Part shown: piece after piece, positions 1 to 64,000 of the stretch
How the letters are laid out: each line of letters opens with the position of its first letter
Position numbering within the stretch: the first letter of the stretch is position 1
Source of the DNA: Hydrogenophaga pseudoflava
Lineage (GTDB): Bacteria > Pseudomonadota > Gammaproteobacteria > Burkholderiales > Burkholderiaceae_C
DNA length: 64,000 nucleotides
Assembly (NCBI RefSeq): GCF_031020795.1
Contig: NZ_JAVHJP010000003.1
Location: 55,408 to 119,407 of the forward strand
Reading direction: 5' to 3'
Position numbers and translations under genes: made by a program
The notes under the pieces: model-generated
Database searches by the model: none
Seen by the model: the letters and a program-made list of their open reading frames with translations, nothing else
Told to the model about the DNA's origin: nothing

Positions 1-334
1 ACTGCACGGCCAGATCCTTGACGTCGCCAAGGTGTTCGTCGAATACGAGCCGCAGTCGCGCATCGAAGGCGAGATCCAGCACAAGGGCGCCGACTTCGCC
101 GTCACCGAGTTCTGGCAGGTGCTGCGCGGCGAGCGCAGCGGCCGCGACCGCGCCGATCAGGTGACCGTGTTCGACTCGGTGGGCTTTGCGCTGGAGGACT
201 ATTCGGCGCTGCGCTTCATGCAGCAGACCGCCGAGCGCCTGGGCATGGGCGAGCGCATCGCCTTGGTGCCGCAGCTGGCCGACCCCAAGAACCTGTTCGG
301 TTCGCTGCGGGCCACAGCCGCCGTGGCGGCCTGA
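1..334 (+). CDS. Ornithine cyclodeaminase, C-terminal end (partial)
   Basis: Only the last 110 or so residues are in the window; the reading frame enters at base 2 and stops at 332-334. The visible part (DVAKVFVEYEPQSRIEGEIQ, VTVFDSVGFALEDYSALRF) matches the C-terminal Rossmann-side region of the ornithine cyclodeaminase/mu-crystallin family as I remember it. These enzymes convert L-ornithine to L-proline and ammonia using tightly bound NAD+ in the cytosol. Paralogues include lysine cyclodeaminase and alanine or imine reductases, and the substrate cannot be settled from this fragment. The gene converges on cbbO with a 10-base gap, so it is not part of the cbb operon. Confidence 0.8.
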   Translation, partial: LHGQILDVAKVFVEYEPQSRIEGEIQHKGADFAVTEFWQVLRGERSGRDRADQVTVFDSVGFALEDYSALRFMQQTAERLGMGERIALVPQLADPKNLFGSLRATAAVAA

Positions 335-344
335 GCCGCGCCGC

Positions 345-2702
345 TCAGCGCGTCAGCCCCGCATACAGCACCGGCAGCTTCTCCGGCAACCGCTCCACCT
401 TGTCCACCACCAGGTAGTTGCGTGCGCCGAAGATGCGGCCGACGTACTGGTCGGCGCGCGGGTCCAGACTCATGCAGTAAGTCGTCACACCACTGCGCCC
501 CGCTTCTTCCACCGCCTTCTTCGTGTCCTGCCGCAGGTACTGCGGGTCGCGCACGTCCACATCGGCTGGTTCGCCGTCGGTGATGACCAGCAGCAGCTTC
601 TTGCTGCTGCGCTGCGCCTTCAGCGCGGCTGTGGCGTGGCGGATCGCCGCACCCATGCGGGTGGAGAGCTGTCCCTCCATGCCCGCCAGACGCGCCTTGG
701 TGAGGTCGTCGTAGGGCTGGTCGAAGTCCTTGAGGCGCCAGTAGTGCACGTCGTGCCGGCCATCGGAGCAGAAGCCGTGGATGGCGAACGGATCGCCCAC
801 CTTCTGAATTGCGTCGGCCAGCAGCGCGCAGGCCGAGCGCGTGAGATCGAGCACGGTGTTCTCCTGCCCGGCCACCTTGTCGTTCGTTGATTGCGACAGG
901 TCCAGCAGCACCAGCACCGAGATGTCGCGCGTCTTGCGCACGCTGCGCATCATGATGCGCGGGTCGGGCTGCCGGCCCATGCGCATCTCGATCACCGACG
1001 AGAGCGCGGCGTTGAGGTCGATCTCGTCGCCGTCTTCGAGCTTGCGGATGCGCTGCACGCCCTGCGGCTGCATGGCGTCCAGGATGACTTTCATGCGGCC
1101 GATCAGGCGACGGTGTTCGGCCAGGATGCCGTCGATCACCGCCGCGTCGCCGGCCTTGGGGCGGCGCTCCTGCACCGTGGCCCAGGCCGGTCGTTCGAGC
1201 TGGATCAGGTGGTCCCACTCGCCGTAGTGCACCGGCGGCAGCACCGGCTCGCGGCCTTCGCTCTCGTTGAAGGACACACCCAGGTCTTCGTATGGGAACA
1301 GCTCGGTGCCCAGCACCCAGATTTCCTGCGCGTCGTCGCCTGCGCCTTCCACCTCCAGCTCGTTGACGAATTCCATCAGGTTGACCTGCTTGCGCACCTG
1401 CTGCGGAGGCTCGACGCCAGCGGCGATGGCGTGCTCGAAGTCGAAACCGTCGAAGGCCCAGAAGTAGCGGTTGTCGTCGCGGTAGGCCGCGGTCTGCCCG
1501 TCGTTGCGCGGCTGGTAGCTGGGTCCCTGCGCCAGCTCGCGATAGCTGTGCGCCAGCTGCACACCCAGCTCCCACGACACGCTGTTGTCGTAGGGGTTGG
1601 CTAGGAGGCGCGGCATGGCCTCGGCCAGCAACGCTCGGCCCTGGGCGATCCAGGGATGCGTGTCGTCATAGGCCGGGTCGAGCAGCGCGCGCGCCAGGCG
1701 GTCGAGCCAGTCGCCCGCTGTGGTCTGCTGCGTGGCCTGCGCGGTGTGCAGGCTGGCCCACAGCGGACGCAGGCCGGGAAAGCGCGCCAGCGTGAGCGCC
1801 TCGACCCGCGCGTCCTCCACCAGACCGATCAGCGCCATCTGCCAGGGGCTCAGCGACTCGGCCGAGATCGGCTGGCGGGTGAACACCACGTGGGCCGCGG
1901 CGTGCGCGGCGGCGGCGCGGTAGAGCTCGGTGGCGTCCACGGTGCCGGTGTGGCCTTCGACCGCGTCGTAGGCGTCGGGCAGGTGCAGAAAGTAGTCCTC
2001 GATGAAGGGGCGGTAGCCCTCGCGACTCTCGTAGTCGCCCGCGGTGGGACGCATGTAGAAGTCGCGTCCCCAGAGCGCGCGCAAATACATGTTGATGCGC
2101 CGCTGCACGTCCACCAGCAGCGTGCCCTTGCGTTCCTTCTGCAGCATGGCCAGCGACTCTTTGGACTGCAGGCCGAAGTAGGCGATCTGTTCTTCGTAGT
2201 TCGTGCGGTGCGCCTGCGCGCCCCAGGTGGCCCAGCGGCGCAGGCCGCCCAGCGTGAGCTGGCCGAACAGCGCGTCGAGCCGACCCAGCATGGGCCGCAG
2301 ACCGCGCGGCGCCTGCGCCACCAGCGTGTTGAGAAACTGCAGGTACTGCAGGAAGAGCGCGCCGTCGGCCAGGCGGCGCGCGGCGGTGGGAGCGGTGGCG
2401 AGAACCAGTTCGATCACCGCGCCGGAGGTCTTGGACGCGAGCATGAGAGCGGTGGTGGCGAGTTCACCCACCACGTCTTCACCCACCTCGCGCGCCACTT
2501 GTGGTGCCCCGTCGATCCAGGCGTTGACCGGTTCATCACCCCGGCCCAGGCCGCGCAGCGCGGACGCGCCCTTGACGTAGTTGTCCAGCCCGCGCGCGGA
2601 AAACACCTTGACGGCGTCTGGCCAGCTGCGCTCCAGCAGCTCGCGCGAGGCCGGCGACAGCGGGTCGGTCCACTCGGCGTGGTCGTGCAGGTGGACGCTC
2701 AT
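345..2702 (-). CDS. cbbO: Rubisco activase adaptor CbbO (von Willebrand factor A protein)
   Basis: This 785-residue protein is the substrate-recognising partner of the AAA+ motor CbbQ. In the known CbbQO activases, CbbO binds inhibited Rubisco and the CbbQ ring remodels it to release tight-binding sugar phosphates. The C-terminal 200 residues form a von Willebrand factor A domain: a MIDAS motif DLSQS near residue 600 and a later VITDGEPAD stretch are visible. The N-terminal part is long and mostly helical. It follows cbbQ with a 6-base gap and is the last gene of cbbLSQO, transcribed leftwards. Length and gene order fit the cbbO of form IA (IAq-type) loci. I see no truncation. Confidence 0.93.
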   Translation of the reverse strand: MSVHLHDHAEWTDPLSPASRELLERSWPDAVKVFSARGLDNYVKGASALRGLGRGDEPVNAWIDGAPQVAREVGEDVVGELATTALMLASKTSGAVIELVLATAPTAARRLADGALFLQYLQFLNTLVAQAPRGLRPMLGRLDALFGQLTLGGLRRWATWGAQAHRTNYEEQIAYFGLQSKESLAMLQKERKGTLLVDVQRRINMYLRALWGRDFYMRPTAGDYESREGYRPFIEDYFLHLPDAYDAVEGHTGTVDATELYRAAAAHAAAHVVFTRQPISAESLSPWQMALIGLVEDARVEALTLARFPGLRPLWASLHTAQATQQTTAGDWLDRLARALLDPAYDDTHPWIAQGRALLAEAMPRLLANPYDNSVSWELGVQLAHSYRELAQGPSYQPRNDGQTAAYRDDNRYFWAFDGFDFEHAIAAGVEPPQQVRKQVNLMEFVNELEVEGAGDDAQEIWVLGTELFPYEDLGVSFNESEGREPVLPPVHYGEWDHLIQLERPAWATVQERRPKAGDAAVIDGILAEHRRLIGRMKVILDAMQPQGVQRIRKLEDGDEIDLNAALSSVIEMRMGRQPDPRIMMRSVRKTRDISVLVLLDLSQSTNDKVAGQENTVLDLTRSACALLADAIQKVGDPFAIHGFCSDGRHDVHYWRLKDFDQPYDDLTKARLAGMEGQLSTRMGAAIRHATAALKAQRSSKKLLLVITDGEPADVDVRDPQYLRQDTKKAVEEAGRSGVTTYCMSLDPRADQYVGRIFGARNYLVVDKVERLPEKLPVLYAGLTR

Positions 2703-2708
2703 GGCTCG

Positions 2709-3512
2709 TCAGAAGAACGTGGCCACCGCGGCGTCCAGCGCGTCGCGCATGTCGGGGTCGTCCGTGATCGGGCGCACCAGCGCCACACGGCACGCGGCCT
2801 GCGCGGCCACGCCCTGCGCGATCAGGCTGCCCGCATAGATCAGCATGCGGGTGGAGATGCCTTCGTCCAGGCCATGGCCCTTGAGGTTGCGCGCCCGCCC
2901 GGCAATGCCGACCAGCTTGTCCGCCACGTCGGCTCCGACACCGGTTTCGTGCGCCACGATCTCGGCCTCGATGGCGTGGTCGGGGTAGTTGAAATCGAGC
3001 GCGCCGAAGCGCTGCTTGGTGGACTGCTTGAGGTCCTTCATGAGGCTCTGGTAGCCCGGGTTGTAGGAGATGACGATCTGGAAGTCCGGGTGGGCCTTGA
3101 CCAGTTCGCCCTTCTTCTCCAGCGGCAGCACGCGGCGGTTGTCGGTCAGCGGGTGGATGACGACGGTGGTGTCCTGCCGCGCTTCGACCACCTCGTCGAG
3201 ATAGCAGATCGCGCCGTGGCGCGCGGCCGTGGCCAGCGGGCCGTCCTGCCAGCGGGTGCCGTTGGCGTCGAGCAGGAAGCGGCCGACCAGATCGCTGGCG
3301 GTCATGTCCTCGTTGCAGGCCACGGTGATCAACGGCTTGCCCAGCTTCCAGGCCATGTGCTCGACAAAGCGCGTCTTGCCGCATCCGGTGGGGCCCTTGA
3401 GCATCATGGGCATGCGCACCGAATACGCCGCCTCGAACAGCGCCACCTCGTCGGCGACGGGGCGGTAGTAGGGCTGCCGGGCGATGCGGTAGGCGTCCAG
3501 TGTCTCGCTCAT
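2709..3512 (-). CDS. cbbQ: Rubisco activase AAA+ ATPase CbbQ
   Basis: This 267-residue MoxR-type AAA+ ATPase is the motor of the CbbQO Rubisco activase. Walker A is GPTGCGKT at residues 40-47 and Walker B is ICYLDE at 102-107; a conserved YNPGYQS stretch follows, as in MoxR/NorQ relatives. It lies directly after cbbS (13-base gap) and before cbbO. The ATG at 3510-3512 is preceded by a GGGAGGGG ribosome-binding site. NorQ (nitric oxide reductase) is the closest alternative family, but the Rubisco neighbours and the CbbO partner settle the assignment. Confidence 0.95.
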
Positions 3513-3525
3513 GGCCCCTCCCGGT

Positions 3526-3879
3526 TCAGACCGTCTTGCCGCGGTAGATCACCATGCTCGCGCCCTGCGACTGCGAGAAGTTGTCGTAGCCGATCAGGCG
3601 CACGTGGTTGTCCGGGTTGGCCTTGTGGCAGGCCTCGGCCTCGGCCAGGATGCGGTCGATGTCGGTCTCGCCGAACATCGGCAGCTTCCACATGTACCAG
3701 TACGAGTCCATCAGGTACTGCGGCTCGGTGTGTTCGATGGCCGGGTTCCAGCCCTTGCCGACGATGTAGGCGACCTGCTTGCGGATCTCGTCCTGGCTCA
3801 TCGCCGGCAGGTAGGAGAAGGTCTCGAACTTGCGGCTGGCGGGGTCGGAGAGGCGGCTGTGGTAGTCCTGCATGCTCAT
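3526..3879 (-). CDS. cbbS: Rubisco small subunit, form IA
   Basis: The 117-residue small subunit of the L8S8 Rubisco caps the large-subunit octamer in the cytoplasm. Family stretches such as [22 protein letters not shown] and [12 protein letters not shown] are clear, and the length fits bacterial form IA small subunits. The start at 3877-3879 (MSMQDYHSR) is supported by an AAGGA ribosome-binding site; a second in-frame ATG two codons in is the alternative. It is 32 bases downstream of cbbL and surely co-transcribed with it. Longer upstream readings in the same frame run into cbbL on a different frame and are not real. Confidence 0.97.
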
Positions 3880-3911
3880 GGTGGTGTCCTTTGCGTTGAT
3901 GGGGTGCGGGT

Positions 3912-5333
3912 TCACTTGTGGGCGATGTCGAGCTTGTCCACGGTGTCGAACTCGAACTTGATTTCTTTCCAGGTTTCCATGGCGATGCGCAGTTCGGGCG
4001 AGTGCTCGGCCGCTTCGAGCAGCACGGCTTTGCCCTCCTTCTCCACCGCCACGCCTTCGTTGCGCGCCTTCACGCAGGCCTCCAGCGCCACGCGGTTGGC
4101 GGCGGCGCCGGCGGCGTTGCCCCAGGGGTGGCCCAGCGTGCCGCCGCCGAACTGCAGCACCGAGTCGTCGCCGAAGATGTTGACCAGCGCCGGCATGTGC
4201 CAGACGTGGATGCCGCCCGAGGCCACCGGCATCACGCCGGGCATGGAGCCGAAGTCCTGGTCGAAGAAGATGCCGCGGCTGCGGTCTTCCTTGATGAAGC
4301 TGTCGCGCATGAGGTCGATCCAGCCCAGGGTCGAAGCGCGGTCGCCTTCGAGCTTGCCCACCACGGTGCCCGAGTGCAGGTGGTCGCCGCCCGAGAGGCG
4401 CAACACCTTGGTCAGCACGCGGAAGTGGATGCCGTGGTGCGGGTTGCGGTCCAGCACGGCGTGCATGGCGCGGTGGATGTGCAGCAGCATGCCGTTGTCG
4501 CGGCACCAGTTGGCCAGACCGGTGTTGGCGCACAGGCCACCGGTCAGGTAGTCGTGCATGATGATCGGCGCGCCCAGTTCCTTGGCGTATTCGGCGCGCT
4601 TGTACATCTCCTCCGGCGTCGGCGCGGTCACGTTGAGGTAGTGGCCCTTGCGTTCACCGGTCTCGCGCTCGGCCTTCTCGATGGCTTCCTGCACGAAGTC
4701 GAACCGCTGGCGCCAGCGCATGAACGGCTGACTGTTGACGTTCTCGTCGTCCTTGGTGAAGTCCAGTCCACCGCGCAGGCACTCGTACACCGCGCGGCCG
4801 TAGTTCTTTCCCGACAGGCCGAGCTTGGGCTTGATGGTGCAGCCCAGCAGCGGGCGGCCGTACTTGTTCATGATGTCACGCTCGACCTGGATGCCGTGGG
4901 GCGGGCCACCGCAGGTCTTCACATACGCGATCGGGAAACGCACGTCTTCCAGGCGCAGCGCACGCAGGGCCTTGAAGCCGAACACGTTGCCCACCAGCGA
5001 GGTCAGCACGTTGACCACCGAGCCCTCTTCGAACAGGTCGATCGGGTAGGCCACAAAGGCGTAGAAGCAGGTGTCGTCACCGGGCACGTCCTCGATGCGG
5101 TAGGCGCGGCCCTTGTAGTAGTCCAGGTCGGTCAGCAGGTCGGTCCAGACGGTGGTCCAGGTGCCGGTGGACGATTCGGCGGCCACGGCGGCGGCCACTT
5201 CCTCGCGGTCCACACCGGCCTGCGGCGTGATCTTGAAACACGCGAGGATGTCGGTGTCCTTGGGGGTGTAGTGGGGCTCCCAGTACGTGCTGCGGTACTC
5301 CTTGACGCCCGCGTTGTAGGTCTTCGTCGCCAT
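3912..5333 (-). CDS. cbbL: Rubisco large subunit, form IA
   Basis: The 473-residue catalytic subunit of ribulose-1,5-bisphosphate carboxylase fixes CO2 onto RuBP in the Calvin cycle. All key residues are present: Lys168 and Lys170 in TIKPK, the carbamylated Lys194 with Asp196 and Glu197 in FTKDDE, His287/Arg288, and the loop-6 Lys327 in GTVVGKLEG. This is the green-type form IA sequence. The start is chosen by the ribosome-binding site: AAGGAG lies 8 bases before the ATG at 5331-5333 but only 2 bases before an in-frame ATG at 5337-5339, and the shorter reading gives the usual 473 residues. First gene of cbbLSQO, divergent from cbbR, which probably controls it. Confidence 0.98.
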
Positions 5334-5449
5334 CTGCATTGCTCCTTGTGTTGGGATGGAATGGAGCGGATTCTTGGCCGGCAAGACAATAAATAAAAGT
5401 AAAATGTTTCTAAGATAACGTTCTGATTTTCAAAACAACAGGCAGCACC
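5334..5449. promoter_or_regulatory. cbbL-cbbR divergent control region
   Basis: These 116 bases separate two divergent start codons. The part from about 5385 to 5440 is strongly A+T-rich in an otherwise GC-rich region, as expected of a promoter and LysR-type binding region. A perfect short palindrome TTTTCAAAA lies just upstream of cbbR, and several A/T-rich half-sites such as TAAAAT and GTTTC stand beside it. CbbR regulators normally bind the shared region between cbbR and the cbb operon. I could not assign a single CbbR box or the -35/-10 elements with confidence. Confidence 0.6.
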
Positions 5450-6343
5450 ATGAACCTGCGCCACGCGACCCTGCACCAGCTGCGTATCTTTCACGCCGTC
5501 GCGCAGCACGGCAGCTTCGCGCGCGCCGCCGAGGCACTGCACCTCTCGCCGCCCACGCTGTCGTTGCAGGTCAAGCAGCTGTCGGAAACGGTGGGGCAGC
5601 CACTGTTCGAGCAGCTGGGCAAGAAGATCTACCTCACCGCCGCCGGCCGCACGCTGGCCGGCGCCTGCGAAGACATCGAGGCGCGCATGGAGCGGCTGGG
5701 CGAGGACCTCGCCGCGCTGCAGGGGGTCGAGCGCGGCAGCGTCAAGCTGGCCATCCTGACCACGGTGAAGTACACCGTACCCAAGCTGCTGGGTGGCTTC
5801 TGCGCGGCGCATCCTGGCATCGACGTGGCCATGGTGGTGGGCAACCGAGAGAAGCTGCTGCAGCGCCTGGCGGGCAATGAAGACGACCTTTACATCATGG
5901 GCCAGCCGCCCGAGCAAATGGACGTGGTCAGCGAGGCGTTTGCCGACAATCCGCTGGTGCTGGTGGCGCCGCCCGACCACCCCCTCGTCGGCAAGAAGCG
6001 CATCGCCCCCGAACGGCTCAGGAGCGAGCCGTTCATCCTTCGTGAGCCCGGTTCGGGCACCCGCCTGACATCGGAGAAGTTTTTTGCCGACCACGGCATC
6101 ACGCTGAAGAACCGGCTGGAGGTGGGCAGCAACGAAGCCATCAAGCAGACCGTGGCCGGCGGCCTGGGCCTGGCCGTGTTATCGGCCCACACGGTGACGG
6201 CGGAGCTCGCGCTGGGCGAGCTGGTGCAGCTGGACGTAAGGGGCTTCCCGCTGATCCGCCGCTGGCACGTGGTGGTGCCGCGCGGCAAGCGCCTGTCAGC
6301 GGCGGCGCAGGCGTTCAAGGACTGGCTGTTCACCCACCGGTGA
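5450..6343 (+). CDS. cbbR: LysR-type regulator CbbR
   Basis: This 297-residue LysR-family regulator has an N-terminal winged helix-turn-helix (residues about 1-65, with SFARAAEALHLSPPTLSLQV) and a periplasmic-binding-type effector domain with the CbbR signatures KYTVPKLLGGFC, YIMGQPPE and EPGSGTR. CbbR proteins switch the Calvin-cycle operon on and sense metabolites such as NADPH or RuBP. Its divergent position beside cbbL supports the name. The 3' end overlaps the convergent CBS-domain gene by 14 bases. A second, clearly related regulator lies at 60760 beside a bicarbonate transporter. Confidence 0.93.
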   Translation: MNLRHATLHQLRIFHAVAQHGSFARAAEALHLSPPTLSLQVKQLSETVGQPLFEQLGKKIYLTAAGRTLAGACEDIEARMERLGEDLAALQGVERGSVKLAILTTVKYTVPKLLGGFCAAHPGIDVAMVVGNREKLLQRLAGNEDDLYIMGQPPEQMDVVSEAFADNPLVLVAPPDHPLVGKKRIAPERLRSEPFILREPGSGTRLTSEKFFADHGITLKNRLEVGSNEAIKQTVAGGLGLAVLSAHTVTAELALGELVQLDVRGFPLIRRWHVVVPRGKRLSAAAQAFKDWLFTHR

Positions 6344-7628
6344 GCGGCGGCCCCAGCGGGCTGATGCGCACCTGGTCGATGCGCCGGCCTTCGAGTTTGA
6401 TCACCTCGAAGTGCCAGCCCGCGCAGTCGACCCCTTCACCCTGCGCGAGCAGCTGGCCGGCCTCGGCCTGCATCAGGCCGGCCACGGTGTTGTAGCGGCC
6501 CTTGTCCTCTTCCGGCAGCTCGTCGATGTCCAGCCGGGCCTTGAGCTCGGCCACGGGCATGGCACCGTCCACCCGCCAGGAGCCGTCGTCCTGCCGGGTG
6601 GCCCAGGCGTCCACCGGCCGCTCGGGGGAGAGCTCGCCGGTGATCGCCTCGAGCAGGTCCAGCGGGGTCATGAGGCCCTGCACCACGCCGTACTCGTCCA
6701 CCACGAAGGCCATCCGCGTGGCGCGCTCGCGGAACTGCTCCAGCAGTTCCATGCCGGTCAGCGTCTCGGGCACGAAGGTGGCGGGCAGGGCATGTTCGCC
6801 GATGGCGCCGGTGGTTCCGGCTTCGCGCAGGGCCAGCAGGCGGGGCAGATGGATCACACCGACCACATCGTCCAGGCCGCCGCGGCACACCGGGTACCAC
6901 GAGTGCCCGAGCGACCAGGCCTGGGCAGCCGCACTCTCGACACTGTCGGCGGCGTCCAGCCAGTGGATGTCGGCGCGCGGCACCATGATCGAGATCAGTT
7001 GCCGGTCGTCGAGCAGGAACACGTTGCGCACCATCTGGTGCTCGTGCGCCTCGATGATGCCTGCGTCCACACCCTCCTCCAGGCTGGCGTTGATTTCCTC
7101 TTCGGTCACGATCTGCTGCGCGCTGGTGTCGATGCGCAGCAACTTGAGCACCCACTGCGTGGTGTGCGTGAGCAGCCAGACGAAGGGCTTGGCGGCCTTG
7201 GCCACATAGGCCATCGGGCGCGACACCCAGCGCGCCACGGTTTCAGGGTAGAGCTGACCGATGCGCTTGGGCACCAGTTCGCCGAACACGATGGTCACGA
7301 AGGTGATGACCGCCACCACGATGCCGGTGGCCACCCCCTGTGCGGTGCCGTCGGCGACCCCGAAGCCGCGGATCCAGGCCGAGAGCTCGTCGCTGAACGC
7401 CGCCTCGCCGACGATGCCGTTGAGCATGCCGATGGAAGTGATGCCCACCTGCACCGACGACAGAAACTGCGTGGGATGCTCCAGCAGGTGCAGCGCGGTC
7501 TGCGCGCCCTTGTCCCCCACCTCCGCCATCGCCGCCAGGCGCGCCTTGCGGCTGGCCGCCAGGGACATCTCGGACATCGCGAACGCGCCGTTGAGCAGCG
7601 TGAGAAAGATGATCAGCAGGGTATCCAT
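6330..7628 (-). CDS. CNNM/CorC-type CBS-domain membrane protein
   Basis: This 432-residue inner-membrane protein has a DUF21/CNNM transmembrane domain (residues about 1-190, beginning MDTLLIIFLTLLNGAFAMSE), two CBS domains in the middle (with the typical MVPRADIHWLD and FVVDEYGVVQGLMT stretches) and a C-terminal CorC/HlyC domain (about 350-430). Bacterial members (CorB, YtfL, PaeA, MpfA) export magnesium or polyamines or affect divalent-cation resistance; the older name haemolysin-like is misleading. Substrate cannot be told from sequence. The gene is divergent from apaH with only 9 bases between start codons, so the two promoters must lie inside the neighbouring gene bodies. Confidence 0.88.
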   Translation of the reverse strand: MDTLLIIFLTLLNGAFAMSEMSLAASRKARLAAMAEVGDKGAQTALHLLEHPTQFLSSVQVGITSIGMLNGIVGEAAFSDELSAWIRGFGVADGTAQGVATGIVVAVITFVTIVFGELVPKRIGQLYPETVARWVSRPMAYVAKAAKPFVWLLTHTTQWVLKLLRIDTSAQQIVTEEEINASLEEGVDAGIIEAHEHQMVRNVFLLDDRQLISIMVPRADIHWLDAADSVESAAAQAWSLGHSWYPVCRGGLDDVVGVIHLPRLLALREAGTTGAIGEHALPATFVPETLTGMELLEQFRERATRMAFVVDEYGVVQGLMTPLDLLEAITGELSPERPVDAWATRQDDGSWRVDGAMPVAELKARLDIDELPEEDKGRYNTVAGLMQAEAGQLLAQGEGVDCAGWHFEVIKLEGRRIDQVRISPLGPPLTGG

Positions 7629-7637
7629 AATCGGGCG

Positions 7638-8468
7638 ATGGCACTTTACCTGATCGGCGACGTGCAGGGCTGTGACGAGGCCCTGGGCCGCCTGCTCGAC
7701 GAGATCGCGTTTTCACCCAGCCGAGACACGCTGGTGCTGCTGGGCGACATGGTGAACCGCGGACCGCAGTCGCTGGCGGTGTTGCGCCGCATGATCGCGC
7801 TGGAAGGCAGTGCGCACGGCCTTCTGGGCAACCACGACCTGCACCTGCTGGCGGTGGCCCACGGCGTGCGCAGGCCACACCGCAGCGACACGCTGGACGA
7901 CATCCTGGCGGCGCCCGACCGGGCCGCCCTGCTGGACTGGCTGCGCGCGCGCCCCCTGGCGCTGCAGATGCAGGGCTGGCTGATGGTGCATGCCGGGGTG
8001 CTGCCGCAGTGGGACGCGGCGCAGACCCTGGCGCTGGCGGCTGAACTCGAGCGCGAGCTGCGCGGCCCGGACTGGGTCGTGTTCCTGCACCACATGTACG
8101 GCAACCGGCCGGACCGCTGGAGCGGCGACCTCCGGGGGGCCGACCGGCTCCGGGTCATCGTGAACGCGCTCACGCGGCTGCGCTTCTGCAGCGCCGAGGG
8201 CGTGATGGAGTTCGAGACCAAGGACAGCGCCGCATCGGCGCCTGAGGGCTTCATGCCGTGGTTCGAAGTGCCGCAACGGCGCAGCGAAGGCACGCGCATC
8301 GCCTTTGGCCACTGGTCCACCCTGGGCAACGTGCCGCGCCGAGATCTGCTGGCGCTGGACACCGGGTGCGTGTGGGGCGGCTGCCTGACCGCAGCCCGGC
8401 TCGGACACGACGGAGATCCCGAACGCATCAGCGTGCGCTGCGTCCAAGCCCGGACGCCAGGCGCCTGA
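7638..8468 (+). CDS. apaH: Symmetrical diadenosine tetraphosphatase ApaH
   Basis: This 276-residue cytosolic metallophosphoesterase hydrolyses Ap4A to two ADP and also removes Np4-type RNA caps in other proteobacteria. The phosphoesterase motifs are in order: GDVQGCDEAL near residue 7, GDMVNRGPQS near 37 and GNHDLH near 65, followed by MVHAG. Length and motif spacing match ApaH rather than PrpE-type or Ser/Thr phosphatases. The start is the ATG at 7638 (MALYLIGDVQG), which begins directly at the first beta strand of the fold. Much longer readings of the frame run back through the opposite-strand gene and are artefacts. It converges with the helicase gene. Confidence 0.94.
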   Translation: MALYLIGDVQGCDEALGRLLDEIAFSPSRDTLVLLGDMVNRGPQSLAVLRRMIALEGSAHGLLGNHDLHLLAVAHGVRRPHRSDTLDDILAAPDRAALLDWLRARPLALQMQGWLMVHAGVLPQWDAAQTLALAAELERELRGPDWVVFLHHMYGNRPDRWSGDLRGADRLRVIVNALTRLRFCSAEGVMEFETKDSAASAPEGFMPWFEVPQRRSEGTRIAFGHWSTLGNVPRRDLLALDTGCVWGGCLTAARLGHDGDPERISVRCVQARTPGA

Positions 8469-8477
8469 AACGCCGGT

Positions 8478-9944
8478 TCAGGAGCTCTCCGCCGGGACCG
8501 AAGCCTTGAACAGCGCCGGCACCTTCTTGCGGGATTTGATGTTGGGCGACAGGCGGCTGGTGGCGGCCGGTTTGGCCGCCGCCTCCCAGGACGGCTTGGC
8601 GTCTTCCGCCAGCGCGGGCTCGTAGGGCTTGTCGAACAGCGGATCCGCGGGCGCCCGCACCGGACGCGAAATGCGGCGGTCTTCGCGCGGCTCACGAGGC
8701 TCGCGCGCTTCGCGGGCCTGACGGATGTCGCGGCGCCCTTCATCGTCGCCCTCGCGCCAGGCGCGCTGGCCGTCGTTGAAGCGGCCGGCCGGCCTGCGGT
8801 CTGCCTCCAGCTCCAGTGCTTCGAGCTCGAACTTCTTGCCGATCAGCTTTTCGATGTCGGCCATCAGGCGCGTGTCCTTGCCGCTGACAAAGGACACCGC
8901 CAGGCCCGAGGCGCCGGCGCGGCCCGTGCGGCCGATGCGGTGCACATAGTCCTCGGCGTTGAACGGGATGTCGAAGTTGAACACCGCCGGCACGTCCTTG
9001 ATGTCCAGGCCACGCGCGGCCACATCGGTGCAGACCAGCAGATCGACTTCACCCTTCTTGAAGGCGTCCAGCGCCTTCAGGCGCTCGTCCTGGCTCTTGT
9101 CGCCGTGCAGCGCCGTGGTCTTCAGGCCCTCGCGCTCCAGTGAACGGGCCAGGCGCGCGCAGCCGAGCTTGCTGTTGACGAAAACGAAGGCCTGCGTAAC
9201 CCCACGCTCCTTGACGATCTGCTTGAGCGTCTGGCGCTTGTCGTCGTCGTCCACGCGGTAGAAATGCTGCTCCACCGTGGATGCGGTGGCGTTGGAGCGG
9301 GCCACCTCGATGGTGATCGGGTCCTGCAGGTAGCTGCTGGCCAGGCGCTTGATCTCGGGCGAGAAGGTGGCCGAGAACAGCAGCGTGGTGCGCGTCTTCG
9401 GCAGGTAGGAAAGGATGCGCTGCAGGTCCGGCAGGAAGCCGATGTCCAGCATGCGGTCGGCCTCGTCGAGCACCACGTACTCGACCTGGTTGAGCACGCA
9501 GTTCTTGGCCTCGATGTGGTCCAGCAGCCGGCCCGGCGTGGCCACCAGCACCTCGACACCCTTTTTGAGTTCGATGGTCTGCGGCTTCATGTCCATGCCG
9601 CCAAACACCACCGTGCTGCGCAGCTGGGTGTACTTGGCGTACTGCTTGATCTGGTCGGCCACCTGGTCGGCCAGCTCGCGCGTGGGCAGCAGCACCAGGG
9701 CGCGCACCGGGTGCCGGGCGGGTGAGGTGGATGCGTTTTCGTGCTTGAGCATGCGCTGCAGCAGCGGCAGCGAGAAGGCGGCGGTCTTGCCGGTGCCTGT
9801 CTGGGCAGCGCCCATCACGTCGCGCCCCTGGAGCACCACCGGAATGGCCTGTGCCTGGATGGGCGTCATGCTCTCGTAGCCCATTTCCGCGATGGCACGG
9901 GCGAGGTTGGGCGAGAGCTGGAGTTCGGAAAAGGATTGGGTCAT
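8478..9944 (-). CDS. DEAD-box RNA helicase, RhlE-like
   Basis: This 488-residue ATP-dependent RNA helicase carries all family motifs: the Q motif PIQAQAIP, Walker A AQTGTGKT, PTRELA, TPGRLLD, DEAD within VLDEADRML, SAT, ARGLDIKD and HRIGRTGRAG. The C-terminal 110 residues are basic, low-complexity sequence with repeated arginine/glutamate/proline, typical of RhlE and distinct from the RNA-binding domains of DbpA or CsdA. RhlE-type helicases act in ribosome assembly and mRNA decay. It stands alone, 69 bases downstream of a zinc peptidase gene on the same strand. Confidence 0.93.
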   Translation of the reverse strand: MTQSFSELQLSPNLARAIAEMGYESMTPIQAQAIPVVLQGRDVMGAAQTGTGKTAAFSLPLLQRMLKHENASTSPARHPVRALVLLPTRELADQVADQIKQYAKYTQLRSTVVFGGMDMKPQTIELKKGVEVLVATPGRLLDHIEAKNCVLNQVEYVVLDEADRMLDIGFLPDLQRILSYLPKTRTTLLFSATFSPEIKRLASSYLQDPITIEVARSNATASTVEQHFYRVDDDDKRQTLKQIVKERGVTQAFVFVNSKLGCARLARSLEREGLKTTALHGDKSQDERLKALDAFKKGEVDLLVCTDVAARGLDIKDVPAVFNFDIPFNAEDYVHRIGRTGRAGASGLAVSFVSGKDTRLMADIEKLIGKKFELEALELEADRRPAGRFNDGQRAWREGDDEGRRDIRQAREAREPREPREDRRISRPVRAPADPLFDKPYEPALAEDAKPSWEAAAKPAATSRLSPNIKSRKKVPALFKASVPAESS

Positions 9945-9990
9945 GGACTTTCGGGTTAGCCCCTTATTGTCTCACTTTGACCCCGCGGGT

Positions 9991-10005
9991 GCCCAAATGT
10001 TGGGC
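9991..10005. other. Short perfect stem-loop upstream of the helicase gene
   Basis: GCCCAA-ATG-TTGGGC forms a perfect 6-bp hairpin in the 69-base gap between the zinc peptidase stop and the helicase start. No run of T follows on either strand, so it is a poor intrinsic terminator. It could be part of the helicase leader (these genes are often post-transcriptionally controlled) or an operator. Function is unknown. Confidence 0.35.
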
Positions 10006-10013
10006 AGCGGCGC

Positions 10014-10916
10014 TCAGAGGGTCCGGGTGTTGAAGGTGTCGCAGGCCTGCACGCTGCCGGTTTCCAGCCCCTTGTGGAACCAGCGCTGGCGCTGTTCGCT
10101 GGTGCCGTGGGTGAAGCTGTCGGGCACGACCATGCCCTGGCTCTTGCGCTGCAGGGCATCGTCACCGATGGCGGCGGCCGCATTCAGCGCCTCCTCCACG
10201 TCCCCGGGTTCCAGGATCGCCTTGCTCTTGTGGTTGTGGTGGGCCCAGATGCCCGCAAAGCAGTCGGCCTGCAACTCCAGGCGCACCGACAGGGCGTTGT
10301 ATTCGCGCTCGCTGACCCGGCGGCGGGCCTGTTCCATCTTTTCCGTCAGGCCCATCTGGTTCTGCACGTGGTGTCCCACCTCGTGCGCGATCACATAGGC
10401 CTGGGCAAAGTCGCCCGGTGCCCCCAATTGGCGCCGCAGGGTGTCGTAGAAGCTCAGGTCGATGTAGACCTTCTGGTCGCCGGGGCAGTAGAACGGCCCC
10501 ATGGCGGACTGGCCGGTGCCGCAGGCGGTGGGCGTCGCGCCGCGGAACAGCACCAGCCGGGGCTGCTGGTACTGGGCACCTCCCTGCTGGAACACCGCGG
10601 TCCACACGTCTTCGGTACCTGCCAGCACGGACGAAACAAAGCGTCCCATCTCGTCTTCGGGCTGGCCGGTGCTCCCGGATGGGGCAGGCGCGGTCTGGGC
10701 CGATTCCGGCGCCAGCTCACCGCCGCCCAGCACCCCCAGGATGGTCAGCGGGTTGATGCCGAAGATCCAGCCCGCGACCAGCGCGATCACGATGGTGCCG
10801 AATCCGATGCCCCGGCCACCCACCCGGCGCGGCGCACCGCCTCCGAACATGCCCCCGCCCGGCTGGTTGCGGCGGTCCTCGATGTTGTCCGACTGGCGGT
10901 TGTTTTCCCATTTCAT
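10014..10916 (-). CDS. YpfJ/KPN_02809-type neutral zinc metallopeptidase
   Basis: This 300-residue membrane-anchored protein belongs to the putative neutral zinc metallopeptidase family (YpfJ). A glycine-rich cytoplasmic N-terminus is followed by one transmembrane helix (about 39-60) and a C-terminal domain with the zincin motif HEVGHH at 178-183 (His178, Glu179, His182). The downstream [13 protein letters not shown] stretch is also family-typical. The conserved cysteines in TACGTG and FYCPG fit an extracytoplasmic location. The physiological substrate of the family is unknown. It appears monocistronic between the desaturase terminator and the helicase gene. Confidence 0.88.
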
Positions 10917-10976
10917 CGCGCTGCTCCTCGGGCCGCCTGTGGCGGGGCCATCGCCACATTATGCAAACGAAAGCAG

Positions 10977-11005
10977 CAACAAAAAGCGCTGCCGGGGCAG
11001 CGCTT
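10977..11005 (-). terminator. Rho-independent terminator after the desaturase gene
   Basis: Read on the minus strand, AAGCGCTGCC pairs with GGCAGCGCTT around a tiny loop and is followed by TTTTTGTTGC. It lies 25 bases past the desaturase stop at 11030 and separates it from the zinc peptidase gene. Confidence 0.85.
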
Positions 11006-11029
11006 GAGAAAGTACCGGGGCTGAGGATT

Positions 11030-12133
11030 TCAGGCCACAGCCGGCTTGAAATCGCTGGTGGGACGGCCTTGGAAATCGGTCCAGCAACGGCGGGTGAAGT
11101 CGTAGAGCTTGCACTTGCGCGCGGTCTCGAAGTACCAGCGCCAGGAGAAGCGCTGGATGATGATGCGGCCGGGCAGCGTGTCTTCCAGCAGCTTCTGGGC
11201 GTTCTTGAGCTTGTACAGCGGCACGCTCATGTCCACATGGTGCGCTGTGTGTTCCATGATGTGATGCATCAGGGCACCGATCCTCATCGGGAAGGTCAGG
11301 TGCACGGTGGTCGAAACGAAGGGTGCGGCCTTGGCCCACGCGTGCTTGTCGTCGTGCCACTGCACCGCGGTGTGCGTGTGGTGCACGTAGACCACGAAAC
11401 CGATCATCGCGTTCCAGAACAGGAACGGGACCACGAAGCCATACCCCACCAGGGCCCAGCCCGACTGCTCGGTGGCGTAGGCGGCGCCGATCAGCGCGGC
11501 GATCCACAGCACGGCATAGACCGTCACGAACACGCCATCGCGCGTGAACTCGGGGCGGTTGGTGCCCATGTAGGTCTTGCGCGGGAAGTACATGCGGTTC
11601 CACCACATCTCGACCAGGTAGTACAACGCCGGTCCCCAGCCGCTGCGGTAGATGCGCTCCATGAAGCGGCGGCCGGGCGTGAGGCCCTCGAACTCTTCCT
11701 TGGTCAGCGGGGCCCAGACGAAGTCCACGCCCTTGAGGTTGGTGTAGCCGTGGTGCACCACGTTGTGGCCGACCTCCCACAGGCTGTAGGGCGTCAGCGA
11801 CGGCACCATGGCGATGCGGCCGAGGATGCGGTTGAGCCCCCGATGCGGCGTGTAGCTCTGGTGGCAGGCGTCGTGGCCGATGATGAACAGGCGGCCGATC
11901 ACGAAACCCGCGGCCAGGCCGCACAGCAGCTTGGCCCACCAGGCCTGCAGCAGCACCGTGCCGACGATGAGCGCCAGGAAGACCGCCCAGTCGATGGCCA
12001 GCAGCACAATGCCCATGGCCGTGCGCTGTTCGGCGATCGGCGTCAGCCAACCCCGGATCACCTTGCGGTGCGGCAGGGGTTGCCCGAGGGGAATCGGTTC
12101 AGGCGAAGAGACGGCGGCGGGGGAATCGGACAT
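11030..12133 (-). CDS. Membrane fatty acid desaturase
   Basis: This 367-residue integral membrane di-iron desaturase has the three histidine boxes of the family: HDACH at 87-91, HNVVHH at 123-128 and HTAHH near residue 295. Four or so transmembrane helices lie between them. Such enzymes insert a cis double bond into acyl chains, using O2 and electrons from a ferredoxin or rubredoxin-type donor. The sequence resembles DesA/omega-type acyl-lipid desaturases more than alkane hydroxylases, but regiospecificity cannot be read. The upstream leader (12134-12312) is moderately A+T-rich and has no clear Shine-Dalgarno sequence before the ATG at 12131-12133. Terminated by the hairpin at 10977-11005. 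Confidence 0.88.
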   Translation of the reverse strand: MSDSPAAVSSPEPIPLGQPLPHRKVIRGWLTPIAEQRTAMGIVLLAIDWAVFLALIVGTVLLQAWWAKLLCGLAAGFVIGRLFIIGHDACHQSYTPHRGLNRILGRIAMVPSLTPYSLWEVGHNVVHHGYTNLKGVDFVWAPLTKEEFEGLTPGRRFMERIYRSGWGPALYYLVEMWWNRMYFPRKTYMGTNRPEFTRDGVFVTVYAVLWIAALIGAAYATEQSGWALVGYGFVVPFLFWNAMIGFVVYVHHTHTAVQWHDDKHAWAKAAPFVSTTVHLTFPMRIGALMHHIMEHTAHHVDMSVPLYKLKNAQKLLEDTLPGRIIIQRFSWRWYFETARKCKLYDFTRRCWTDFQGRPTSDFKPAVA

Positions 12134-12312
12134 GCTGGTCAGGAGGAGCGAACACCCGGCTGGCGGGCACCAAGAACCGCCGAAACGGCGCCAATCGGGC
12201 GCGCATTTGGGCGCGAATCACAAAAACTCTGCGATTTTATCTGGCACCGATGAAACCTGCCTGACAAAAGTCAAGGCAAAAAAGTGGGCATTTCCCTCTA
12301 GCCGCCCTGGCC
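12134..12312 (-). promoter_or_regulatory. Gap between dcd and the desaturase gene
   Basis: The 179-base gap is locally A+T-rich (12225-12290) and holds the probable desaturase promoter. A TTGACT -35-like element is readable on the minus strand at about 12266-12271, and TAAAAT occurs further down, but their spacing is not ideal. I see no coding potential and no strong hairpin. Confidence 0.35.
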
Positions 12313-12882
12313 TCAGGTCTTGGGCAGCGTGACGCCGACCTGTCCCTGGTACTTGCCGCCGCGGTCCTTGTAGCTGGTCTCGCAGACCTCGTCGCTCTCG
12401 AAGAACAGCACCTGGGCGCAGCCTTCACCGGCGTAGATCTTGGCCGGCAGCGGGGTGGTGTTGGAGAACTCCAGCGTCACATAACCCTCCCATTCGGGCT
12501 CGAAGGGCGTGACGTTGACGATGATGCCGCAGCGTGCATAGGTGCTTTTTCCCAGGCAGATGGTCAGCACGCTGCGCGGAATGCGGAAGTACTCCACCGT
12601 GCGCGCCAGCGCAAAGCTGTTGGGCGGGATGATGCAGACGTCCGAGTTGATGTCGACGAAGCTCTTCTCGTCGAAGTTCTTCGGGTCCACCACCGTGCTG
12701 TGGATGTTGGTGAAGACCTTGAATTCGGGGGCGCAGCGGATGTCGTAGCCGTAGCTGCTGGTGCCGTAGCTGACGATCTTCTGGCCCGCGGCGTTCTGCC
12801 GGATCTGGCCCGGCTCGAAGGGCTCGATCATGCCGTGCTGCTCGGCCATGCGGCGGATCCATTTGTCGCTCTTGATGCTCAT
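12313..12882 (-). CDS. dcd: dCTP deaminase
   Basis: This 189-residue enzyme deaminates dCTP to dUTP, the main source of dUMP for thymidylate in many bacteria. It has the dUTPase-like trimeric beta fold, with the signature segments [18 protein letters not shown] and [19 protein letters not shown] (the conserved Glu in TLEFSN is the catalytic residue). Length is normal for the family. No catalytic serine/arginine changes are visible that would make it the bifunctional dCTP deaminase/dUTPase. It starts at an ATG at 12880-12882, 60 bases downstream of guanine deaminase on the same strand. Confidence 0.95.
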
Positions 12883-12942
12883 GTGTGTGCTCCGGTTGGC
12901 CCCGGATTGTAGGGATCGACGGGAGGCCGGCCTTGCGACGCA

Positions 12943-14217
12943 TCAAGCCGTGTGAACCCGCGCCACCAACCGGTCGTCGCCGAGCACGATCAGTGCAAAC
13001 AGCAGTTCGTCCAGCGAATCCGCCTGCGCGGTCTTGCGCGCCAGCAGCGGCGTGGCCTTCGGGTTGAGCACCACGAAGTCGGCCTCGTGCCCTGGCGTGA
13101 GGTTGCCCACCACGCCGGCCAGACCCAGGGCCTGGGCGGCGCCGGCCGTGTGCTGCCACCAGAGCTGGCCGGGCGTGAGGCTCAGACCCGGCTTGGTATG
13201 GCCTTCACGGCCCACGTAGTAGGCCGCCAGCATGGTGTGGAAGGGCGAGAAACTGGTGCCACCACCCACGTCGCTGGCCAGTCCATAGCGCATGCCGGCC
13301 GCGTCGGCGGCGGCGTAGTCGAAGAAACCGCTGCCCAGGAACAGATTGCTGGTGGGGCTGACGGCGGCCACGGCGCCGGTCTCTCGCATCAGGACGCGGT
13401 CGTGAGCGTCCAGGTGGATGCAGTGTGCGTAGACCGCGCGCTCGCGCAGCAGGCCGAAATCACCGTACACCCCCAGGTAGCTGCGCGCCTGCGGGTAGAG
13501 CTCGGCCACCCACCGCACCTCGTCGCGGTTCTCGGCCACGTGCGACTGGATCCAGACATCGCTGTATCTCGCGGCCAGTTCGCCGGCGCCGCGCAGCTGC
13601 TCGTCGGTGCTGGTGGGGGCAAACCGCGGGGTGATGGCATAGCCCAGCCGGTCCACGCCGTGCCAGCGGCGGATCAGGTCTTCGGTGTCGACCAGGCTCT
13701 GCTCGGTCAGGTCCCGCACGCCGTCGGGGCTGTGGCGGTCCTGCAGCACCTTGCCTGTGATGAAGCGCAGACCACGCGCTTGCGCGGCCTCGAACGCGGC
13801 GTCCACCGACGCAGTGTGGGATGTGGCGAAGGTCAGCGCGGTGGTCACGCCGTGGCGCGCCAGCTCGTCGAAGAAGAAGTCCGCCACGCCGCGGGCGTAG
13901 GCCTTGTCGGCGAAGCGGCTCTCGTGCGGGAAGGTGTAGTTCTCGAGCCAGGGCAGCAGGCCCGCGGCGGGCGCACCGATCACGTCGGTCTGCGGGTAGT
14001 GCACGTGCAGGTCGACAAATCCCGGGGCGATCAGGTACCCGCGCAGGTCTTCCACCGCCACGCCTGCGAAGCGGTCGATCAGCGCGTCGTGGCTGCCGGC
14101 GGCGCGCACCACGCGGCGTCCGCTGGCGTCGGGGCCGACCACCAGCAGGCCATCGCTGTCGTACAGCGGCTGGCCATGGTCATCGAATCGCAGGAGGGCG
14201 GCGCGGTAGGCTTTCAT
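12943..14217 (-). CDS. guaD: Guanine deaminase
   Basis: This 424-residue zinc amidohydrolase converts guanine to xanthine, feeding xanthine dehydrogenase. Metal-binding motifs are in order: HVHYPQ (the HxH pair in GFVDLHVHYPQTD), SHVAENRDE, AHCIHLD and the final Asp in ASDVGGGTS. The DVGGGTSFS segment is characteristic of guanine deaminase rather than of other ATZ/TRZ-type hydrolases. It is downstream of a BMP-type binding protein on the same strand and part of a purine locus reaching to 28877. Cytosolic; no signal sequence. Confidence 0.94.
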   Translation of the reverse strand: MKAYRAALLRFDDHGQPLYDSDGLLVVGPDASGRRVVRAAGSHDALIDRFAGVAVEDLRGYLIAPGFVDLHVHYPQTDVIGAPAAGLLPWLENYTFPHESRFADKAYARGVADFFFDELARHGVTTALTFATSHTASVDAAFEAAQARGLRFITGKVLQDRHSPDGVRDLTEQSLVDTEDLIRRWHGVDRLGYAITPRFAPTSTDEQLRGAGELAARYSDVWIQSHVAENRDEVRWVAELYPQARSYLGVYGDFGLLRERAVYAHCIHLDAHDRVLMRETGAVAAVSPTSNLFLGSGFFDYAAADAAGMRYGLASDVGGGTSFSPFHTMLAAYYVGREGHTKPGLSLTPGQLWWQHTAGAAQALGLAGVVGNLTPGHEADFVVLNPKATPLLARKTAQADSLDELLFALIVLGDDRLVARVHTA

Positions 14218-14282
14218 GAAGCCGACAGCTTAGCCGCAAGCGCGCCCGGCGACATACCGGGAAACGAATGCAGGCCATGCGT

Positions 14283-15356
14283 TCAGCGTGGCAGTTTCGT
14301 CGCCACGCCCTCGACCAGCCAGTTCATGCCCAGGATGGCGCTGTCGTCCAGTGCCTGACCGGCGGCGATCACCGTCTTGCCCTCGTTGTCCTTCACGCCG
14401 GCCTTGCCGCCGCTGAACACCGGCAGCTGGCCCGCCGCCATGTCCTTCTGGCGTGCCAGCACCTCGGTCTGCACGGCGGCCGGGACCTTGCTGCCGAAGC
14501 TGTCGACGCGGATCATTCCCTCGCGCACCCCGCCCCAGACTTGGGCGCTCTTCCAGCTGCCATCCGCCACCGCCTTGACGCGGCGGGTGTAGTAGTCGCC
14601 CCACTGGTGGGTGACGGCGGCCACCTGCGCGTCCGGCGCGACCTTGCGCATGTCGGAGTGGTAGGCCACGGCCAGTTTGCCGCGCTCCTGCGCGGCCACC
14701 ATGACGGCGTTGGAGCCGGTGTGGAAGGCCAGCACCTCGGCGCCCTGGTTCATCAGCGTCATGGCCGCGTCGCGCTCGCGCGGCGGGTTGAACCATTCGC
14801 CCAGGAACACCACGCGCACGGTGGCGTTCGGATTCACAGAGCGCATGCCAAGGGTGTACGCATTGATGCCCTGCAGAACCTCGGGAATCGGGAAGCCCGC
14901 CACATAACCGGCCTGCGTGGCCATGCGGCCGGCGGCGATGCCGGCCAGGTAACGCCCCTCGTAGTAGCGCGCATTGGACGCGGCCACGTTGGGTGCGGTC
15001 TTGTAGCCGGTGACCGATTCGAACTTCACGTTGGGAAACTCGCGCGCCACCTTGAGCGTGGGCTCCATGTAGCCAAAGCTGGGCGTGAAGATGATCTGGT
15101 TCCCCTGCATCGCCAGGTCGCGGATCACGCGCTCGGCGTCCGGGCCTTCGGCCACGTTCTCGACGTAGCTGGTCTTGACCTGGCCGGGCAGCGCGGCTTC
15201 GACCGCCAGGCGGCCCTGGTCGTGCTGGCGCACCCAGCCGGCGTCGGTCAGCGGCGCGACATAGACGAACGCGGCCTTGACCGGCGTCGTCGATTGGGCA
15301 AAAACGGGGGAAAAAAAACAGGCGGCCGCGAACGCGGCAGCGAGGTTTTTGTACAT
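14283..15356 (-). CDS. BMP-family ABC substrate-binding protein (second copy)
   Basis: This 357-residue periplasmic binding protein begins with a classical signal peptide (cleavage likely after FSPVFA) and no lipobox. It contains the BMP/PnrA-like fold stretches AFVYVAPLTDAGWVRQHDQGR, FGYMEPTLKVA and YEGRYLAGIAAG. Family members bind purine nucleosides or nucleobases. It is clearly paralogous to the lipoprotein at 19261-20415, which belongs to the complete importer; this copy has no permease beside it and probably shares that importer with another ligand preference. It lies after a terminator (15385-15419) and upstream of guaD, so it likely has its own promoter and is co-expressed with guanine deaminase. 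Confidence 0.9.
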   Translation of the reverse strand: MYKNLAAAFAAACFFSPVFAQSTTPVKAAFVYVAPLTDAGWVRQHDQGRLAVEAALPGQVKTSYVENVAEGPDAERVIRDLAMQGNQIIFTPSFGYMEPTLKVAREFPNVKFESVTGYKTAPNVAASNARYYEGRYLAGIAAGRMATQAGYVAGFPIPEVLQGINAYTLGMRSVNPNATVRVVFLGEWFNPPRERDAAMTLMNQGAEVLAFHTGSNAVMVAAQERGKLAVAYHSDMRKVAPDAQVAAVTHQWGDYYTRRVKAVADGSWKSAQVWGGVREGMIRVDSFGSKVPAAVQTEVLARQKDMAAGQLPVFSGGKAGVKDNEGKTVIAAGQALDDSAILGMNWLVEGVATKLPR

Positions 15357-15384
15357 GGTGGTCCTCTACATGGCTTCCGTGAGA

Positions 15385-15419
15385 CAAAAAGAAGCGAGCC
15401 GGGGAAGCACCGGCTCGCT
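15385..15419 (-). terminator. Rho-independent terminator after the glycosyltransferase gene
   Basis: On the minus strand AGCGAGCCGG pairs perfectly with CCGGCTCGCT across a 7-base loop and is followed by TCTTTTTG. It sits just past the stop codon of the gene at 15430-16974 and isolates it from the second BMP gene. Confidence 0.88.
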
Positions 15420-15429
15420 GGGCGTGATT

Positions 15430-16974
15430 TTACCGGCCTGCCGCCGGCCCCGCATCGGGCCGCGGCGGCCCCAGGTCGTACAGGTAGGCCGTGGTGCCGG
15501 CACCGTCCAGCTGCTCCAGCAGCGTTCCCCGGCGGTCCGCGTGGTCGAGGATGAAGCGCTGCTCATTGATCCTGACGCGCGGCCGGCAGTGGTTGCAGTT
15601 GTGACTGAAGACCAACCAGGTCCGTCCGGCGCCCAGCGCGCCATCGATCTCGCTCAGGTAGAGCGCGGGCTCCCAGCGATGAAAGCGACCCTCGACAAAC
15701 TCGTCCGGCCCGAACCCGTAGCGCGCGGCATAGAAGCTGAACGCGGGCACCGCGCCGTAGTACACGTAGATCTGGTCACCCGGACGCCGGCGCTCGGCCA
15801 CTTCCTTCATCAGCGGTTTGATCTCCTCCATCACCGGATGGTCCTGCAGATGCTGCCGGTCGATGTCCACGGCATGGAACAGCAGCAGGCCGGCCAGGCC
15901 AAGGTACACCACACCCGCCAGCCCAGCGTGCCAGGCGCGCAGCCACTGCCGGCAGCGCTCCACCCCTTCGGCCAGCGCCAGGGCGGCGGCGGGCGCCATG
16001 AACAGCAGGAACCGCCCATGGAACGGGTAACGCGACAGCGACGAGGCGACGAGCGTGGCGACCAGCGTGAGCACCATGGCCAGGGCCAGGGGCCGGCGGC
16101 GCCACCAGAGCGAGGCGGTGCCGAGCAACACCAGCACCGAAGGAAGCACTCCCGCGTGGAAGGAGAACAGGTGGTTCAGCACGCCCGACAGGCTGGCGCG
16201 GTACCAGCCCCAGTGCGACCAGGGCGGCAACGGAGCGAAACTGCGGCGCCAGAAGTCGGTGAGCGAAGGGTTGGCCGCCACATGCCGCAGATGCAGCAGG
16301 TACAGCACCGCAAAGCTCAGGATCCAGGCGGCGGCCACGCCTGCCCAGAAGCGGAGAAACGCCGGGTCGCGCACATCGCGCCAGTGCAGCAGCAACACCG
16401 AGCCGCCCAGCCCCGCCAGCACAAACACCGACGGATGGGAAAACCACACGGCGAGCGCGCCGGACAGGGCCAGCCGCCTGCGCGCCCGCGGGTCGGTCGG
16501 CTGCTTCAGGGCCTCACCGAAACACCACATCAGGTAGGCCGCCACCAGCGCATCCAGCGAGTACTGCTTGAGCTCGCTGCTGTAGCGCACCTGCTCGGGC
16601 GCCAGCGCCACCAGCGCCAGGGCCAGCCAGGCGAAGGGACTGCCGCCGTCCTGGCGCGCCAGGGCAAACACCATCGGCAGCAGGGCCAGACCGGCCAGGA
16701 GGGGCAGCACCCGCAGCAGGTCGTCGGAGCCGGCCAGCAGATGGGCGAGCAGCCACTGCAGCAGCAGGAAACCCAGCGGAGCGGCCTGGTCGTACAGCAG
16801 CGGCTTCACCAGACCGGACAGGCTCTGGTGCTGGAGGTTCACGCCCAGCATCGCCTCGTCGAGCCACAGGGACCGCCCGGGTGCGAAGTAGTCCAGCCGC
16901 AGGAACAGCGCCCAGGCCAGCACGGCCAGCACAGGCAGCCATTGCCACGGCAGCCCCGTCTTGCGAATCGTCAC
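15430..16974 (-). CDS. GT-C fold membrane glycosyltransferase (GT39-like)
   Basis: This 514-residue polytopic membrane protein resembles the ArnT/PMT-type GT-C transferases, which move a sugar from a polyprenyl-phosphate donor on the periplasmic side. An acidic motif after the first helix (RSLWLDEAMLG) matches the catalytic aspartate/glutamate of the fold, and about ten hydrophobic helices follow up to residue 400. The last 110 residues form a soluble domain. Start is the GTG at 16972-16974, seven bases after GGAG. Its place behind the adenine deaminase gene, inside a purine locus, is unexpected; I see no functional link. Acceptor unknown. Confidence 0.75.
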   Translation of the reverse strand: MTIRKTGLPWQWLPVLAVLAWALFLRLDYFAPGRSLWLDEAMLGVNLQHQSLSGLVKPLLYDQAAPLGFLLLQWLLAHLLAGSDDLLRVLPLLAGLALLPMVFALARQDGGSPFAWLALALVALAPEQVRYSSELKQYSLDALVAAYLMWCFGEALKQPTDPRARRRLALSGALAVWFSHPSVFVLAGLGGSVLLLHWRDVRDPAFLRFWAGVAAAWILSFAVLYLLHLRHVAANPSLTDFWRRSFAPLPPWSHWGWYRASLSGVLNHLFSFHAGVLPSVLVLLGTASLWWRRRPLALAMVLTLVATLVASSLSRYPFHGRFLLFMAPAAALALAEGVERCRQWLRAWHAGLAGVVYLGLAGLLLFHAVDIDRQHLQDHPVMEEIKPLMKEVAERRRPGDQIYVYYGAVPAFSFYAARYGFGPDEFVEGRFHRWEPALYLSEIDGALGAGRTWLVFSHNCNHCRPRVRINEQRFILDHADRRGTLLEQLDGAGTTAYLYDLGPPRPDAGPAAGR

Positions 16975-17045
16975 CGCACCACTCCTGCGCCAAACAAACT
17001 GGCGAAATTGTGGTGGGGGACACTTTGGGAACGCTTAAGACAGGC

Positions 17046-18053
17046 TCAGGCGGCGCAGCAGGCGCTGATGCGATCAAACATTTCCCGCTTTCGTTGCTCG
17101 GAGACGAAGCTGGCCTCCACGCTGTTGCGCGCCAGCTGGGCCACATCCTCGCGGCCGAGGCCCAGGGCCTGCACCGTCTGTTCGAAGTTGGCGTTCATGT
17201 AGCCGCCGAAATAGGCCGGGTCGTCCGAATTGACCGTTGCACACAGGCCCGCGTCCAGCATCTTCTTGAGCGGGTGGTCGCGCAGGTCGTCCACCACGCA
17301 GAGCTTGAGGTTGGAGAGCGGACACACCGTCAGCGGCATCCGCGTGTGGGCCAGCTCGGCCATGAGCAGCGGGTCCGCCAGCGCGGCCACGCCATGGTCG
17401 ATGCGCTGCACCTTGAGCAGGTCGATGGCCTGCCACATGTACTCGGGCGGCCCTTCCTCGCCGGCGTGCGCCACGAGCTTCAGGCCCAGCTCGCGGCAGC
17501 GCGCGAACACGCGCTCGAATTTCTCGGGAGGGTGCCCGACTTCGCTCGAATCCAGCCCGACGCCGATGAAGTGCTCCTGGTACGGCAGCGCCGCTTCCAG
17601 CGTGGCGAAGGCGTCCTCCTCGCTCAGGTGGCGCAGGAAGCACAGGATCAGGGCCGAGCTGATGCCCAGTTCACTCTGCGCTTTCTTGCAGGCACCCGAC
17701 AGGCCCTCGATCACCGACGCCATGGGCACGCCGCGCGCGGTGTGGGTCTGCGGATCGAAGAACAGCTCGGCGTGGATCACGTTGTCGGCCCGGGCACGCA
17801 GGAAGTAGGCCCAGGCCATGTCATGGAAGTCCTGCGGCTGCAGCAGCACGCTGGCCCCGGCGTAGTAGATGTCCAGGAAACTCTGCAGGTCGGTGAAGGC
17901 GTAGGCCGCGCGCAGCGCCTCCACGCTCGGGTAGGCCAGCGGCACAGCGTTTCGCTTCGCAAGTTCAAAGATCAGCTCGGGTTCGAGCGAGCCCTCGATG
18001 TGGATGTGCAGTTCGGCCTTGGGGATGGCCCGGGCGAGTTCGATGGCGTTCAT
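17046..18053 (-). CDS. Adenine/adenosine deaminase (Add family)
   Basis: This 335-residue zinc hydrolase deaminates adenosine or adenine. Motifs are HIHIEGS (metal HxH), HAGEEG (catalytic Glu), IDHG and NSDDPAYF (metal Asp). The opening IPKAELHIHIEGSLEPELIFELA is closer to the bacterial adenine deaminases of the Add fold than to E. coli adenosine deaminase, so adenine to hypoxanthine is my preferred reaction. The start at 18051-18053 follows GAAAGGAAAA; the reading frame is open further upstream but there overlaps the Rieske gene. It is 10 bases downstream of that gene, so the two are co-transcribed. Confidence 0.88.
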   Translation of the reverse strand: MNAIELARAIPKAELHIHIEGSLEPELIFELAKRNAVPLAYPSVEALRAAYAFTDLQSFLDIYYAGASVLLQPQDFHDMAWAYFLRARADNVIHAELFFDPQTHTARGVPMASVIEGLSGACKKAQSELGISSALILCFLRHLSEEDAFATLEAALPYQEHFIGVGLDSSEVGHPPEKFERVFARCRELGLKLVAHAGEEGPPEYMWQAIDLLKVQRIDHGVAALADPLLMAELAHTRMPLTVCPLSNLKLCVVDDLRDHPLKKMLDAGLCATVNSDDPAYFGGYMNANFEQTVQALGLGREDVAQLARNSVEASFVSEQRKREMFDRISACCAA

Positions 18054-18063
18054 GGTTTTCCTT

Positions 18064-19131
18064 TCAGCAGACACCGAGCGCGACGCCGGTGCGGGCCAGA
18101 TAACGGCGGTAGGCGCTGGACATGCGGTCGGCTGGGCCGTGCACTTCGGCAATCGCACCATCCTTGCCGATGGGCAGGCGCCGGGGCTGTTGCGATTCCA
18201 CGATGGGCTTGTCCTGTCCGAACACCTCGTCCTGGAAAGCACGCAGCTCTTCGTCGTCGCTCAGGTCGCCCAGCGTGGCCATGGCGAACCAGGCGGTGCA
18301 GGCCTCGGGGCCGTCGGGCCGGATGAAGAGTGCAATCGCATTGCTGACCGTGTCGCCCTCGGCCGCATCCTTGCGCAGGATGGCCGCGAACGGGTGCGGC
18401 ACTTCGTAGCGGTAGGCCACCCAGCCGCCCTCTTCAGCGCCCGCATAGCCCTTGGGCTGCCAAGCCTTGCATTCGCGCGCGTGCACGCCGTCGGCGTCTT
18501 CGTCCACCCGGCCGGTGTCCACCTGGGCGTGGCTGCGCGCGCCCAGCCAGCCTTCGTGCACGAAGCCGAAGTGGCTCAGGTCCAGGAAGTTCTCCACCAG
18601 CCGGGGCGCGCTGGTCTCCACCGTGTAGGGGCCGCAGATCACCTGCCGCCACAGCGGGTCGCCCCAGGGCTCGAACGCGGGCGGAGACGACAAAGAGGCG
18701 GGCAGCTGCGACAGGTCCGGCCGCTCCAGCCGCACCCACACCAGGCCATGGCATTCCTGCGCCTCGAACACCTGGGCGCAGTGCGCCTTGGGTGGCTCGA
18801 AGGCCGGTGCCGCCGGCACGTGCACGCAGCGCCCCACGGACACCGGCGCACCGTGGTGGCCCTGCGCCGCGGCACCATCGCCCGCGAACTGCCAGCCGTG
18901 GTAGGGGCACTCCAGCCGCGCGCCGTGCAGGTGCGTGAGCACCCGCCCCAGCGACAGCCTCGCGCCCCGGTGCGGACAGCGGTCTGCCCAGGCGTGCACC
19001 ACGCCGGGCTGGCCCTCGTGGCCGTGCTCGCGCCACAGGACCACGTCCTGCCCCAGCAGCGACACGGCCACCGGCGCGTCCCGCAGGTGCATGCCTGCGA
19101 TGACCGGGTGCCAGAGTTGTCTTTCGATCAC
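18064..19131 (-). CDS. Rieske non-haem iron oxygenase, alpha subunit
   Basis: This 355-residue protein has an N-terminal Rieske [2Fe-2S] domain (CPHRG followed 17 residues later by CPYHGW) and a mononuclear iron site of the form N-x2-D-x2-H-x4-H (ENFLDLSHFGFVH). It would hydroxylate or demethylate an organic substrate with O2, taking electrons from a separate reductase that is not in this window. Size and layout match single-component-alpha oxygenases such as VanA and the methylxanthine N-demethylases NdmA/NdmB. Its place between a purine importer and an adenine deaminase suggests a purine-type substrate; this is inference. The GTG at 19129-19131 behind GGAGG is the start, as the neighbouring ATG is followed at once by a stop. 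Confidence 0.88.
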   Translation of the reverse strand: MIERQLWHPVIAGMHLRDAPVAVSLLGQDVVLWREHGHEGQPGVVHAWADRCPHRGARLSLGRVLTHLHGARLECPYHGWQFAGDGAAAQGHHGAPVSVGRCVHVPAAPAFEPPKAHCAQVFEAQECHGLVWVRLERPDLSQLPASLSSPPAFEPWGDPLWRQVICGPYTVETSAPRLVENFLDLSHFGFVHEGWLGARSHAQVDTGRVDEDADGVHARECKAWQPKGYAGAEEGGWVAYRYEVPHPFAAILRKDAAEGDTVSNAIALFIRPDGPEACTAWFAMATLGDLSDDEELRAFQDEVFGQDKPIVESQQPRRLPIGKDGAIAEVHGPADRMSSAYRRYLARTGVALGVC

Positions 19132-19143
19132 ATGACCTCCAAG

Positions 19144-19172
19144 AAAAAAAGCCGCTGCGGGTGCAGCGGCTT
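19144..19172 (-). terminator. Rho-independent terminator between the BMP and Rieske genes
   Basis: On the minus strand AAGCCGCTGC pairs with GCAGCGGCTT around a 4-base loop and is followed by TTTTTTTC. It ends about 10 bases before the Rieske gene's ribosome-binding site, so the Rieske-deaminase pair is transcribed either by read-through or from a promoter overlapping the hairpin. Confidence 0.9.
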
Positions 19173-19215
19173 TCGGCCAGGGCACCGCAGGTCCGGCTTC
19201 GCCGGCCTGCAGGTG

Positions 19216-19258
19216 CCGCCCCCTGGAGGGGGTCGCGCCTCCGGCGCGGCAGGGGGGG
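19216..19258. repeat. GC-rich intergenic palindromic element
   Basis: Two adjacent perfect palindromes, CCCCCT-GG-AGGGGG (19219-19232) and GCGCC-TCC-GGCGC (19235-19247), lie between the BMP stop codon and the terminator. A similarly placed element follows the gltI-type gene at 43961-44006. They look like dispersed extragenic palindromes that may protect the 3' end of the binding-protein mRNA. Confidence 0.5.
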
Positions 19259-19260
19259 AC

Positions 19261-20415
19261 TCAGTTCGGCAGCTTGCCTTCGACACCCTTGACGTAGAAC
19301 TTGATGCCGCCGAGGAACTTGTCGTCCGCCACAGCGTCCTTGGCCAGCACTTCCTTGCCGTCCTGGCCCACGATCGGGCCCTTCCAGATGGAGAAGGAAC
19401 CGTCCTTCAGGCCGGCCTTGATGGTGTCGATCTTGGCCTTGGCCTCGGCCGGCACGTCTTCGGCGATGGAGACCATGTCGATCGCGCCTTCCTTGTGGCC
19501 CCACCACACGCCACCCGTGCTCCAGGTGCCTTCCAGCGCGTCCTTGACGGCCTTCTTGTAGTACGGCCCCCAGTTGATGACGGCGGAACCCAGGTGGGCC
19601 TTGGGACCGTAGGCGGTCATGTCGGAATCCCAGCCGAAGGCCCGCTTGCCCATCTTCTCGGCGGTCTGCAGCACGGCCGACGAGTCGGTGTTCTGCATCA
19701 GCACGTCGGCACCGCCGTTGATCAGCGAGGTGGCGGCTTCGGTTTCCTTCGGCGGATCGAACCAGCCATTGACCCAGACCACCTTGGTCTTGACCTTGGG
19801 GTTCACCGACTGCGCGCCCAGCGTGAAGCTGTTGATGTTGCGGATCACTTCGGGGATTGGAATCGAGGCCACCACACCCAGCGTGTTGGACTTGGTCATG
19901 GAACCGGCGATCACGCCGGCCATGTAGGCACCCTCGTAGGTGCGGCTGTCGTAGGTGCGCATGTTCTCGGCCGTCTTGTAGCCGGTGGCGTGCTCGAACT
20001 TCACGTCCTTGAAGTCGGGCGCGACCTTGAGCATGGGCTCCATGTAGCCGAAGGTGGTGCCGAAGATCAGCTTGTTGCCCTGGCCGGCCAGGTCGCGCAG
20101 CACGCGCTCGGCGTCGGCGCTTTCGGGCACGTTCTCGACAAAGCTGGTCACGACCTTGTCACCGAACTCGGCCTCGACCGCCTTGCGGCCGTTGTCGTGG
20201 GCGAAGGTCCAGCCGCCGTCACCGACCGGACCGACGTAGGCGAAGGCCACCTTCAGCGGCTCGGCCTTGGGCGCTTCGGCGGCGGCCGGTGCCGGCGCGG
20301 GCGCTGCGGCCGGGGCGGCCGCCTCTTCCTTCTTGCCGCAGCCGATCAGGGCCGCGCTGGCCACGGCCGTCAGGGCCGCCAGCTTGATCAGGGAACGCTT
20401 GTTCAGGTCGGTCAT
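19261..20415 (-). CDS. BMP-family purine nucleoside/nucleobase-binding lipoprotein
   Basis: This 384-residue lipoprotein is the solute-binding part of the neighbouring importer. The signal ends in a lipobox (LIGC, lipidated Cys near residue 26) and is followed by an alanine/proline-rich linker. The mature domain has BMP/PnrA signatures: AFAYVGPVGDGGWTFAHDNG, FGTTFGYMEPMLKVA and YEGAYMAGVIAGSM. Relatives bind inosine, guanosine or other purine nucleosides; in this locus with guanine and adenine deaminases and xanthine dehydrogenase, purine bases are equally likely. It follows two permease genes and an ATPase gene on the same strand, and a terminator closes the unit. Confidence 0.92.
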   Translation of the reverse strand: MTDLNKRSLIKLAALTAVASAALIGCGKKEEAAAPAAAPAPAPAAAEAPKAEPLKVAFAYVGPVGDGGWTFAHDNGRKAVEAEFGDKVVTSFVENVPESADAERVLRDLAGQGNKLIFGTTFGYMEPMLKVAPDFKDVKFEHATGYKTAENMRTYDSRTYEGAYMAGVIAGSMTKSNTLGVVASIPIPEVIRNINSFTLGAQSVNPKVKTKVVWVNGWFDPPKETEAATSLINGGADVLMQNTDSSAVLQTAEKMGKRAFGWDSDMTAYGPKAHLGSAVINWGPYYKKAVKDALEGTWSTGGVWWGHKEGAIDMVSIAEDVPAEAKAKIDTIKAGLKDGSFSIWKGPIVGQDGKEVLAKDAVADDKFLGGIKFYVKGVEGKLPN

Positions 20416-20481
20416 GGAAACCTCTTGGTGGGTTGGGAGTGAAATGAAACGAACAGTGAATGATTATGAACCGGCACCAGC

Positions 20482-21402
20482 TCAGGAGCCCGGGTAGAAC
20501 GGCTTGCCGATCGAGGCGGGCATGTTCACGCGGATCCAGGTCGGGTTGCGCGAAATCAGCACCAGCACGGCGATGGTGGCGACGTAAGGCATCATGGTCA
20601 GGAACTGGCTCGGCACGTTGACGCCCATGCCCTGCAGGTGGAACTGCAGCATGGTCACGCCACCGAACAGGTAGGCACCAAGCAACACGCGTGCCGGGCG
20701 CCAGGTGGCGAACGTCGTCAGCGCCAGCGCGATCCAGCCCTTGCCGGCGATCATGCCCTCCACCCACAGCGGGGTGTAGACGGTGGACACATAGGCCCCG
20801 GCGAGGCCGCACAGCGCCCCGCCGGCCATGACCGACATCAGGCGGATGCGACGCACCGGGTAGCCCAGCGCGTGCGCCGATTCAGGGCTCTCGCCCACGC
20901 TGCGCAGCACCAGACCGGCACGGGTTCGGAACAGGAACCAGATCAGCCCGAACATCAGGCCCACGCAGACATAGACCATGGGGTGGTGCCGGAACAGCGC
21001 GTTGCCGAGGAAGGGGATGTCGGACAGCAGCGGGATGGCGAACTGGCCCTGCTCGGGCAGCTTGGCCTGCACATACGAGGTGCCGGCGAAGGCCGAGAAG
21101 CCGGCGCCGAACAGGGACAGCGCCAGCCCGGTGGCGTACTGGTTGGTGTTGAGCCAGATCACCAGACCGCCGAAGATGGCGGCCAGCAGCGCGCCGGCGG
21201 CCATGCCGGCGGCGAAGCCCGCCACCGTGCTGCCGGTGTGCACCACGGTGGCGAAACCGGCCAGGGCGGCGCAGAGCATCATGCCCTCGGCGCCCAGGTT
21301 GACGATGCCGGCCTTCTCGTTGATCAGCAGGCCCAGCGAGGCGATGGCCAGCACGGTGCCGGCGTTGAGCGAGGCGGCGATGAGGAGTGCGGTGGATTCC
21401 AT
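20482..21402 (-). CDS. Purine ABC transporter permease (NupQ-like)
   Basis: This 306-residue permease of the BMP-associated (RbsC/BPD_transp_2) family has about nine hydrophobic segments and the family stretch GLLINEKAGIVNLGAEGMMLCAALAGF near residues 23-50. It pairs with the permease encoded immediately upstream (2-base gap) to form the heterodimeric membrane channel. The ATG at 21400-21402 is chosen because it follows the upstream stop and gives the normal length; longer readings run through the upstream gene in the wrong frame. Confidence 0.92.
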   Translation of the reverse strand: MESTALLIAASLNAGTVLAIASLGLLINEKAGIVNLGAEGMMLCAALAGFATVVHTGSTVAGFAAGMAAGALLAAIFGGLVIWLNTNQYATGLALSLFGAGFSAFAGTSYVQAKLPEQGQFAIPLLSDIPFLGNALFRHHPMVYVCVGLMFGLIWFLFRTRAGLVLRSVGESPESAHALGYPVRRIRLMSVMAGGALCGLAGAYVSTVYTPLWVEGMIAGKGWIALALTTFATWRPARVLLGAYLFGGVTMLQFHLQGMGVNVPSQFLTMMPYVATIAVLVLISRNPTWIRVNMPASIGKPFYPGS

Positions 21403-21404
21403 GA

Positions 21405-22460
21405 TCACTTCTTCCAGACGACGCGGTACGCAATGAGGGTGTCGCAGGCCAGCAGGGCGAACAGCAGCAGGCCCTGGAACACGCCGGTGATGGACTTGGG
21501 CAGGCCCAGGCGCGACTGCGCGAGCTCGCCGCCGATGTAGAACATGCTCATCAGGATGGCCGAGAACACGATGCCCACCGGGTGCAGGCGGCCGACGAAG
21601 GCCACGATGATGGCGGCGAAGCCGTAGCCCGCCGGCACATAGGGCGTGAGCTGGCCGATGGGCCCGGCCACCTCCAGCGCGCCCGCCAGCCCGGCCATGC
21701 CACCGGAAGTGAGCAGCGCGATCCACAGCGCCTTGCGCGAGGAGAAGCCCGCATAGCGCGCCGCCGCCGGCGCCAGACCGCCCACCTGCTGGGCAAAGCC
21801 CGAATAGGTGCGGAACAGGAACACCCACACCGCCGCGACACCCGCCAGCGCCAGCAGCAGGCCGATGTTCAGGCGCGAACCCTGCACCAGCCTGGGAATC
21901 TGCGTGACCGACTCGAAGGTCTTGGTCTGCGGGAAGTTGTAGCCCATAGGGTCTTTCCAGGGGCCATAGACCAGGTAGTTGAGCACCTGCACCGCCACGT
22001 AGACCAGCATCAGACTGACCAGGATTTCGTTGGCATTGAAGCGGTCGCGCAGCAGCGCCGTGATGCCGGCCCAGAGCATGCCGCCCAGCACACCGGCCAC
22101 GATGATGGCCGGCACGATCCAGGCGCCCGTTTCCCCGGTGGCGGTGAGCGCCACGCCGGACGCGAAGATGGCGCCGATGAGGTACTGGCCTTCGGCGCCG
22201 ATGTTCCAGACGTTGGAGCGGAAACACACCGCCAACCCCAGCGCGATGATCAGCAGCGGCGCGGCCTTGACCATCAGCTCGGACAGCGCGTAGGTGCTTT
22301 TGACCGGCTCCCAGAAGAACACCTGCAGGCCGCGCACAGGGTCCTTGCCCAGGGCGGCGAACAGGATCACGCCGATGACCACGGTGATGGCCAGCGCCAG
22401 CAGCGGCGAGGCATAACCCCAGCGCGCCGACGGCTGGGGACGGACTTCAAGCCGCAGCAT
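21405..22460 (-). CDS. Purine ABC transporter permease (NupP-like)
   Basis: This 351-residue permease is the longer partner of the pair, with an N-terminal helix followed by a periplasmic loop and eight or more transmembrane segments. GLAVCFRSNVWNIGAEGQYLIGAIFASG (about residues 75-103) is the counterpart of the NLGAEG motif in the other permease. Its ATG overlaps the end of the ATPase gene by 14 bases, so translation is coupled. Order ATPase-permease-permease-binding protein is that of the bacterial nucleoside importers. Confidence 0.92.
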   Translation of the reverse strand: MLRLEVRPQPSARWGYASPLLALAITVVIGVILFAALGKDPVRGLQVFFWEPVKSTYALSELMVKAAPLLIIALGLAVCFRSNVWNIGAEGQYLIGAIFASGVALTATGETGAWIVPAIIVAGVLGGMLWAGITALLRDRFNANEILVSLMLVYVAVQVLNYLVYGPWKDPMGYNFPQTKTFESVTQIPRLVQGSRLNIGLLLALAGVAAVWVFLFRTYSGFAQQVGGLAPAAARYAGFSSRKALWIALLTSGGMAGLAGALEVAGPIGQLTPYVPAGYGFAAIIVAFVGRLHPVGIVFSAILMSMFYIGGELAQSRLGLPKSITGVFQGLLLFALLACDTLIAYRVVWKK

Positions 22461-23991
22461 GGGCGGACTCCTTGTTCTTGTGGTGGTGTGCGGCGTCGTC
22501 CCACAGGCCCGACATCCATTCGCCGATGCGCTCGACGGTGGCGTCGGCGCGGTCGATGCTGGGAGAGAGCCGCCCCTTGGCGATCACGTGCAGGCGGTCG
22601 CTGATTTCGAACAGCTCGTCCAGCTCCTCGCTGACCACCAGCACCGCGCAGCCTGCGTCGCGCAGCCTGAGGATCTCCCCGCGGATCTGCGCCGAGGCGC
22701 CCACGTCCACGCCCCACGTGGGCTGGCTGACGATGAGCAGCTTCGGCTGGGCCTCGATCTCGCGGCCGACGATGAACTTCTGCAGGTTGCCGCCCGAGAG
22801 CGACTTGGCCGCGGCACCCGGCCCGTTGGCCTTGACCTTGTAGCGCGCGATGATGTCTTCGGCCTGGGCCTTGAGTGCGCCCAGCTTCAGCCAGCCGCCC
22901 GCGCCCACCGCGTCGCGGCGCGAGAGCAGCAGGTTCTGCGCCAGCGACAGCGTGGGCACCGCGCCACGGCCCAGGCGCTCTTCGGGCACGAAGTGCAGGC
23001 CCAGGGCGCGCCGGCGGCCCGGCGGCAGCCGCGAGGCGTCCTGCCCCAGCACGCTGATGCTGCCGGCCGGCGCGCGCCGGTCCTCGCCCGACAGCGCAAC
23101 GAGGAGCTCGCCCTGGCCATTGCCCGACACGCCGGCGATGCCCACCACCTCGCCCGCGCGCACGGTCAGTGCGATGTTGGCCAGGTCGGTGCCGAAGGGG
23201 TCTTCGCTGGCCAGCGTGAGGTTCTGCACCTGCAGCACCGCAGCGCCGGCGTTGAGCGCGCGGGCCTCCAGCGCGGGCGGCTCGGCGCCGATCATCAGGC
23301 GCGAGAGCGAGGCGTTGCTTTCGTTCTGCGGGTTGCACACGCCCGTGACCTGGCCGCCACGCAGCACCGTGCAGGCGGTGCACAACTCGCGGATCTCGTG
23401 CAGCTTGTGGCTGATGTAGAGAATGGAGCAGCCTTCGGACGCCAGTTTTTTGAGCACCACGAAGAGCTTTTCCACCGCCTGCGGCGTCAGCACCGAGGTG
23501 GGTTCGTCCAGGATCAGCAGCTGCGGGCCGGTCAGCAGGGCGCGGATGATTTCCACCCGCTGCATCTCGCCCACGCTGAGTGTGTGCACCGGGCGCTTGG
23601 GGTCGATGTCCAGGCCGTATTCGGCGGCCGTGGCGTCGATGCTGGCCGTCACCTCGTTGAGCGTGAGCGCCTTGTCCAGGCCCAGCCAGACATTCTCGGC
23701 GACGGTGAGGGTGTCGAACAGGCTGAAATGCTGGAACACCATGCTGATGCCCAGCGCCCGCGCTTCCTGCGGGTTGCGGATGTGCACCGGCTGGCCGTTG
23801 AACATCACTGCGCCCTCGTCGGGTTTGACCGAGCCGTAGATGATCTTCATCAGCGTGGACTTGCCGGCGCCGTTCTCGCCCAGCACGGCGTGCACCTCGC
23901 CGGGGGCGACAGAGAGCGACACATTGCTGTTGGCGACCACGCCAGGGTAGCGCTTGGTGATGCCGGTCAGCTGCAGTCGGGGGGTCGTCAA
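22447..23991 (-). CDS. Purine ABC transporter ATPase (NupO-like, two NBDs)
   Basis: This 514-residue protein has two fused nucleotide-binding domains, as is standard for nucleoside and ribose-type importers. The first has Walker [10 protein letters not shown] near residue 37, signature LSVGEMQR and Walker B LLILDEPTS. The second is degenerate at Walker A (GVSGNGQGE) and has signature LSGGNLQK, with LIVSQPTWGVD in place of a standard Walker B. The start is a TTG at 23989-23991, six bases after a strong AAGGAG. It lies 31 bases after the LysR gene stop on the same strand, so the regulator could be co-transcribed. Confidence 0.93.
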   Translation of the reverse strand: MTTPRLQLTGITKRYPGVVANSNVSLSVAPGEVHAVLGENGAGKSTLMKIIYGSVKPDEGAVMFNGQPVHIRNPQEARALGISMVFQHFSLFDTLTVAENVWLGLDKALTLNEVTASIDATAAEYGLDIDPKRPVHTLSVGEMQRVEIIRALLTGPQLLILDEPTSVLTPQAVEKLFVVLKKLASEGCSILYISHKLHEIRELCTACTVLRGGQVTGVCNPQNESNASLSRLMIGAEPPALEARALNAGAAVLQVQNLTLASEDPFGTDLANIALTVRAGEVVGIAGVSGNGQGELLVALSGEDRRAPAGSISVLGQDASRLPPGRRRALGLHFVPEERLGRGAVPTLSLAQNLLLSRRDAVGAGGWLKLGALKAQAEDIIARYKVKANGPGAAAKSLSGGNLQKFIVGREIEAQPKLLIVSQPTWGVDVGASAQIRGEILRLRDAGCAVLVVSEELDELFEISDRLHVIAKGRLSPSIDRADATVERIGEWMSGLWDDAAHHHKNKESAHAAA

Positions 23992-24022
23992 GGCGATCTC
24001 CTTCTCGTTGTGGTGGGGGGTC

Positions 24023-24976
24023 TCAGGCCGCGGCGGCCTCGGGTTCGGCGCGGCGCAGCGAGGCCGCCACGGTCTTGATCTGCTCGCGCAGCCAGCGGCC
24101 CGCGCTGGAGGCGTGGGTGCGCTCGTGCCAGAGCTGGTAGTACATCATTCGCGGGAACTCCACCGGACAGGGCAGCACCTGCACCGGCAGCGCACCGACG
24201 TAGCGCTCGGCGTACTGGCGGCCGGTGGTCAGCACCAGCAGGGTGCCCGCCACCATGGCCGGAATCAGGCCGAAGTGCGGGCAGCGCGCGGTGATGTTGC
24301 GCACCAGACCCTGGCTGGCCAGGTGTTCGTCGATGAAGCCGCGCGCGCCGGGGTGGGTGGGCGTGGGGGCGATGTGTTCGGCCGCCAGCCAGGCCTCGGT
24401 GTCCCAGCCGCGGCGCGCGGCCGGATGGTGGCTGGCCACCAGGCAGACCACCTCGTCGCCGAACAGGCGGCCCAGGTGCAGCTCCTGCGGCGGCTTGGGC
24501 CAGTTGCCGATCACCACGTCGTAGTGGCCCTGGGCCAGGTGGGCGCGGTAGTCGGCGTCGGCCGACAGCGGGTGGATATCGATGCCGCAGTTCGGTGCCG
24601 AGGTCTTGACCTGCGTCACCAGCTGGGGCAGGAACAGCGGGTCCAGGTAATCGCTGGCGGCCAGGCTGAAGGTCTGGCGCGCGGTGGCCGGGTCGAAGGC
24701 GCGGGCGTCGGAGAACAGCATCTCGGCGCTGCGCAGGATCTCGGCCGCGGGTTCGATCATGCGCAGCCCCGCCACGGTGGGCACCATGCTGGCGCCCGAG
24801 CGCACCAGAAGGGGGTCTCCCGCCAGTTCGCGCAGGCGCTTGAGCGAGGCGCTGACCGCCGGCTGGTACATGCCCAGCCGCAGCGCCGCCCGCGACACGC
24901 TGCGTTCCGTCAGGACGGTGTGCAGCACGCGGATCAGGTGCAGGTCAATCTTGTCGAACATGGAGACGTATTTCAT
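24023..24976 (-). CDS. LysR-type regulator of the purine locus
   Basis: This 317-residue LysR protein has an N-terminal helix-turn-helix (ERSVSRAALRLGMYQPAVSASL, about residues 24-45) and an effector domain of the NodD/PA2220-like type. It stands between the purine importer operon (same strand) and divergent xdhA, which strongly suggests control of both. The start is the ATG at 24974-24976; an ATG five codons later is possible. Ligand unknown; urate, xanthine or hypoxanthine are natural candidates. The C-terminus is an alanine/glutamate-rich tail. Confidence 0.85.
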   Translation of the reverse strand: MKYVSMFDKIDLHLIRVLHTVLTERSVSRAALRLGMYQPAVSASLKRLRELAGDPLLVRSGASMVPTVAGLRMIEPAAEILRSAEMLFSDARAFDPATARQTFSLAASDYLDPLFLPQLVTQVKTSAPNCGIDIHPLSADADYRAHLAQGHYDVVIGNWPKPPQELHLGRLFGDEVVCLVASHHPAARRGWDTEAWLAAEHIAPTPTHPGARGFIDEHLASQGLVRNITARCPHFGLIPAMVAGTLLVLTTGRQYAERYVGALPVQVLPCPVEFPRMMYYQLWHERTHASSAGRWLREQIKTVAASLRRAEPEAAAA

Positions 24977-25071
24977 ACCTGGAGCTCATGCGCGCGGATG
25001 GAGGTTCCGGCATTCTCGCCATACGCCTGAGCATATGTTGTGCCACGGCCCCCGGCGCTATGCTGGCCCGC
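24977..25071. promoter_or_regulatory. LysR-xdhA divergent control region
   Basis: The 95-base gap contains an inverted repeat CATA-N10-TATG (25020-25037), of the size and symmetry expected for a LysR-type binding site. It lies about 35 bases before the xdhA start. I could not assign -35/-10 elements with confidence. Confidence 0.4.
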
Positions 25072-26571
25072 ATGAATGCAAAAAAACCCGGGCAAACCCT
25101 GAGATTCCTGCGCCGCGGCGCCCCCGTGACCCTGCCGGACGTGCCTTCAGACCGCACCCTGCTGGAGGTGCTGCGCGAAGACCTGCACCTGAGCGCCACC
25201 AAGGAAGGCTGCGGCGAAGGCGACTGCGGCGCCTGTACGGTGGTGCTGGGCGAGGCGGTGAACGGCCGCCTCACCTACAAGGCCATCAACAGCTGCATCC
25301 GGCTCGCGCACTCGGTGGACGGCATGGCGGTGTTCACGGCCGAAGACATCAGCGCCCCCTCCGGCGAGCTGCATCCCGCCCAGGAGGCGATGGTGCAGTG
25401 CCACGGATCGCAATGTGGCTTCTGCACGCCGGGCTTCGTGATGAGCCTGTTCGGCATGTACCAGAACGCGAAGGATGGAAAGGGCATCACCCGCGAACTG
25501 GCGCAGGCCGACCTCTCGGGCAACCTCTGCCGCTGCACGGGCTACCGGCCCATCCTGGACGCCGCGCAGCAGATGGGCGCCCTGCCCCTGCCCGCCGGCT
25601 GTGGGGTGGACGAGGCTGCCACGGTGACCGCGCTGCATGAACTGAAAAAGAAGCCCGCAGCGGACACCCCCTACCTGCGCCCCACCACGCTGTCCGCCCT
25701 GCTGCAGGCCCGCGCGGCGCACCCGCAGGCCCAGGTCGTGGCCGGCACCACCGACGTCGGACTATGGGTCACCAAGATGCACAAGCACTTTCCGCAGGTG
25801 CTGGACGTGACCGCCGCGCGCGAGCTGCAGCGCGTGGAAAGCTACCCGCACCACATCGCCATCGGTGCAGCGGTGACGCTGACCGAGGCCTTCGCAGCGC
25901 TGGTCAAGGAACGCCCCCAGCTGGTGAATTTCAGCCAGCGATTCGCCGGACTGCCGGTGCGCAACTCGGGCACGCTGGGCGGCAACGTGGCCAACGGATC
26001 ACCTATCGGCGATTCCATGCCGCTGCTGATCGCGCTGGGTGCCAGCGTGGTGCTGATGCGCTGGAAGAAAAGCAGGGCCGGCGGCGAGATCGCCCACCGC
26101 GAACTGCGACTGGAAGACCTCTACACCGGCTACCGCACCAACGTCATGCGGCCGGACGAGCTGCTGTGCTGGATCAAGGTGCCGCAGCCGACCGGGCACG
26201 CGCTGGAAAAGGTCTACAAGATCAGCAAGCGCTTTGACGACGACATTTCGGCGGTGTGTCTCGCCATCCAGATGACGGTGAAAGGCGGTGTGGTGCAGCA
26301 GATTTCCATCGGCGCCGGCGGCGTGGCCGCCACGCCCGCCCGCGCACGCCAGACCGAAGCCGCCCTGCTCGGCCAGGCCTGGAACGAGGACACGGTGATG
26401 GCCGCCACCGCTGCGCTGCGTGCCGAGTTCCAGCCCATCAGCGACATGCGTGCCAGCGCCGGCTACCGCCAGACCGTGCTGGGCAACCTGCTGCGCCGCT
26501 TCTGGCTGGAAAGCCAGGGGCAGCAGGCCATCAACCTGGAAAGCCTCAAGACCCTGGAGGCCCTGTCATGA
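25072..26571 (+). CDS. xdhA: Xanthine dehydrogenase small subunit (FeS and FAD)
   Basis: This 499-residue subunit carries the electron-transfer cofactors of xanthine dehydrogenase. The N-terminal plant-type [2Fe-2S] domain shows GCGEGDCGACTVV, the second [2Fe-2S] domain shows CGFCTPGF and NLCRCTGYRP, and the C-terminal half is the FAD-binding domain (GTTDVGLWVTK, NSGTLGGNVANGSPIGD). It oxidises hypoxanthine and xanthine to urate with XdhB, passing electrons to NAD+. The start is uncertain: ATGs at 25060 and 25072 are in frame and neither has a good ribosome-binding site; I chose the second because the domain starts shortly after. It overlaps xdhB by ATGA. Confidence 0.95.
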   Translation: MNAKKPGQTLRFLRRGAPVTLPDVPSDRTLLEVLREDLHLSATKEGCGEGDCGACTVVLGEAVNGRLTYKAINSCIRLAHSVDGMAVFTAEDISAPSGELHPAQEAMVQCHGSQCGFCTPGFVMSLFGMYQNAKDGKGITRELAQADLSGNLCRCTGYRPILDAAQQMGALPLPAGCGVDEAATVTALHELKKKPAADTPYLRPTTLSALLQARAAHPQAQVVAGTTDVGLWVTKMHKHFPQVLDVTAARELQRVESYPHHIAIGAAVTLTEAFAALVKERPQLVNFSQRFAGLPVRNSGTLGGNVANGSPIGDSMPLLIALGASVVLMRWKKSRAGGEIAHRELRLEDLYTGYRTNVMRPDELLCWIKVPQPTGHALEKVYKISKRFDDDISAVCLAIQMTVKGGVVQQISIGAGGVAATPARARQTEAALLGQAWNEDTVMAATAALRAEFQPISDMRASAGYRQTVLGNLLRRFWLESQGQQAINLESLKTLEALS

Positions 26572-28877
26572 ACGCACCGGATCTCAAACTCGTGGTGGAC
26601 AACACACCTGCAGCCACCGCGGCCGGCGTCTCGCGCTTCCACGAGAGCGCGAGGGCCCAGGTGGCCGGCGCCGCCACCTACATCGACGACATCCCCGAGG
26701 TGCGTGGCACCCTGCACGCGGCACCGGTGTGCTCGCCGGTGGCGCACGGGGTACTCAGGGGCATCGATGCCAGCGCCGCCCTGGCCGTGCCCGGTGTGCA
26801 CGCCTTCATCGGCCCGGACGACATCCCAGGCGACAAGGTCCTTGCCGCCTTCGCGCACGACGAGCCCGTCTTCGCCCAGGGCACGGTGCAGTTCCTCGGC
26901 CAGGTCGGCGGCCTGATCGTGGCCGACGACGTGATGACCGCCCGCCGCGCGGCCCGGCTGGTGAAGTGGGACATCGAGGCACTGGAGCCGGTGCTCACGC
27001 CGCAGCAGGCCCATGCAAAACAGAGCTACGTGCTGCCACCCGTCCATGTGACCCGCGGCGACGCAGCCTCCGCGCTGCAGCGCGCGCCGCACACGCTCGA
27101 AGGAGCGTTCGAGGTCGGCGGGCAGGAACATTTCTATCTGGAAGGCCAGATCGCCTACGTGCTGCCGCTGGAGCAGCAGCAGTGGTGGGTCTGGAGCAGC
27201 ACGCAACACCCGGGCGAGGTGCAGCACTGGGTCTCGCACGCGCTGGGCCTGGCCAACCACGCGGTCACGGTGGAATGCCGGCGCATGGGCGGCGGCTTCG
27301 GCGGCAAGGAAACCCAGGCCGGGCATCTGGCGGTCTGGGCCGCGGTCGCGGCCAACAAACTGCGCCGGCCGGTCAAGCTGCGGCTGGACCGCGACGACGA
27401 CTTCATGGTCACCGGCAAGCGCCATCCGTTCGCGTACACCTACCGCGTCGGCTTCGACGACCGCGGGCGCCTGTGCGGGCTGGAACTGGACATGCTGGCC
27501 AACTGCGGCTTTTCCGCCGACCTCTCGGGCCCGGTGGCGGACCGCGCCATCTTCCACGCCGACAACGCCTACTTCCTCGAAGACGTCGCCATCCATTCCT
27601 ACCGCTGCAAGACCAACACGCAGAGCCACACCGCCTACCGCGGATTCGGCGGGCCGCAGGGCGTGGTCGTCATCGAACGCATCATGGGCGACATCGCTCG
27701 CCATCTCGGCATCGACGCGCTCGACGTGCGGCTGGCCAACCTGTACGGCATCGAGGACCGCAACGTCACCCACTACCAGATGGCGGTGGAGGACAACATC
27801 CTCGAACCGCTGATGACGCAGCTGGCGCGCACCAGCGGCTACCGCGAGCGCGCCGAGCAGATCGCGCAGTGGAACGCCGGCAGCCCCGTCATCAAGCGCG
27901 GCATCGCGCTCACGCCGGTCAAGTTCGGTATCAGCTTCACCGCCACGCTGTTCAACCAGGCGGGTGCGCTGGTGCATGTGTACACCGACGGCAGCGTGCA
28001 GGTGAACCACGGCGGCACCGAAATGGGCCAGGGCCTGAACACCAAGGTCGCGGCCATCGTGGCCGACGAACTGGGCGTGCCGTTCGAGCGCGTGCTCTCC
28101 ACCGCCAGCGACACCAGCAAGGTGCCCAACGCCAGCGCCACCGCCGCCAGCAGCGGCACCGATCTGAACGGCCGCGCGGCCCAGTTCGCCGCGCGCCAGG
28201 TGCGCCAGAACCTCGCGGCCTTCGTCGCCGGGCAGGATGGCGTGGGCGCGGGTGCGGTGCGTTTTGAAGGTGGGCAGGTCGTCACCGAGAAGACCACGCG
28301 CACCTGGGAGTCGGTGGTGGGTGCGGCTTATGCCAACCGCATCCAGCTCTGGAGCGACGGCTTCTACCGCACGCCCAAGATCCACTACGACAAGGTCACC
28401 ATGCTGGGCCGGCCGTTCTACTACTTCGCCTATGGCGCGGCGGTGACCGAGGTCGCCATCGACACGCTGACCGGCGAGAGCCGCGTGCTCAAGGTGGACA
28501 TCCTGCACGACGTGGGCCGCAGCATCAACCCGGCCATCGACATCGGCCAGATCGAGGGCGGTTTCGTGCAGGGCATGGGCTGGCTCACCACCGAGCAACT
28601 GGTGTGGAATGGCAAGGGCTACCTGCAGACCCATGCGCCCAGCACCTACAAGATCCCGGCCACGGGCGACATCCCGGCCCACTTCAAGGTCGATCTCTGG
28701 CCCGAGCCCAACCGCGAGGACAACGTGCACGGCAGCAAGGCCGTGGGCGAGCCGCCGTTCATGCTGGCCATCAGCGTGTTCGAGGCGCTGCGCGACGCGG
28801 TGGCCCAGGCCGGCGGGCGGCCCGAGGCCATGAACGCGCCGGCCACGGCCGAAGAGGTGCTCAACAGCCTGGCCTGA
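26568..28877 (+). CDS. xdhB: Xanthine dehydrogenase large subunit (molybdenum)
   Basis: This 769-residue subunit holds the molybdopterin cofactor. Characteristic segments are GGQEHFYLEGQ, MGGGFGGKETQ, YRGFGGPQG, NHGGTEMGQGLNTK and the C-terminal GSKAVGEPPFMLAISVFEA, which contains the catalytic glutamate. ATG at 26568 overlaps the xdhA stop. In many beta- and gammaproteobacteria an xdhC maturation gene follows; here the next gene is an AraC regulator on the opposite strand, so XdhC must be encoded elsewhere. Closest alternative families (CO or aldehyde dehydrogenases) differ in subunit arrangement. Confidence 0.95.
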   Translation: MNAPDLKLVVDNTPAATAAGVSRFHESARAQVAGAATYIDDIPEVRGTLHAAPVCSPVAHGVLRGIDASAALAVPGVHAFIGPDDIPGDKVLAAFAHDEPVFAQGTVQFLGQVGGLIVADDVMTARRAARLVKWDIEALEPVLTPQQAHAKQSYVLPPVHVTRGDAASALQRAPHTLEGAFEVGGQEHFYLEGQIAYVLPLEQQQWWVWSSTQHPGEVQHWVSHALGLANHAVTVECRRMGGGFGGKETQAGHLAVWAAVAANKLRRPVKLRLDRDDDFMVTGKRHPFAYTYRVGFDDRGRLCGLELDMLANCGFSADLSGPVADRAIFHADNAYFLEDVAIHSYRCKTNTQSHTAYRGFGGPQGVVVIERIMGDIARHLGIDALDVRLANLYGIEDRNVTHYQMAVEDNILEPLMTQLARTSGYRERAEQIAQWNAGSPVIKRGIALTPVKFGISFTATLFNQAGALVHVYTDGSVQVNHGGTEMGQGLNTKVAAIVADELGVPFERVLSTASDTSKVPNASATAASSGTDLNGRAAQFAARQVRQNLAAFVAGQDGVGAGAVRFEGGQVVTEKTTRTWESVVGAAYANRIQLWSDGFYRTPKIHYDKVTMLGRPFYYFAYGAAVTEVAIDTLTGESRVLKVDILHDVGRSINPAIDIGQIEGGFVQGMGWLTTEQLVWNGKGYLQTHAPSTYKIPATGDIPAHFKVDLWPEPNREDNVHGSKAVGEPPFMLAISVFEALRDAVAQAGGRPEAMNAPATAEEVLNSLA

Positions 28878-28903
28878 GCACGCCGCCCGGGCGCGGTGCC
28901 GGC

Positions 28904-29923
28904 TCACTGCATGCGGTGCCGCCGCAGCGACGCCGCCGGCGCTTCGTTGAAGCGCTGGCGGAACAGCCGGGCAAAGTGACCAAGGTGGCTGAAGCCCCAG
29001 TCCGCCGCAACCGACTGCACCGTGGCGCCGGGCGGCGCGAGCAACAGCTCGGCCCGCACACCCTGCAGGCGCTGCTCACGCAGCGCCTCCATGGGCGTGC
29101 AGCCCCGGTACTCGCGGAAGGCCTGGCTCAGCGATCGCACGCTGACGCCGGACGCCGCGGCCAGCTCCCCCAGGGTGGGCGCGTGCCGCGCGTGTTCGCG
29201 GATGTGCCGCTCAGCGGCCAGCACATGCCGCGGCGCCAGCCGGTACTCGTTCTGCGCGGGAGGCCGGTCCAGGTGCACCCGCCACTGCGTGAGCAGGTGC
29301 ACACCGATCGTCTCCTCCAGATGCCGCCCCAGGGGGCCGTCCTGCACCGCCTCGGGCATGTGCGTGACGCACTGGCAGACGTAGTTCAGCAGACCGATCC
29401 ATGGGGAGCCCGCCCCGCCCAGGCGGAAGCTCCGCCGCCACAGGCGTTCGTCGGCCGGACCGCCGAACCAGCGCTGGTGCAGGCGGGCCAGTGCGTCGTG
29501 CTCGAAGGTCAGGTTCACCTGCAGGTGGTGGTGATCGAAGTCGACCCAGTAGTGCGTGCGCGAGTTGTCCACCACAAAGGCATCGCCCACCCCCGTGTCG
29601 CTGAAGGCACGCGCACCGCTCCAGTGGCGCGCCGACCCGCGCAGCGTGGTCAGCACCATGCCGGTGCCGGCCTCGGGTGAAAAGTCCTTGATGTTCACCG
29701 GGATGCCGTACTTGAAGCGGCTGAGGGTGAAGTGCCCGATCCGGGTCGCATCCAGCACCGAGTCCGGGCGGCGGGCCTTGCCCACCGGTGTGACGGTGTA
29801 GGGCATGTACACCCGGTCCGACCACTGGCGGATGTCGTCCCACTCGCTGGACGCCACCAGGCGGTGGCGCGTGCTCGGGCGCCCATGGGCGTCGTGGACC
29901 AGCACATCGCGGATCGCGTCCAT
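28904..29923 (-). CDS. AraC-family regulator
   Basis: This 339-residue regulator has an N-terminal AraC-binding-like domain (about 1-200) and a C-terminal double helix-turn-helix (about 240-335, with TLGELAAASGVSVRSLSQAFREYRG and AADWGFSHLGHFARLFRQRF). The start at 29921-29923 follows AAAGGAGA with good spacing. It is 34 bases downstream of the beta-lactamase-like hydrolase on the same strand. A pair of 17-bp direct repeats spaced 21 bp apart lies upstream of that hydrolase (31242-31279) and has the geometry of an AraC-type site, suggesting that this protein activates its own operon. Ligand unknown. Confidence 0.88.
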   Translation of the reverse strand: MDAIRDVLVHDAHGRPSTRHRLVASSEWDDIRQWSDRVYMPYTVTPVGKARRPDSVLDATRIGHFTLSRFKYGIPVNIKDFSPEAGTGMVLTTLRGSARHWSGARAFSDTGVGDAFVVDNSRTHYWVDFDHHHLQVNLTFEHDALARLHQRWFGGPADERLWRRSFRLGGAGSPWIGLLNYVCQCVTHMPEAVQDGPLGRHLEETIGVHLLTQWRVHLDRPPAQNEYRLAPRHVLAAERHIREHARHAPTLGELAAASGVSVRSLSQAFREYRGCTPMEALREQRLQGVRAELLLAPPGATVQSVAADWGFSHLGHFARLFRQRFNEAPAASLRRHRMQ

Positions 29924-29957
29924 GGGGGTGTCTCCTTTGCCGCGGCTTTGCGCCGGA

Positions 29958-31145
29958 TCAGCGGTGATGGTAGACCGCGGTCTCGAACTCCACAAACCCG
30001 GGGTAGGACGCGCTGTCCTGGAACGGCAGGATCTGGGTGCCCCAGTAGCCGCCGATGCCGTTGCGCCGGTCGATCCAGTAATAGCAGTTGGCCAGCCCCG
30101 CCCACATGGCCGACCCGGCGGGCCGTCCGCTCGGCGTGTCCTCCCGGTTGAGCATGAAGGTGTGGCCCCAGCCCTTGCCGGTGCCGGGGAAGAACTCGCC
30201 CGTGTTGCTGAGCGAGGGAATGGCCGTGGTCCAGCCGCCCGCCGACAGGCCCATGGCGGCCAGGCCGTCCTGGCACATGGCGGCGACGGTCTCCGGCCGC
30301 AGCACGCGGCCGTGCGGACCCGCGCCGTCGTTGAGCAGCATGCGGATGAACTTCATGTACTCGCCCACGGTGCCGTACAGGCCGTGCCCGCCGCAGTCCA
30401 TCACGGCCGGCTGCGGCAGGGCCAGCTCGGGCAGCGGCGTGAGCCGGCCGTCGGCGGCGCGGTCGTGGATGGTCGCGCGGCGCTGGGCCATGGACTCGTT
30501 CATCGTGAAGGCGATGTCCTGCATGCCCAGCGGCTCGAACACGCGCTCACGCATCACCTCGCCCAGGCGCCGGCCGCGCAGGTTTTCGATCACCAGCCCC
30601 ACCCAGTCGATGTTCACCCCGTAGGTCCAGGCCTCCCCCGGGTCGTGCAGCAGCACGGTGCGGATCGACGGCAGCGCGCTCGACACCACCGTGGGGATGC
30701 CCCGGGCCGTGCGGAACTTCAGGTCGGCGTCGCTGAAGAACTCGTAGCCCAGGCCCGAGGTGTGCAGCATCAGGTCGTTGAGAGTGACGCGGCGCTTGGG
30801 CGGGCGCGTGCGGGGCTGGCCGTCGGAGCCGAAGCCCTCCAGCACCTGCAGTTCGTCGATCTCCGGCACATAGCGGCCCGCCGGATCGTCCAGGCGCAAC
30901 CGGCCCTCTTCCACCAGCTGCATCAGGCACACACCGGCCAGCGCCTTGGTGGTGGAGAACAGGGCCAGCACCGTGTCGGTGGTCATGGCCCCGTCCTTGC
31001 CCAGCTCGCGCACGCCGGCGGCGCCTTCGTAGAAGTTGTGCTCGCGGCCGGTGGCCATGGCCACCACCCCGGGGGAGCCCCCGTGGCGGCCCACGTTCTG
31101 CTCCAGCACCGCGTCCAGCGCGGCCTTCATCCTGTTCGTCGTCAT
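29958..31145 (-). CDS. Class C beta-lactamase-like serine hydrolase (EstB type)
   Basis: This 395-residue protein belongs to the beta-lactamase/transpeptidase-like serine hydrolases. The nucleophile motif S-x-x-K is STTK at residues 64-67 and the Y-x-N motif is YGVN at 175-178. No signal peptide is seen, which fits a cytosolic esterase or amidase (EstB, 6-aminohexanoate-dimer hydrolase relatives) rather than a periplasmic beta-lactamase. The ATG at 31143-31145 is preceded by GGAG at proper distance; another ATG four codons upstream has no ribosome-binding site. Substrate unknown. It is in an operon with the AraC regulator behind it. Confidence 0.85.
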   Translation of the reverse strand: MTTNRMKAALDAVLEQNVGRHGGSPGVVAMATGREHNFYEGAAGVRELGKDGAMTTDTVLALFSTTKALAGVCLMQLVEEGRLRLDDPAGRYVPEIDELQVLEGFGSDGQPRTRPPKRRVTLNDLMLHTSGLGYEFFSDADLKFRTARGIPTVVSSALPSIRTVLLHDPGEAWTYGVNIDWVGLVIENLRGRRLGEVMRERVFEPLGMQDIAFTMNESMAQRRATIHDRAADGRLTPLPELALPQPAVMDCGGHGLYGTVGEYMKFIRMLLNDGAGPHGRVLRPETVAAMCQDGLAAMGLSAGGWTTAIPSLSNTGEFFPGTGKGWGHTFMLNREDTPSGRPAGSAMWAGLANCYYWIDRRNGIGGYWGTQILPFQDSASYPGFVEFETAVYHHR

Positions 31146-31217
31146 CTCGGTCTCCATTGCGCGGCTGTTCGGACCACCCGCGCCGGGCCGCGGCTCACCG
31201 GTCGGCGGGTGAGGGCC

Positions 31218-31279
31218 AGTCTAGGAAGCCGCGCGGCTCCCGCCAGTCCCGATCTGGCAGCGGCCTGTCCGGATCTGGC
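31218..31279 (-). promoter_or_regulatory. Promoter with paired AraC-type direct repeats
   Basis: The direct repeats GCCAGTCCCGATCTGGC (31242-31258) and GCCTGTCCGGATCTGGC (31263-31279) agree in 15 of 17 bases and are exactly 21 bp apart, the standard AraC-family spacing. On the minus strand the nearer repeat overlaps a weak -35 (CTGGCG, 31241-31246), which is 17 bases from a -10-like TAGACT (31218-31223). This is the class II activator layout for the hydrolase-AraC operon. The repeats are seen directly; the regulator assignment is inference. Confidence 0.6.
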
Positions 31280-31310
31280 GAATTGCCACGCGTGGGAGGC
31301 ACCCCCACCG

Positions 31311-31368
31311 TTTGACCCGTTTTGGGTCCAACTTCGATCTTGTCGGGTCAAATTCGACCCCCTAGCAT
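31311..31368 (+). promoter_or_regulatory. ROK operon promoter and candidate operators
   Basis: Four copies of one half-site (TTTGACCC or a one-base variant, in both orientations) form two inverted repeats: TTTGACCC-N5-GGGTCCAA at 31311-31331 and GGGTCAAATTCGACCC at 31345-31360. The second lies between a -35-like TTGTCG (31340-31345) and a -10-like TAGCAT (31363-31368), separated by 17 bases. A repressor bound there would block the promoter of the ROK-sugar operon starting at 31418. Confidence 0.65.
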
Positions 31369-31417
31369 CCTTCCCCAGTGCCACCCAACGACGGCGGCGC
31401 GCAGAAGGAGACAGCCC

Positions 31418-32617
31418 GTGATCTGGAAAGAACTGAAAAGCGGTGAACGCACCGTGCTGGACCATGTGTTCTGGTCCAGCGGGATCTCGCGCGATGCGCT
31501 CGCGACGGCGTCCTCGTTCTCCAAGACCCGCGCCAATGCAGCCGTGGCCGAACTGCTCGAACAGGGCCTGCTCGAACACACCGGCGAGCAGGTGGGGACC
31601 GGCGGCCGGCGCGCCGAGACGCTGCGCCTGAGCCGCAGCCTGGGCGTGCTGATCGGCGTGGCGGTGGGCGCCACCGGACTGGAGGTGGGTGTGCTCAGCC
31701 CGGACCTGGCCGTGATGGCCCATCACAGCGAGCCCGCCGACGTGCGCGACGGGCCGGTGCCCATCCTCTCGCGCATCCGTGCGCTCATGCGCGAGCTGCT
31801 CACGCAGTGCGGCCTGCAGGCACGCCAGGTCATCGCCATCGGCATCGGCCTGCCGGGTCCGGTGGACTTCGACAGCGGCCAGCTCGTGAACCCGCCGCTG
31901 ATGCCGCAGTGGGACACCTACTCCATCCGGGACGACCTCGCCAGCGACTTCACCGCGCCGGTGTTCGTCGACAACGACGTCAACGTGATGGCGCTCGGTG
32001 AGCTCTGGCGCATGCAGCGCGGGCTGCAGAACTTCCTGGTGGTGAAGGTGGGCACCGGCATCGGCTGCGGCGTGGTCTGCCACGGACAGGTCTACCGCGG
32101 CGCCAACGGCTCGGCCGGCGACGTGGGCCACATCTGCGTGGTACCCGATGGGCCGCGCTGCCACTGTGGCAACCTGGGCTGCGTGGAGGCCATGGCCGCC
32201 GGCCCGGCCATCGCGCGCATGGCGGCCGAAGCCGCCGAAGCCGGCCAGAGCCCGCTGCTCGCCCGACTGATCGCCGAGCGCGGCAGCCTGCGCCTGCAGG
32301 ACGTGGCCGAGGCCAGCCGAGGCGGCGACCTGGCCGCCAACCAGGTGATCCAGCGCTCGGGCGCCTATGTGGGGCAGATGCTGGCCTCGGTGGTGAACTT
32401 CTTCAACCCCTCGCACGTGTTCATCGGCGGCGGCATCACGCGCGTGGGGCCGCTGTTCCTGGCCGCCGTGCGCCAGAGCGTCTACCACCGCTCGCTGGCG
32501 CTCTCGACGCGCCACCTGGAGATCCAGTACACGCCGCTGGGCGAGCGCGCCGGCCTCATCGGCGCGGGCGTGCTGGCCATGCAGGAGAGCCTGCGCCGCA
32601 TGGAGGTGGCTGGATGA
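31418..32617 (+). CDS. ROK-family transcriptional regulator
   Basis: This 399-residue protein has an N-terminal winged helix-turn-helix (about 1-70, with SFSKTRANAAVAELLEQGLL) and a C-terminal sugar-kinase-like ROK domain with VDNDVNVMALGE and the zinc-binding motif CHCGNLGCVEA (near residue 250). NagC/XylR-type ROK regulators are repressors relieved by a sugar or sugar phosphate. The start is a GTG at 31418-31420, six bases after AAGGAGA. It is the first gene of the sugar operon: its stop overlaps the ATPase start. Candidate operators lie upstream at 31311-31360, so it probably represses itself and the operon. Confidence 0.9.
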   Translation: MIWKELKSGERTVLDHVFWSSGISRDALATASSFSKTRANAAVAELLEQGLLEHTGEQVGTGGRRAETLRLSRSLGVLIGVAVGATGLEVGVLSPDLAVMAHHSEPADVRDGPVPILSRIRALMRELLTQCGLQARQVIAIGIGLPGPVDFDSGQLVNPPLMPQWDTYSIRDDLASDFTAPVFVDNDVNVMALGELWRMQRGLQNFLVVKVGTGIGCGVVCHGQVYRGANGSAGDVGHICVVPDGPRCHCGNLGCVEAMAAGPAIARMAAEAAEAGQSPLLARLIAERGSLRLQDVAEASRGGDLAANQVIQRSGAYVGQMLASVVNFFNPSHVFIGGGITRVGPLFLAAVRQSVYHRSLALSTRHLEIQYTPLGERAGLIGAGVLAMQESLRRMEVAG

Positions 32618-34122
32618 CCGCGCCCGGCACCGGCGGTGTGCGCGTCGAGCTGCGCGGCATCGTCAAGCGTTTCGGCCCGGTGCAGGTGCTGCACGGCGTG
32701 GACCTGGCCTTCGAGCCCGGCCGCATCGTCGGCCTGCTGGGCGAGAACGGCGCGGGCAAGTCCACGCTGATGAAGATCCTCGCGGGCTACGAGTCACCCA
32801 GTGAAGGCGGCATCGTGGTCAACGGCCGCGCCGTGGCGTTCGACGGCCCGCGCGCGGCCGAGGCCGAAGGCATCGTGCTGATCCACCAGGAGTTCAACCT
32901 CGCCGAGGACCTGACGGTGGCGCAGAACATGTTCCTCGGCCACGAGATGCGCCGGGGCTGGTTCGTCGACGACGCGGCCATGCGGGGCATCGCGCGCAGC
33001 CTGCTCGACGACGTGGGCCTGGGCCAGGTGGACCCGGACACGCGCGTGCGCGACCTCATCGTGGCCGAGCGGCAGCTGGTCGAGATTGCCAAGGCACTCT
33101 CGCGCAAGGCGCGCGTGCTCGTCATGGACGAGCCCACCGCCACGCTGACGCCCGGCGAGACCGGGCGGCTGTTCGAACTGGTGGCACGGCTCCAGGCCGA
33201 CGGCGTGACCATCGTCTTCATCTCGCACAAGCTCGACGAGGTCGAGCGCATCACCGAAGAGGTGGTGGTGATGCGCGACGGCCGCCTGGTGGCCCGCCGG
33301 CCCACGGCCTCGCTCACGCGGGCGCAGATGGCCAGCCTGATGGTGGGTCGCGAGCTGGAGGACCTCTACCCGCCGCGCCGGGAGGTGCCGGCCGACGCCC
33401 CGGTGCTGCTGTCGGTGCAGGACCTGAGCGTGCCCGGCTGGGCGCAGGACGTGAGCTTCGAGGTGCGGGCGGGCGAGGTGTTCGGCTTCGCCGGTCTGGT
33501 GGGCGCGGGCCGCACCGAGCTGTTCGAGGGCCTGCTGGGTCTGCGCGAGTGCCGCGCGCGCCACGCGACCGTGGCCGGCCGCCCGGGGCTGCCGCGCTCA
33601 CCGCGCGCCGCGGCCGAGGCCGGCCTGACCTACCTCAGCGAAGACCGCAAGGGGCGCGGTCTGCATGTGCACTTCGGACTGCGCCAGAACCTCACGCTCA
33701 TGGCCCTCGAACGCCACGCCCAGCCCTGGCTGGACCCGGCCAGCGAGCGCCAGGCACTGGAGCAGGCGGTGCGGGACTTCGGCATCCGCTGCGGCTCGAC
33801 CGACGTGACCGCGGGCTCGCTCTCGGGCGGGAACCAGCAGAAGCTTGCGCTGGCCAAGGTGCTGCACCCCGGACCGCGCGTGGTGGTGCTGGACGAGCCC
33901 ACGCGTGGCGTGGACATCGGCGCCAAGCGCGAGATCTACGCGCTCATCCGCCGCCTCGCCGACGAGGGCCGGGCCGTGGTGGTGATCTCGTCCGAACTCA
34001 TGGAACTCATCGGCCTGTGCCACCGCGTCGCGGTGATGCGCGCGGGCCGCCTGCAGGCCACGCTGGTGGCCGCGCAACTCAACGAACAGGAGCTGATCGC
34101 CCATGCCACCGGAACACGCTGA
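32614..34122 (+). CDS. Sugar ABC transporter ATPase (RbsA/XylG type)
   Basis: This 502-residue ATPase has the two fused nucleotide-binding domains of class 2 carbohydrate importers. Domain one has Walker [10 protein letters not shown] and [14 protein letters not shown]; domain two has a degenerate Walker A (GLVGAGRTE), signature LSGGNQQK and Walker [13 protein letters not shown]. Start ATG overlaps the regulator's stop (ATGA), and the end overlaps the permease gene by 20 bases. Such importers carry monosaccharides (ribose, xylose, galactose and others), inositol or autoinducer-2. The sugar cannot be named from the ATPase. Confidence 0.93.
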
Positions 34123-35113
34123 AGCCCCGCGCACGACCACACCCTCCGCCGGGGCCGGCCGAGCGCTGCGCCTGCCCACGCTCGGCCCGTTGCTGGGCCT
34201 GGCCCTGCTGTGCATCGCCGGCACCCTGCTCAACGGCGAGTTCGCCACCGCGGACAACGCCATGAACGTGCTCACGCGCACCGCCTTCATCGGCATCATC
34301 GCGGTGGGCATGTGCTTCGTGATCATCTCGGGCGGCATCGACCTGTCGGTGGGCTCCATGGCCGCGCTGATCGCCGGCGTGACCATCCTGCTCATGAACA
34401 GGATCGCCCCGCTGGGCTGGCCGCCGGTGGCGGTGGTGATGGTGGGCATGGCCACCGCGGTGCTGCTCGGCGCGCTGTTCGGCCTGGCGCACGGCCTGCT
34501 CATCACGCGCGGGCGCATCGAGCCCTTCATCGTCACGCTGGGCACGCTGGGCATCTTCCGCGCCTACCTCACCTACTTCGCAGACGGCGGCGCGCTGGCG
34601 CTGGACGACACGCTGGCCGAGACCTACGGACCGGTCTACTACGGCAGCCTGCTGGGCATCCCGATCCCCGTGTGGGTGTTCGCGCTCGTGGCCGTCGGTG
34701 GCGCACTGCTGCTCAACCGCACGGCCTATGGCCGCTACGTGCAGGCCATCGGCTCCAACGAGCAGGTGGCGCGCTACGCCGCGGTGGACGTGGACCGCAC
34801 CAAGGTGAGCACCTACACCCTGCTGGGCGTGTGCGTGGGCATCGCCACCCTGCTCTACGTGCCGCGCCTGGGCTCGGCCTCGCCCACCACCGGCCTGCTG
34901 TGGGAGCTCGAAGCCATCGCCGCCGTCATCGTCGGCGGCACCGCGCTGCGCGGTGGCGCCGGCAGCATCGGCGGCACCGTGGTGGGCGCCATCCTGCTCT
35001 CGGTCATCAGCAACATCCTCAACCTCACCAGCATCATCAGCGTCTACCTCAACGCGGCGGTGCAGGGTTTCGTGATCATCGCCGTCGCATTCATGCAGCG
35101 GCGGCGTCCCTAG
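34103..35113 (+). CDS. Sugar ABC transporter permease (RbsC type)
   Basis: This 336-residue inner-membrane permease has about ten hydrophobic segments and the family motif [16 protein letters not shown] near residue 73. The [23 protein letters not shown] stretch near residue 270 is the typical coupling region for the ATPase. It probably acts as a homodimer. It overlaps the ATPase gene by 20 bases, so their translation is coupled. Confidence 0.93.
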
Positions 35114-35168
35114 GGCTCGACGAAGGAGCCCTCACTTTCCGTCCGTACCGACCTTCAAGGAGACAAGC

Positions 35169-36131
35169 ATGAAGAACCGCATCCGCCTGCACGCCCTGGC
35201 CGCCGTGGCCGCCGCCGGCCTGGCCAGCCCGCTGCTGGCACAGGCCCAGAACAAGGTGAACCTGGGCGTGGCCATCCCGGCCGCCACCCACAGCTTCGCT
35301 GCCGGCCTGGTGTACTGGGCCAACGAGGCCAAGAAGGAACTTGAAAAGGACCCGAACATCAAGGTCACGATCAAGACCGCCAGCGGCGCGCCCGAGCAGG
35401 CCAACCAGCTGCAGGACCTAGTCACCGCCACCCGGATCGATTCGCTGGTGGTCCTGCCCTTCGAATCGGCCGCGCTCACGCGCCCGGTGCAGCAGGTGAA
35501 GGCCAAGGGGGTGTACGTGACCGTGGTCGACCGCGGCCTCACCGACACCAGCGCCCAGGACGCCTACGTGTCCGGTGACAACACCGCCTTCGGCAAGGTG
35601 CCGGCCGAGTACCTGGCCAAGGCGCTCAATGGCAAGGGCAACATCGTGGCGCTGCGCGGCATTCCGACCACCATCGACAACGAGCGCATGGACGCCTTCA
35701 CCGCGGTGATGAAGAACCACCCCGGCATCAAGATCCTGGACGCCAAGCACGGCAACTGGAACCGCGACGACGCCTTCAAGGTGATGCAGGACTTCCTCAC
35801 CCGCTTCAAGGCGATCGACGCCGTGTGGGCGGCCGACGACGACATGGCCTTCGGCGTGCTGCGCGCGATCGAGCAGGCCAAGCGCACCGACATCAAGATC
35901 GTCTTCGGCGGCGCCGGCGCCAAGTCCATGGTGAAGACGCTCATGGACGGCAGCAACCCGCTGATCCAGGCCAACGTGTCGTACTCGCCGAAGTTCCTCT
36001 ACGACGCGATCAAGATGACCGCGCTGGCGCGCCAGAAGGGCGAGAAGCTGCCGGCCACGACCATCGTTCCTTCGGTGTTGATCACCAAGCAGAACGCCAA
36101 GGACTTCTACTTCCCCGACAGCCCGTTCTGA
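35169..36131 (+). CDS. Sugar ABC periplasmic binding protein (RbsB type)
   Basis: This 320-residue periplasmic protein has a signal peptide (cleavage after LLAQA, near residue 25) and the type I binding-protein fold of the Peripla_BP_4 family (LGVAIPAATHSFAAGLVYWA; NAKDFYFPDSPF at the end). The start follows AAGGAGAC. Unlike the usual order it comes after the permease rather than before the ATPase. The fold and family point to a monosaccharide or polyol ligand. It is separated from the permease gene by 55 bases, which may hold a secondary promoter or processing site. Confidence 0.92.
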   Translation: MKNRIRLHALAAVAAAGLASPLLAQAQNKVNLGVAIPAATHSFAAGLVYWANEAKKELEKDPNIKVTIKTASGAPEQANQLQDLVTATRIDSLVVLPFESAALTRPVQQVKAKGVYVTVVDRGLTDTSAQDAYVSGDNTAFGKVPAEYLAKALNGKGNIVALRGIPTTIDNERMDAFTAVMKNHPGIKILDAKHGNWNRDDAFKVMQDFLTRFKAIDAVWAADDDMAFGVLRAIEQAKRTDIKIVFGGAGAKSMVKTLMDGSNPLIQANVSYSPKFLYDAIKMTALARQKGEKLPATTIVPSVLITKQNAKDFYFPDSPF

Positions 36132-36156
36132 GCCCGCGACCGCCAGGAGGATCTGC

Positions 36157-37215
36157 ATGAAAACCATTCAAGGCCCCGGAATCTTCCTGGCCCAGTTCAT
36201 CGGCCCGGCCACGCCCTTCAACACTCTGGAGGGCCTGGCTGGCTGGGCCACCTCGCTGGGCTACAAGGGGCTGCAGATCCCGACCAGCGACCCGGCCATC
36301 TTCGATCTGGAACGCGCCGCGGAAAGCGACGCGTACTGCGACGAGGTGACAGGCCTGCTGGCCGCACACGGCCTGCAGGTGACCGAACTCTCGACCCACC
36401 TGCAGGGCCAGCTGCTCTGCGTGCACCCGGCCTACGACCTGCAGTTCGACGCCTTCGCCGCGCCGCAGGTGCGCGGCAATCCGGCCGCCCGCACAGCGTG
36501 GGCGCACGAGCAGCTGCTGCTCGCGGCCAAGGCCTCAAAACGCCTGGGCCTGAAGGCCCACGCCTCGTTCTCGGGCGCGCTGGCCTGGCCCTACCTCTAC
36601 CCCTGGCCGCAGCGCCCGCCCGGCCTGGTCGAGGCGGCGTTCGCCGAACTCGCGAAGCGCTGGCGACCCGTGCTCGACGCCTTCGATGCCGCGGGTGTGG
36701 ACGTCTGCTACGAGCTGCACCCCGGCGAGGACCTGCACGACGGCGTGACCTTCGAGCGCTTCCTCGACGCCGTGGGCCAGCACCCGCGCGCCAACATCCT
36801 CTACGACCCCAGCCACTTCGTGCTGCAGCAGCTCGACTACCTGGCCTTCATCGACCACTACCACGAACGCATCCGCGCCTTCCACGTGAAAGACGCCGAG
36901 TTCCGGCCAAGCGGCAGGCAGGGCGTGTACGGCGGCTTCAGCGACTGGGTGGACCGTGCGGGCCGCTTCCGCTCGCTGGGCGACGGGCAGATCGATTTCA
37001 GGGCCATCTTCTCGAAGCTGGCGCAATACGACTACGCGGGCTGGGCGGTGCTGGAATGGGAGTGCTGCCTCAAGCACCCGGAAGACGGTGCGCGCGAAGG
37101 TGCGGCCTTCATCCGCGACCACATCATCCGCGTGGCCGACCGGGCCTTCGACGACTTCGCCGCGAGCGCCGGAGACCCCCGCACGCTCGCCACCCTGCTG
37201 GGCCTGCAACCATGA
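36157..37215 (+). CDS. TIM-barrel sugar isomerase/epimerase-like protein
   Basis: This 352-residue protein belongs to the AP endonuclease 2/xylose isomerase-like TIM barrels. Probable metal ligands are visible in order: Glu in CYELHPGED, Asp and His in YDPSHFV, His in FHVKDAEF and Glu in VLEWECCLK. Family members include epimerases, IolE and IolI, and lyases that cleave 3-keto-glycosides. AGGAGG precedes the ATG. Its overlap with the next gene, an oxidoreductase, suggests that the pair works on one substrate by oxidation followed by isomerisation or elimination. Exact reaction unknown. Confidence 0.82.
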   Translation: MKTIQGPGIFLAQFIGPATPFNTLEGLAGWATSLGYKGLQIPTSDPAIFDLERAAESDAYCDEVTGLLAAHGLQVTELSTHLQGQLLCVHPAYDLQFDAFAAPQVRGNPAARTAWAHEQLLLAAKASKRLGLKAHASFSGALAWPYLYPWPQRPPGLVEAAFAELAKRWRPVLDAFDAAGVDVCYELHPGEDLHDGVTFERFLDAVGQHPRANILYDPSHFVLQQLDYLAFIDHYHERIRAFHVKDAEFRPSGRQGVYGGFSDWVDRAGRFRSLGDGQIDFRAIFSKLAQYDYAGWAVLEWECCLKHPEDGAREGAAFIRDHIIRVADRAFDDFAASAGDPRTLATLLGLQP

Positions 37216-38363
37216 ACGACCACGACACCGGCGACCGGTCCCGGCGCCGCATCCGCCTGGGCATGGTGGGGGGCGGCGAAGGCAGCTTCATCGGCGCCGC
37301 GCACCGCATCGCCGCACGGCTGGACGACCAGTTCGAGCTGGTGGCCGGCGCCCTGTCCTCCACCGCGGAGCGCGCGCACGCCAGCGCGGCGGCGCTGCAC
37401 ATCCCCCGCGAACGCAGCTACGCCGACTACGCCGAGATGGCGCGCGCCGAGGCGCAGCGCCCCGACGGGATCGACGCCGTGGCCATCGTCACCCCCAACC
37501 ACCTGCACGTCCCGGTCGCGCTGGCCTTCGCCGAGCAGGGCATCCACGTCATCTGCGACAAGCCGCTGGCCACCTCCCTGGCGGAAGCACGGGCGCTGGC
37601 CGAGGCGGTGCGCCAACGCGGCCTGCTGTTCCTGCTGACGCACACCTACGCCGGCTACCCCATGGTGCGGCAGGCGCACGACCTGGTGGCCGCGGGCGAA
37701 CTGGGCGAGCTGCTCATCGTGCAGGTGGAGTACGCGCAGGACTGGCTGGGCGAGCCGGCGGAGCAGCAGGGCAACAAGCAGGCCGAGTGGCGCGCCGACC
37801 CCCTGCGGGCCGGTCCCGCCGGTGCGCTGGGCGACATCGGCAGCCACGCCTACCACCTGGCGCGCTGCGTCAGCGGGCTGCGCGTCCACGAGCTGTCCGC
37901 CGAACTCACCCGGTTCGTTCCGGGCCGCGTGCTGGACGACCATGTGCAGGCCATGCTGCGCTTCGACGGCGGCGCACGGGGCATGCTCTGGGCCAGCCAG
38001 GTGGCCAGCGGTGCCAGCAATGCGCTGCGCCTGCGGGTGTACGGCACCCGCGCATCGCTGCACTTCGATCAGGAACAGCCCGAGCAGCTCTGGCTTGCGC
38101 CCCGGGGTGAGCCGGCCCGGCTGCTGCGCCGGGGCCTGCCACCGCAGGGCCCGGCCCATCGGGGCGACCAGCGGGTGCCCGCCGGGCACCCGGAGGGTTA
38201 TCTCGAGGCCTTCGCCCAGCTGTACCGGGACTTCGCCCGCGCCTGGCGGGGCGAGCGCGACGCTGTGTTCCCCGGACTGGCTGACGGGCTGGAAGGCATG
38301 GCCTTCATCGAGGCGGTGCTCCGCAGCCACCAGCAGAACGCAGGCTGGGTCCGGATGGAGTGA
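37212..38363 (+). CDS. Gfo/Idh/MocA-family sugar dehydrogenase
   Basis: This 383-residue NAD(P)-dependent oxidoreductase has an N-terminal Rossmann fold ([15 protein letters not shown], about residues 17-31), the EKP-like motif as CDKPLATS and a C-terminal alpha/beta domain with [16 protein letters not shown], which carries the catalytic histidine region. These enzymes oxidise a ring hydroxyl of sugars, glycosides or inositols. ATG at 37212 overlaps the stop of the TIM-barrel gene. It is the last gene of the sugar operon and converges with the sigma-54 regulator gene, with one base between stop codons. Confidence 0.88.
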
Positions 38364-38364
38364 C

Positions 38365-39725
<1,361 letters not shown>

Positions 39726-39729
<4 letters not shown>

Positions 39730-41714
39730 CGGGATGGGGTGTCTTTCGCGGATTCAGGGGCGGGGCCCACGGGCACCGTGAGCACGAAGCAGGCGCCACC
39801 CTCGGGGTGGTTGTGGGCCTGCAGGTCGCCCCCGAATTCTGCGGCAAGGTCGCGGCAGATCGCCAGGCCCAGGCCCAGGCCCGCGCCGCTGGGTTTGGTG
39901 GTGTAGAAAGGTTCGAACAGGCGCTGCTGGTCGGTTTCGCTCAGGCCCTTGCCGCTGTCGCGCACCGTCAGCGCCACCATGGCCACGCCCGCCGCCTCGC
40001 GGTGTTCGGCGCTCAGGGTGAGCACCCGCGGGTCGGCCTCGCGCATCGCGTCCAGCGCGTTGCCCACCAGGTTCACCAGCACCTGCTCCAGCCGGTTGGC
40101 GTCGCACCAGGCGGTCCACTGCCCGGGCGCGCAGCGGTTCTCCACCCGCACCCGGTCGTGGCGCACCCTCAGCTGGTAGAGGAACAGCGCCTGCTCGACC
40201 ACCCGGCCCACATCGGTGGCGCCGGGCGAGGCGCTGGACTTGCGCGAGAAGCTCTTGAGCGGGTCGATGATGCGCGCCATCTGCTCCACCAGGCGCGCGA
40301 CGATGGACAGGTTCTCCTGCGCGGCGGCGTGGTTGCCACGGCGCATGAACTCGGCCGCGTTGCCCGCCAGCGTGCGGATGCCGCCCAGCGGCTGGGTCAG
40401 CTCGTGGGTGATGCTGGCGGCCAGCTGGCCCAGCACGGCCATCTTGCCGGCGTGCACCAGTTCGTCCTGCGCCGACCGCAGGGTCTGCTCGGTCTGCTGA
40501 CGCTCGGCAACCTCGCGGCGCAGCTGTTCGTTGGCGTCGGTCAGCTCCTGGGTGCGCAGGCCGACCTGGCGCTCCAGATCGGCGTTCACCTGCTCCAGCA
40601 GGCGCTTGGCGGCCAGCTTCTGGCGTTCGATGCGGCGGCGCTGGCTCCAGTAGAGCACCAGCAGGATCAGGAAAGCCGCGGTCATGGCGCCGCCCACCCC
40701 GTCCACCAGCGCCTGCTGGCGCACCGCCGACAGGCTGGTGAAGATCAGCACGCGCCAGTCCATGCCGTCGAGCGAACGACCCAGCACCAGATGCCCGGCC
40801 CGGTTGCTCCCGGCACCCAGCGCCTCGCGGTAGCGGGCCTCGTCGCCGGAGACGACACCCTGCACCTCCTGCGTGTCCTCGTCGACCGAGAGCAGCACGT
40901 CGATCGGGAACTGCGGAAGACGCAGCGCCCCATAGGTCTGCGTCAGCTGCAGGTCGACCCGCCGTTCGGCCGGGAGCGGCGCCATCGAGGTGTAGCGCCA
41001 GGCCGGCTGCGACGAGAGGATCACCACCTGGTTCGCATCGGCCACCAGGGCCGGCGCCGCCAGCATGGGCCAGGTCTGCTCCAGCGCGTCCAGGCCGATC
41101 TTGATGGCGGCCACGCCCAGCACGCGCGGGCCGTCGTAGATCGGGTGCGAGGCGAAGTAGCCCGCCTGGCCCCCGCTGCCGATGGCGAAGTGCCGGGTCG
41201 AGCGGCCGGCCAGCGCCTCCAGGTAGTAGGGCCGGTAGGACACGTCCTCGCCCATCAGGCTGTCGTCGCGCTCGGCCACGTTGCTCGACGCCAGCACCAC
41301 GCCGCGCACATCGAGCACATACACGGCGACGCTGCCCAGGTGGGCGTTCAGACGGGCCAGGTAGTCGTTGGCCGCGCGCTCGCGGGCCGGGTCGGGGGCG
41401 CGCAGCAGCGCCAGCACCGCCGGGTTGAGCTGGATGGTGGCCGGCACCGGCTCCAGGCGCCGAACCCGGGCTTCCACCACGGTGGCGAACAGGTCCAGCC
41501 GGCTGTTGGTGGCGGCCTTGAGGCTGTGCTCCCCCTGGGCGTAGCTGTGCTGGTAGACCCCGGCACCGGTCAGCGCCACCAGGGCCGCACCCACCAGCAG
41601 GAGCAGCAGCCGCCGCGCCAGCCAGCCCACCCGTTCCGAGGTCGGGCGGACAGCCGCGGCAGCGCCAGCGGGCGCGTTGGCGGATGGGGGTGGCGCGGCC
41701 TGGGCGGGGTTCAA
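39726..41714 (-). CDS. DctB-type sensor histidine kinase
   Basis: This 662-residue membrane kinase has a transmembrane helix near residue 35-52, a periplasmic double-Cache-type sensor (about 55-340), a second helix near 350, a coiled coil and a kinase core: phospho-accepting His437 in [14 protein letters not shown] box [17 protein letters not shown] and [12 protein letters not shown]. It probably senses glutamate/aspartate or a dicarboxylate and phosphorylates the regulator encoded next. The start is inferred: the TTG at 41712-41714 overlaps the TGA of the ATPase gene (TTGA), and no ATG lies in a suitable place before the first helix. Confidence 0.88.
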
Positions 41715-42445
41715 TGCTGGAGGATCTTGGAGAGGAAGTCCTTCGCACGCGGCGAGCGGGCGTCGGGGTTGCCGAAGAACTCGTCCTTCTTGCAGTCCTC
41801 CACGATTTTGCCCGCGTCCATGAAGATCACGCGGTGGCTGACCTTCTTGGCAAAGCCCATTTCGTGCGTCACGCACATCATGGTCATGCCTTCGTTGGCC
41901 AGCTGCACCATCACGTCCAGCACCTCGCCGACCATCTCGGGGTCGAGTGCCGAGGTGGGTTCGTCGAACAGCATCACGATGGGGTCCATCGACAGCGCGC
42001 GCGCAATCGCCACGCGCTGCTGCTGCCCGCCCGAGAGCTGGCCGGGGAACTTGTCCTTGTGCGCCATCAGGCCCACGCGGTCCAGCATCTTCAGGCCGCG
42101 CGTGCGGGCGTCGTCGGGGTTGCGACCCAGCACCTTGATCTGCGCGATCGTCAGGTTCTCGGTCACCGACAGGTGCGGGAACAGCTCGAAGTGCTGGAAC
42201 ACCATGCCCACGCGGCTGCGCAGCTTGGGCAGGTTGGTTTTCGGGTCGGCGATGCTGGTGCCGTCCACCACGATGTCGCCCTTCTGGAAGGGCTCCAGCG
42301 CGTTGACGGTCTTGATCAGCGTGGACTTGCCCGAACCCGAGGGGCCGCAGACCACCACCACCTCACCCTTCTGGATGGCGGTGGTGCAGTCGGTCAGCAC
42401 CTGGAAGCTGCCGTACCACTTGGAAACGTTCTTGATGTCGATCAT
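41711..42445 (-). CDS. gltL: Glutamate/aspartate ABC transporter ATPase GltL
   Basis: This 244-residue ATPase of the polar amino acid uptake family has Walker [10 protein letters not shown] near residue 34, signature [15 protein letters not shown], Walker [15 protein letters not shown] and the switch His in CVTHEMGFA. The start at 42443-42445 ([12 protein letters not shown]) gives the usual family length. It powers the GltJ/GltK permease pair encoded upstream. The gene name rests on family resemblance and the GltI-type binding proteins in the operon; related importers take glutamine or other polar amino acids. Confidence 0.92.
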
Positions 42446-42462
42446 GGTTCTTCTCCGGTCGC

Positions 42463-43128
42463 TCAGCGAATGATGGCGATCTTCTTCTGCAGGCGACGCA
42501 CCAGCATCGACAGCGAGAAACAAATGAGGAAATAGACGACCGCGGCGACCAGGTAGGTCTCGACCGGGCGGTTGAAGTTCTTGCCCGCCACCTCGAAGCC
42601 CTTGAGCAGGTCGTAGGCGCCAATGGCGTAGACCAGACTGGTGTCCTGGAACAGGATGATGGTCTGGGTCAGCAGCACCGGCAGCATGTTGCGGAAGGCC
42701 TGGGGCAGCACGATCAGCTGCATGGTCTGGCCATACGTCATGCCCACCGCGTAGCCGGCGTTCACCTGGCCCTTGGGCACGCTCTGGATGCCCGCGCGCA
42801 TGATCTCGGAATAGTAGGCCGCCTCGAACACGGTGAAGGTGATGATGGCCGAGAGCTCGGCGCCCATGGGCTGGCCGATCATCAGCGGGATCAGCAGGAA
42901 GAACCACAGGATCACCATCACCAGCGGGATGGAGCGCAGCGTGTTCACATAGAACGCGGCCGGCAGCACCAGCCACTTCTTGCCCGACAGGCGCATCAGC
43001 GCGAGCACCGTGCCCAGCGCGATGCCGCCGATCATGGCCACCAGGGTCAGCTGCACCGAGAAGACCAGCCCCTTGAGCACGAAGCTGGTGAGCACGTCCC
43101 AGCTGAGGAAGGAAAAATCGAGTTCCAT
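42463..43128 (-). CDS. gltK: Glutamate/aspartate ABC permease GltK
   Basis: This 221-residue inner-membrane permease of the HisMQ type has five hydrophobic helices. The family coupling stretch is visible as [25 protein letters not shown] (about residues 113-137), which docks on the ATPase. It partners GltJ, encoded one base upstream. The opening [13 protein letters not shown] is typical of GltK. Confidence 0.92.
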
Positions 43129-43129
43129 G

Positions 43130-43870
43130 TCAGTGGCCTCCGATCATGCCGGGCACCTGCACCCGGTGTTCGATGAACAGGGCGATGCGGTTGATGGCGA
43201 AGGCGGAGATGAAGTACAGGCCGGTGACGGCCAGGTAGACCTCGATGCCGCGCGAGGTTTCTTCCTGCGCCTGCATGGCGAACATGGTCAGCTCGGCGAT
43301 GGACACCGCAAACGCCACCGAGGAGTTCTTGATGATGTTCATGCTCTCGCTGGTCAGCGGCGGGATGACGATGCGAAAGGCCATCGGCAGCAGCACGTAG
43401 CGGTAGGTCTGGGGCAGCGTCAGGCCCATGGCCAGGCCGGCGTAGCGCTGGCCCTTGGGCAGGCTCTGGATGCCGGCGCGCACCTGCTCGGCGATGCGCG
43501 CCGAGGTGAAGAAGCCCAGGGCGAACACCACCAGGATGAAGCTGGGAAAGTTCTTGAGCGCCGGGATCAATGCGGGCAGCACGTGGTACCAGAGGAACAC
43601 CTGCACCAGCAGCGGAATGTTGCGGAACAGTTCGGTCCACGCGTTGCCAATCGCGACCAGTGCCTTGCTGGGTGTGGTGCGGAAGATGCCCATGAGCGAG
43701 CCCACCACGAGCGCGACCACTAGCGCCAGCAGGGCGACGGAGAGCGTCCAGCCCCAGGCCGAGAGCAGCCAGTCCAGGTAGGTGATGTCGCCGCCGTCGC
43801 CAAAGCAGCGCGGCCGGACCTCACCGTCGATGGTGTCCTTGCAGAACACCTGCCAATCCCATGTAGCCAT
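43130..43870 (-). CDS. gltJ: Glutamate/aspartate ABC permease GltJ
   Basis: This 246-residue permease has a periplasmic N-terminal segment (WDWQVFCKDTIDGE) typical of GltJ, then five to six helices and the coupling stretch RAGIQSLPKGQRYAGLAMGLTLPQ. It forms the channel with GltK. An intrinsic terminator (43895-43941) lies between this gene and the upstream binding-protein gene, so permease and ATPase expression is probably lower than that of the binding proteins. Confidence 0.92.
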   Translation of the reverse strand: MATWDWQVFCKDTIDGEVRPRCFGDGGDITYLDWLLSAWGWTLSVALLALVVALVVGSLMGIFRTTPSKALVAIGNAWTELFRNIPLLVQVFLWYHVLPALIPALKNFPSFILVVFALGFFTSARIAEQVRAGIQSLPKGQRYAGLAMGLTLPQTYRYVLLPMAFRIVIPPLTSESMNIIKNSSVAFAVSIAELTMFAMQAQEETSRGIEVYLAVTGLYFISAFAINRIALFIEHRVQVPGMIGGH

Positions 43871-43894
43871 GGTGAATCCCCAGGTTCAACAGAA

Positions 43895-43941
43895 GAAAAA
43901 AAACAAACCCGACGCCGGAGAGTGACCGACCCGGCGCCGGG
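43895..43941 (-). terminator. Terminator/attenuator inside the glt operon
   Basis: On the minus strand CCCGGCGCCGG pairs with CCGGCGTCGGG (one G-U pair) across a 12-base loop, followed by TTTGTTTTTTTT. It is between the first binding-protein gene and gltJ. Partial read-through would give more binding protein than permease. Confidence 0.85.
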
Positions 43942-43960
43942 CCGCCCCAAGCCGGGTCAG

Positions 43961-44006
43961 CCCCCTCGGGGGGCAGCGACCCGCGCAGCGGCGGAGCGTG
44001 GGGGCC
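43961..44006. repeat. Comamonad-type GC-rich intergenic repeat
   Basis: The element holds the palindrome CCCCCTCGGGGGG and the stretch GCGGCGGAGCGTGGGGGC (43988-44005). The same 18 bases recur exactly at 48887-48904, and 13 of them at 59490-59502. It directly follows the gltI-type stop codon and precedes the internal terminator, as the palindromes at 19216-19258 do after the BMP gene. I recall such repeats from Comamonadaceae genomes but did not check. Confidence 0.6.
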
Positions 44007-44903
44007 TTACTTCTTGGCGTAGTCTTCCATCGGCTTGTCGTTCGGGGCCGCCCAGGCCGCCTTGGTGGCTTCGGACAGCGGCAGGCCGATCTTGGCGTTG
44101 GCCGGCGGGATCGGCTGCATGAACCACTTGTCGTACAGCTTGGCCAGCGAGCCGTCCTTGATCTGGTTCTTGATGGAGTCGTCCACGGCCTTCTTGAAGG
44201 CGGCGTCGTCCTTGCGCAGCATGCAGGCGATGGGCTCGACCGACAGCACCTCGCCGACGATCTTGTAGTCGGCCGGGTTCTTGGACTTGGCGATGTTGGC
44301 GGCCAGGATGGAACCGTCCATCACGAAGGCGTCGGCGCGGCCCGATTCGAGCAGCAGGAAGCTGTCGGCGTGGTCCTTGCCGAACACCTCTTCGAAGTTC
44401 ACGTTGGTGGCGCGCTCGTGCTTGCGCAGGGTCTGGACCGAGGTGGTGCCGGTGGTGGTGGCGACCTTCTTCCCGGACAGCTGGGCGATGGAGTTGATGC
44501 CGGAGTTGGCCTTGACGGCGATGCGCACTTCTTCCACGTAGGTGGTCACGGCGAAGGACACATCCTTCTGGCGCGTGGCGTTGTTGGTGGTGGAGCCACA
44601 CTCGAGGTCGACGGTGCCGTTCTGCACCAGCGGGATGCGGTTCTGCGAAGTCACCGGCTGGTAGTTCACCGTCAGCTTGGCCAGGCCCAGCTGCTTCTGC
44701 AGGTCGGCGATCACGCGTTCGGCCATCTCGGTGTGGAAGCCCACGTACTTGCCGTTGCCGATGGTGTAGGACAGACCGGAGGACTCGCGCACACCCAGGG
44801 TGATGCTGCCGCTGTCCTTGATCTTCTTGAGCGTGTCGGCGGTCTGCGCCATCGCGGTGGAGGCGGCGAGCACGGCGGCCACGGCCAACAGGGTCTTTTT
44901 CAT
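44007..44903 (-). CDS. gltI: Glutamate/aspartate-binding protein GltI
   Basis: This 298-residue periplasmic binding protein has a signal peptide (cleavage after STAMA, Gln20 first mature residue) and the DEBP/GltI hallmark DLECGSTTNN at 99-108, with SQNRIPLVQNG just before. It delivers glutamate or aspartate to GltJK. The start at 44901-44903 follows AAGGAG; longer readings of the frame enter the neighbouring paralogue's gene. It is the third of three tandem paralogues in the operon and the one closest to gltJ, and the most standard in sequence. Confidence 0.93.
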   Translation of the reverse strand: MKKTLLAVAAVLAASTAMAQTADTLKKIKDSGSITLGVRESSGLSYTIGNGKYVGFHTEMAERVIADLQKQLGLAKLTVNYQPVTSQNRIPLVQNGTVDLECGSTTNNATRQKDVSFAVTTYVEEVRIAVKANSGINSIAQLSGKKVATTTGTTSVQTLRKHERATNVNFEEVFGKDHADSFLLLESGRADAFVMDGSILAANIAKSKNPADYKIVGEVLSVEPIACMLRKDDAAFKKAVDDSIKNQIKDGSLAKLYDKWFMQPIPPANAKIGLPLSEATKAAWAAPNDKPMEDYAKK

Positions 44904-44956
44904 GGTTACTCCTTCGAGTGGGTTGGGGAAAATGAAACGGAAAACACCGCTGGAGG

Positions 44957-45853
44957 TCAGCCCGGCACCTGGTCGGTGGGGTACTTCCAGAAGTCCTTGA
45001 GCAGGTAGTTCATCGGCAGGTTGAGACTGCGGTTGGCCGGCGGGATGGCCTTGAGAAACCAGCGCTCGTAGACCGCGTGGGCCTCGCGCGTCTGGATCAG
45101 GCGCTTCATCTCGTCGTCGACCAGCTTCTTGAATTCGGCGTCGTCGCGCGAGAACATGATGGCCAGCGGTTCGATGGTCAGGAACTTGCCCACCACCTTG
45201 AACTTGGCCGGATCGGGCCGGCCGGCCACCAGGCCGTAGAGCAGCACGTCGTCCATCGCGAAACCGTCGGCCTCGGCAGCGGCCACCATGTCGACCGCGC
45301 GCGCATGGTCGGGCGCCTCCACCACGCGGATGCCCAGCTGGTACTCGTTGTTGGCCTGGGTCACCGCCTTGAGCGGCGTGGTGCCCTTGGTCGAGACCAC
45401 CGTGCGGCCCTTGAAGTCGCGGATCACATCGACCGGGCTGTCGGCCCGCACCAGGTAGCGCGCCCCGGCGATGTAGTGCGGCACGGTGAAGGCCACCTTC
45501 TGGCGGCGCTCGGCGTTGTTGGTGGTGGAGCCGCACTCCAGGTCGGCCTTGCCCTCTTCGATCATGACGATGCGGTTGGCCGGCGTCACCATCACGAAGC
45601 GGGGCTTCAGATCGGGTGCCGCCAGCTGGCGTCGCAGCGCGTCCACCAGCTTCAGGCACAGGTCGACCGCGTAGCCCACCGGCTTGCCGTCCGGATCGAC
45701 AAACGAGAACGGCACCGAGGACTCGCGGTGGGCGATCACCACCTGGCCGCCGGACTTGATGCGCTCGAGCACCGGGCCGGCCATCGACGGCTGGACCAGC
45801 GCGGCGGTCAGCAGGGCGAGCGCACAGCGGACGAAGGACCGGAGGTGTGGCAT
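44957..45853 (-). CDS. GltI-type amino acid-binding protein, paralogue 2
   Basis: This 298-residue periplasmic protein has a signal peptide (cleavage near QPSMA) and the family motif DLECGSTTNN around residue 104. Compared with the other two copies the preceding segment reads PANRIVMIEEGKA in place of SQNRIPLVQNG, which changes residues near the ligand site; a different amino acid may be bound. It lies between paralogues 1 and 3 on the same strand with short gaps (53 and 35 bases). Confidence 0.88.
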   Translation of the reverse strand: MPHLRSFVRCALALLTAALVQPSMAGPVLERIKSGGQVVIAHRESSVPFSFVDPDGKPVGYAVDLCLKLVDALRRQLAAPDLKPRFVMVTPANRIVMIEEGKADLECGSTTNNAERRQKVAFTVPHYIAGARYLVRADSPVDVIRDFKGRTVVSTKGTTPLKAVTQANNEYQLGIRVVEAPDHARAVDMVAAAEADGFAMDDVLLYGLVAGRPDPAKFKVVGKFLTIEPLAIMFSRDDAEFKKLVDDEMKRLIQTREAHAVYERWFLKAIPPANRSLNLPMNYLLKDFWKYPTDQVPG

Positions 45854-45888
45854 GGCAGTGCTCCTGGCAAGGTGGAGGAATGGACGGC

Positions 45889-46785
45889 TCAGCCCAGCGG
45901 CCGGTCGTTGGGCGACCGGTACAGCTCCAGCAGCGCCTCGGGCGCGGGCCAGTTGAGGTTGAGCCCCTTGGGCGGGATCGGCGACTGGAACCAGCGGCGG
46001 TAGATCTTCAGCGCCTCGCCCGACTGCATCAGCTCGGTCAGGCTGCGGTCCACCAGCGCCTTGAAGCGCGGGTCGTCCTTGCGCATCAGGCAGGCATAGA
46101 CCTCGGCCGCCATCGGTTGGCCGACCACGCGCCAGTCACCGGGCTGGTCGGCCTTGGCGCGCAGGCCGTAGAGCATGGCCTCGTCCATCAGGAAGGCCGC
46201 GGCGCGCCCGTCCTGCACGCTGTTGAACCCGTCGCCGTGGTCCTTGACCTTGAGGATGTCGAAGCGGGTGCCAGTGGCCTCGGCGTGCAGCAGCAGCGAG
46301 CGTTCGCTGGTGGTGCCGGCGGTCACCGCGACGCGGCGGCCTTTGAGATCGGCCAGTTCCTCGATGCCCGAGCCCTGGCGCGTGAGCAGGCGCGAGCTGG
46401 TCAGGAAGATGGACACCGAGAACGCGGCCTGGCGCGCGCGCTCGCGGTTGTGGGTGGTGGAGCCGCACTCCAGATCAACCGAGCCGTTCTGGACCAGGGG
46501 GATGCGGTTCTGCGAGGTGACCGGCACCAGCTTGACCGCCAGTGCCGGCAGCTTGAGTTCACGGCGGATGCGTTCGACCACCGCCAGCATCAGGTCGTGC
46601 GAATAGCCCACCACCTGGCGTTTGCTGTCGTAGTACGAGAACGGCACCGACGACTCTCGGTGGCCCAGGCTGATGGTGGCCGTGCGCGAGATCTTCTCCA
46701 GCGTCGGCAGGCCGGACGACTCGGCCCTGGCCGACAGGGCCAGGGGCAGGAGCAGCAGGAAAGAGAGGTGGCGGAGGGGTTTCAT
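45889..46785 (-). CDS. GltI-type amino acid-binding protein, paralogue 3
   Basis: This 298-residue protein has a signal peptide (cleavage after LSARA) and the motif DLECGSTTHN around residue 104, where His replaces the second-last Asn of the usual motif. SQNRIPLVQNG is conserved. It is the first gene after the sigma-54 promoter. The ATG at 46783-46785 is chosen because an ATG at 46812 would lie inside the -12 element. The leader would be only about 12 bases with a weak ribosome-binding site. Confidence 0.87.
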   Translation of the reverse strand: MKPLRHLSFLLLLPLALSARAESSGLPTLEKISRTATISLGHRESSVPFSYYDSKRQVVGYSHDLMLAVVERIRRELKLPALAVKLVPVTSQNRIPLVQNGSVDLECGSTTHNRERARQAAFSVSIFLTSSRLLTRQGSGIEELADLKGRRVAVTAGTTSERSLLLHAEATGTRFDILKVKDHGDGFNSVQDGRAAAFLMDEAMLYGLRAKADQPGDWRVVGQPMAAEVYACLMRKDDPRFKALVDRSLTELMQSGEALKIYRRWFQSPIPPKGLNLNWPAPEALLELYRSPNDRPLG

Positions 46786-46808
46786 GGGCGCAGTGTGCCG
46801 CCCATGGC

Positions 46809-46823
46809 GCAAGGGACGTGCCA
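46809..46823 (-). promoter_or_regulatory. Sigma-54 (-24/-12) promoter of the glt operon
   Basis: The minus strand reads TGGCACGTCCCTTGC, an exact match to TGGCAC-N5-TTGC. Transcription would start about 12 bases further on, near 46797, just before the ATG at 46785. The operon encodes its own sigma-54 activator (38365-39729), which makes a chance match unlikely. Confidence 0.85.
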
Positions 46824-46859
46824 GTCGGTGTTAACCCTCGGTTCTGCCCCTCCAGACCG

Positions 46860-46944
46860 GGTTTCGGGCCCTGAAACCAGCGCTCAGGCCTCCACCGCGA
46901 ACGGAAATCCGACCGCCCTCCGCGGGCGGCGAACGGATTTCCGT
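46860..46944. promoter_or_regulatory. Candidate enhancer sites upstream of the sigma-54 promoter
   Basis: Three inverted repeats lie 40-135 bases upstream of the promoter: GGTTTC-N7-GAAACC (46860-46878), and two copies of the palindrome CGGA-NN-TCCG (46902-46911 and 46934-46943) whose centres are 32 bp apart, about three helical turns. The last two also pair with each other and enclose CCGCCC-N5-GGGCGG, so the stretch may instead be a 3' stem-loop for the NmrA gene ending at 46956. Enhancer function is inference. Confidence 0.45.
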
Positions 46945-46955
46945 CGCCCGATCCC

Positions 46956-47789
46956 TCAGGCCCAGTGCGCCTTGAAGTCCTGCGCGTACTGTTCGAAGCG
47001 GATCGGCGCCTTCCCGGTGATGCGCTGCACGCCGTCGGTGGTGCGCTCGGCAAAGCCGGCCTTGAAGGCGCCCAGGATCACCAGGAGGAACTCGGTGTAG
47101 TCCGCCGGCAGGCCCGCGCCCAGCAGGCCCTGGCGCATCGCGTCCTCGGGAATGTCGGTGTAGCCGATGGGTCGGCCCGCCGCCTGGGACAGGATGGCCG
47201 CCACCTGGGTGTGGTCCAGCGCCTCGCTGCCGGTCAGGTCGTGCGCGGCGTTGACGAAGTCGTCGGACGACAGCAGCCTGGCGGCCACGGCGGCGATGTC
47301 GCGCGTGTCGATGAAGCTGCCTTTGGCGGCGCCCACCGGCAGGAAGATCTGGCCCTGGGTCTGGATGCCGTGCAGCCAGAAGGTGTGGAAGTTCTGCATG
47401 AACCAGTTGGGGCGGATCACGTTCCAGGCCAGGCCCGAGCGCTCCAGGTGCAGCTCGGCGCGGCGCAGCGGGATGCTGTCGTCGGCGTTGGCGCCCATCG
47501 CGGAGAGCAGCAGCACCTTGCGCACGCCAGCGGCCTTGGCGGCGTCAATGGCGGGGATCAGCAGCTCGTGCTGGTTGGCGAAGCCGGGGGGGCACATCAG
47601 AAACAGCTGGTCGACGCCGGTCAGCGCAGCGGCCAAGCCTTCGCCAGTGGCGAGGTTGACCTGCACCTCACCGGCTTGGGAGGGGGTGCGGCTGGTGGCG
47701 CGGCGCACGGTCTGGCCCTGGGCCGACAGCAGGTCAACAAGGGCGGAACCGATCTGGCCGCTGGCGCCGGTCACGAGGGTGGTGGTCAT
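46956..47789 (-). CDS. NmrA-like NAD(P)-binding protein
   Basis: This 277-residue atypical short-chain dehydrogenase has the Rossmann motif GASGQIGS at residues 8-15 and an NmrA-type fold (KVLLLSAMGANAD, RPNWFMQNF, GSFIDTRDIAAVAARLL). Relatives include QOR2-type NAD(P)H:quinone reductases and redox sensors such as NmrA and HSCARG. The catalytic Tyr-Lys of classical SDRs is not obvious. The ATG at 47787-47789 follows GGAGA. It is divergent from an AraC regulator which probably controls it. Confidence 0.85.
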   Translation of the reverse strand: MTTTLVTGASGQIGSALVDLLSAQGQTVRRATSRTPSQAGEVQVNLATGEGLAAALTGVDQLFLMCPPGFANQHELLIPAIDAAKAAGVRKVLLLSAMGANADDSIPLRRAELHLERSGLAWNVIRPNWFMQNFHTFWLHGIQTQGQIFLPVGAAKGSFIDTRDIAAVAARLLSSDDFVNAAHDLTGSEALDHTQVAAILSQAAGRPIGYTDIPEDAMRQGLLGAGLPADYTEFLLVILGAFKAGFAERTTDGVQRITGKAPIRFEQYAQDFKAHWA

Positions 47790-47853
47790 CTGGAATCTCC
47801 TGTGGGTGTTGCGAAGGCCTCCAGTGTGTTCCCGATCCGAAAGAACTGGAATG

Positions 47854-47874
47854 CATGAAATTCCGCCATTCATG
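47854..47874. promoter_or_regulatory. Inverted repeat in the NmrA-AraC divergent region
   Basis: CATGAA-N9-TTCATG is a perfect inverted repeat in the 111-base gap between the two start codons; it overlaps a second one, GGAAT-N7-ATTCC (47848-47864). Either could be the binding site of the AraC-type regulator at 47901. Confidence 0.45.
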
Positions 47875-47900
47875 TCTGATAGTACATAGAATCTCCTCTC

Positions 47901-48878
47901 ATGGACATACTCTCCGACATCCTCCATGTCGCCGGGTTGCGGCGCCGCCTGCTCGACCTGCACGCACTCAGCCCCGAAGCCGCGCTGCGCTTTCCTTGCG
48001 ACCGCAGCTTCGGCCTGCACGCGGTCACGCGGGGCCGGGCCTTCGTGCACGCACCCAACCTGGACGAGCCGCTGGAGCTGCAGACCGGCGACCTGGTGCT
48101 CATGGCACGCGGCTGCGTGCACCTGCTCTCGCTGGACCGCGAGCCGCCGGCGCGCAGCACCACGGTGCCGATCGCGCGCTTTGTGGGCGGAGGCCTGGCC
48201 GATACCGCCCCGGACAGCCGGGCGCCCCACGACCCCGCCGCGCCCACCCAGGTCATCAGCGCCGCCTACCAGCTCTGGCACGACCCGCTGCACCCTTTCC
48301 TGCGCAGCCTGCCGCCGTGGTTCGTGGTGCGCGGCCACAGCCTGCCGCAGCTGTCGGCCGTGCCGCTCACGCTCGGTCTGCTGGACCGTGAGCTGGGCGA
48401 CCAGGCGCTGGGCGCGACCTCGGCCACCCACGGTCTGCTGGACGCGCTGTTCGCCTTCGCGCTGCGCGAGATCGCCGCGCGCGAGAACCCCGGCGTGCCC
48501 GGCTGGACCCACGCCATCGCCGACCGGCCGATCCGCCAGGTGCTGACCCTCATGCACGGCAACCTCGGCCACGGCTGGACGCTGGACGAGCTGGGCCAGC
48601 AGGTGGGCCTGTCGCGTTCGGCGCTGGCCGAGCGCTTCCGCAGTGCCATGGGCGACACGCCGCTGAACCACCTGCGCAGCCTGCGCATGCAGAAGGCCAT
48701 GCAGCTGCTGGCCGAGACACGGCAGACGCTGGAGCACGTGGCGCAGGCCGTGGGCTACCAGGACGCGTTCGGCTTTTCCAAGGTGTTCAAGCGCACCACC
48801 GGCCAGTCGCCGCGCCAGTTCCGCGATCAGGACGCGGCCGACCGTCAGACCGAGTGGCGCATCCAGGAGGCCTCCTGA
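47901..48878 (+). CDS. AraC-family regulator with cupin domain
   Basis: This 325-residue regulator has an N-terminal cupin-6 type sensor domain (about 1-190) and a C-terminal AraC helix-turn-helix pair (about 215-310, with WTLDELGQQVGLSRSALAERFRSAMG and VAQAVGYQDAFGFSKVFKRTTG). Proteins of this kind often sit beside an oxidoreductase gene and respond to small electrophiles or quinones. Divergent from the NmrA-like gene. The start is the ATG at 47901, with TCTCCTCTC upstream and no good Shine-Dalgarno sequence. Confidence 0.87.
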   Translation: MDILSDILHVAGLRRRLLDLHALSPEAALRFPCDRSFGLHAVTRGRAFVHAPNLDEPLELQTGDLVLMARGCVHLLSLDREPPARSTTVPIARFVGGGLADTAPDSRAPHDPAAPTQVISAAYQLWHDPLHPFLRSLPPWFVVRGHSLPQLSAVPLTLGLLDRELGDQALGATSATHGLLDALFAFALREIAARENPGVPGWTHAIADRPIRQVLTLMHGNLGHGWTLDELGQQVGLSRSALAERFRSAMGDTPLNHLRSLRMQKAMQLLAETRQTLEHVAQAVGYQDAFGFSKVFKRTTGQSPRQFRDQDAADRQTEWRIQEAS

Positions 48879-48886
48879 ACACATCG

Positions 48887-48904
48887 GCGGCGGAGCGTGG
48901 GGGC
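48887..48904. repeat. Fragment of the comamonad-type repeat
   Basis: GCGGCGGAGCGTGGGGGC here is identical to 43988-44005. It lies 8 bases after the AraC-cupin stop codon. Confidence 0.6.
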
Positions 48905-48973
48905 TACAACCCGTAGGGGTACAGTGTCGGCCTTTGCGCCCAGGCGCTGTTCGGCTCCCACGCCCTCCACACC

Positions 48974-49312
48974 ATGACCCTGCCCCGCTGCCCGAAATGC
49001 CAGTCCGAGTTCACCTACGAGGATGGTGCGCTCTACATCTGCCCCGAATGTGCCCATGAGTGGAACAAGGCCGGCGATGACGAACCCGCAGAAGAAGCCA
49101 GGGTCTGGAAGGACGCGTTCGGCAATCTGCTGGCCGACGGCGACAGCGTGACACTGGTCAAGGACCTCAAGCTCAAGGGCTCGTCGGCCGTCATCAAGGT
49201 CGGCACCAAGGTCAAGAACATCCGCCTGGTCGAGGGCGACCACGACATCGACTGCAAAATCGAGGGCTTTGGTGCGATGCAGCTCAAGTCCGAGTTCGTG
49301 AAGAAGAGCTGA
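48974..49312 (+). CDS. PhnA/YjdM family zinc-ribbon protein
   Basis: This 112-residue protein has an N-terminal zinc ribbon ([21 protein letters not shown]) and a C-terminal SH3-like PhnA domain ([28 protein letters not shown]). The family is linked by name to alkylphosphonate use but is not a phosphonate enzyme; its role is unclear. It is followed after 8 bases by a DUF167 gene, and the two are probably co-transcribed. Confidence 0.93.
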
Positions 49313-49320
49313 TCTCCCCC

Positions 49321-49587
49321 ATGGGCCGCATCGTCGTCTACTGCCAGCCCGGCGCCAAGCAGACCCAGTGCGTCGGCCTGCACGACGGCAAGCCCAAGAT
49401 CCAGCTGAAGGCGCCACCGGTCGACGGTGCGGCCAACAAGGCCCTGATCGGCTTTCTCTCCGAGGTGTTCGGCGTACCCAGGTCGGCCATCAGCATCGAG
49501 CTCGGCGCGTCCGGCCGCACCAAGCGGGTGGAGGTGGCCGGGGTGGACGACGGGGAACTCAGCCGCCGGCTGCTCGCGGCGGCATGA
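49321..49587 (+). CDS. DUF167 (YggU) family protein
   Basis: This 88-residue protein matches the DUF167/YggU family (KPKIQLKAPPVDGAANKALIGFLSEVFGV; an alpha/beta fold of unknown function). It is short but of normal family length. Its last 29 bases overlap the convergent cytosine deaminase-like gene; both reading frames are well conserved in character there, so the overlap seems real. Confidence 0.88.
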   Translation: MGRIVVYCQPGAKQTQCVGLHDGKPKIQLKAPPVDGAANKALIGFLSEVFGVPRSAISIELGASGRTKRVEVAGVDDGELSRRLLAAA

Positions 49588-50848
49588 ACGCGGTGCGGCC
49601 CGGCCGGCCGGGCAGCGAGAGCTGCGCCTCGGTGGGCGCGGTCTGCGCCAGCAGCTTGCCCTTGCGCCACACCTTCAGCCGCGTCGCGCGCAGGCGGATC
49701 GCCTCCACCGGGTCGCGCGCCTGCAGCAGCACGAAGCTCGCGTCCTGCCCCGCGTCAATGCCATAGCCTGTCAGGCCCATCACCCTCGCCGCGTTCACCG
49801 TCACGGCGTCGAAGCACTGGCGCATGCCGGCCTGGCTGGTCATCTGCGCCACGTGCAGGCCCATGTGCGCCACCTCCAGCATGTCGCCGCTGCCCAGCGA
49901 GTACCAGGGGTCCATCACGCAGTCGTGGCCGAAGGCCACCGTGACGCCGGCCGCCATCAGCTCGGGCACGCGCGTCATGCCGCGGCGTTTGGGGTAGGTG
50001 TCGTGCCGGCCCTGCAGCGTGATGTTGATCAGCGGGTTGGCCACCGCGCTCACGCCGGCCTCGGCGATCAGCGGGATCAGCTTGCTCACGTAGTAGTTGT
50101 CCATGCTGTGCATGGAGGTGAGGTGCGAGCCGTTGACCCGGCCCTGCAGGCCCAGACGCTGCGTCTCGAAGGCCAGGGTCTCGATGTGGCGGGACAGCGG
50201 GTCGTCGCTCTCGTCGCAGTGCATGTCCACCGGCAGACCACGTTCGGCCGCGAGTTCGCAGAGCAGCTTCACGCTGGCCGCGCCATCGGCCATGGTGCGT
50301 TCGAAGTGCGGGATGCCGCCGACCACGTCCACGCCGAGGTCCAGCGCGCGCTTGAGCTTGTCCAGTCCGCCGGGCGAACGCAGCACACCATCCTGCGGGA
50401 ACGCCACCAGCTGCAGGTCCAGGTAAGGCGCCACGCGCTTCTTCACCTCCAGCATCGCCCGCACCGGCAGCAGGCTGGGGTCGCTGGTGTCCACGTGGCT
50501 GCGGATCGCCAGCAGGCCTTTGGCCGCCGCCCAGTCGCAGTAGGCCAGCGCGCGGTCGACCAGGGCCTCTTCGGTCAGCAGCGGCTTGAGCTCGCCCCAG
50601 AGCGCGATGCCTTCGAGCAGGGTGCCGCTCTGGTTCACGCGCGGCAGGCCATAGCTGAGCGTCGCGTCCATGTGGAAGTGGGGGTCGCAGAACGGCGGAC
50701 TCAGCAGCAGGCCGGTGGCGTCCACGGTCTCGTGCGCGGGCGCCTGCAGGCCCTCGGTCACCTCCACGATGCGACCGCCCTGCACCGCGACCGACATGCC
50801 GGTACGGCCGTCGGGCAGGCTGGCGTGGGTGATCAGCAGGTCGAGCAT
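49559..50848 (-). CDS. Cytosine deaminase-like amidohydrolase (CodA type)
   Basis: This 429-residue metal-dependent hydrolase has the HxH motif DPHFHMDA (57-59), MHCDESDD, SHLTSMHS and GHDCVMDPWY, in the order seen in CodA. CodA converts cytosine to uracil. As last gene of an operon with uracil phosphoribosyltransferase and two URC-type genes, a role feeding uracil into that pathway is likely. Other CodA-like hydrolases act on triazines or creatinine, so the exact substrate is open. It is cytosolic and follows the LysE gene by 12 bases. Confidence 0.85.
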   Translation of the reverse strand: MLDLLITHASLPDGRTGMSVAVQGGRIVEVTEGLQAPAHETVDATGLLLSPPFCDPHFHMDATLSYGLPRVNQSGTLLEGIALWGELKPLLTEEALVDRALAYCDWAAAKGLLAIRSHVDTSDPSLLPVRAMLEVKKRVAPYLDLQLVAFPQDGVLRSPGGLDKLKRALDLGVDVVGGIPHFERTMADGAASVKLLCELAAERGLPVDMHCDESDDPLSRHIETLAFETQRLGLQGRVNGSHLTSMHSMDNYYVSKLIPLIAEAGVSAVANPLINITLQGRHDTYPKRRGMTRVPELMAAGVTVAFGHDCVMDPWYSLGSGDMLEVAHMGLHVAQMTSQAGMRQCFDAVTVNAARVMGLTGYGIDAGQDASFVLLQARDPVEAIRLRATRLKVWRKGKLLAQTAPTEAQLSLPGRPGRTAFMPPRAAGG

Positions 50849-50860
50849 GTCGGTCTTCCG

Positions 50861-51499
50861 TCAGGCCGCATGGCGGCGATAGCTGGCCAGCAGCAGGGCC
50901 AGCAGGCCCATGCCCACCGCGCAGCCCCGGTGGAGCCAGCGCAGGCCGGCCTGCGACAGCCAGCGCACCGCCTGCCGCCCGGCCAGCGCGTAGGCCACCA
51001 TCACCAGCGCGTCGATGGTCACGAACAGAGCGCCCAGCAGGGCGTACTGCGGCGCCAGCGCCTGCACCGAGTCCACGAACTGCGGCAGGAAGGCGGCGAA
51101 GAACAGCAGCGCCTTGGGGTTGGAGAGGGCCACCGTCAGACTGCGGGTGAAGGCCGCGCGGCCCTGCACCTCTCGCCCCGGCACCTGGGCCAGCGTGGCC
51201 TGCACATCGGCCACCGGGCTGCGCCATAGCTGCACCGCCAGCCACAGCAGGTAGAGCACGCCGACCGTGCGCACGGCATCGAACAGCCAGGCCGAGGCCA
51301 GCATCAACGAACCCAGGCCGATGGCGACGACGGAGATCACCGCTGCACTTCCCAGCGTCGCACCGCCGATGCCCCAGGCCGCGCGCCGCAGGCCACCTCC
51401 CATGCCGTTGGACAGCGCCAGCAGCATGGTGGGGCCGGGGATCACCGCCAGCGCGAGCGCAGCGGTGGCGAACATCAGCAAGGTCTGGATGGTGGGCAT
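50861..51499 (-). CDS. LysE/RhtB-family exporter
   Basis: This 212-residue membrane protein has six hydrophobic segments and the family opening ALAVIPGPTMLLALSNGMGGG. Characterised relatives export amino acids (lysine, homoserine, threonine, leucine). Here it lies inside a pyrimidine-degradation operon (4 bases after upp, 12 bases before the deaminase), so it may export a breakdown product such as a beta-amino acid or ureido acid. That role is inference. Confidence 0.87.
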   Translation of the reverse strand: MPTIQTLLMFATAALALAVIPGPTMLLALSNGMGGGLRRAAWGIGGATLGSAAVISVVAIGLGSLMLASAWLFDAVRTVGVLYLLWLAVQLWRSPVADVQATLAQVPGREVQGRAAFTRSLTVALSNPKALLFFAAFLPQFVDSVQALAPQYALLGALFVTIDALVMVAYALAGRQAVRWLSQAGLRWLHRGCAVGMGLLALLLASYRRHAA

Positions 51500-51503
51500 G
51501 GCT

Positions 51504-52133
51504 TCATTGTGTGCCGAAGATGCGGTCGCCCGCGTCGCCCAGACCGGGCAGGATGTAGCCGTGCTCGTTGAGCTGACGGTCGATGGCCGCGGTGTAGATG
51601 GGCACGTCCGGGTGGGCTTTCTCCATCGCGGCCAGGCCTTCGGGGCAAGTCAGCAGGCAGACGAACTTGATGGACTTCGGGTTGCACTCCTTGAGCCGGT
51701 CGATGGCGGCGATGGCCGAGTGGCCGGTGGCCAGCATCGGGTCCACCACGATGGCGTCGCGCTCGTGCATCTCGGTCGGCATCTTGAAGTAGTACTCCAC
51801 CGCGGTCAGGGTCTTGGGGTCGCGGTAGAGGCCGATGTGGCCCACGCGCGCGCCCGGCACCACGCTGAGCATGCCGTCCAGGATGCCGTTGCCCGCGCGC
51901 AGGATGGAGACGAAGACCAGCTTCTTGCCGTCGATGACCTGGCCGGTCATGGTCTCCAGCGGCGTTTCCACCAACAGGTCCTGCATGGGCATGTCGCGCG
52001 TGACCTCGTAGGTCATGAGCATGGACAGCTCGTTCAGCAGCCGGCGGAAGCTGTTGGTGCTGGCCGTCCTGCTGCGCATGAGCGTGAGCTTGTGCTGCAC
52101 CAGCGGGTGGTTCACGACGTGGACGTTGCTCAT
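51504..52133 (-). CDS. upp: Uracil phosphoribosyltransferase
   Basis: This 209-residue cytosolic enzyme makes UMP from uracil and PRPP. The PRPP-binding loop [11 protein letters not shown] and the C-terminal uracil-binding stretch [15 protein letters not shown]-like segment (seen as [18 protein letters not shown]) are present, and the length matches bacterial Upp. In the yeast URC pathway the corresponding activity (URC6) is needed for uracil breakdown, so in this operon Upp may start catabolism rather than salvage alone. Confidence 0.95.
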
Positions 52134-52167
52134 GGTGGGGGCCTTGTGTGAAGGTGATGGAAAGGAA

Positions 52168-53406
52168 TCAGAAAACCGTGCCGTCGCTGACGATATTCAG
52201 AGGTGGCAGACCGCCGCGCAGGCGCTGCGCCAGCACACGGCCCGCGGCCCAGGTGCCGCCTTCGAGCACGCAGGCCAGCGGCATGACCTGTTCGCTCAGA
52301 CCCAGCTCGGCGCGCACCAGGGGCGCGAGCTCGTCCAACAGCGCCACGGTGAGTGCACGCCATTCGACGATGAAGGCATCGCCCGCCTGCCAGGGGTGCG
52401 TGGCCCAGCCGGCCGGCAGGGGCTCCAGCACACCGGCGTCGATCAGCAGGCCGCCGTTGCGGTATTCCGGCAGGCCGGTCAGCGCGTCGAGCCCTGTCAC
52501 GCGAAGGCCCCCCCACTCGAAGGGTTCGAGCAGCGAGTAGGTGAGCCACTGCGAGAGCTTGTGGAACGGCATCCAGCCCGCCGTCGGCCCCTCGCCCGCC
52601 ACGGCGGGGTGGCGCCAGCAGTCGCCCAGCGGCTCGCCGGCTATGGTGTTCTGCGCGGGCCAGATGCCGGACAGTGCGCCCAGCAGCAGCACCAGGATGT
52701 CGTGCGCAGCCACCGCGCCGCCCCCCTGCGCGGTCAGTGCATCGAACAGGCCTCCGGGCCTCCCCTGCGGCCCAAACACCGCCGGCTGCGTGCCCAGCAC
52801 CTCGCCCAGCCGGCGCAGCAGCGCGGCCCGGCCGTCCAGCCCCACCAGGGGGTTGGCGGGGCCGACCTGGAACGCCTGCGCCAGCCGGCCGGCTGTGACC
52901 GCCCGAAGACCGGCCGCGTCCACACGGAACGGCTGCTTCGAATCGCTGGAGAACAGGCCCTGCATGAACGCGTGAAAGCTCGCCACCCCCAGTCCTTCGG
53001 AGCGCGCGAAGCGCTGGCCGCTGGCGGTTTCCAGGTAGGACCAGTCGGCGCCCGCCCCGGCGTCCAGCAGCACGCTGACCAGCACCAGGTCGATCTGTGC
53101 CCGGGCACGCTCGGCGGCTGTCACCGCACCCAGGGCGTGGTCGAGCATGGCACGCCGGTCCACGCCGCCGGCCTCGAAGTGCCGCCAGCGGCTGTGGTAC
53201 GGAATGCGGCCGTCGGGGTAGCGCTCGCGCGTGAGCGCGGCCACGGTGCGCGCGGCACCCACGAGTGCGGCATCGTGCACCACAAAGTGCTCCGAAGCGC
53301 CTGCGCGTGCCCGCGCCAGCAACTGCCGCGCACGGGAACGGACGGCCGCGGTGGAACGCAGCACACGGGCCGCACCGGTGGGGGTGGACGGGTCGGGCAC
53401 CGTCAT
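52168..53406 (-). CDS. DUF1688 protein, URC4-like (uracil catabolism)
   Basis: This 412-residue protein matches the DUF1688 family, whose founding members are the yeast uracil-catabolism protein URC4 and Schizosaccharomyces/Aspergillus relatives. No catalytic motif of a known enzyme class is visible; the sequence is rich in conserved tryptophan and glycine segments such as [29 protein letters not shown] and [15 protein letters not shown]. Its ATG overlaps the stop of the URC1-like gene (ATGA). Biochemical role unknown. The assignment rests on family recognition plus the URC1 and Upp neighbours. Confidence 0.85.
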
Positions 53407-54695
53407 GCCCCCAGCGCCCGGCCCTTGGCCTTTTTCAGTTCTTCGGCATCGGGCACGGCACCGGGGGTGAAGTAGCCGGCCGCCATCTTGGCGTCCATCT
53501 CCACCCGCGCGTCGGCCGGGATCAGCTCGTCGGGGATGTTGATGCGCTCGCCCACCTCGATGCCCGAGCCGGTGATGGCGTCGTACTTCATGTTGCTCAT
53601 CGACACCAGCCGGTGGATCTTCGTGATGCCCAGCCAGTGCAGCACGTCGGGCATGAGCTCCTGGAAGCGCATGTCCTGCACGCCGGCCACGCATTCGGTG
53701 CGCGCGAAGTACTGGTCGGCCGTGTCGCCGCCCACCTGGCGCTTGCGCGCGTTGTAGACCAGGAACTTGGTCACCTCGCCCAGCGCGCGGCCCTCCTTGC
53801 GCGAGTAGGCCACCAGGCCCACACCACCCCGTTGCGCGCCCTGGATGCATTCCTCGATGGCGTGCGTCAGGTAGGGCCGGCAGGTGCAGATGTCGGAGCC
53901 GAACACGTCCGAGCCGTTGCACTCGTCGTGCACGCGCGCGGTCAGGGTCACGGCCGGATTGGCCAGGTCGCGCGGGTGGCCGAAGATGTAGAGCGTCTGC
54001 CCGCCGATGGGGGGAAGGAAGACTTCGAGGTCCGAGCGCGTGACCAGTTCCGGGTACATGCCGCCGGTCTCCTCGAACAGCACGCGGCGCAGGTCGGCCT
54101 CGCTGCAGCCGAAGCGTTTCGCCACGCCGGGCAGGTACCACACCGGCTCCACCGCCACCTTGGTCACCACGGCCGCGCCGCCGGCCGTGAGCAGCTGGCC
54201 GTCGGGTTTCAGGCGCCCTTTCTGCAGCGCGTCGATCACCTCCGGCAGCAGCACGTGGGCCTTGGTGATGGCGATCGTCGGGCGGATGTCGTAGCCGGCG
54301 GCCAGTTCCTGCGCATAGACGTCGGCCACCTCGGCGCCCCAGGGGTCGAGGCTGACGATCTTGCCCGGCTCGGCCCACTGCGGGTAGGGGCCGACCACGT
54401 CGGTGGGTGCGGTGTTGGTCAGGTCGGCCCTGTGCTCCCGTTTGAGGGCGCCGGCCGCCACCGCCAGCGCACGGTAGACGCTGTAGCTGCCACTGTGGGT
54501 GCCGATCACGTTGCGGTGCGCGCGGTTGGTGGTGGTGCCCACCACCGGCCCGCGTTCGCGCGCTGTGGCCGCGCCCCACTGGATCGGCAGGGCGCCGAAG
54601 CCGCCCGAGTGCGAGGTGAGCCGGATGTGGCGCGGGTGCGGCGTCTGGGCCAAGGCCGGGGCCTCGCCGGATGGCATGGGAACGTCTGCGGACAT
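53403..54695 (-). CDS. GTP cyclohydrolase II paralogue, URC1-like
   Basis: This 430-residue protein has a C-terminal GTP cyclohydrolase II-like domain with the zinc cysteines in HDECNGSDVFGSDICTCR, and YSRKEGRALGEVTKF in place of the canonical RQEGRGIG segment. The N-terminal 200 residues are a separate domain. It is longer than RibA, lacks a RibB domain, and has substitutions at nucleotide-binding positions, all features of URC1 proteins. In yeast URC1 is required for uracil degradation, probably opening a uracil-derived ring. First gene of the five-gene operon. Start at 54693-54695; a riboflavin role is less likely because RibA is normally shorter. Confidence 0.87.
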   Translation of the reverse strand: MSADVPMPSGEAPALAQTPHPRHIRLTSHSGGFGALPIQWGAATARERGPVVGTTTNRAHRNVIGTHSGSYSVYRALAVAAGALKREHRADLTNTAPTDVVGPYPQWAEPGKIVSLDPWGAEVADVYAQELAAGYDIRPTIAITKAHVLLPEVIDALQKGRLKPDGQLLTAGGAAVVTKVAVEPVWYLPGVAKRFGCSEADLRRVLFEETGGMYPELVTRSDLEVFLPPIGGQTLYIFGHPRDLANPAVTLTARVHDECNGSDVFGSDICTCRPYLTHAIEECIQGAQRGGVGLVAYSRKEGRALGEVTKFLVYNARKRQVGGDTADQYFARTECVAGVQDMRFQELMPDVLHWLGITKIHRLVSMSNMKYDAITGSGIEVGERINIPDELIPADARVEMDAKMAAGYFTPGAVPDAEELKKAKGRALGA

Positions 54696-54854
54696 GGACT
54701 GGTCCTGTGGTGAAAGCCCCTGGGGGCGAACCGGCGGCAGTGGCGCGAGGCCGCTGCCGTCACCCGGTGTCCGTTGTAGCAAGGCGGATGCCAGCCGTCC
54801 ACCCGCTGGCCCTCCGTACAATCCCGGCCCTCCCCTTCCCCGACCTCTTTTTTC

Positions 54855-55148
54855 ATGCACTACGCCGTCTCACACCACAAGCTCAAGCTCATCCTCAGCG
54901 GCGCCGGCCTCAAGTCCGGCGACGCCGCCGGCATCGACAAGCTCTTTGGCGGCAAGGACGGCTACTACTGGTTCGGCACCCTGCGCGACATGTGCCCCGA
55001 GGGCAAGACCCTGACCTGGGACAACCAGTACGCGCTGGTGGCGGCCATCCAGGCGCACGAGGACGCCAGTGCGGCCGAGGACGAGATGCCGCCTGAGAAG
55101 CCGACGCCGGCCCACATCGCGGCCATCTGCAAGCTCCTGGCGATCTGA
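54855..55148 (+). CDS. Small conserved-looking protein of unknown function
   Basis: This 97-residue soluble protein (opening MHYAVSHHKLKLILSGAGLK) is not a family I can name. It has a compact, well-balanced composition with aromatic clusters (DGYYWFGTLRDMCPEGK) and no signal or membrane segment. It stands 2 bases before a ketopantoate reductase-like gene on the same strand, so co-expression is likely. Coding is supported by the downstream spacing and by the amino acid composition, unlike the arginine-rich shadows in other frames. Confidence 0.7.
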   Translation: MHYAVSHHKLKLILSGAGLKSGDAAGIDKLFGGKDGYYWFGTLRDMCPEGKTLTWDNQYALVAAIQAHEDASAAEDEMPPEKPTPAHIAAICKLLAI

Positions 55149-55150
55149 GC

Positions 55151-56071
55151 ATGAACGCGCCGACCCACCCGCTCCAGGTCGCCGTGCTGGGTGCCGGCGC
55201 GGTCGGCTGTTACTACGGCGGCATGCTGGCGCGCGCCGGCCACCGCGTCACCCTCGTCGGCCGGCAGCAACACGTGCAGGTGTTCGACGCGCAGGGCCTG
55301 CGCATGCAGACCCAGACCTTCGACGAAACGGTGAAAGTCGCGGCCAGCACCGAGGCCTCGGCCGTGGCCGGCGCCGACCTGGTGCTGTTCGCGGTCAAGT
55401 CGCCCGACACCGAACACGCGGGCGCGCAGATGCGCGAGCACCTCCAACCCGGCGCCCTGGTGCTGTGCCTGCAGAACGGCGTGGACAACGCGGACCGCCT
55501 GCGCGCCGTGCTGCCGGGCGCGGCGGTGGCCGCCGCCGTGGTCTATGTGGCCACCGAGATGGCCGGCCCCGGCCATCTGCGCCACCACGGGCGCGGCGAA
55601 CTCGTCATCGAACCGTCACCCGCCAGCCATGCGGTGGCCCAGGCCCTGGGCGCCGCGGGCGTGCCCACCGAGGTGAGCGACAACGTGCGCGGCGCGCTCT
55701 GGGCCAAGCTCATCCTCAACTGCGCCTACAACGCGCTGTCGGCCGTGGGCCGCATCGCCTACGGCGAACTGGTGCAGCGGCCCGGGGTGCAGGACATCAT
55801 GTGCGACGTGGTGGCCGAATGCCGCGCGGTGGCCGCGGCCGACGGCGTGACCCTGCCCGGCGACGTGGACGCGGCCGTGCGCCGAATCGCCGAGACCATG
55901 CCGACGCAGTACTCGTCCACCGCCCAGGACCTGATGCGCGGCAAACCCAGCGAGATCGACCACCTCAACGGCTACGTGCTGCGGCGCGGCCAGGCCCTGG
56001 GCGTACCCACGCCGGCCAACCGGGTGTTGTGGGCCGTCGTGAAGCTGGTCGAATCCGGCGCCGCGCGCTGA
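55151..56071 (+). CDS. Ketopantoate reductase-like protein (PanE/ApbA family)
   Basis: This 306-residue protein has the N-terminal NADPH motif GAGAVGCYYGG (residues 13-23) and a C-terminal helical domain with the catalytic lysine region WAKLILNCAYNALSA and the final substrate-side segment KPSEIDHLNGYVLRRG. PanE reduces 2-dehydropantoate to pantoate in coenzyme A synthesis. Bacteria often carry several paralogues of unknown substrate, so I give no gene symbol. Length is normal. Confidence 0.88.
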   Translation: MNAPTHPLQVAVLGAGAVGCYYGGMLARAGHRVTLVGRQQHVQVFDAQGLRMQTQTFDETVKVAASTEASAVAGADLVLFAVKSPDTEHAGAQMREHLQPGALVLCLQNGVDNADRLRAVLPGAAVAAAVVYVATEMAGPGHLRHHGRGELVIEPSPASHAVAQALGAAGVPTEVSDNVRGALWAKLILNCAYNALSAVGRIAYGELVQRPGVQDIMCDVVAECRAVAAADGVTLPGDVDAAVRRIAETMPTQYSSTAQDLMRGKPSEIDHLNGYVLRRGQALGVPTPANRVLWAVVKLVESGAAR

Positions 56072-56201
56072 AATAACCCGTCTGCAAACGTCAATTCTGA
56101 CGGGGGCCCCCCAGGGGTTTCGAGCCACATCCTGTACAACGGGCTCCCTGCTATCAAGACCACCCCGACCACGGCGGTGTCACCGCCCCCACTCCTTCAT
56201 C

Positions 56202-58805
56202 GTGTCTTCTGGTTTGCGCAACAGTCTTCGGCTTCAGCTGGTGCTGCTCATCGGTGGGCTGGCCGTGGCCAGTGCAGCGGGCTATGTGCTACTGACCACG
56301 CACCTGGTGCAAAAGCAGATCGAAGCCGACCAGTTCATGCTGCAGCGCATCCTGGTCACGCGCATGGCCTCCCAGCTCGACCAGGACATGAACGCGCGCA
56401 CCACCGAACTGCGCTTCATTGCGAGCCTGGACCGGCTGCGCGACCCGCAACGGGCCCCGCAGGACAAGCAGGCCTTGCTGCTGACCAAGAAAGCCATCTA
56501 CCCCTTCTACGCCTGGATCGGCATCACCGACACACAAGGCCGCATCGTGGCGAGCACCGAGCCGCGCATCAATGGCGCGGACGTGTCGCAGCGCTCGTGG
56601 TTCCTCGGAGGCCGGCAGCGACTGCACCAGGAGGACATCCACGACGCGGTGCTGCTGGGCAAGCTGCTGCCACCGCCGGAGCTGGATGAGCTGCCGCTGC
56701 GGCTGATGGACATCTCCCTGCCCCTGCACGACCGGGAAGGCCGGTTCATCGGCGTGCTGGCCACCCACCTCAGTCTGGACTGGGCCTACCAGCTGCGCCA
56801 CCAGCTGCTGGACCAGCTGGACATTCAGGGGCTGGAAATGCTGCTGGTCAACCGGGACGGCGAAGTCATCGTGGGCAGCCCCACCCTGCCCGCCCGCTCC
56901 GCGACCAACCTGTCGTCGCTCGCGGTGCTCAGAAGCACCAAGGCGGGCCGGGTGGCCACCGCCATCGAAACCTGGCCCGATGGCCGGCGCTACCTCACCG
57001 CAGCCGCTCCGGCTCTGGGCACCCACCCTTTTCCCGGCCTGGGCTGGGCGGTGCTGGTCCGGCTGGACGAAGCGAGCGCCTTTGCAGACGCACGGCGCCT
57101 GGGCTGGCGGGCGCTCGCCGTGGGCCTGGTGTCTGCGCTGCTGTTCTCCTGGGTCATCTGGTGGGCCATGGGCCGCAAGCTGCGACCCATGGAGCGCCTG
57201 AGCCAGGCGGTGGCCGACCTGGACGTCGGCCGCCCGCTGGAGACCTTGCCGGAAGTGGAGGGTGACGGCGAGGTCGCCGTGTTCGCCCGCTCCATGGCCC
57301 GCCTGGTGAATGCGCTGGGCGAAAGCCGCGAGCGCTTCCAGATGCTGTTCGACCATGCCCCCGTGGCGATGGCCTTCATGGCTGCAGACGGCAAGGTGCT
57401 GCTGCTCAACGCCCGCTTCACGCAGCTGCTGGGCTACGAAGCCCGGCACGTGCCCCACGTCGACCAGTGGTTCGTGCAGGCCTTCCCGGAGGGGCCGGCC
57501 CGGGAAGCGGCCCGCGAACGCTGGCAACGGGCTTTGCCACACATCGGCAAATCGCCCCTGGCGCTCCCGCCCACCGAATATCCGTTGCGCTGCTTTGACG
57601 GCAGCGTCCGCATCGTCGAGGCTGGCGGCATTGCCCTGCCCGACGGCATGCTGGTGTCCTTTCAGGACCTCACCGAACGCCGCCGCGCCGAAGCCGGCCT
57701 GCGCCTGTGGGCCGAGGCCTTCGAGCACAGCGAGGTCGGGCTGGTGATTTCCGACGTGAGGACCGAAACCCTCATCGCAGCCAATCCCGCCTTCGCCCAG
57801 CAGCGGGGCTACACCGCCCAGGAGCTGACTGGCCTGCCGGTGTCGCGCCTGTACCCCGAGCGCGCGATGAGCAACCTGTACGCCGCCATGGAAAAGGCGT
57901 ACGAAGACGGCCACATCGTCTTCGAGACCGAGCACATCGCCCGCGACGGGCGCATCTTCCCGGTGCTCATCGACCTCACGGTGCTGCGCGATCCCAACGG
58001 CCAACCCGCGCGCCGTGTGTCCTATGTGCAGGACCTGACCGAGCGCGAACACGCCGCGCGGGAAATCCGCCGCCTCAACACGGAGCTGGAGCAGCGCGTG
58101 GTCGAGCGCACCGCCGAGCTCAGTGCAGCCAACCGGGAACTCAATTCTTTCGCCGCCGCGGTCACCCACGACCTGCGCGCGCCGCTGCGCACGGTGAACG
58201 GGTTCGTCCAGATCCTGCGGGACGAGTTCGCGGAACCGCTTGGCGACGAAGGGCGGACTCACCTGCAGCGCATTCAGGAAGGCACGCGCCGCATGAGCGA
58301 ACTCATCGAAGGGTTGCTGGCCCTCTCCCGCCACACCAACAAGCCGCTGGAGCGGACCCGGGTCGACCTCTCCGCCATTGCCAGTCGGCGCCTGGCGGAG
58401 CTGGCCGCCTCAGAACCGGCGCGGCGGGTGGTGGTGGACGTCGAGCCCGGCCTGGAGGCCGACTGCGACGCCGCCCTGGCCGAAGCCCTGCTGGTCAACC
58501 TGCTGGACAACGCCTGGAAATACAGCGCCAAGACGGCGCAGGCGCACATCGGCTTTCGCCGCGACACGGTCGGCGGACTGACCGGTTTCTGCGTGAGCGA
58601 CAACGGTGCCGGCTTCGACATGGCCAAGGCTGGCCACCTGTTCGAACCGTTCCAGCGCCTGCACCGCCCCAGCGAATTCCAAGGCACCGGGGTGGGCCTG
58701 GCGACGGTGCGGCGCATCGTCGACCGGCACGGTGGCCGCATCACCGTGCAGGCGGCGCCCGGTCAGGGTGCCCGCTTCTGCTTCACGCTGCGGGCGGAGA
58801 CCTGA
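56202..58805 (+). CDS. Orphan sensor histidine kinase with Cache, HAMP and two PAS domains
   Basis: This 867-residue inner-membrane kinase has helix one near residues 10-30, a periplasmic double-Cache sensor (about 35-285), helix two near 300-325, a HAMP-like segment, two PAS domains (about 380-500 and 510-630), a coiled coil and a kinase core with His656 in VTHDLRAPLRT, N box NLLDNAWKYS, DNGAGFD and GTGVGLATV. The start is a GTG at 56202. No response regulator gene is adjacent, so its partner must be elsewhere. Ligand unknown. Confidence 0.88.
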   Translation: MSSGLRNSLRLQLVLLIGGLAVASAAGYVLLTTHLVQKQIEADQFMLQRILVTRMASQLDQDMNARTTELRFIASLDRLRDPQRAPQDKQALLLTKKAIYPFYAWIGITDTQGRIVASTEPRINGADVSQRSWFLGGRQRLHQEDIHDAVLLGKLLPPPELDELPLRLMDISLPLHDREGRFIGVLATHLSLDWAYQLRHQLLDQLDIQGLEMLLVNRDGEVIVGSPTLPARSATNLSSLAVLRSTKAGRVATAIETWPDGRRYLTAAAPALGTHPFPGLGWAVLVRLDEASAFADARRLGWRALAVGLVSALLFSWVIWWAMGRKLRPMERLSQAVADLDVGRPLETLPEVEGDGEVAVFARSMARLVNALGESRERFQMLFDHAPVAMAFMAADGKVLLLNARFTQLLGYEARHVPHVDQWFVQAFPEGPAREAARERWQRALPHIGKSPLALPPTEYPLRCFDGSVRIVEAGGIALPDGMLVSFQDLTERRRAEAGLRLWAEAFEHSEVGLVISDVRTETLIAANPAFAQQRGYTAQELTGLPVSRLYPERAMSNLYAAMEKAYEDGHIVFETEHIARDGRIFPVLIDLTVLRDPNGQPARRVSYVQDLTEREHAAREIRRLNTELEQRVVERTAELSAANRELNSFAAAVTHDLRAPLRTVNGFVQILRDEFAEPLGDEGRTHLQRIQEGTRRMSELIEGLLALSRHTNKPLERTRVDLSAIASRRLAELAASEPARRVVVDVEPGLEADCDAALAEALLVNLLDNAWKYSAKTAQAHIGFRRDTVGGLTGFCVSDNGAGFDMAKAGHLFEPFQRLHRPSEFQGTGVGLATVRRIVDRHGGRITVQAAPGQGARFCFTLRAET

Positions 58806-58817
58806 CGCCCCGGGCCT

Positions 58818-59465
58818 TTATGGCCTCTGGGTGCCCACCACCTCGATTTCCACGCGGCGGTTCTGGGCGCGGCCTTCGCGCGTCTGGTTGGAGGCCACGG
58901 GCTGCGACTCGCCACGGCCTTCGGTCCTGATCTGCTCGCTCGGCACACCCTTGCTGACCAGGTAGGCCTTCACCGCCTCGACACGGCGCAGCGAGAGCTT
59001 CTGGTTGTAGGCCTCGCTGCCGATGGCGTCCGTGTGGCCCACCGCGATGATGGTCTCGACATTCACCTTCGAGAGCTCACCCACCAGGCCGTCGAGCGCG
59101 GCCTTGCCGGCCGGCTTGATGACCGACTTGTCGAAGTCGAACAGGGTCTCGGCCTGGAACGACAACGACCGGACGGGCGCGGGTGCGGGCGCTGGCGCGG
59201 GGGCTGGCGCCGGTGCCGGCGCAGGCACCGGGGCCTGTGCGACCGGTGCGGGTGCGGGCTCCGGCTTGAGGGCACCGTCGCAGTCCGGATGGGCCGTGGC
59301 CGGGGTCCAGCTGCTGTTTCGCCAGCACAGCTCGTTCGTGCCGTTGCGCCAGGGCAGTGAGCCGTCGCCGCTGGTCCAGTTGTCGACTGTCTGGGCGCCA
59401 GCGGCAGAGGCCAGGCCGACCGCTGCAGCCAGCAGCGCGATGCGGGGGAGGTTGCGCTTGTTCAT
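58818..59465 (-). CDS. OmpA-family outer-membrane/peptidoglycan-binding protein
   Basis: This 215-residue exported protein has a signal peptide (cleavage after SAAGA), a short WRN-rich N-terminal region with two cysteines, a proline/alanine linker of alternating PA units and a C-terminal OmpA domain (LFDFDKSVIKPAG, GHTDAIGSEAYNQKLSLRRVEAV) that binds peptidoglycan. It is shorter than classical OmpA and lacks a beta-barrel of eight strands, so it is probably periplasmic or loosely outer-membrane associated. AAAGGAAC precedes the ATG at 59463-59465. Confidence 0.9.
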   Translation of the reverse strand: MNKRNLPRIALLAAAVGLASAAGAQTVDNWTSGDGSLPWRNGTNELCWRNSSWTPATAHPDCDGALKPEPAPAPVAQAPVPAPAPAPAPAPAPAPAPVRSLSFQAETLFDFDKSVIKPAGKAALDGLVGELSKVNVETIIAVGHTDAIGSEAYNQKLSLRRVEAVKAYLVSKGVPSEQIRTEGRGESQPVASNQTREGRAQNRRVEIEVVGTQRP

Positions 59466-59489
59466 GGTGGGTTCCTTTTCTCGAAGCTC

Positions 59490-59502
59490 CGGCGGAGCGT
59501 GG
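59490..59502. repeat. Partial copy of the comamonad-type repeat
   Basis: CGGCGGAGCGTGG shares 13 bases with the copies at 43988 and 48887. It lies in the leader upstream of the OmpA-like gene. Confidence 0.4.
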
Positions 59503-59620
59503 TTGGAAGGACTCTGGCGGGTCGGTCCTCTTCCCTGCCGAGTGAACCCATTCTGATTTTTGCGGCCCCTCCGGCCCCATCGGAAGCCGCCGCATGCGCG
59601 TGTAGGACAACACGCCATCG

Positions 59621-59642
59621 AAAGGCCGCGTCCTCCGCGGCC
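59621..59642 (-). terminator. Weak terminator after the bicarbonate transporter gene
   Basis: GGCCGCG-N5-CGCGGCC is a perfect 7-bp stem just past the sbtA stop; on the minus strand only TTT follows, so termination is probably partial or needs Rho. Confidence 0.5.
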
Positions 59643-59650
59643 GCCGCTGC

Positions 59651-60670
59651 TCAGGGCAGCGTGGTGGCCAGGTGCGTGTACAGCGGAATGCCCAGCAGCA
59701 GGTTGAGCGGAAAGGTCAGCCCCAGCGAGAGGCCGAAGTACAGCGACGGGTTGGCCTCGGGGATCGCGTAGCGCACCACCGCCGGCACGGCGATGTAGGA
59801 CGCACTGGCCGCCAGCGTCATCAACAACGCCGTGTCACCCGCCTGCAGACCGGCGGTGCGGGCCAGCGCCCAGGCCAGCGAGGCGTGCAGCAGCGGCGCC
59901 AGCACACCATAGGCCAGCAGCACCGGCGAGCGGCCCCGCAGACCTGGCAGGTTGCGCGCGGCCATCAGGCCCATGTCGAGCAGGAAAAAGGCCAGCATGC
60001 CCTTGAACAGGTCGCCCGAGAACGGCTGCATGGCCTCGCGCCCGGCCTCGCCGGTCATCAGACCCACCGCCATGGCGCCGATCAGCAGCAGCTGCGAGCC
60101 GTCGGTGAAGGATTCGTGCAGCAGCTTGCGCCAGTCGGTGGACCCGCCACCACCGGTCGGCCCGGCCAGCACCGCCGCGCCGCCGCCGCCCACCACCAGA
60201 CCGGCCGGCGCGGTCTGCTGCTGGCGCAGCCGGTTGGCCATCAGCACCGCCAGCACGATGGCCGGCGACTCCATCAGGGCCATGGCCGCCGCCATGTGGC
60301 CGCCGTAGGGCAGCCCGATGCGGTCCAGATGGCCGGTGGCGGTGATGAAGGTCACCGCACTGACCGAACCGTAGGTGGCCGCCAGCGCGGCCGCGTCGAA
60401 GCCGGAGACCCAGCGCCGCAGCAGCGTGTAGCCGATCAGCGGCACCACCACCGCCAGCACCACGGCAATGCCCAGGCCCGCGACCACCTGGGTGTTCAGG
60501 CCAGAGGCCGCGAGCGCGAACCCACCCTTGAGGCCCAGGGCCATCAGCAGGTACATGGAGAGGAAGCGGGAGATCGCGGGCGGGATCTCCAGGTTCGAGC
60601 GCACCAGGCCGGCCATCACGCCGACCACAAAAAACAGGATGGCCGGATCGACCAGGTTGTTCAGATTCAT
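59651..60670 (-). CDS. sbtA: SbtA-type sodium-dependent bicarbonate transporter
   Basis: This 339-residue inner-membrane protein has about ten transmembrane segments in two inverted halves and matches the SbtA/DUF897 family (ISRFLSMYLLMALGLKGGFAL, ALLMTLAASASYIAVPAVVRYAIPEANPSLYFG). Cyanobacterial SbtA imports bicarbonate with Na+ in the CO2-concentrating mechanism. Here it is divergent from a CbbR-type regulator, in a genome with Rubisco, which supports a carbon-supply role. No SbtB-type PII gene follows. The ATG at 60668-60670 follows AAGGAC. Confidence 0.88.
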   Translation of the reverse strand: MNLNNLVDPAILFFVVGVMAGLVRSNLEIPPAISRFLSMYLLMALGLKGGFALAASGLNTQVVAGLGIAVVLAVVVPLIGYTLLRRWVSGFDAAALAATYGSVSAVTFITATGHLDRIGLPYGGHMAAAMALMESPAIVLAVLMANRLRQQQTAPAGLVVGGGGAAVLAGPTGGGGSTDWRKLLHESFTDGSQLLLIGAMAVGLMTGEAGREAMQPFSGDLFKGMLAFFLLDMGLMAARNLPGLRGRSPVLLAYGVLAPLLHASLAWALARTAGLQAGDTALLMTLAASASYIAVPAVVRYAIPEANPSLYFGLSLGLTFPLNLLLGIPLYTHLATTLP

Positions 60671-60762
60671 GGAATGTCCTTGTCCTGGGCCGGGATTGTG
60701 GAGATCCGGATGCATTCCGTAAAATCGTTTTTTGTGCAGCACAACATAGATAAAAATCTATG
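60671..60762. promoter_or_regulatory. sbtA-LysR divergent region with palindromic operator
   Basis: CATAGAT-AAAA-ATCTATG (60745-60762) is a perfect 7-bp inverted repeat whose last three bases are the start codon of the LysR gene. Binding there would repress the regulator's own gene. The flanking 60715-60770 is unusually A+T-rich. Confidence 0.6.
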
Positions 60763-61692
60763 AATATCACCTTCCGTCAGATGCGCCTGTTCCTGGCGCT
60801 GGCCGACACCGGCAGCGTCAGCGCCGCCGCGCGCGCCCTGCACGTGACGCAGCCCACCGCGTCCATGCAACTGCGCGAGATCACCGAATCGGTGGGTCTG
60901 CCGCTGTACGAGGTGATCGGCCGCAAGGTCTTCCTGACCGAGGCCGGCCGGGCGCTGGCGCAGACGGCACGCGCCGTCGCCGGCGAATGGGAGCGTTTCG
61001 GCCAGCAGGTCAGCGCCATGAAGGGCCTCACCCGCGGGCGCCTGAGCGTGGCGGTGGTCAGCACCGCCAAGTACTTCGTGCCGCGGCTGCTGGGAGGTTT
61101 CTGCGAGCAGCATCCGAGCATCGACATCGCGCTGGAGGTGCTCAACCGCGACGGTGTGGTGCAGCGCCTGCGGGAGAACCGCGACGACCTCTACGTCATG
61201 TCCCAGCCGCCGGCCGACATGGACCTGGAAGACCAGGTGTTCCTGGACAACCCGCTGCACCTGATCGCTCCCGCCAGCCACCCGCTCGCCCAGCGCCAGC
61301 GCGTGACGCTGCCGGCGCTGTCGGGCGAGCGCTTCATCCTACGCGAGCGCGGCTCGGGCACGCGGTTGGCCACCGACCGCCACCTGGCCGCCGCTGGCTT
61401 CGCGCCCGCGCTCACACTGGAACTGGGCAGCAACGAGGCGCTGAAGGAAGCCGTGGCCGGTCACCTGGGTGTGGGCATCGTTTCGCGCCACGCGCTCAAG
61501 GCCGAGGAAATCGGCCGCGATCTGGTGCTGCTGCCGGTCAGCGGCTTTCCGATCCGCTCGCAGTGGCACCTGGTGCACCCGCGGGCCAAGCAGCTCTCAC
61601 CGATCGCGCAGGTGTTCCGCGAACACCTGCTGGGCAGCGCGGCGCAGTGGGCGGTCGGCTCGGAGAAGTCTCCGGCGGGCAGGAGGCGCTGA
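60760..61692 (+). CDS. CbbR/CcmR-type LysR regulator
   Basis: This 310-residue LysR regulator has a helix-turn-helix at about 16-36 (GSVSAAARALHVTQPTASMQL) and an effector domain closely parallel to that of CbbR at 5450 (KYFVPRLLGGFC, YVMSQPPADMD, RERGSGTRLATD, GSNEALKEAVAG). It is divergent from sbtA and likely controls it in response to inorganic-carbon status, as CcmR/CmpR do in cyanobacteria. The C-terminus extends about 15 residues beyond the usual end. Confidence 0.88.
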   Translation: MNITFRQMRLFLALADTGSVSAAARALHVTQPTASMQLREITESVGLPLYEVIGRKVFLTEAGRALAQTARAVAGEWERFGQQVSAMKGLTRGRLSVAVVSTAKYFVPRLLGGFCEQHPSIDIALEVLNRDGVVQRLRENRDDLYVMSQPPADMDLEDQVFLDNPLHLIAPASHPLAQRQRVTLPALSGERFILRERGSGTRLATDRHLAAAGFAPALTLELGSNEALKEAVAGHLGVGIVSRHALKAEEIGRDLVLLPVSGFPIRSQWHLVHPRAKQLSPIAQVFREHLLGSAAQWAVGSEKSPAGRRR

Positions 61693-61710
61693 CGGCGGTC
61701 GCGCCCTGGT

Positions 61711-62298
61711 TCAGCCCCCGCGTGCGCCCAGCCTCCCCACCGCCTCCAGCCAGCGCTGCACCCGGCCCGGCTTGGGATGGCTGGCGGGTGCGAACAGGGT
61801 GAACCGGGCGGGCCGCATGCCCACGAAGTGCAGGATCTGCCCGCGCAGCTGCCAGATCAGCGCGTTGCGGTAGAGCAGGCGCAGGAACAGCGGGGGCGTG
61901 TCGGAGGTCACCACCACGTGCGCGCTGCGCCCCGTCAGCAGCGGCCGGGGCATGCCGGTCCAGCTCGGGTGGCGCGTGTCGAAAGCCTGGCCGGGCAGCA
62001 GCGAGCGGTCGAACAGGCCCTTGAGCTTGGCCGGCAGGCCGCCCCACCACATCGGCGTGACCAGCACGAAGTGACCACACCACGCGAGGTCGTCCAGGAA
62101 CTGCTGCAGCGCGGGCTCCAGCGGCTTGGTGGTCTCGTAGCCAGCCCGTCCGAAATCGGCGTCGAAGTCCAGGTCGTGCAGGTGGACCACGCGCAAATCG
62201 TGCCCGGCCTCGCGCGCCGCGTCGGCGTAGCGCTGGGCGAGCGAGCGGCAGAGGGAGGCCGGCGCCGGGTGGCCGTCGAGAACCAGGATGCGGGTCAT
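61711..62298 (-). CDS. Flavodoxin-fold NAD(P)H:quinone oxidoreductase
   Basis: This 195-residue protein has the flavodoxin-like fold of the NQO1/KefF family (ILVLDGHPAPASLCRSLAQRY at the N-terminus, FVLVTPMWWGGLPAKLKGLFDR near residues 76-97). It would reduce quinones or other electrophiles with NAD(P)H and FMN/FAD. It is divergent from a TetR regulator, and three palindromic operators lie between. The ATG at 62296-62298 follows AAGGAGAT. Substrate unknown. Confidence 0.88.
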   Translation of the reverse strand: MTRILVLDGHPAPASLCRSLAQRYADAAREAGHDLRVVHLHDLDFDADFGRAGYETTKPLEPALQQFLDDLAWCGHFVLVTPMWWGGLPAKLKGLFDRSLLPGQAFDTRHPSWTGMPRPLLTGRSAHVVVTSDTPPLFLRLLYRNALIWQLRGQILHFVGMRPARFTLFAPASHPKPGRVQRWLEAVGRLGARGG

Positions 62299-62316
62299 GG
62301 GTGATCTCCTTTGAAA

Positions 62317-62380
62317 TTGACCATGGTCAAATTCAATCACAAGTATTGACCATGGTCAATTTAAATTTGACTGCGGTCAA
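62317..62380. promoter_or_regulatory. Three TetR operators in the quinone reductase promoter
   Basis: TTGACCATGGTCAA occurs as a perfect palindrome at 62317-62330 and again at 62346-62359; a variant TTGACTGCGGTCAA is at 62367-62380. On the minus strand the middle copy contains a -35 TTGACC, 17 bases from a -10-like TTGAAT, and the first copy covers the start-site region. Bound repressor would block the quinone reductase gene and probably the TetR gene. Confidence 0.85.
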
Positions 62381-62401
62381 CGCCTGCGGCACAGTCCTGC
62401 C

Positions 62402-62992
62402 ATGCGCAAAGCCGTCCAGCAGAGAACCCTTGAAACGCGGGCCCGCCTGACCGAGGTGGCCCAGGCCCTGGTGAACGAAAAAGGCTTCGAGGCCTTGCGC
62501 ATCGACGAGGTGGTGCAGCGCGCCGGAGTCGCCAAGGGCACCTTCTTCGCCCACTTCACCGACAAGGACGAGCTGATGGACCTGCTCATCGGCGAGCGCA
62601 TCAACGCCCAGCTCGACCGCATGGCCGCCGCCGCCCCGCCCCGCAACGCCGAACAGCTCGCACGGCGCCTGATGCCACTGCTGGAACTGATGGCGTTGGA
62701 GCGTTACGTGTTCGACGTGATCCTGCGCCGTTCGGGTGCGGCTGCGATGGAAGAGATCGGCCCCATCGCCACCACCTTCGAGCGCATGGGCCAGGTCTGG
62801 GGCCCTTGGCTGGCCACCGGCGACTTCCGCCGGGACGTGCCGGTGGAACTGCTGGTCGAAGGCCTGCAGGCCCTGGTGGTGCAGACCCTGGCGCTGCACT
62901 TCTGCGCCCTGCACCAGCACAAGCCCATGAAGGACCGCCTGCTGCCCTACCTGCGGGCCTGGCTGGGTCCGTTCAGCGACACACCGCGCTGA
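62402..62992 (+). CDS. TetR-family repressor
   Basis: This 196-residue repressor has an N-terminal helix-turn-helix (about 20-60, IDEVVQRAGVAKGTFFAHFTDKDEL) and a ligand-binding helical domain. It stands divergent from the quinone reductase gene with three palindromic operators between them, so it very probably represses that gene and itself, and is released by an electrophile or quinone-type ligand. Confidence 0.93.
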   Translation: MRKAVQQRTLETRARLTEVAQALVNEKGFEALRIDEVVQRAGVAKGTFFAHFTDKDELMDLLIGERINAQLDRMAAAAPPRNAEQLARRLMPLLELMALERYVFDVILRRSGAAAMEEIGPIATTFERMGQVWGPWLATGDFRRDVPVELLVEGLQALVVQTLALHFCALHQHKPMKDRLLPYLRAWLGPFSDTPR

Positions 62993-63019
62993 GCCACTGG
63001 CCGCAGCGCCGGGTGCGGC

Positions 63020-63081
63020 CCTCTACGTTCATCCTGTTTTATCCAGTTCAGATAATTATCCAAATCAGCTAACATCAGGAA
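63020..63081 (+). promoter_or_regulatory. A+T-rich promoter region of the ATPase gene
   Basis: This stretch is A+T-rich compared with its surroundings and holds the perfect palindrome GATAATTATC (63051-63060), which contains a -10-like GATAAT. The downstream AGGA is nearly adjacent to the ATG. It has base composition unlike the rest of the window. Confidence 0.5.
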
Positions 63082-64000
63082 ATGACCAGCGACGGCCTCT
63101 TCCACCGCGAAAGCTACGCCGGCCAGATGGCCGGGCAACTGCTCAACCCCGGCCCGCTGGACGAAAGCACGCGGTCGGGCGTGTTCCTTTCGGGCATCCG
63201 CCGGGTGGGCAAGACCACCTTCCTGCGCCAGGATCTGATCCCTGCGCTGGAGGCCCGGGGCGCGCTGGTGATCTATGTGGACCTCTGGGCCGATCCGGCC
63301 AAGAGCCCGTCAGCCCTGGTGCACGAGGCGGTGCGCCAGACCCTGCAGCAGCTGCAGACCAAAGGCTCGTCCCTGCTCAAACGCATCAAGGGGCTCAATG
63401 TCGGCGCGGCCGGGCTCAGCTTCGGCTTCGAGCTGGACAAGGTCGGCGAGCCCGGCGGCACCACGCTCGCCCAGGCCTTCGAGGCGCTGGTCGCGAAGAC
63501 CAGGGCCAACGTCGTGCTCATCGTCGACGAGGTGCAGCAGACCCTGGGCACCGACGAAGGCCAGGCCCTGCTGCACGCGCTCAAGGCGGCGCGCGACGCC
63601 GTCAACGCAAAACCGGGCACGCCGGGCCGCTTCCTCTTCATCGGCACCGGTTCGCACAAGTCCCTGCTGGCCGAGATGACGACCCGGCGCTCGCAGCCCT
63701 TCGCGGGCGCGCTCTCGGCGTCCTACCAGGTGCTCGGCAAGGACTTCGTGCAGTGGCAGCTGGAGCGCATCGGCACCCAGCCCGGCCTGGTCCTGCCCAG
63801 CCTGGACGCCGCGTGGCACGGCTTCCAGACCCTGGGCCACCGGCCGGAGGAACTGCTCAAGGCCCTGCGCCAGCTGCAGCAGGCCCGAGGCACCGACGCG
63901 GACACCGCCTGGCACATCATCTGCGCAACCCTGGCCGGCGCCGCGGCCGACGCCGACCTCAAGGCCTTCGACGACCTGGGCGAACTCGGCAAGGCGGTGT
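63082..64000 (+). CDS. AAA-type ATPase (partial)
   Basis: The first 306 residues of a P-loop ATPase are visible; the gene runs off the window. Walker A is GIRRVGKTT near residue 40 and Walker B is VVLIVDEVQQ near residue 150, with a sensor-like GTGSHKS near 193. This is the arrangement of STAND/AAA_16-like ATPases used as single or toxin- and restriction-linked ATPases. No function can be given. The start is the ATG at 63082; AGGA lies just before it, so initiation may be near-leaderless. Confidence 0.8.
   Translation, partial: MTSDGLFHRESYAGQMAGQLLNPGPLDESTRSGVFLSGIRRVGKTTFLRQDLIPALEARGALVIYVDLWADPAKSPSALVHEAVRQTLQQLQTKGSSLLKRIKGLNVGAAGLSFGFELDKVGEPGGTTLAQAFEALVAKTRANVVLIVDEVQQTLGTDEGQALLHALKAARDAVNAKPGTPGRFLFIGTGSHKSLLAEMTTRRSQPFAGALSASYQVLGKDFVQWQLERIGTQPGLVLPSLDAAWHGFQTLGHRPEELLKALRQLQQARGTDADTAWHIICATLAGAAADADLKAFDDLGELGKAV

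Follow-up and report, generated by a model that had tools for sequence, protein, structure and literature searches.

A full-length Rieske oxygenase related to NdmC, and possibly a purine N-demethylase, occupies an optional position in a purine operon of Comamonadaceae

The minus-strand gene at positions 18064-19131 of the window (the whole 64,000-nucleotide stretch of Hydrogenophaga DNA analysed here) encodes a full-length Rieske oxygenase that is sister to the NdmC type of catalytic subunit and is located between the genes of a purine importer and an adenine deaminase. Action of this oxygenase on a purine base is well supported by gene linkage and by tree placement. The reading that we prefer, to which we assign a probability of about 0.42, is that the protein would be a full-length NdmC-like purine N-demethylase that feeds the purine operon in which it is encoded. 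Because its closest tested relative removes the N7 methyl group of 7-methylxanthine in the caffeine pathway, the oxygenase probably lets the soil and water bacteria that carry it use modified purines.

The gene starts with a GTG codon at position 19131, preceded by TTGGAGGTCAT, and its product contains both the Rieske [2Fe-2S] motif C52-x-H54 ... C75-xx-H78 (18898-18978, minus strand) and the mononuclear iron motif N181-F-L-D184-xx-H187-xxxx-H192 (18556-18591, minus strand). Both the Rieske (5.9e-17) and the VanA_C (2.6e-20) Pfam families are matched above their curated cut-offs, and with both metal motifs present the protein is a VanA-type alpha subunit of the Rieske non-heme iron oxygenases. 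Across 38 orthologs no change is seen at C52, H54, C75 and H78, at the iron ligands H187, H192 and D307, or at N181 and D184, and the AlphaFold2 model reaches a pLDDT of 90 and a pTM of 0.90, all of which bears out the 355-residue Rieske oxygenase with intact motifs proposed in an earlier note on this DNA. None of the named NCBIfam Rieske equivalogs is passed (best 39.8 bits versus a curated cut-off of 600). An extra loop, GDGAAAQGHHGAPVS, follows the Rieske motif (window 18835-18879, residues ~85-99); it is modelled with low confidence and is present only in close Hydrogenophaga relatives.

On the minus strand, from 24976 to 17046, the genes are arranged in the order LysR-type regulator (24023-24976), ABC ATPase (22447-23991), permease A (21405-22460), permease B (20482-21432), BMP-family binding protein (19261-20415), Rieske oxygenase and adenine deaminase (17046-18053). 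Upstream of this run lie the divergent, plus-strand genes of the xanthine dehydrogenase small (xdhA, 25072-26571, kept in related loci) and large (xdhB, 26568-28877) subunits, both named by reading their sequences, and downstream, again on the minus strand, lie a second BMP-family binding protein (14283-15356) and a guanine deaminase (12943-14217, profile score above cut-off). The placement described in the earlier note is correct: the end of the oxygenase gene is 10 bases from the ATG of the deaminase at 18053, and its start is just beyond the importer, which we measure as 129 bases past the binding-protein gene. No known riboswitch was matched in the locus with Rfam. The best PDB match of the deaminase is the sequence represented by 3ou8, 3pan, 3pao and 3pbm (PA0148, 2e-124), an enzyme that we take to deaminate adenine. 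The binding protein is nearest to AtzT and 3s99 (4e-112), and the positions that form the guanine site of AtzT are occupied by W69, T121, F122, E189, W218, N242 and D244, five of the seven being identical or aromatic-for-aromatic and the other two being T for S and D for N. Both of these relatives are binders of guanine/adenine; for AtzT the values are 0.11 µM with guanine and 2.5 µM with adenine (PMC6834077).

The oxygenase is common within its family. Among 300 Comamonadaceae genomes, 97 contain a match, and in about 80 the ortholog is complete or nearly so (identity ≥46%), with named loci in Hydrogenophaga, Variovorax, Ramlibacter, Comamonas, Delftia, Acidovorax, Rhodoferax, Polaromonas and others; at the same threshold no ortholog outside the family was present among 369 genomes drawn from the class. 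In the 80 named loci the deaminase gene is downstream of the oxygenase in 68 of 75 testable cases, within 400 bases in 63, and of 71 loci, 67 have the binding-protein gene upstream, 58 of them at no more than 500 bases. These counts ignore kinship among the genomes, although the pattern spans many genera. The unnamed loci show the same arrangement. Lack of conserved linkage to purine genes in relatives, which the earlier note named as evidence against a purine role, is thus not what the 63 of 75 close deaminase pairings show; the linkage is far above chance, old, and kept over dozens of genera. Control genomes of the family that lack the oxygenase (n = 40) possess the deaminase in 30 cases, and in 16 of these 30 the binding-protein gene directly precedes the deaminase gene in an unchanged operon order. 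Because the same operon is found in these relatives with the two neighbours joined, the oxygenase is an optional gene inserted at one point of the purine operon. Such an optional insertion fits an enzyme that would widen the range of purines used and not a core step, xanthine dehydrogenase and urate oxidase being already there. The urate oxidase PuuD occurs in all 50 tested genomes with the oxygenase, which therefore have a complete downstream purine pathway, versus 22 of 30 without it (Fisher p 0.0002, kinship ignored); HpxO scored above its cut-off in one genome without the oxygenase. A role of the oxygenase as the missing urate step is ruled out by the presence of PuuD in those 50 genomes.

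The spacer that separates the binding-protein gene from the oxygenase gene contains a hairpin resembling an intrinsic terminator with a T-run (19147-19174, minus strand), and similar hairpins occur in 43 of 63 related spacers that contain the oxygenase and in 9 of 16 that do not. Judged by its sequence, the hairpin is part of the end of the binding-protein gene, and this position suggests that the oxygenase and the deaminase may be expressed separately from the importer or at a lower level.

In a maximum likelihood tree built from 57 catalytic-domain rows under LG+G4, with 1000 ultrafast bootstraps, the group of the window oxygenase (support 97) is sister (99) to a clade formed by the NdmC-type subunits and one full-length protein, L060, also encoded beside a binding-protein gene; the window oxygenase falls beside the NdmC clade and not within it. 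The NdmC-type rows derive from the caffeine cluster of Paraburkholderia caffeinilytica, from plasmids of Pseudomonas, Klebsiella and Sinorhizobium, and from split gene pairs in Comamonadaceae. SxtT and GxtA form the next branch out, together with a cyanobacterial protein encoded behind a BMP importer, and HpxD and NdmA/NdmB form separate clades. Catalytic-domain identity is 39-41% to the NdmC types versus 27-30% to NdmA, NdmB, HpxD and SxtT. The deep rooting is uncertain because the outgroup is long, but the grouping of the window oxygenase with NdmC is independent of the rooting; a Rieske-domain tree built for the origin of the split N-terminal part gave supports too low for use. Structure comparison ranks the solved proteins as follows: the AlphaFold2 model best matches SxtT/GxtA (Z ~36, rmsd ~2.2; VIA), followed by NdmA (Z 32.6), NdmB (31.4), guaiacol demethylase (29.4) and dicamba monooxygenase (28.9), and a PDB sequence search returns SxtT/GxtA, NdmA, NdmB and dicamba monooxygenase in this same order. 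No NdmC chain is among these PDB matches, and PDB ranking alone therefore misses the nearest tested relative. A placement with aromatic-ring or chlorophyll-type oxygenases, which would have spoken against the earlier idea of an oxidative step on a purine, was not found. That idea is supported by the conserved purine-gene linkage and by the series of nearest tested relatives, NdmC, then NdmA/NdmB, HpxD and SxtT/GxtA.

The pocket residues follow the tree. Q225, P226, Y240, Y242, K254, Q300, F304, Q306 and D307 are identical in all rows of the window group and in nearly all NdmC-type rows. The lysine K254 (18370-18372, minus strand) is common to NdmC-type subunits and absent in NdmA (V), NdmB (I), HpxD (I) and SxtT, where it aligns with S230, a substrate contact (PMC7293229). 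Q300 and F304, encoded with the iron ligand D307 at 18211-18234 (minus strand), align with NdmA N282 and F286, two residues deduced here from the QL mutant chain and of which N282 is a specificity residue; Q300 also aligns with SxtT Y273. The PDB alignment rows for NdmA, NdmB and SxtT are without some terminal residues. The positions at which the oxygenase differs from NdmC include A175, P176, A223 and S313 and, within the pocket, W195 and F282. NdmA and NdmB, which act on purine alkaloids and which the earlier note took as its model, share with the window protein the full-length Rieske architecture, the fold (Z ~32) and the Q300/F304 match, but their separate clade and the V and I at the K254 position do not support them as the model.

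NdmC is the catalytic subunit of the NdmCDE complex and acts in the N7-demethylation of 7-methylxanthine; it is devoid of a Rieske domain and requires both the GST-like NdmE and NdmD, the latter with an extra Rieske domain (PMC4408171). The window oxygenase resembles NdmC and its homologues in tree position, pocket signature and the company of purine genes, but has an intact Rieske domain of its own and is accompanied by neither an NdmD-type reductase nor a GST-like NdmE, in its locus or in the related loci read. In the route that we infer, the protein would serve as oxygenase component of a Rieske monooxygenase. The AtzT-like importer would bring a purine base into the cell, and an unlinked reductase would donate electrons to the [2Fe-2S] cluster, from which they would reach the iron of an adjacent subunit within a predicted trimer. 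Activated O2 would then be used to hydroxylate an N-methyl or small N-alkyl group, which would be released as formaldehyde, leaving the freed base to the adenine or guanine deaminase and to xanthine dehydrogenase. Its descent from the NdmC branch would make a ring-nitrogen methyl group, N7 first, the likeliest target, as in 7-methylguanine or 7-methylxanthine, and N-demethylation with N7 as the first candidate site is tentatively proposed from the activity of the sister group. The absence of formaldehyde-removal genes, NdmD and NdmE from the locus counts against a demethylase. Moreover, descent does not fix the substrate, because the shared residues are clade-wide and SxtT and GxtA, within the same larger clade, have a different substrate; members from Mycetohabitans without any purine context have most of the shared pocket residues.

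Tight pairing with the adenine deaminase could point to an adenine derivative, and two other readings start from this neighbour. One, which we regard as unlikely, is that the enzyme hydroxylates a purine C-H bond, at C2 or C8 of adenine or another base, and leaves the product to the deaminase or xanthine dehydrogenase. The deaminase gene at 10 bases agrees with this, as does the fact that the nearest solved structures, SxtT and GxtA, are C-H hydroxylases, and HpxD provides a precedent for Rieske oxidation of a purine ring carbon (PMC7373994). However, the closest tested branch is a demethylase, and oxidation of hypoxanthine and xanthine at C2 and C8 is already provided by the xanthine dehydrogenase of the locus. 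SxtT and GxtA, which share the C-terminal GVC tail, lie outside the clade of the window group and NdmC and belong to other organisms and another pathway; four SxtT contacts (D239, Q226, S230 and Y273) are replaced by I266, A250, K254 and Q300, respectively, and SxtT R204 aligns with K227, a lysine as in GxtA. The other reading, somewhat less probable still, is N6-dealkylation of substituted adenines, such as N6-methyladenine or cytokinin-like bases, to give adenine for the deaminase, the tightest and most constant neighbour; against it stand the importer family's preference for guanine over adenine (PMC6834077) and the fact that an exocyclic amine is not a target of any tested relative in the tree.

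HpxD, which functions with HpxE as a molybdenum-independent xanthine hydroxylase, is likewise a Rieske protein of a purine catabolism cluster and is ~30% identical to the oxygenase, from which a role in hypoxanthine or xanthine hydroxylation under molybdenum shortage might be imagined. Such a role is very improbable given the separate clade and different pocket residues of HpxD, the lack of an adjacent HpxE, and the xdh genes adjacent in many oxygenase loci. It is also quite improbable that the protein is a non-purine enzyme that merely happens to be located in a purine operon, as the relatives from Mycetohabitans and Pantoea that sit among non-purine genes would allow, since dozens of genera retain its position and the more distant cyanobacterial relative is also encoded directly behind a BMP importer. 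The preferred N-demethylase reading can be extended to the rather speculative proposal that the group represents the unsplit ancestral form of NdmCDE, with a native housekeeping task in the recovery of methylated purine bases, e.g., 7-methylguanine from RNA turnover; no bacterial enzyme described for a 7-methylguanine-type catabolic step was found in the literature searched.

As already pointed out in the earlier note, no reductase partner is encoded nearby, and the additional genes read within related loci do not include one. Among the ORFs read in the gaps of these loci are those for a Yip1-like protein and an esterase, next to unrelated ones, but none for a hidden linked reductase. Elsewhere in the genome a NAD-binding reductase domain occurs at 11 loci, three or four of which adjoin other Rieske genes, and none of the 11 candidates is assignable to the oxygenase. 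The simplest assumption is that the oxygenase uses a shared reductase.

This work provides a testable function for a common and unnamed gene group of Comamonadaceae (Hydrogenophaga, Variovorax, Comamonas, Delftia, Acidovorax and others), on which nothing was found in a search of the literature available without subscription. Because the gene is naturally present in some strains and absent from others at one operon position, strains can be compared cleanly. Moreover, the oxygenase is a single-chain counterpart of NdmC, whose Rieske domain has moved to the reductase, and the origin of this split is therefore open to study.

Split NdmC-type oxygenases encoded by two adjacent genes, a stand-alone Rieske-domain protein of ~210-240 amino acids and a catalytic part of ~280, occur in at least nine loci (L045:6361-7868, L046, L047, L048, L050, L051, L054:7974-9623, L056:4326-5809 and L057), several of which adjoin BMP binding-protein genes; the L056 pair is followed by a GST gene. 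In these pairs the Rieske domain stands alone instead of being fused to the reductase as in NdmD, and they may represent a step between the full-length oxygenase and the NdmC/NdmD arrangement. A Leptolyngbya plasmid operon (L205:2297-7948) combines a Rieske oxygenase with a BMP binding protein, an ATPase and two permeases; this oxygenase is the tree row closest to SxtT/GxtA (67% support), which hints that SxtT and GxtA descended from purine-importer-linked enzymes. Finally, a conjugative plasmid of P. putida (L212:401-10114) carries a single cluster in which HpxO and an HpxD-like oxygenase occur together with an NdmC/NdmD/NdmE-like set.

Follow-up and report, generated by a model that had tools for sequence, protein, structure and literature searches.

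A bacterial URC-type uracil catabolism operon in Hydrogenophaga pseudoflava with a plausible cytosine entry step and a URC4 protein predicted to share the fold of Qng1

Five genes on the minus strand of the analysed Hydrogenophaga pseudoflava DNA (a stretch of 64,000 nucleotides, hereafter the window) match by family profile URC1, URC4, UPRT, a LysE-type protein and a CodA-type protein, in that order along 54695-49559. We read them as an operon for URC-type catabolism of uracil, into which cytosine also enters, and give this scheme as a whole a probability of roughly four in five. URC belongs to a small set of pathways in which the pyrimidine ring is opened with no prior reduction or oxidation. 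Judged by its sequence, the operon is of a bacterial kind already known, and the linkage of URC1 and URC4 with UPRT in bacteria was reportedly described by Andersen et al. as early as 2008. What is new here is a confident structural model of URC4, in which the protein adopts the predicted fold of Qng1/DUF2419.

Results

Gene order and conservation of the operon

The five genes, with their positions in the window and the profiles that assign them, are as follows.

53403..54695, minus strand: URC1, a GCHII-like nucleotide cyclohydrolase with an N-terminal PF12471 domain (NF005536, PF12471, PF00925)
52168..53406, minus strand: URC4, DUF1688 (PF07958, 489 bits; the single match in the whole genome)
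51504..52133, minus strand: UPRT, upp/URC6-like (UPRTase PF14681, 253 bits; upp TIGR01091, 274 bits, cut-off 208)
50861..51499, minus strand: LysE/RhtB-type membrane protein, accessory (LysE PF01810, 94 bits)
49559..50848, minus strand: CodA-type cytosine deaminase (NF005748, 802 bits, cut-off 438)

In the DNA, the URC1 stop and the URC4 start overlap by four bases (ATGA), and the gaps that follow measure 34 bases between URC4 and UPRT, 4 between UPRT and LysE and 12 between LysE and CodA. An earlier note on this DNA had placed five same-strand genes with tiny gaps or overlap at 49559-54695, and their place, strand and families are borne out; its reading of a URC-type operon likewise stands, with homologues of URC1, URC4 and UPRT all present and linked. 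No regulator gene lies inside the five-gene operon, and 47000-57000 gave zero Rfam matches at gathering thresholds. Promoter- and terminator-like sites were absent from 49300-55200, a result of little weight since shuffled sequence averaged just 0.1 and 1.5 such sites.

The same genes recur together elsewhere, as a survey of 80 named loci reveals (45 proteobacterial without Marinobacterium, 34 actinobacterial and 1 from Marinobacterium, grouped by name, some of them loosely named MAGs). In all 80, URC4 is immediately preceded by URC1. UPRT follows at most 300 bases downstream in 75 and is 2.3-3.1 kb off in three; it was not found in the remaining two, whose contigs stop 53 and 2060 bases past URC4. 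Adjacency in 80/80 loci, with UPRT close by in 75/80, argues that the grouping of the URC genes is not chance. Neighbouring genes were called with the five known genes masked, and each neighbour family was named from one representative. In Comamonadaceae, the stretch downstream of UPRT repeatedly carries CodA, a BMP-type nucleoside ABC importer and a nucleoside phosphorylase; none of the 29 actinobacterial loci with enough flank has CodA. The survey of operons with DUF1688 and GCHII-like genes that the earlier note had proposed as a check thus finds UPRT near-constant, CodA frequent in Proteobacteria and LysE rare.

Solved UPRTs match the window UPRT with E-values down to 3.8e-84. Solved cytosine deaminases match CodA at about 372-373 bits, and their HxH, HCDE, SH and GHD stretches align with its own. 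CodA resembles the E. coli-type enzyme (1K6W and others) over nearly the whole chain, including these metal-site stretches; it differs in falling into the NCBIfam subfamily NF005748, and on PRK09230, the other cytosine deaminase model, it reaches 431.6 bits, below the cut-off of 483. That cytosine is fed into the URC pathway, as had been suggested from the letters alone, is plausible because CodA recurs downstream in 29 of the 34 proteobacterial loci with a flank of at least 9.9 kb.

URC1 scores 805 bits with NF005536, 271 with PF12471 (GTP_CH_N) and about 57-59 with PF00925 (GTP_cyclohydro2), and 417 of its residues align with the solved chains 7EEV and 7EJ3, at about 815 bits. Both chains bear the label GTP cyclohydrolase II; we infer that they belong to the UTP cyclohydrolase paper of Zhang et al. 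(ACS Catal 2021), reportedly the work cited for URC. URC1 residues C259, C270, C272, Y314, D341 and R343 are invariant in 66 aligned sequences and align with C54, C65, C67, Y105, D126 and R128 of E. coli GCHII. The structure prediction for URC1 was poor (pLDDT 58) and was left out of the fold searches. While the chemistry of URC had been called poorly defined in the earlier note, it is better defined now, given the match to 7EEV/7EJ3 and the "UTP cyclohydrolase" work cited for URC. We propose that URC1 acts on a uridine nucleotide by opening its uracil ring; this substrate would be UTP rather than UMP, a choice that rests on paper titles.

A glycosylase-like fold for URC4

The AlphaFold2 (AF2) model of URC4 (pLDDT 95.1) resembles DUF2419/Qng1 with a Foldseek E-value of 8.3e-10 and a VIA-align Z of up to 27.8, the superposition covering 308-322 residues at an rmsd of about 3 and 14-23% identity. 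The next VIA-align matches after Qng1 are DNA glycosylases, at Z 5.9-11.2. We are therefore confident that the modelled URC4 shares the overall fold of Qng1/DUF2419, a queuosine-5'-monophosphate hydrolase (7UK3, 7U91 and others; Z 27-28), while the low identity and the separate Pfam family set the two apart and the substrate is expected to differ.

At the level of sequence the relationship is faint. Among 75 URC4 members, 18 have a listed match to PF10343 (Q_salvage) at an E-value of 10 or below, and the best of them, at 4e-6, clears the curated cut-off; when 30 URC4 proteins were scanned singly, only one, the relative L071, did so, at 27 bits. The other 57, the window protein included, are unlisted even at E 10, and the window URC4 is therefore filed as a fold-sharer and not as a member of the Qng1 family. 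PDB sequence searches with URC4 profiles and single proteins returned zero Qng1 chains; some gave no match at all, and the others gave only matches with E-values of about 0.2-1.2 (RAI2, a KORA-domain protein, synapsin, DARPins and others), judged to be chance. PF10343 found no Qng1 in 398 genomes of the phylum, but none in 14 control genomes either, and this result is thus uninformative about absence.

We consider it likely that URC4 is a distant relative of both Qng1 and the helix-hairpin-helix DNA glycosylases and cleaves the N-glycosidic bond of 5-phosphoribosylurea; uracil catabolism would then have borrowed a base-excision-type glycosylase and would recycle ribose 5-phosphate. In the excerpts of the literature covered here, no mechanism for URC4/DUF1688 is given. 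The available text of PMC9406330 describes in vitro conversion of queuosine to queuine by a DUF2419 protein and compares this protein with DNA glycosylases.

The alternative is that URC4 holds a helix-hairpin-helix glycosylase-like fold by descent and serves in another role, such as a ribosylurea amidase or a nucleotide-binding regulator. A common fold proves no function, and the catalytic residues could not be matched: K283 of URC4 is near-invariant and E314 invariant in the alignment, PDB titles name K199 and D231 as mutated residues of Qng1/DUF2419, and that the two pairs correspond is a guess from motifs. We nevertheless hold a non-glycosylase URC4 to be unlikely, given the 308-322 matched residues at an rmsd of about 3 and a Z of 27 against 11 for other folds. 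Furthermore, the part of PMC7530994 at hand assigns yeast URC4 to the conversion of ribosylurea into urea, a reaction that breaks an N-glycosidic bond.

The LysE gene probably travels with pyrimidine uptake

The LysE protein matched RhtB/LeuE-type models below their cut-offs and reached no equivalog cut-off. Within the genus, 5 of 17 URC operons carry the gene and 12 lack it; among 81 loci, it is held by the window and L018 only. Genus counts were kept separate from named-locus counts, since some genomes apparently occur in both sets (the pairs L018/G338, with identical LysE, L016/G351 and L031/G652). LysE of the same clade also lies in nucleoside-importer operons of five genomes that have PreA and are without DUF1688. 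In all five of these operons it follows the importer permease, and CodA adjoins it in three, lies 2.7 kb off in one and was not found in the stretch examined of another.

The earlier note had taken LysE as a hint that a breakdown product is exported. With URC1, URC4, UPRT and CodA acting as proposed, such a product could be malonic semialdehyde/3-hydroxypropionate, urea, or else a derived amino acid, for instance beta-alanine. The position of the gene, 4 bases after UPRT and 12 before CodA, favors this view, as does the finding that genomes with an operon-linked LysE have URC or PreA. In a family-wide search, in which the best candidates were scored per genome (at most seven), the 10 tested genomes with an unlinked LysE homologue at about 50-67% identity all have DUF1688, so that some uracil-degrading route is present in every one of the 20 genomes tested, linked and unlinked together; however, the ten unlinked cases span five genera with four from one, and their neighbors are unrelated genes. 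Since the same clade occurs in the five DUF1688-free PreA genomes and in only 5/17 URC operons of the genus, LysE is weak evidence on URC end products. A URC-specific exporter is unsupported, and we regard export of a URC product by LysE as improbable.

Position 53403-54695 is not a riboflavin gene

That the GCHII-like gene is a RibA paralogue of riboflavin or deazaguanine-type biosynthesis, in a non-catabolic cluster, is very improbable: a GTP_cyclohydro2 domain is present and NCBIfam and the PDB name the family 'GTP cyclohydrolase II', but the ribA model TIGR00505 gives 46 bits, far under its cut-off of 205.85, whereas NF005536 gives 805; in the URC1 search, 7EJ3 reaches 883 bits and the E. 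coli RibA structure 38; a second GCHII-domain gene in the genome (G000:C1:65461), presumed to be the riboflavin RibA, matches PF00925 much better (123 bits versus 59); and the URC4 and UPRT neighbors are kept across Proteobacteria and Actinobacteria. A riboflavin RibA role for 53403-54695 is thus out, in agreement with the initial view of URC1 as a GCHII paralogue distinct from RibA.

Urease and other uracil routes

A urease alpha subunit is encoded at G000:C16:230692, and 61 of 67 genomes of the genus have one, so that its presence does not discriminate. Neither PreA nor RutA was over its cut-off in the source genome. Among the URC genomes of the genus, one carries PreA as well and one RutA, and therefore the uracil routes are not mutually exclusive.

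Discussion

In the proposed pathway, CodA would deaminate cytosine to uracil and ammonia, and UPRT would join uracil with PRPP to give UMP, both steps resting on strong family matches; cellular kinases would then raise UMP to UTP. GCHII releases formate and pyrophosphate. By analogy with that enzyme, and from the cited UTP cyclohydrolase title, URC1 may use GCHII-type zinc chemistry to convert UTP to malonic semialdehyde (a C3 piece), pyrophosphate and 5-phosphoribosylurea. Malonic semialdehyde, once reduced, would give 3-hydroxypropionate. URC4, whose fold is predicted, would hydrolyze the N-glycosidic bond of phosphoribosylurea to urea and ribose 5-phosphate, and urease, encoded elsewhere in the genome, would free the nitrogen of urea. 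LysE would be an accessory transporter associated with genes for pyrimidine uptake, not with the URC chemistry.

The three core proteins, URC1, URC4 and URC6, are the same in the URC system of Lachancea (Saccharomyces) kluyveri and in its bacterial homologues, and in both, urea and a C3 acid would be the products. In contrast to the yeast, which uses urea amidolyase, the bacterium probably degrades urea by urease, and its operon adds CodA and LysE. Similarly, urg1-urg2-urg3 of S. pombe clusters a GCHII-family protein, UPRT and a DUF1688 protein and is uracil-induced; that system is eukaryotic, and CodA and LysE go unmentioned in the accessible part of its description (PMC2174524).

A Qng1-like glycosylase fold of URC4 would account for the release of urea, and a mechanism based on this fold would turn a fungal and bacterial domain of unknown function into a one-enzyme assay. 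Comparison of the operons also shows that genes for pyrimidine uptake and deamination accompany either URC or the reductive route, and that the presence of LysE is not to be taken as a sign that a URC product is exported. It helps with the annotation of many soil and water bacteria.

An operon with a constant core and variable neighbours

The earlier note had described a complete uracil catabolism (URC) operon in the window, and its five genes are placed exactly where it put them, with identities that agree with curated models:

53403-54695, minus strand, URC1
52168-53406, minus strand, URC4 (DUF1688)
51504-52133, minus strand, UPRT
50861-51499, minus strand, LysE
49559-50848, minus strand, CodA

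In the DNA, URC1 and URC4 overlap by the bases ATGA, and the intergenic gaps that follow measure 34, 4 and 12 bases. The operon lies in a genome (G000) of 5.0 Mb on 22 contigs and belongs to a known kind, of which it is a good new example. We note that an AraC-type regulator and a PhnA/YjdM gene (window 47901-49312, plus strand) converge on its 3' end, and that such a pair also lies near CodA of another URC locus of the genus, L142. The antisense strand of the DUF1688 gene is open over long stretches (window 52015-53475, plus strand), at the same place in other loci as well, and a gene caller using codon-position GC picked these antisense frames in 49 of 81 loci.

A contig scan with the URC4 alignment gave at least 572 confirmed relatives among at least 588 candidates, of which the best 80, the closer relatives, were kept. 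Among these best 80 of at least 572, URC1 is directly upstream of URC4 in every locus (80/80), and UPRT follows within 300 bases in 75 and at 2.3-3.1 kb in 3; UPRT was not found in 2 of the 80, both with a contig ending soon after URC4. The distribution of DUF1688 is patchy (over cut-off in 11/300 genomes of the order and 17/67 of the genus). A tree of URC1 (66 rows) separates the 32 actinobacterial rows from the rest at a branch supported at 100/99, from a bootstrap that had not fully settled. With the root at the midpoint, for drawing only, these rows fall among the proteobacterial ones, a position that one old transfer would fit, without this demonstrating such a transfer.

Of the 34 proteobacterial loci with at least 9.9 kb of downstream sequence (Marinobacterium apart), 29 have a downstream CodA of 55% identity or more, always on the same strand; in three of these 29 (L027, L057 and L072) it is truncated where the fetched stretch ends. 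At that identity it was not found downstream in the 29 actinobacterial loci with at least 9.9 kb, nor in Marinobacterium. Other gene families recur in the window and the 80 loci, mostly in a row 3' of UPRT in Comamonadaceae; their representatives are a BMP-type substrate-binding protein (26 loci), an ABC ATPase (24), two BPD_transp_2 permeases (22 and 23) and a PNP_UDP phosphorylase (14). On the evidence of these recurrent neighbours, the URC route is probably fed by nucleosides as well as by cytosine and uracil; the cytosine feeding proposed earlier is well supported by the comparison of loci, through the recurrent downstream CodA.

The genus supplied another 16 URC loci for comparison. CodA follows on the same strand in 14 of them (15/17 with the window), in L149 only in pieces and in L154 after 4.4 kb of other genes; LysE is present in 4 (5/17) and the importer set in 3 (3/17). 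What stands between UPRT and CodA varies: this slot is empty or filled by LysE, the importer set or a HIT-like protein. By eye, the last was named in L142 (genome G312, 7902-8363), at the position of LysE in the window. In L149 (genome G358), the matches to URC1, URC4, UPRT and LysE span almost the full length of each gene, and CodA comes in two short pieces after LysE (8557-9271), probably broken or truncated. In L024, L027, L071, L076 and L094 a gene pair lies 3' of UPRT (representative L024:13193-14338), one gene without a Pfam match and the other HupE/UreJ-like, possibly linked to urease nickel supply.

LysE and its probable link to pyrimidine uptake or deamination

LysE at least 76% identical to that of the window occurs in 6/67 genus genomes, the window's own included, and five of these genes sit in URC operons. 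The sixth is in G318, a 7% contaminated genome in which LysE belongs to a BmpA-ABC-permease-permease-LysE-CodA operon (L158, contig G318:C163, 4744-12856) that lacks URC genes; this would fit a URC module that was lost from that place or never inserted there. A PanE-type gene beside this operon resembles, by eye, a flanking gene of the window operon. Of 399 genomes searched in the family, 27 have a match with E no higher than 1e-38, and four of these (G646, G577, G736, G544) have the arrangement UPRT-BmpA-(phosphorylase)-ABC-permease-permease-LysE; CodA directly follows LysE in two of the four, lies 2.7 kb further along in a third, and is not in the fetched stretch of the last. DUF1688 was found neither in G318 nor in these four genomes, and PreA, the reductive-route marker, is over cut-off in all five, unlike in the window's genome.

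A LysE tree places all operon-linked proteins in a single clade (11 rows, two of them from the same genome; support 98/93), and the URC-linked rows group inside it beside the others, with weak support (87/68). We conclude that LysE of the window type goes with the uptake or deamination of pyrimidines and persisted where the degradation module differed. The earlier suggestion that LysE hints at exported URC end products is unsupported, since the same clade occurs in importer operons of five genomes without DUF1688. What may count against the uptake or deamination reading is that DUF1688 is present in 10/10 tested genomes (L191-L200) whose LysE homologue, about 50-67% identical, is unlinked; these genomes come from 5 genera, and the homologue lies beside unrelated genes. 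Genes named by eye near these homologues are RnfB-like, PhaC-like or propionyl-CoA carboxylase-like.

Competing uracil routes

Neither PreA (NF006183; best 50 bits vs 335) nor the Rut-route marker RutA (TIGR03612; 53 vs 498) reaches its cut-off in the window's genome. Of the 17 genus genomes with URC, one (G315) has PreA over cut-off and one (G305) has RutA over cut-off. Of the 50 non-URC genomes, three (G314, G318, G364) have PreA over cut-off, G344 and G341 give partial PreA matches below it, and none has RutA over cut-off. The window's genome encodes a urease alpha subunit, but with urease over cut-off in 61/67 genus genomes its presence does not discriminate.

URC1 and a predicted glycosylase, URC4

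Among solved chains, 7EEV and 7EJ3 match URC1 of the window with about 815 bits, and a profile search gave 883 bits for 7EJ3 vs 38 for the E. coli RibA structure; a second GCHII-domain gene in the genome is presumed to be RibA. The E. coli RibA positions C54, C65, C67, Y105, D126 and R128, which in GCHII are zinc ligands and catalytic residues, are kept in the profile alignment, and they are invariant across 66 rows of URC1. By analogy with GCHII, URC1 would open the ring of UTP to give phosphoribosylurea, malonic semialdehyde and pyrophosphate.

The AlphaFold2 model of URC4 (75-sequence input) has a mean pLDDT of 95.1. Of the 87 PDB hits that Foldseek gave with E no higher than 10, 11 reach 0.001, and every one of these is a DUF2419/Qng1 chain (lowest E 8.3e-10; TM-scores, normalised by query length, of 0.55-0.62). 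VIA-align 2 superposes the model on these over 308-322 residues (Z 27.0-27.8, rmsd 2.8-3.0), followed by an archaeal 8-oxoguanine DNA glycosylase at Z 11.2 and then other DNA glycosylases. Sequence support for the kinship is weak: PF10343 (Q_salvage) is matched by 18/75 URC4 members at E up to 10, with only DUF1688 more numerous, and in scans of 30 single proteins by 10 at E up to 1, one of them over cut-off (L071, 27.0 bits vs 25).

A reference title in PMC11130926 has Qng1 freeing queuine from a nucleoside 5'-monophosphate, and a statement in PMC9406330 has a DUF2419 protein converting queuosine to queuine in vitro. For yeast, URC4 is assigned to the step from ribosylurea to urea in a passage of PMC7530994, and PMC8709784 terms it a putative ribosyl-urea degrading enzyme. 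Together, the fold match, this chemistry and the yeast step point to URC4 being an N-glycosylase. We found no paper in the open-licence PMC literature that joins the URC4/DUF1688 and Qng1/DUF2419 families, and the predicted fold of URC4 offers a direct, testable mechanism.
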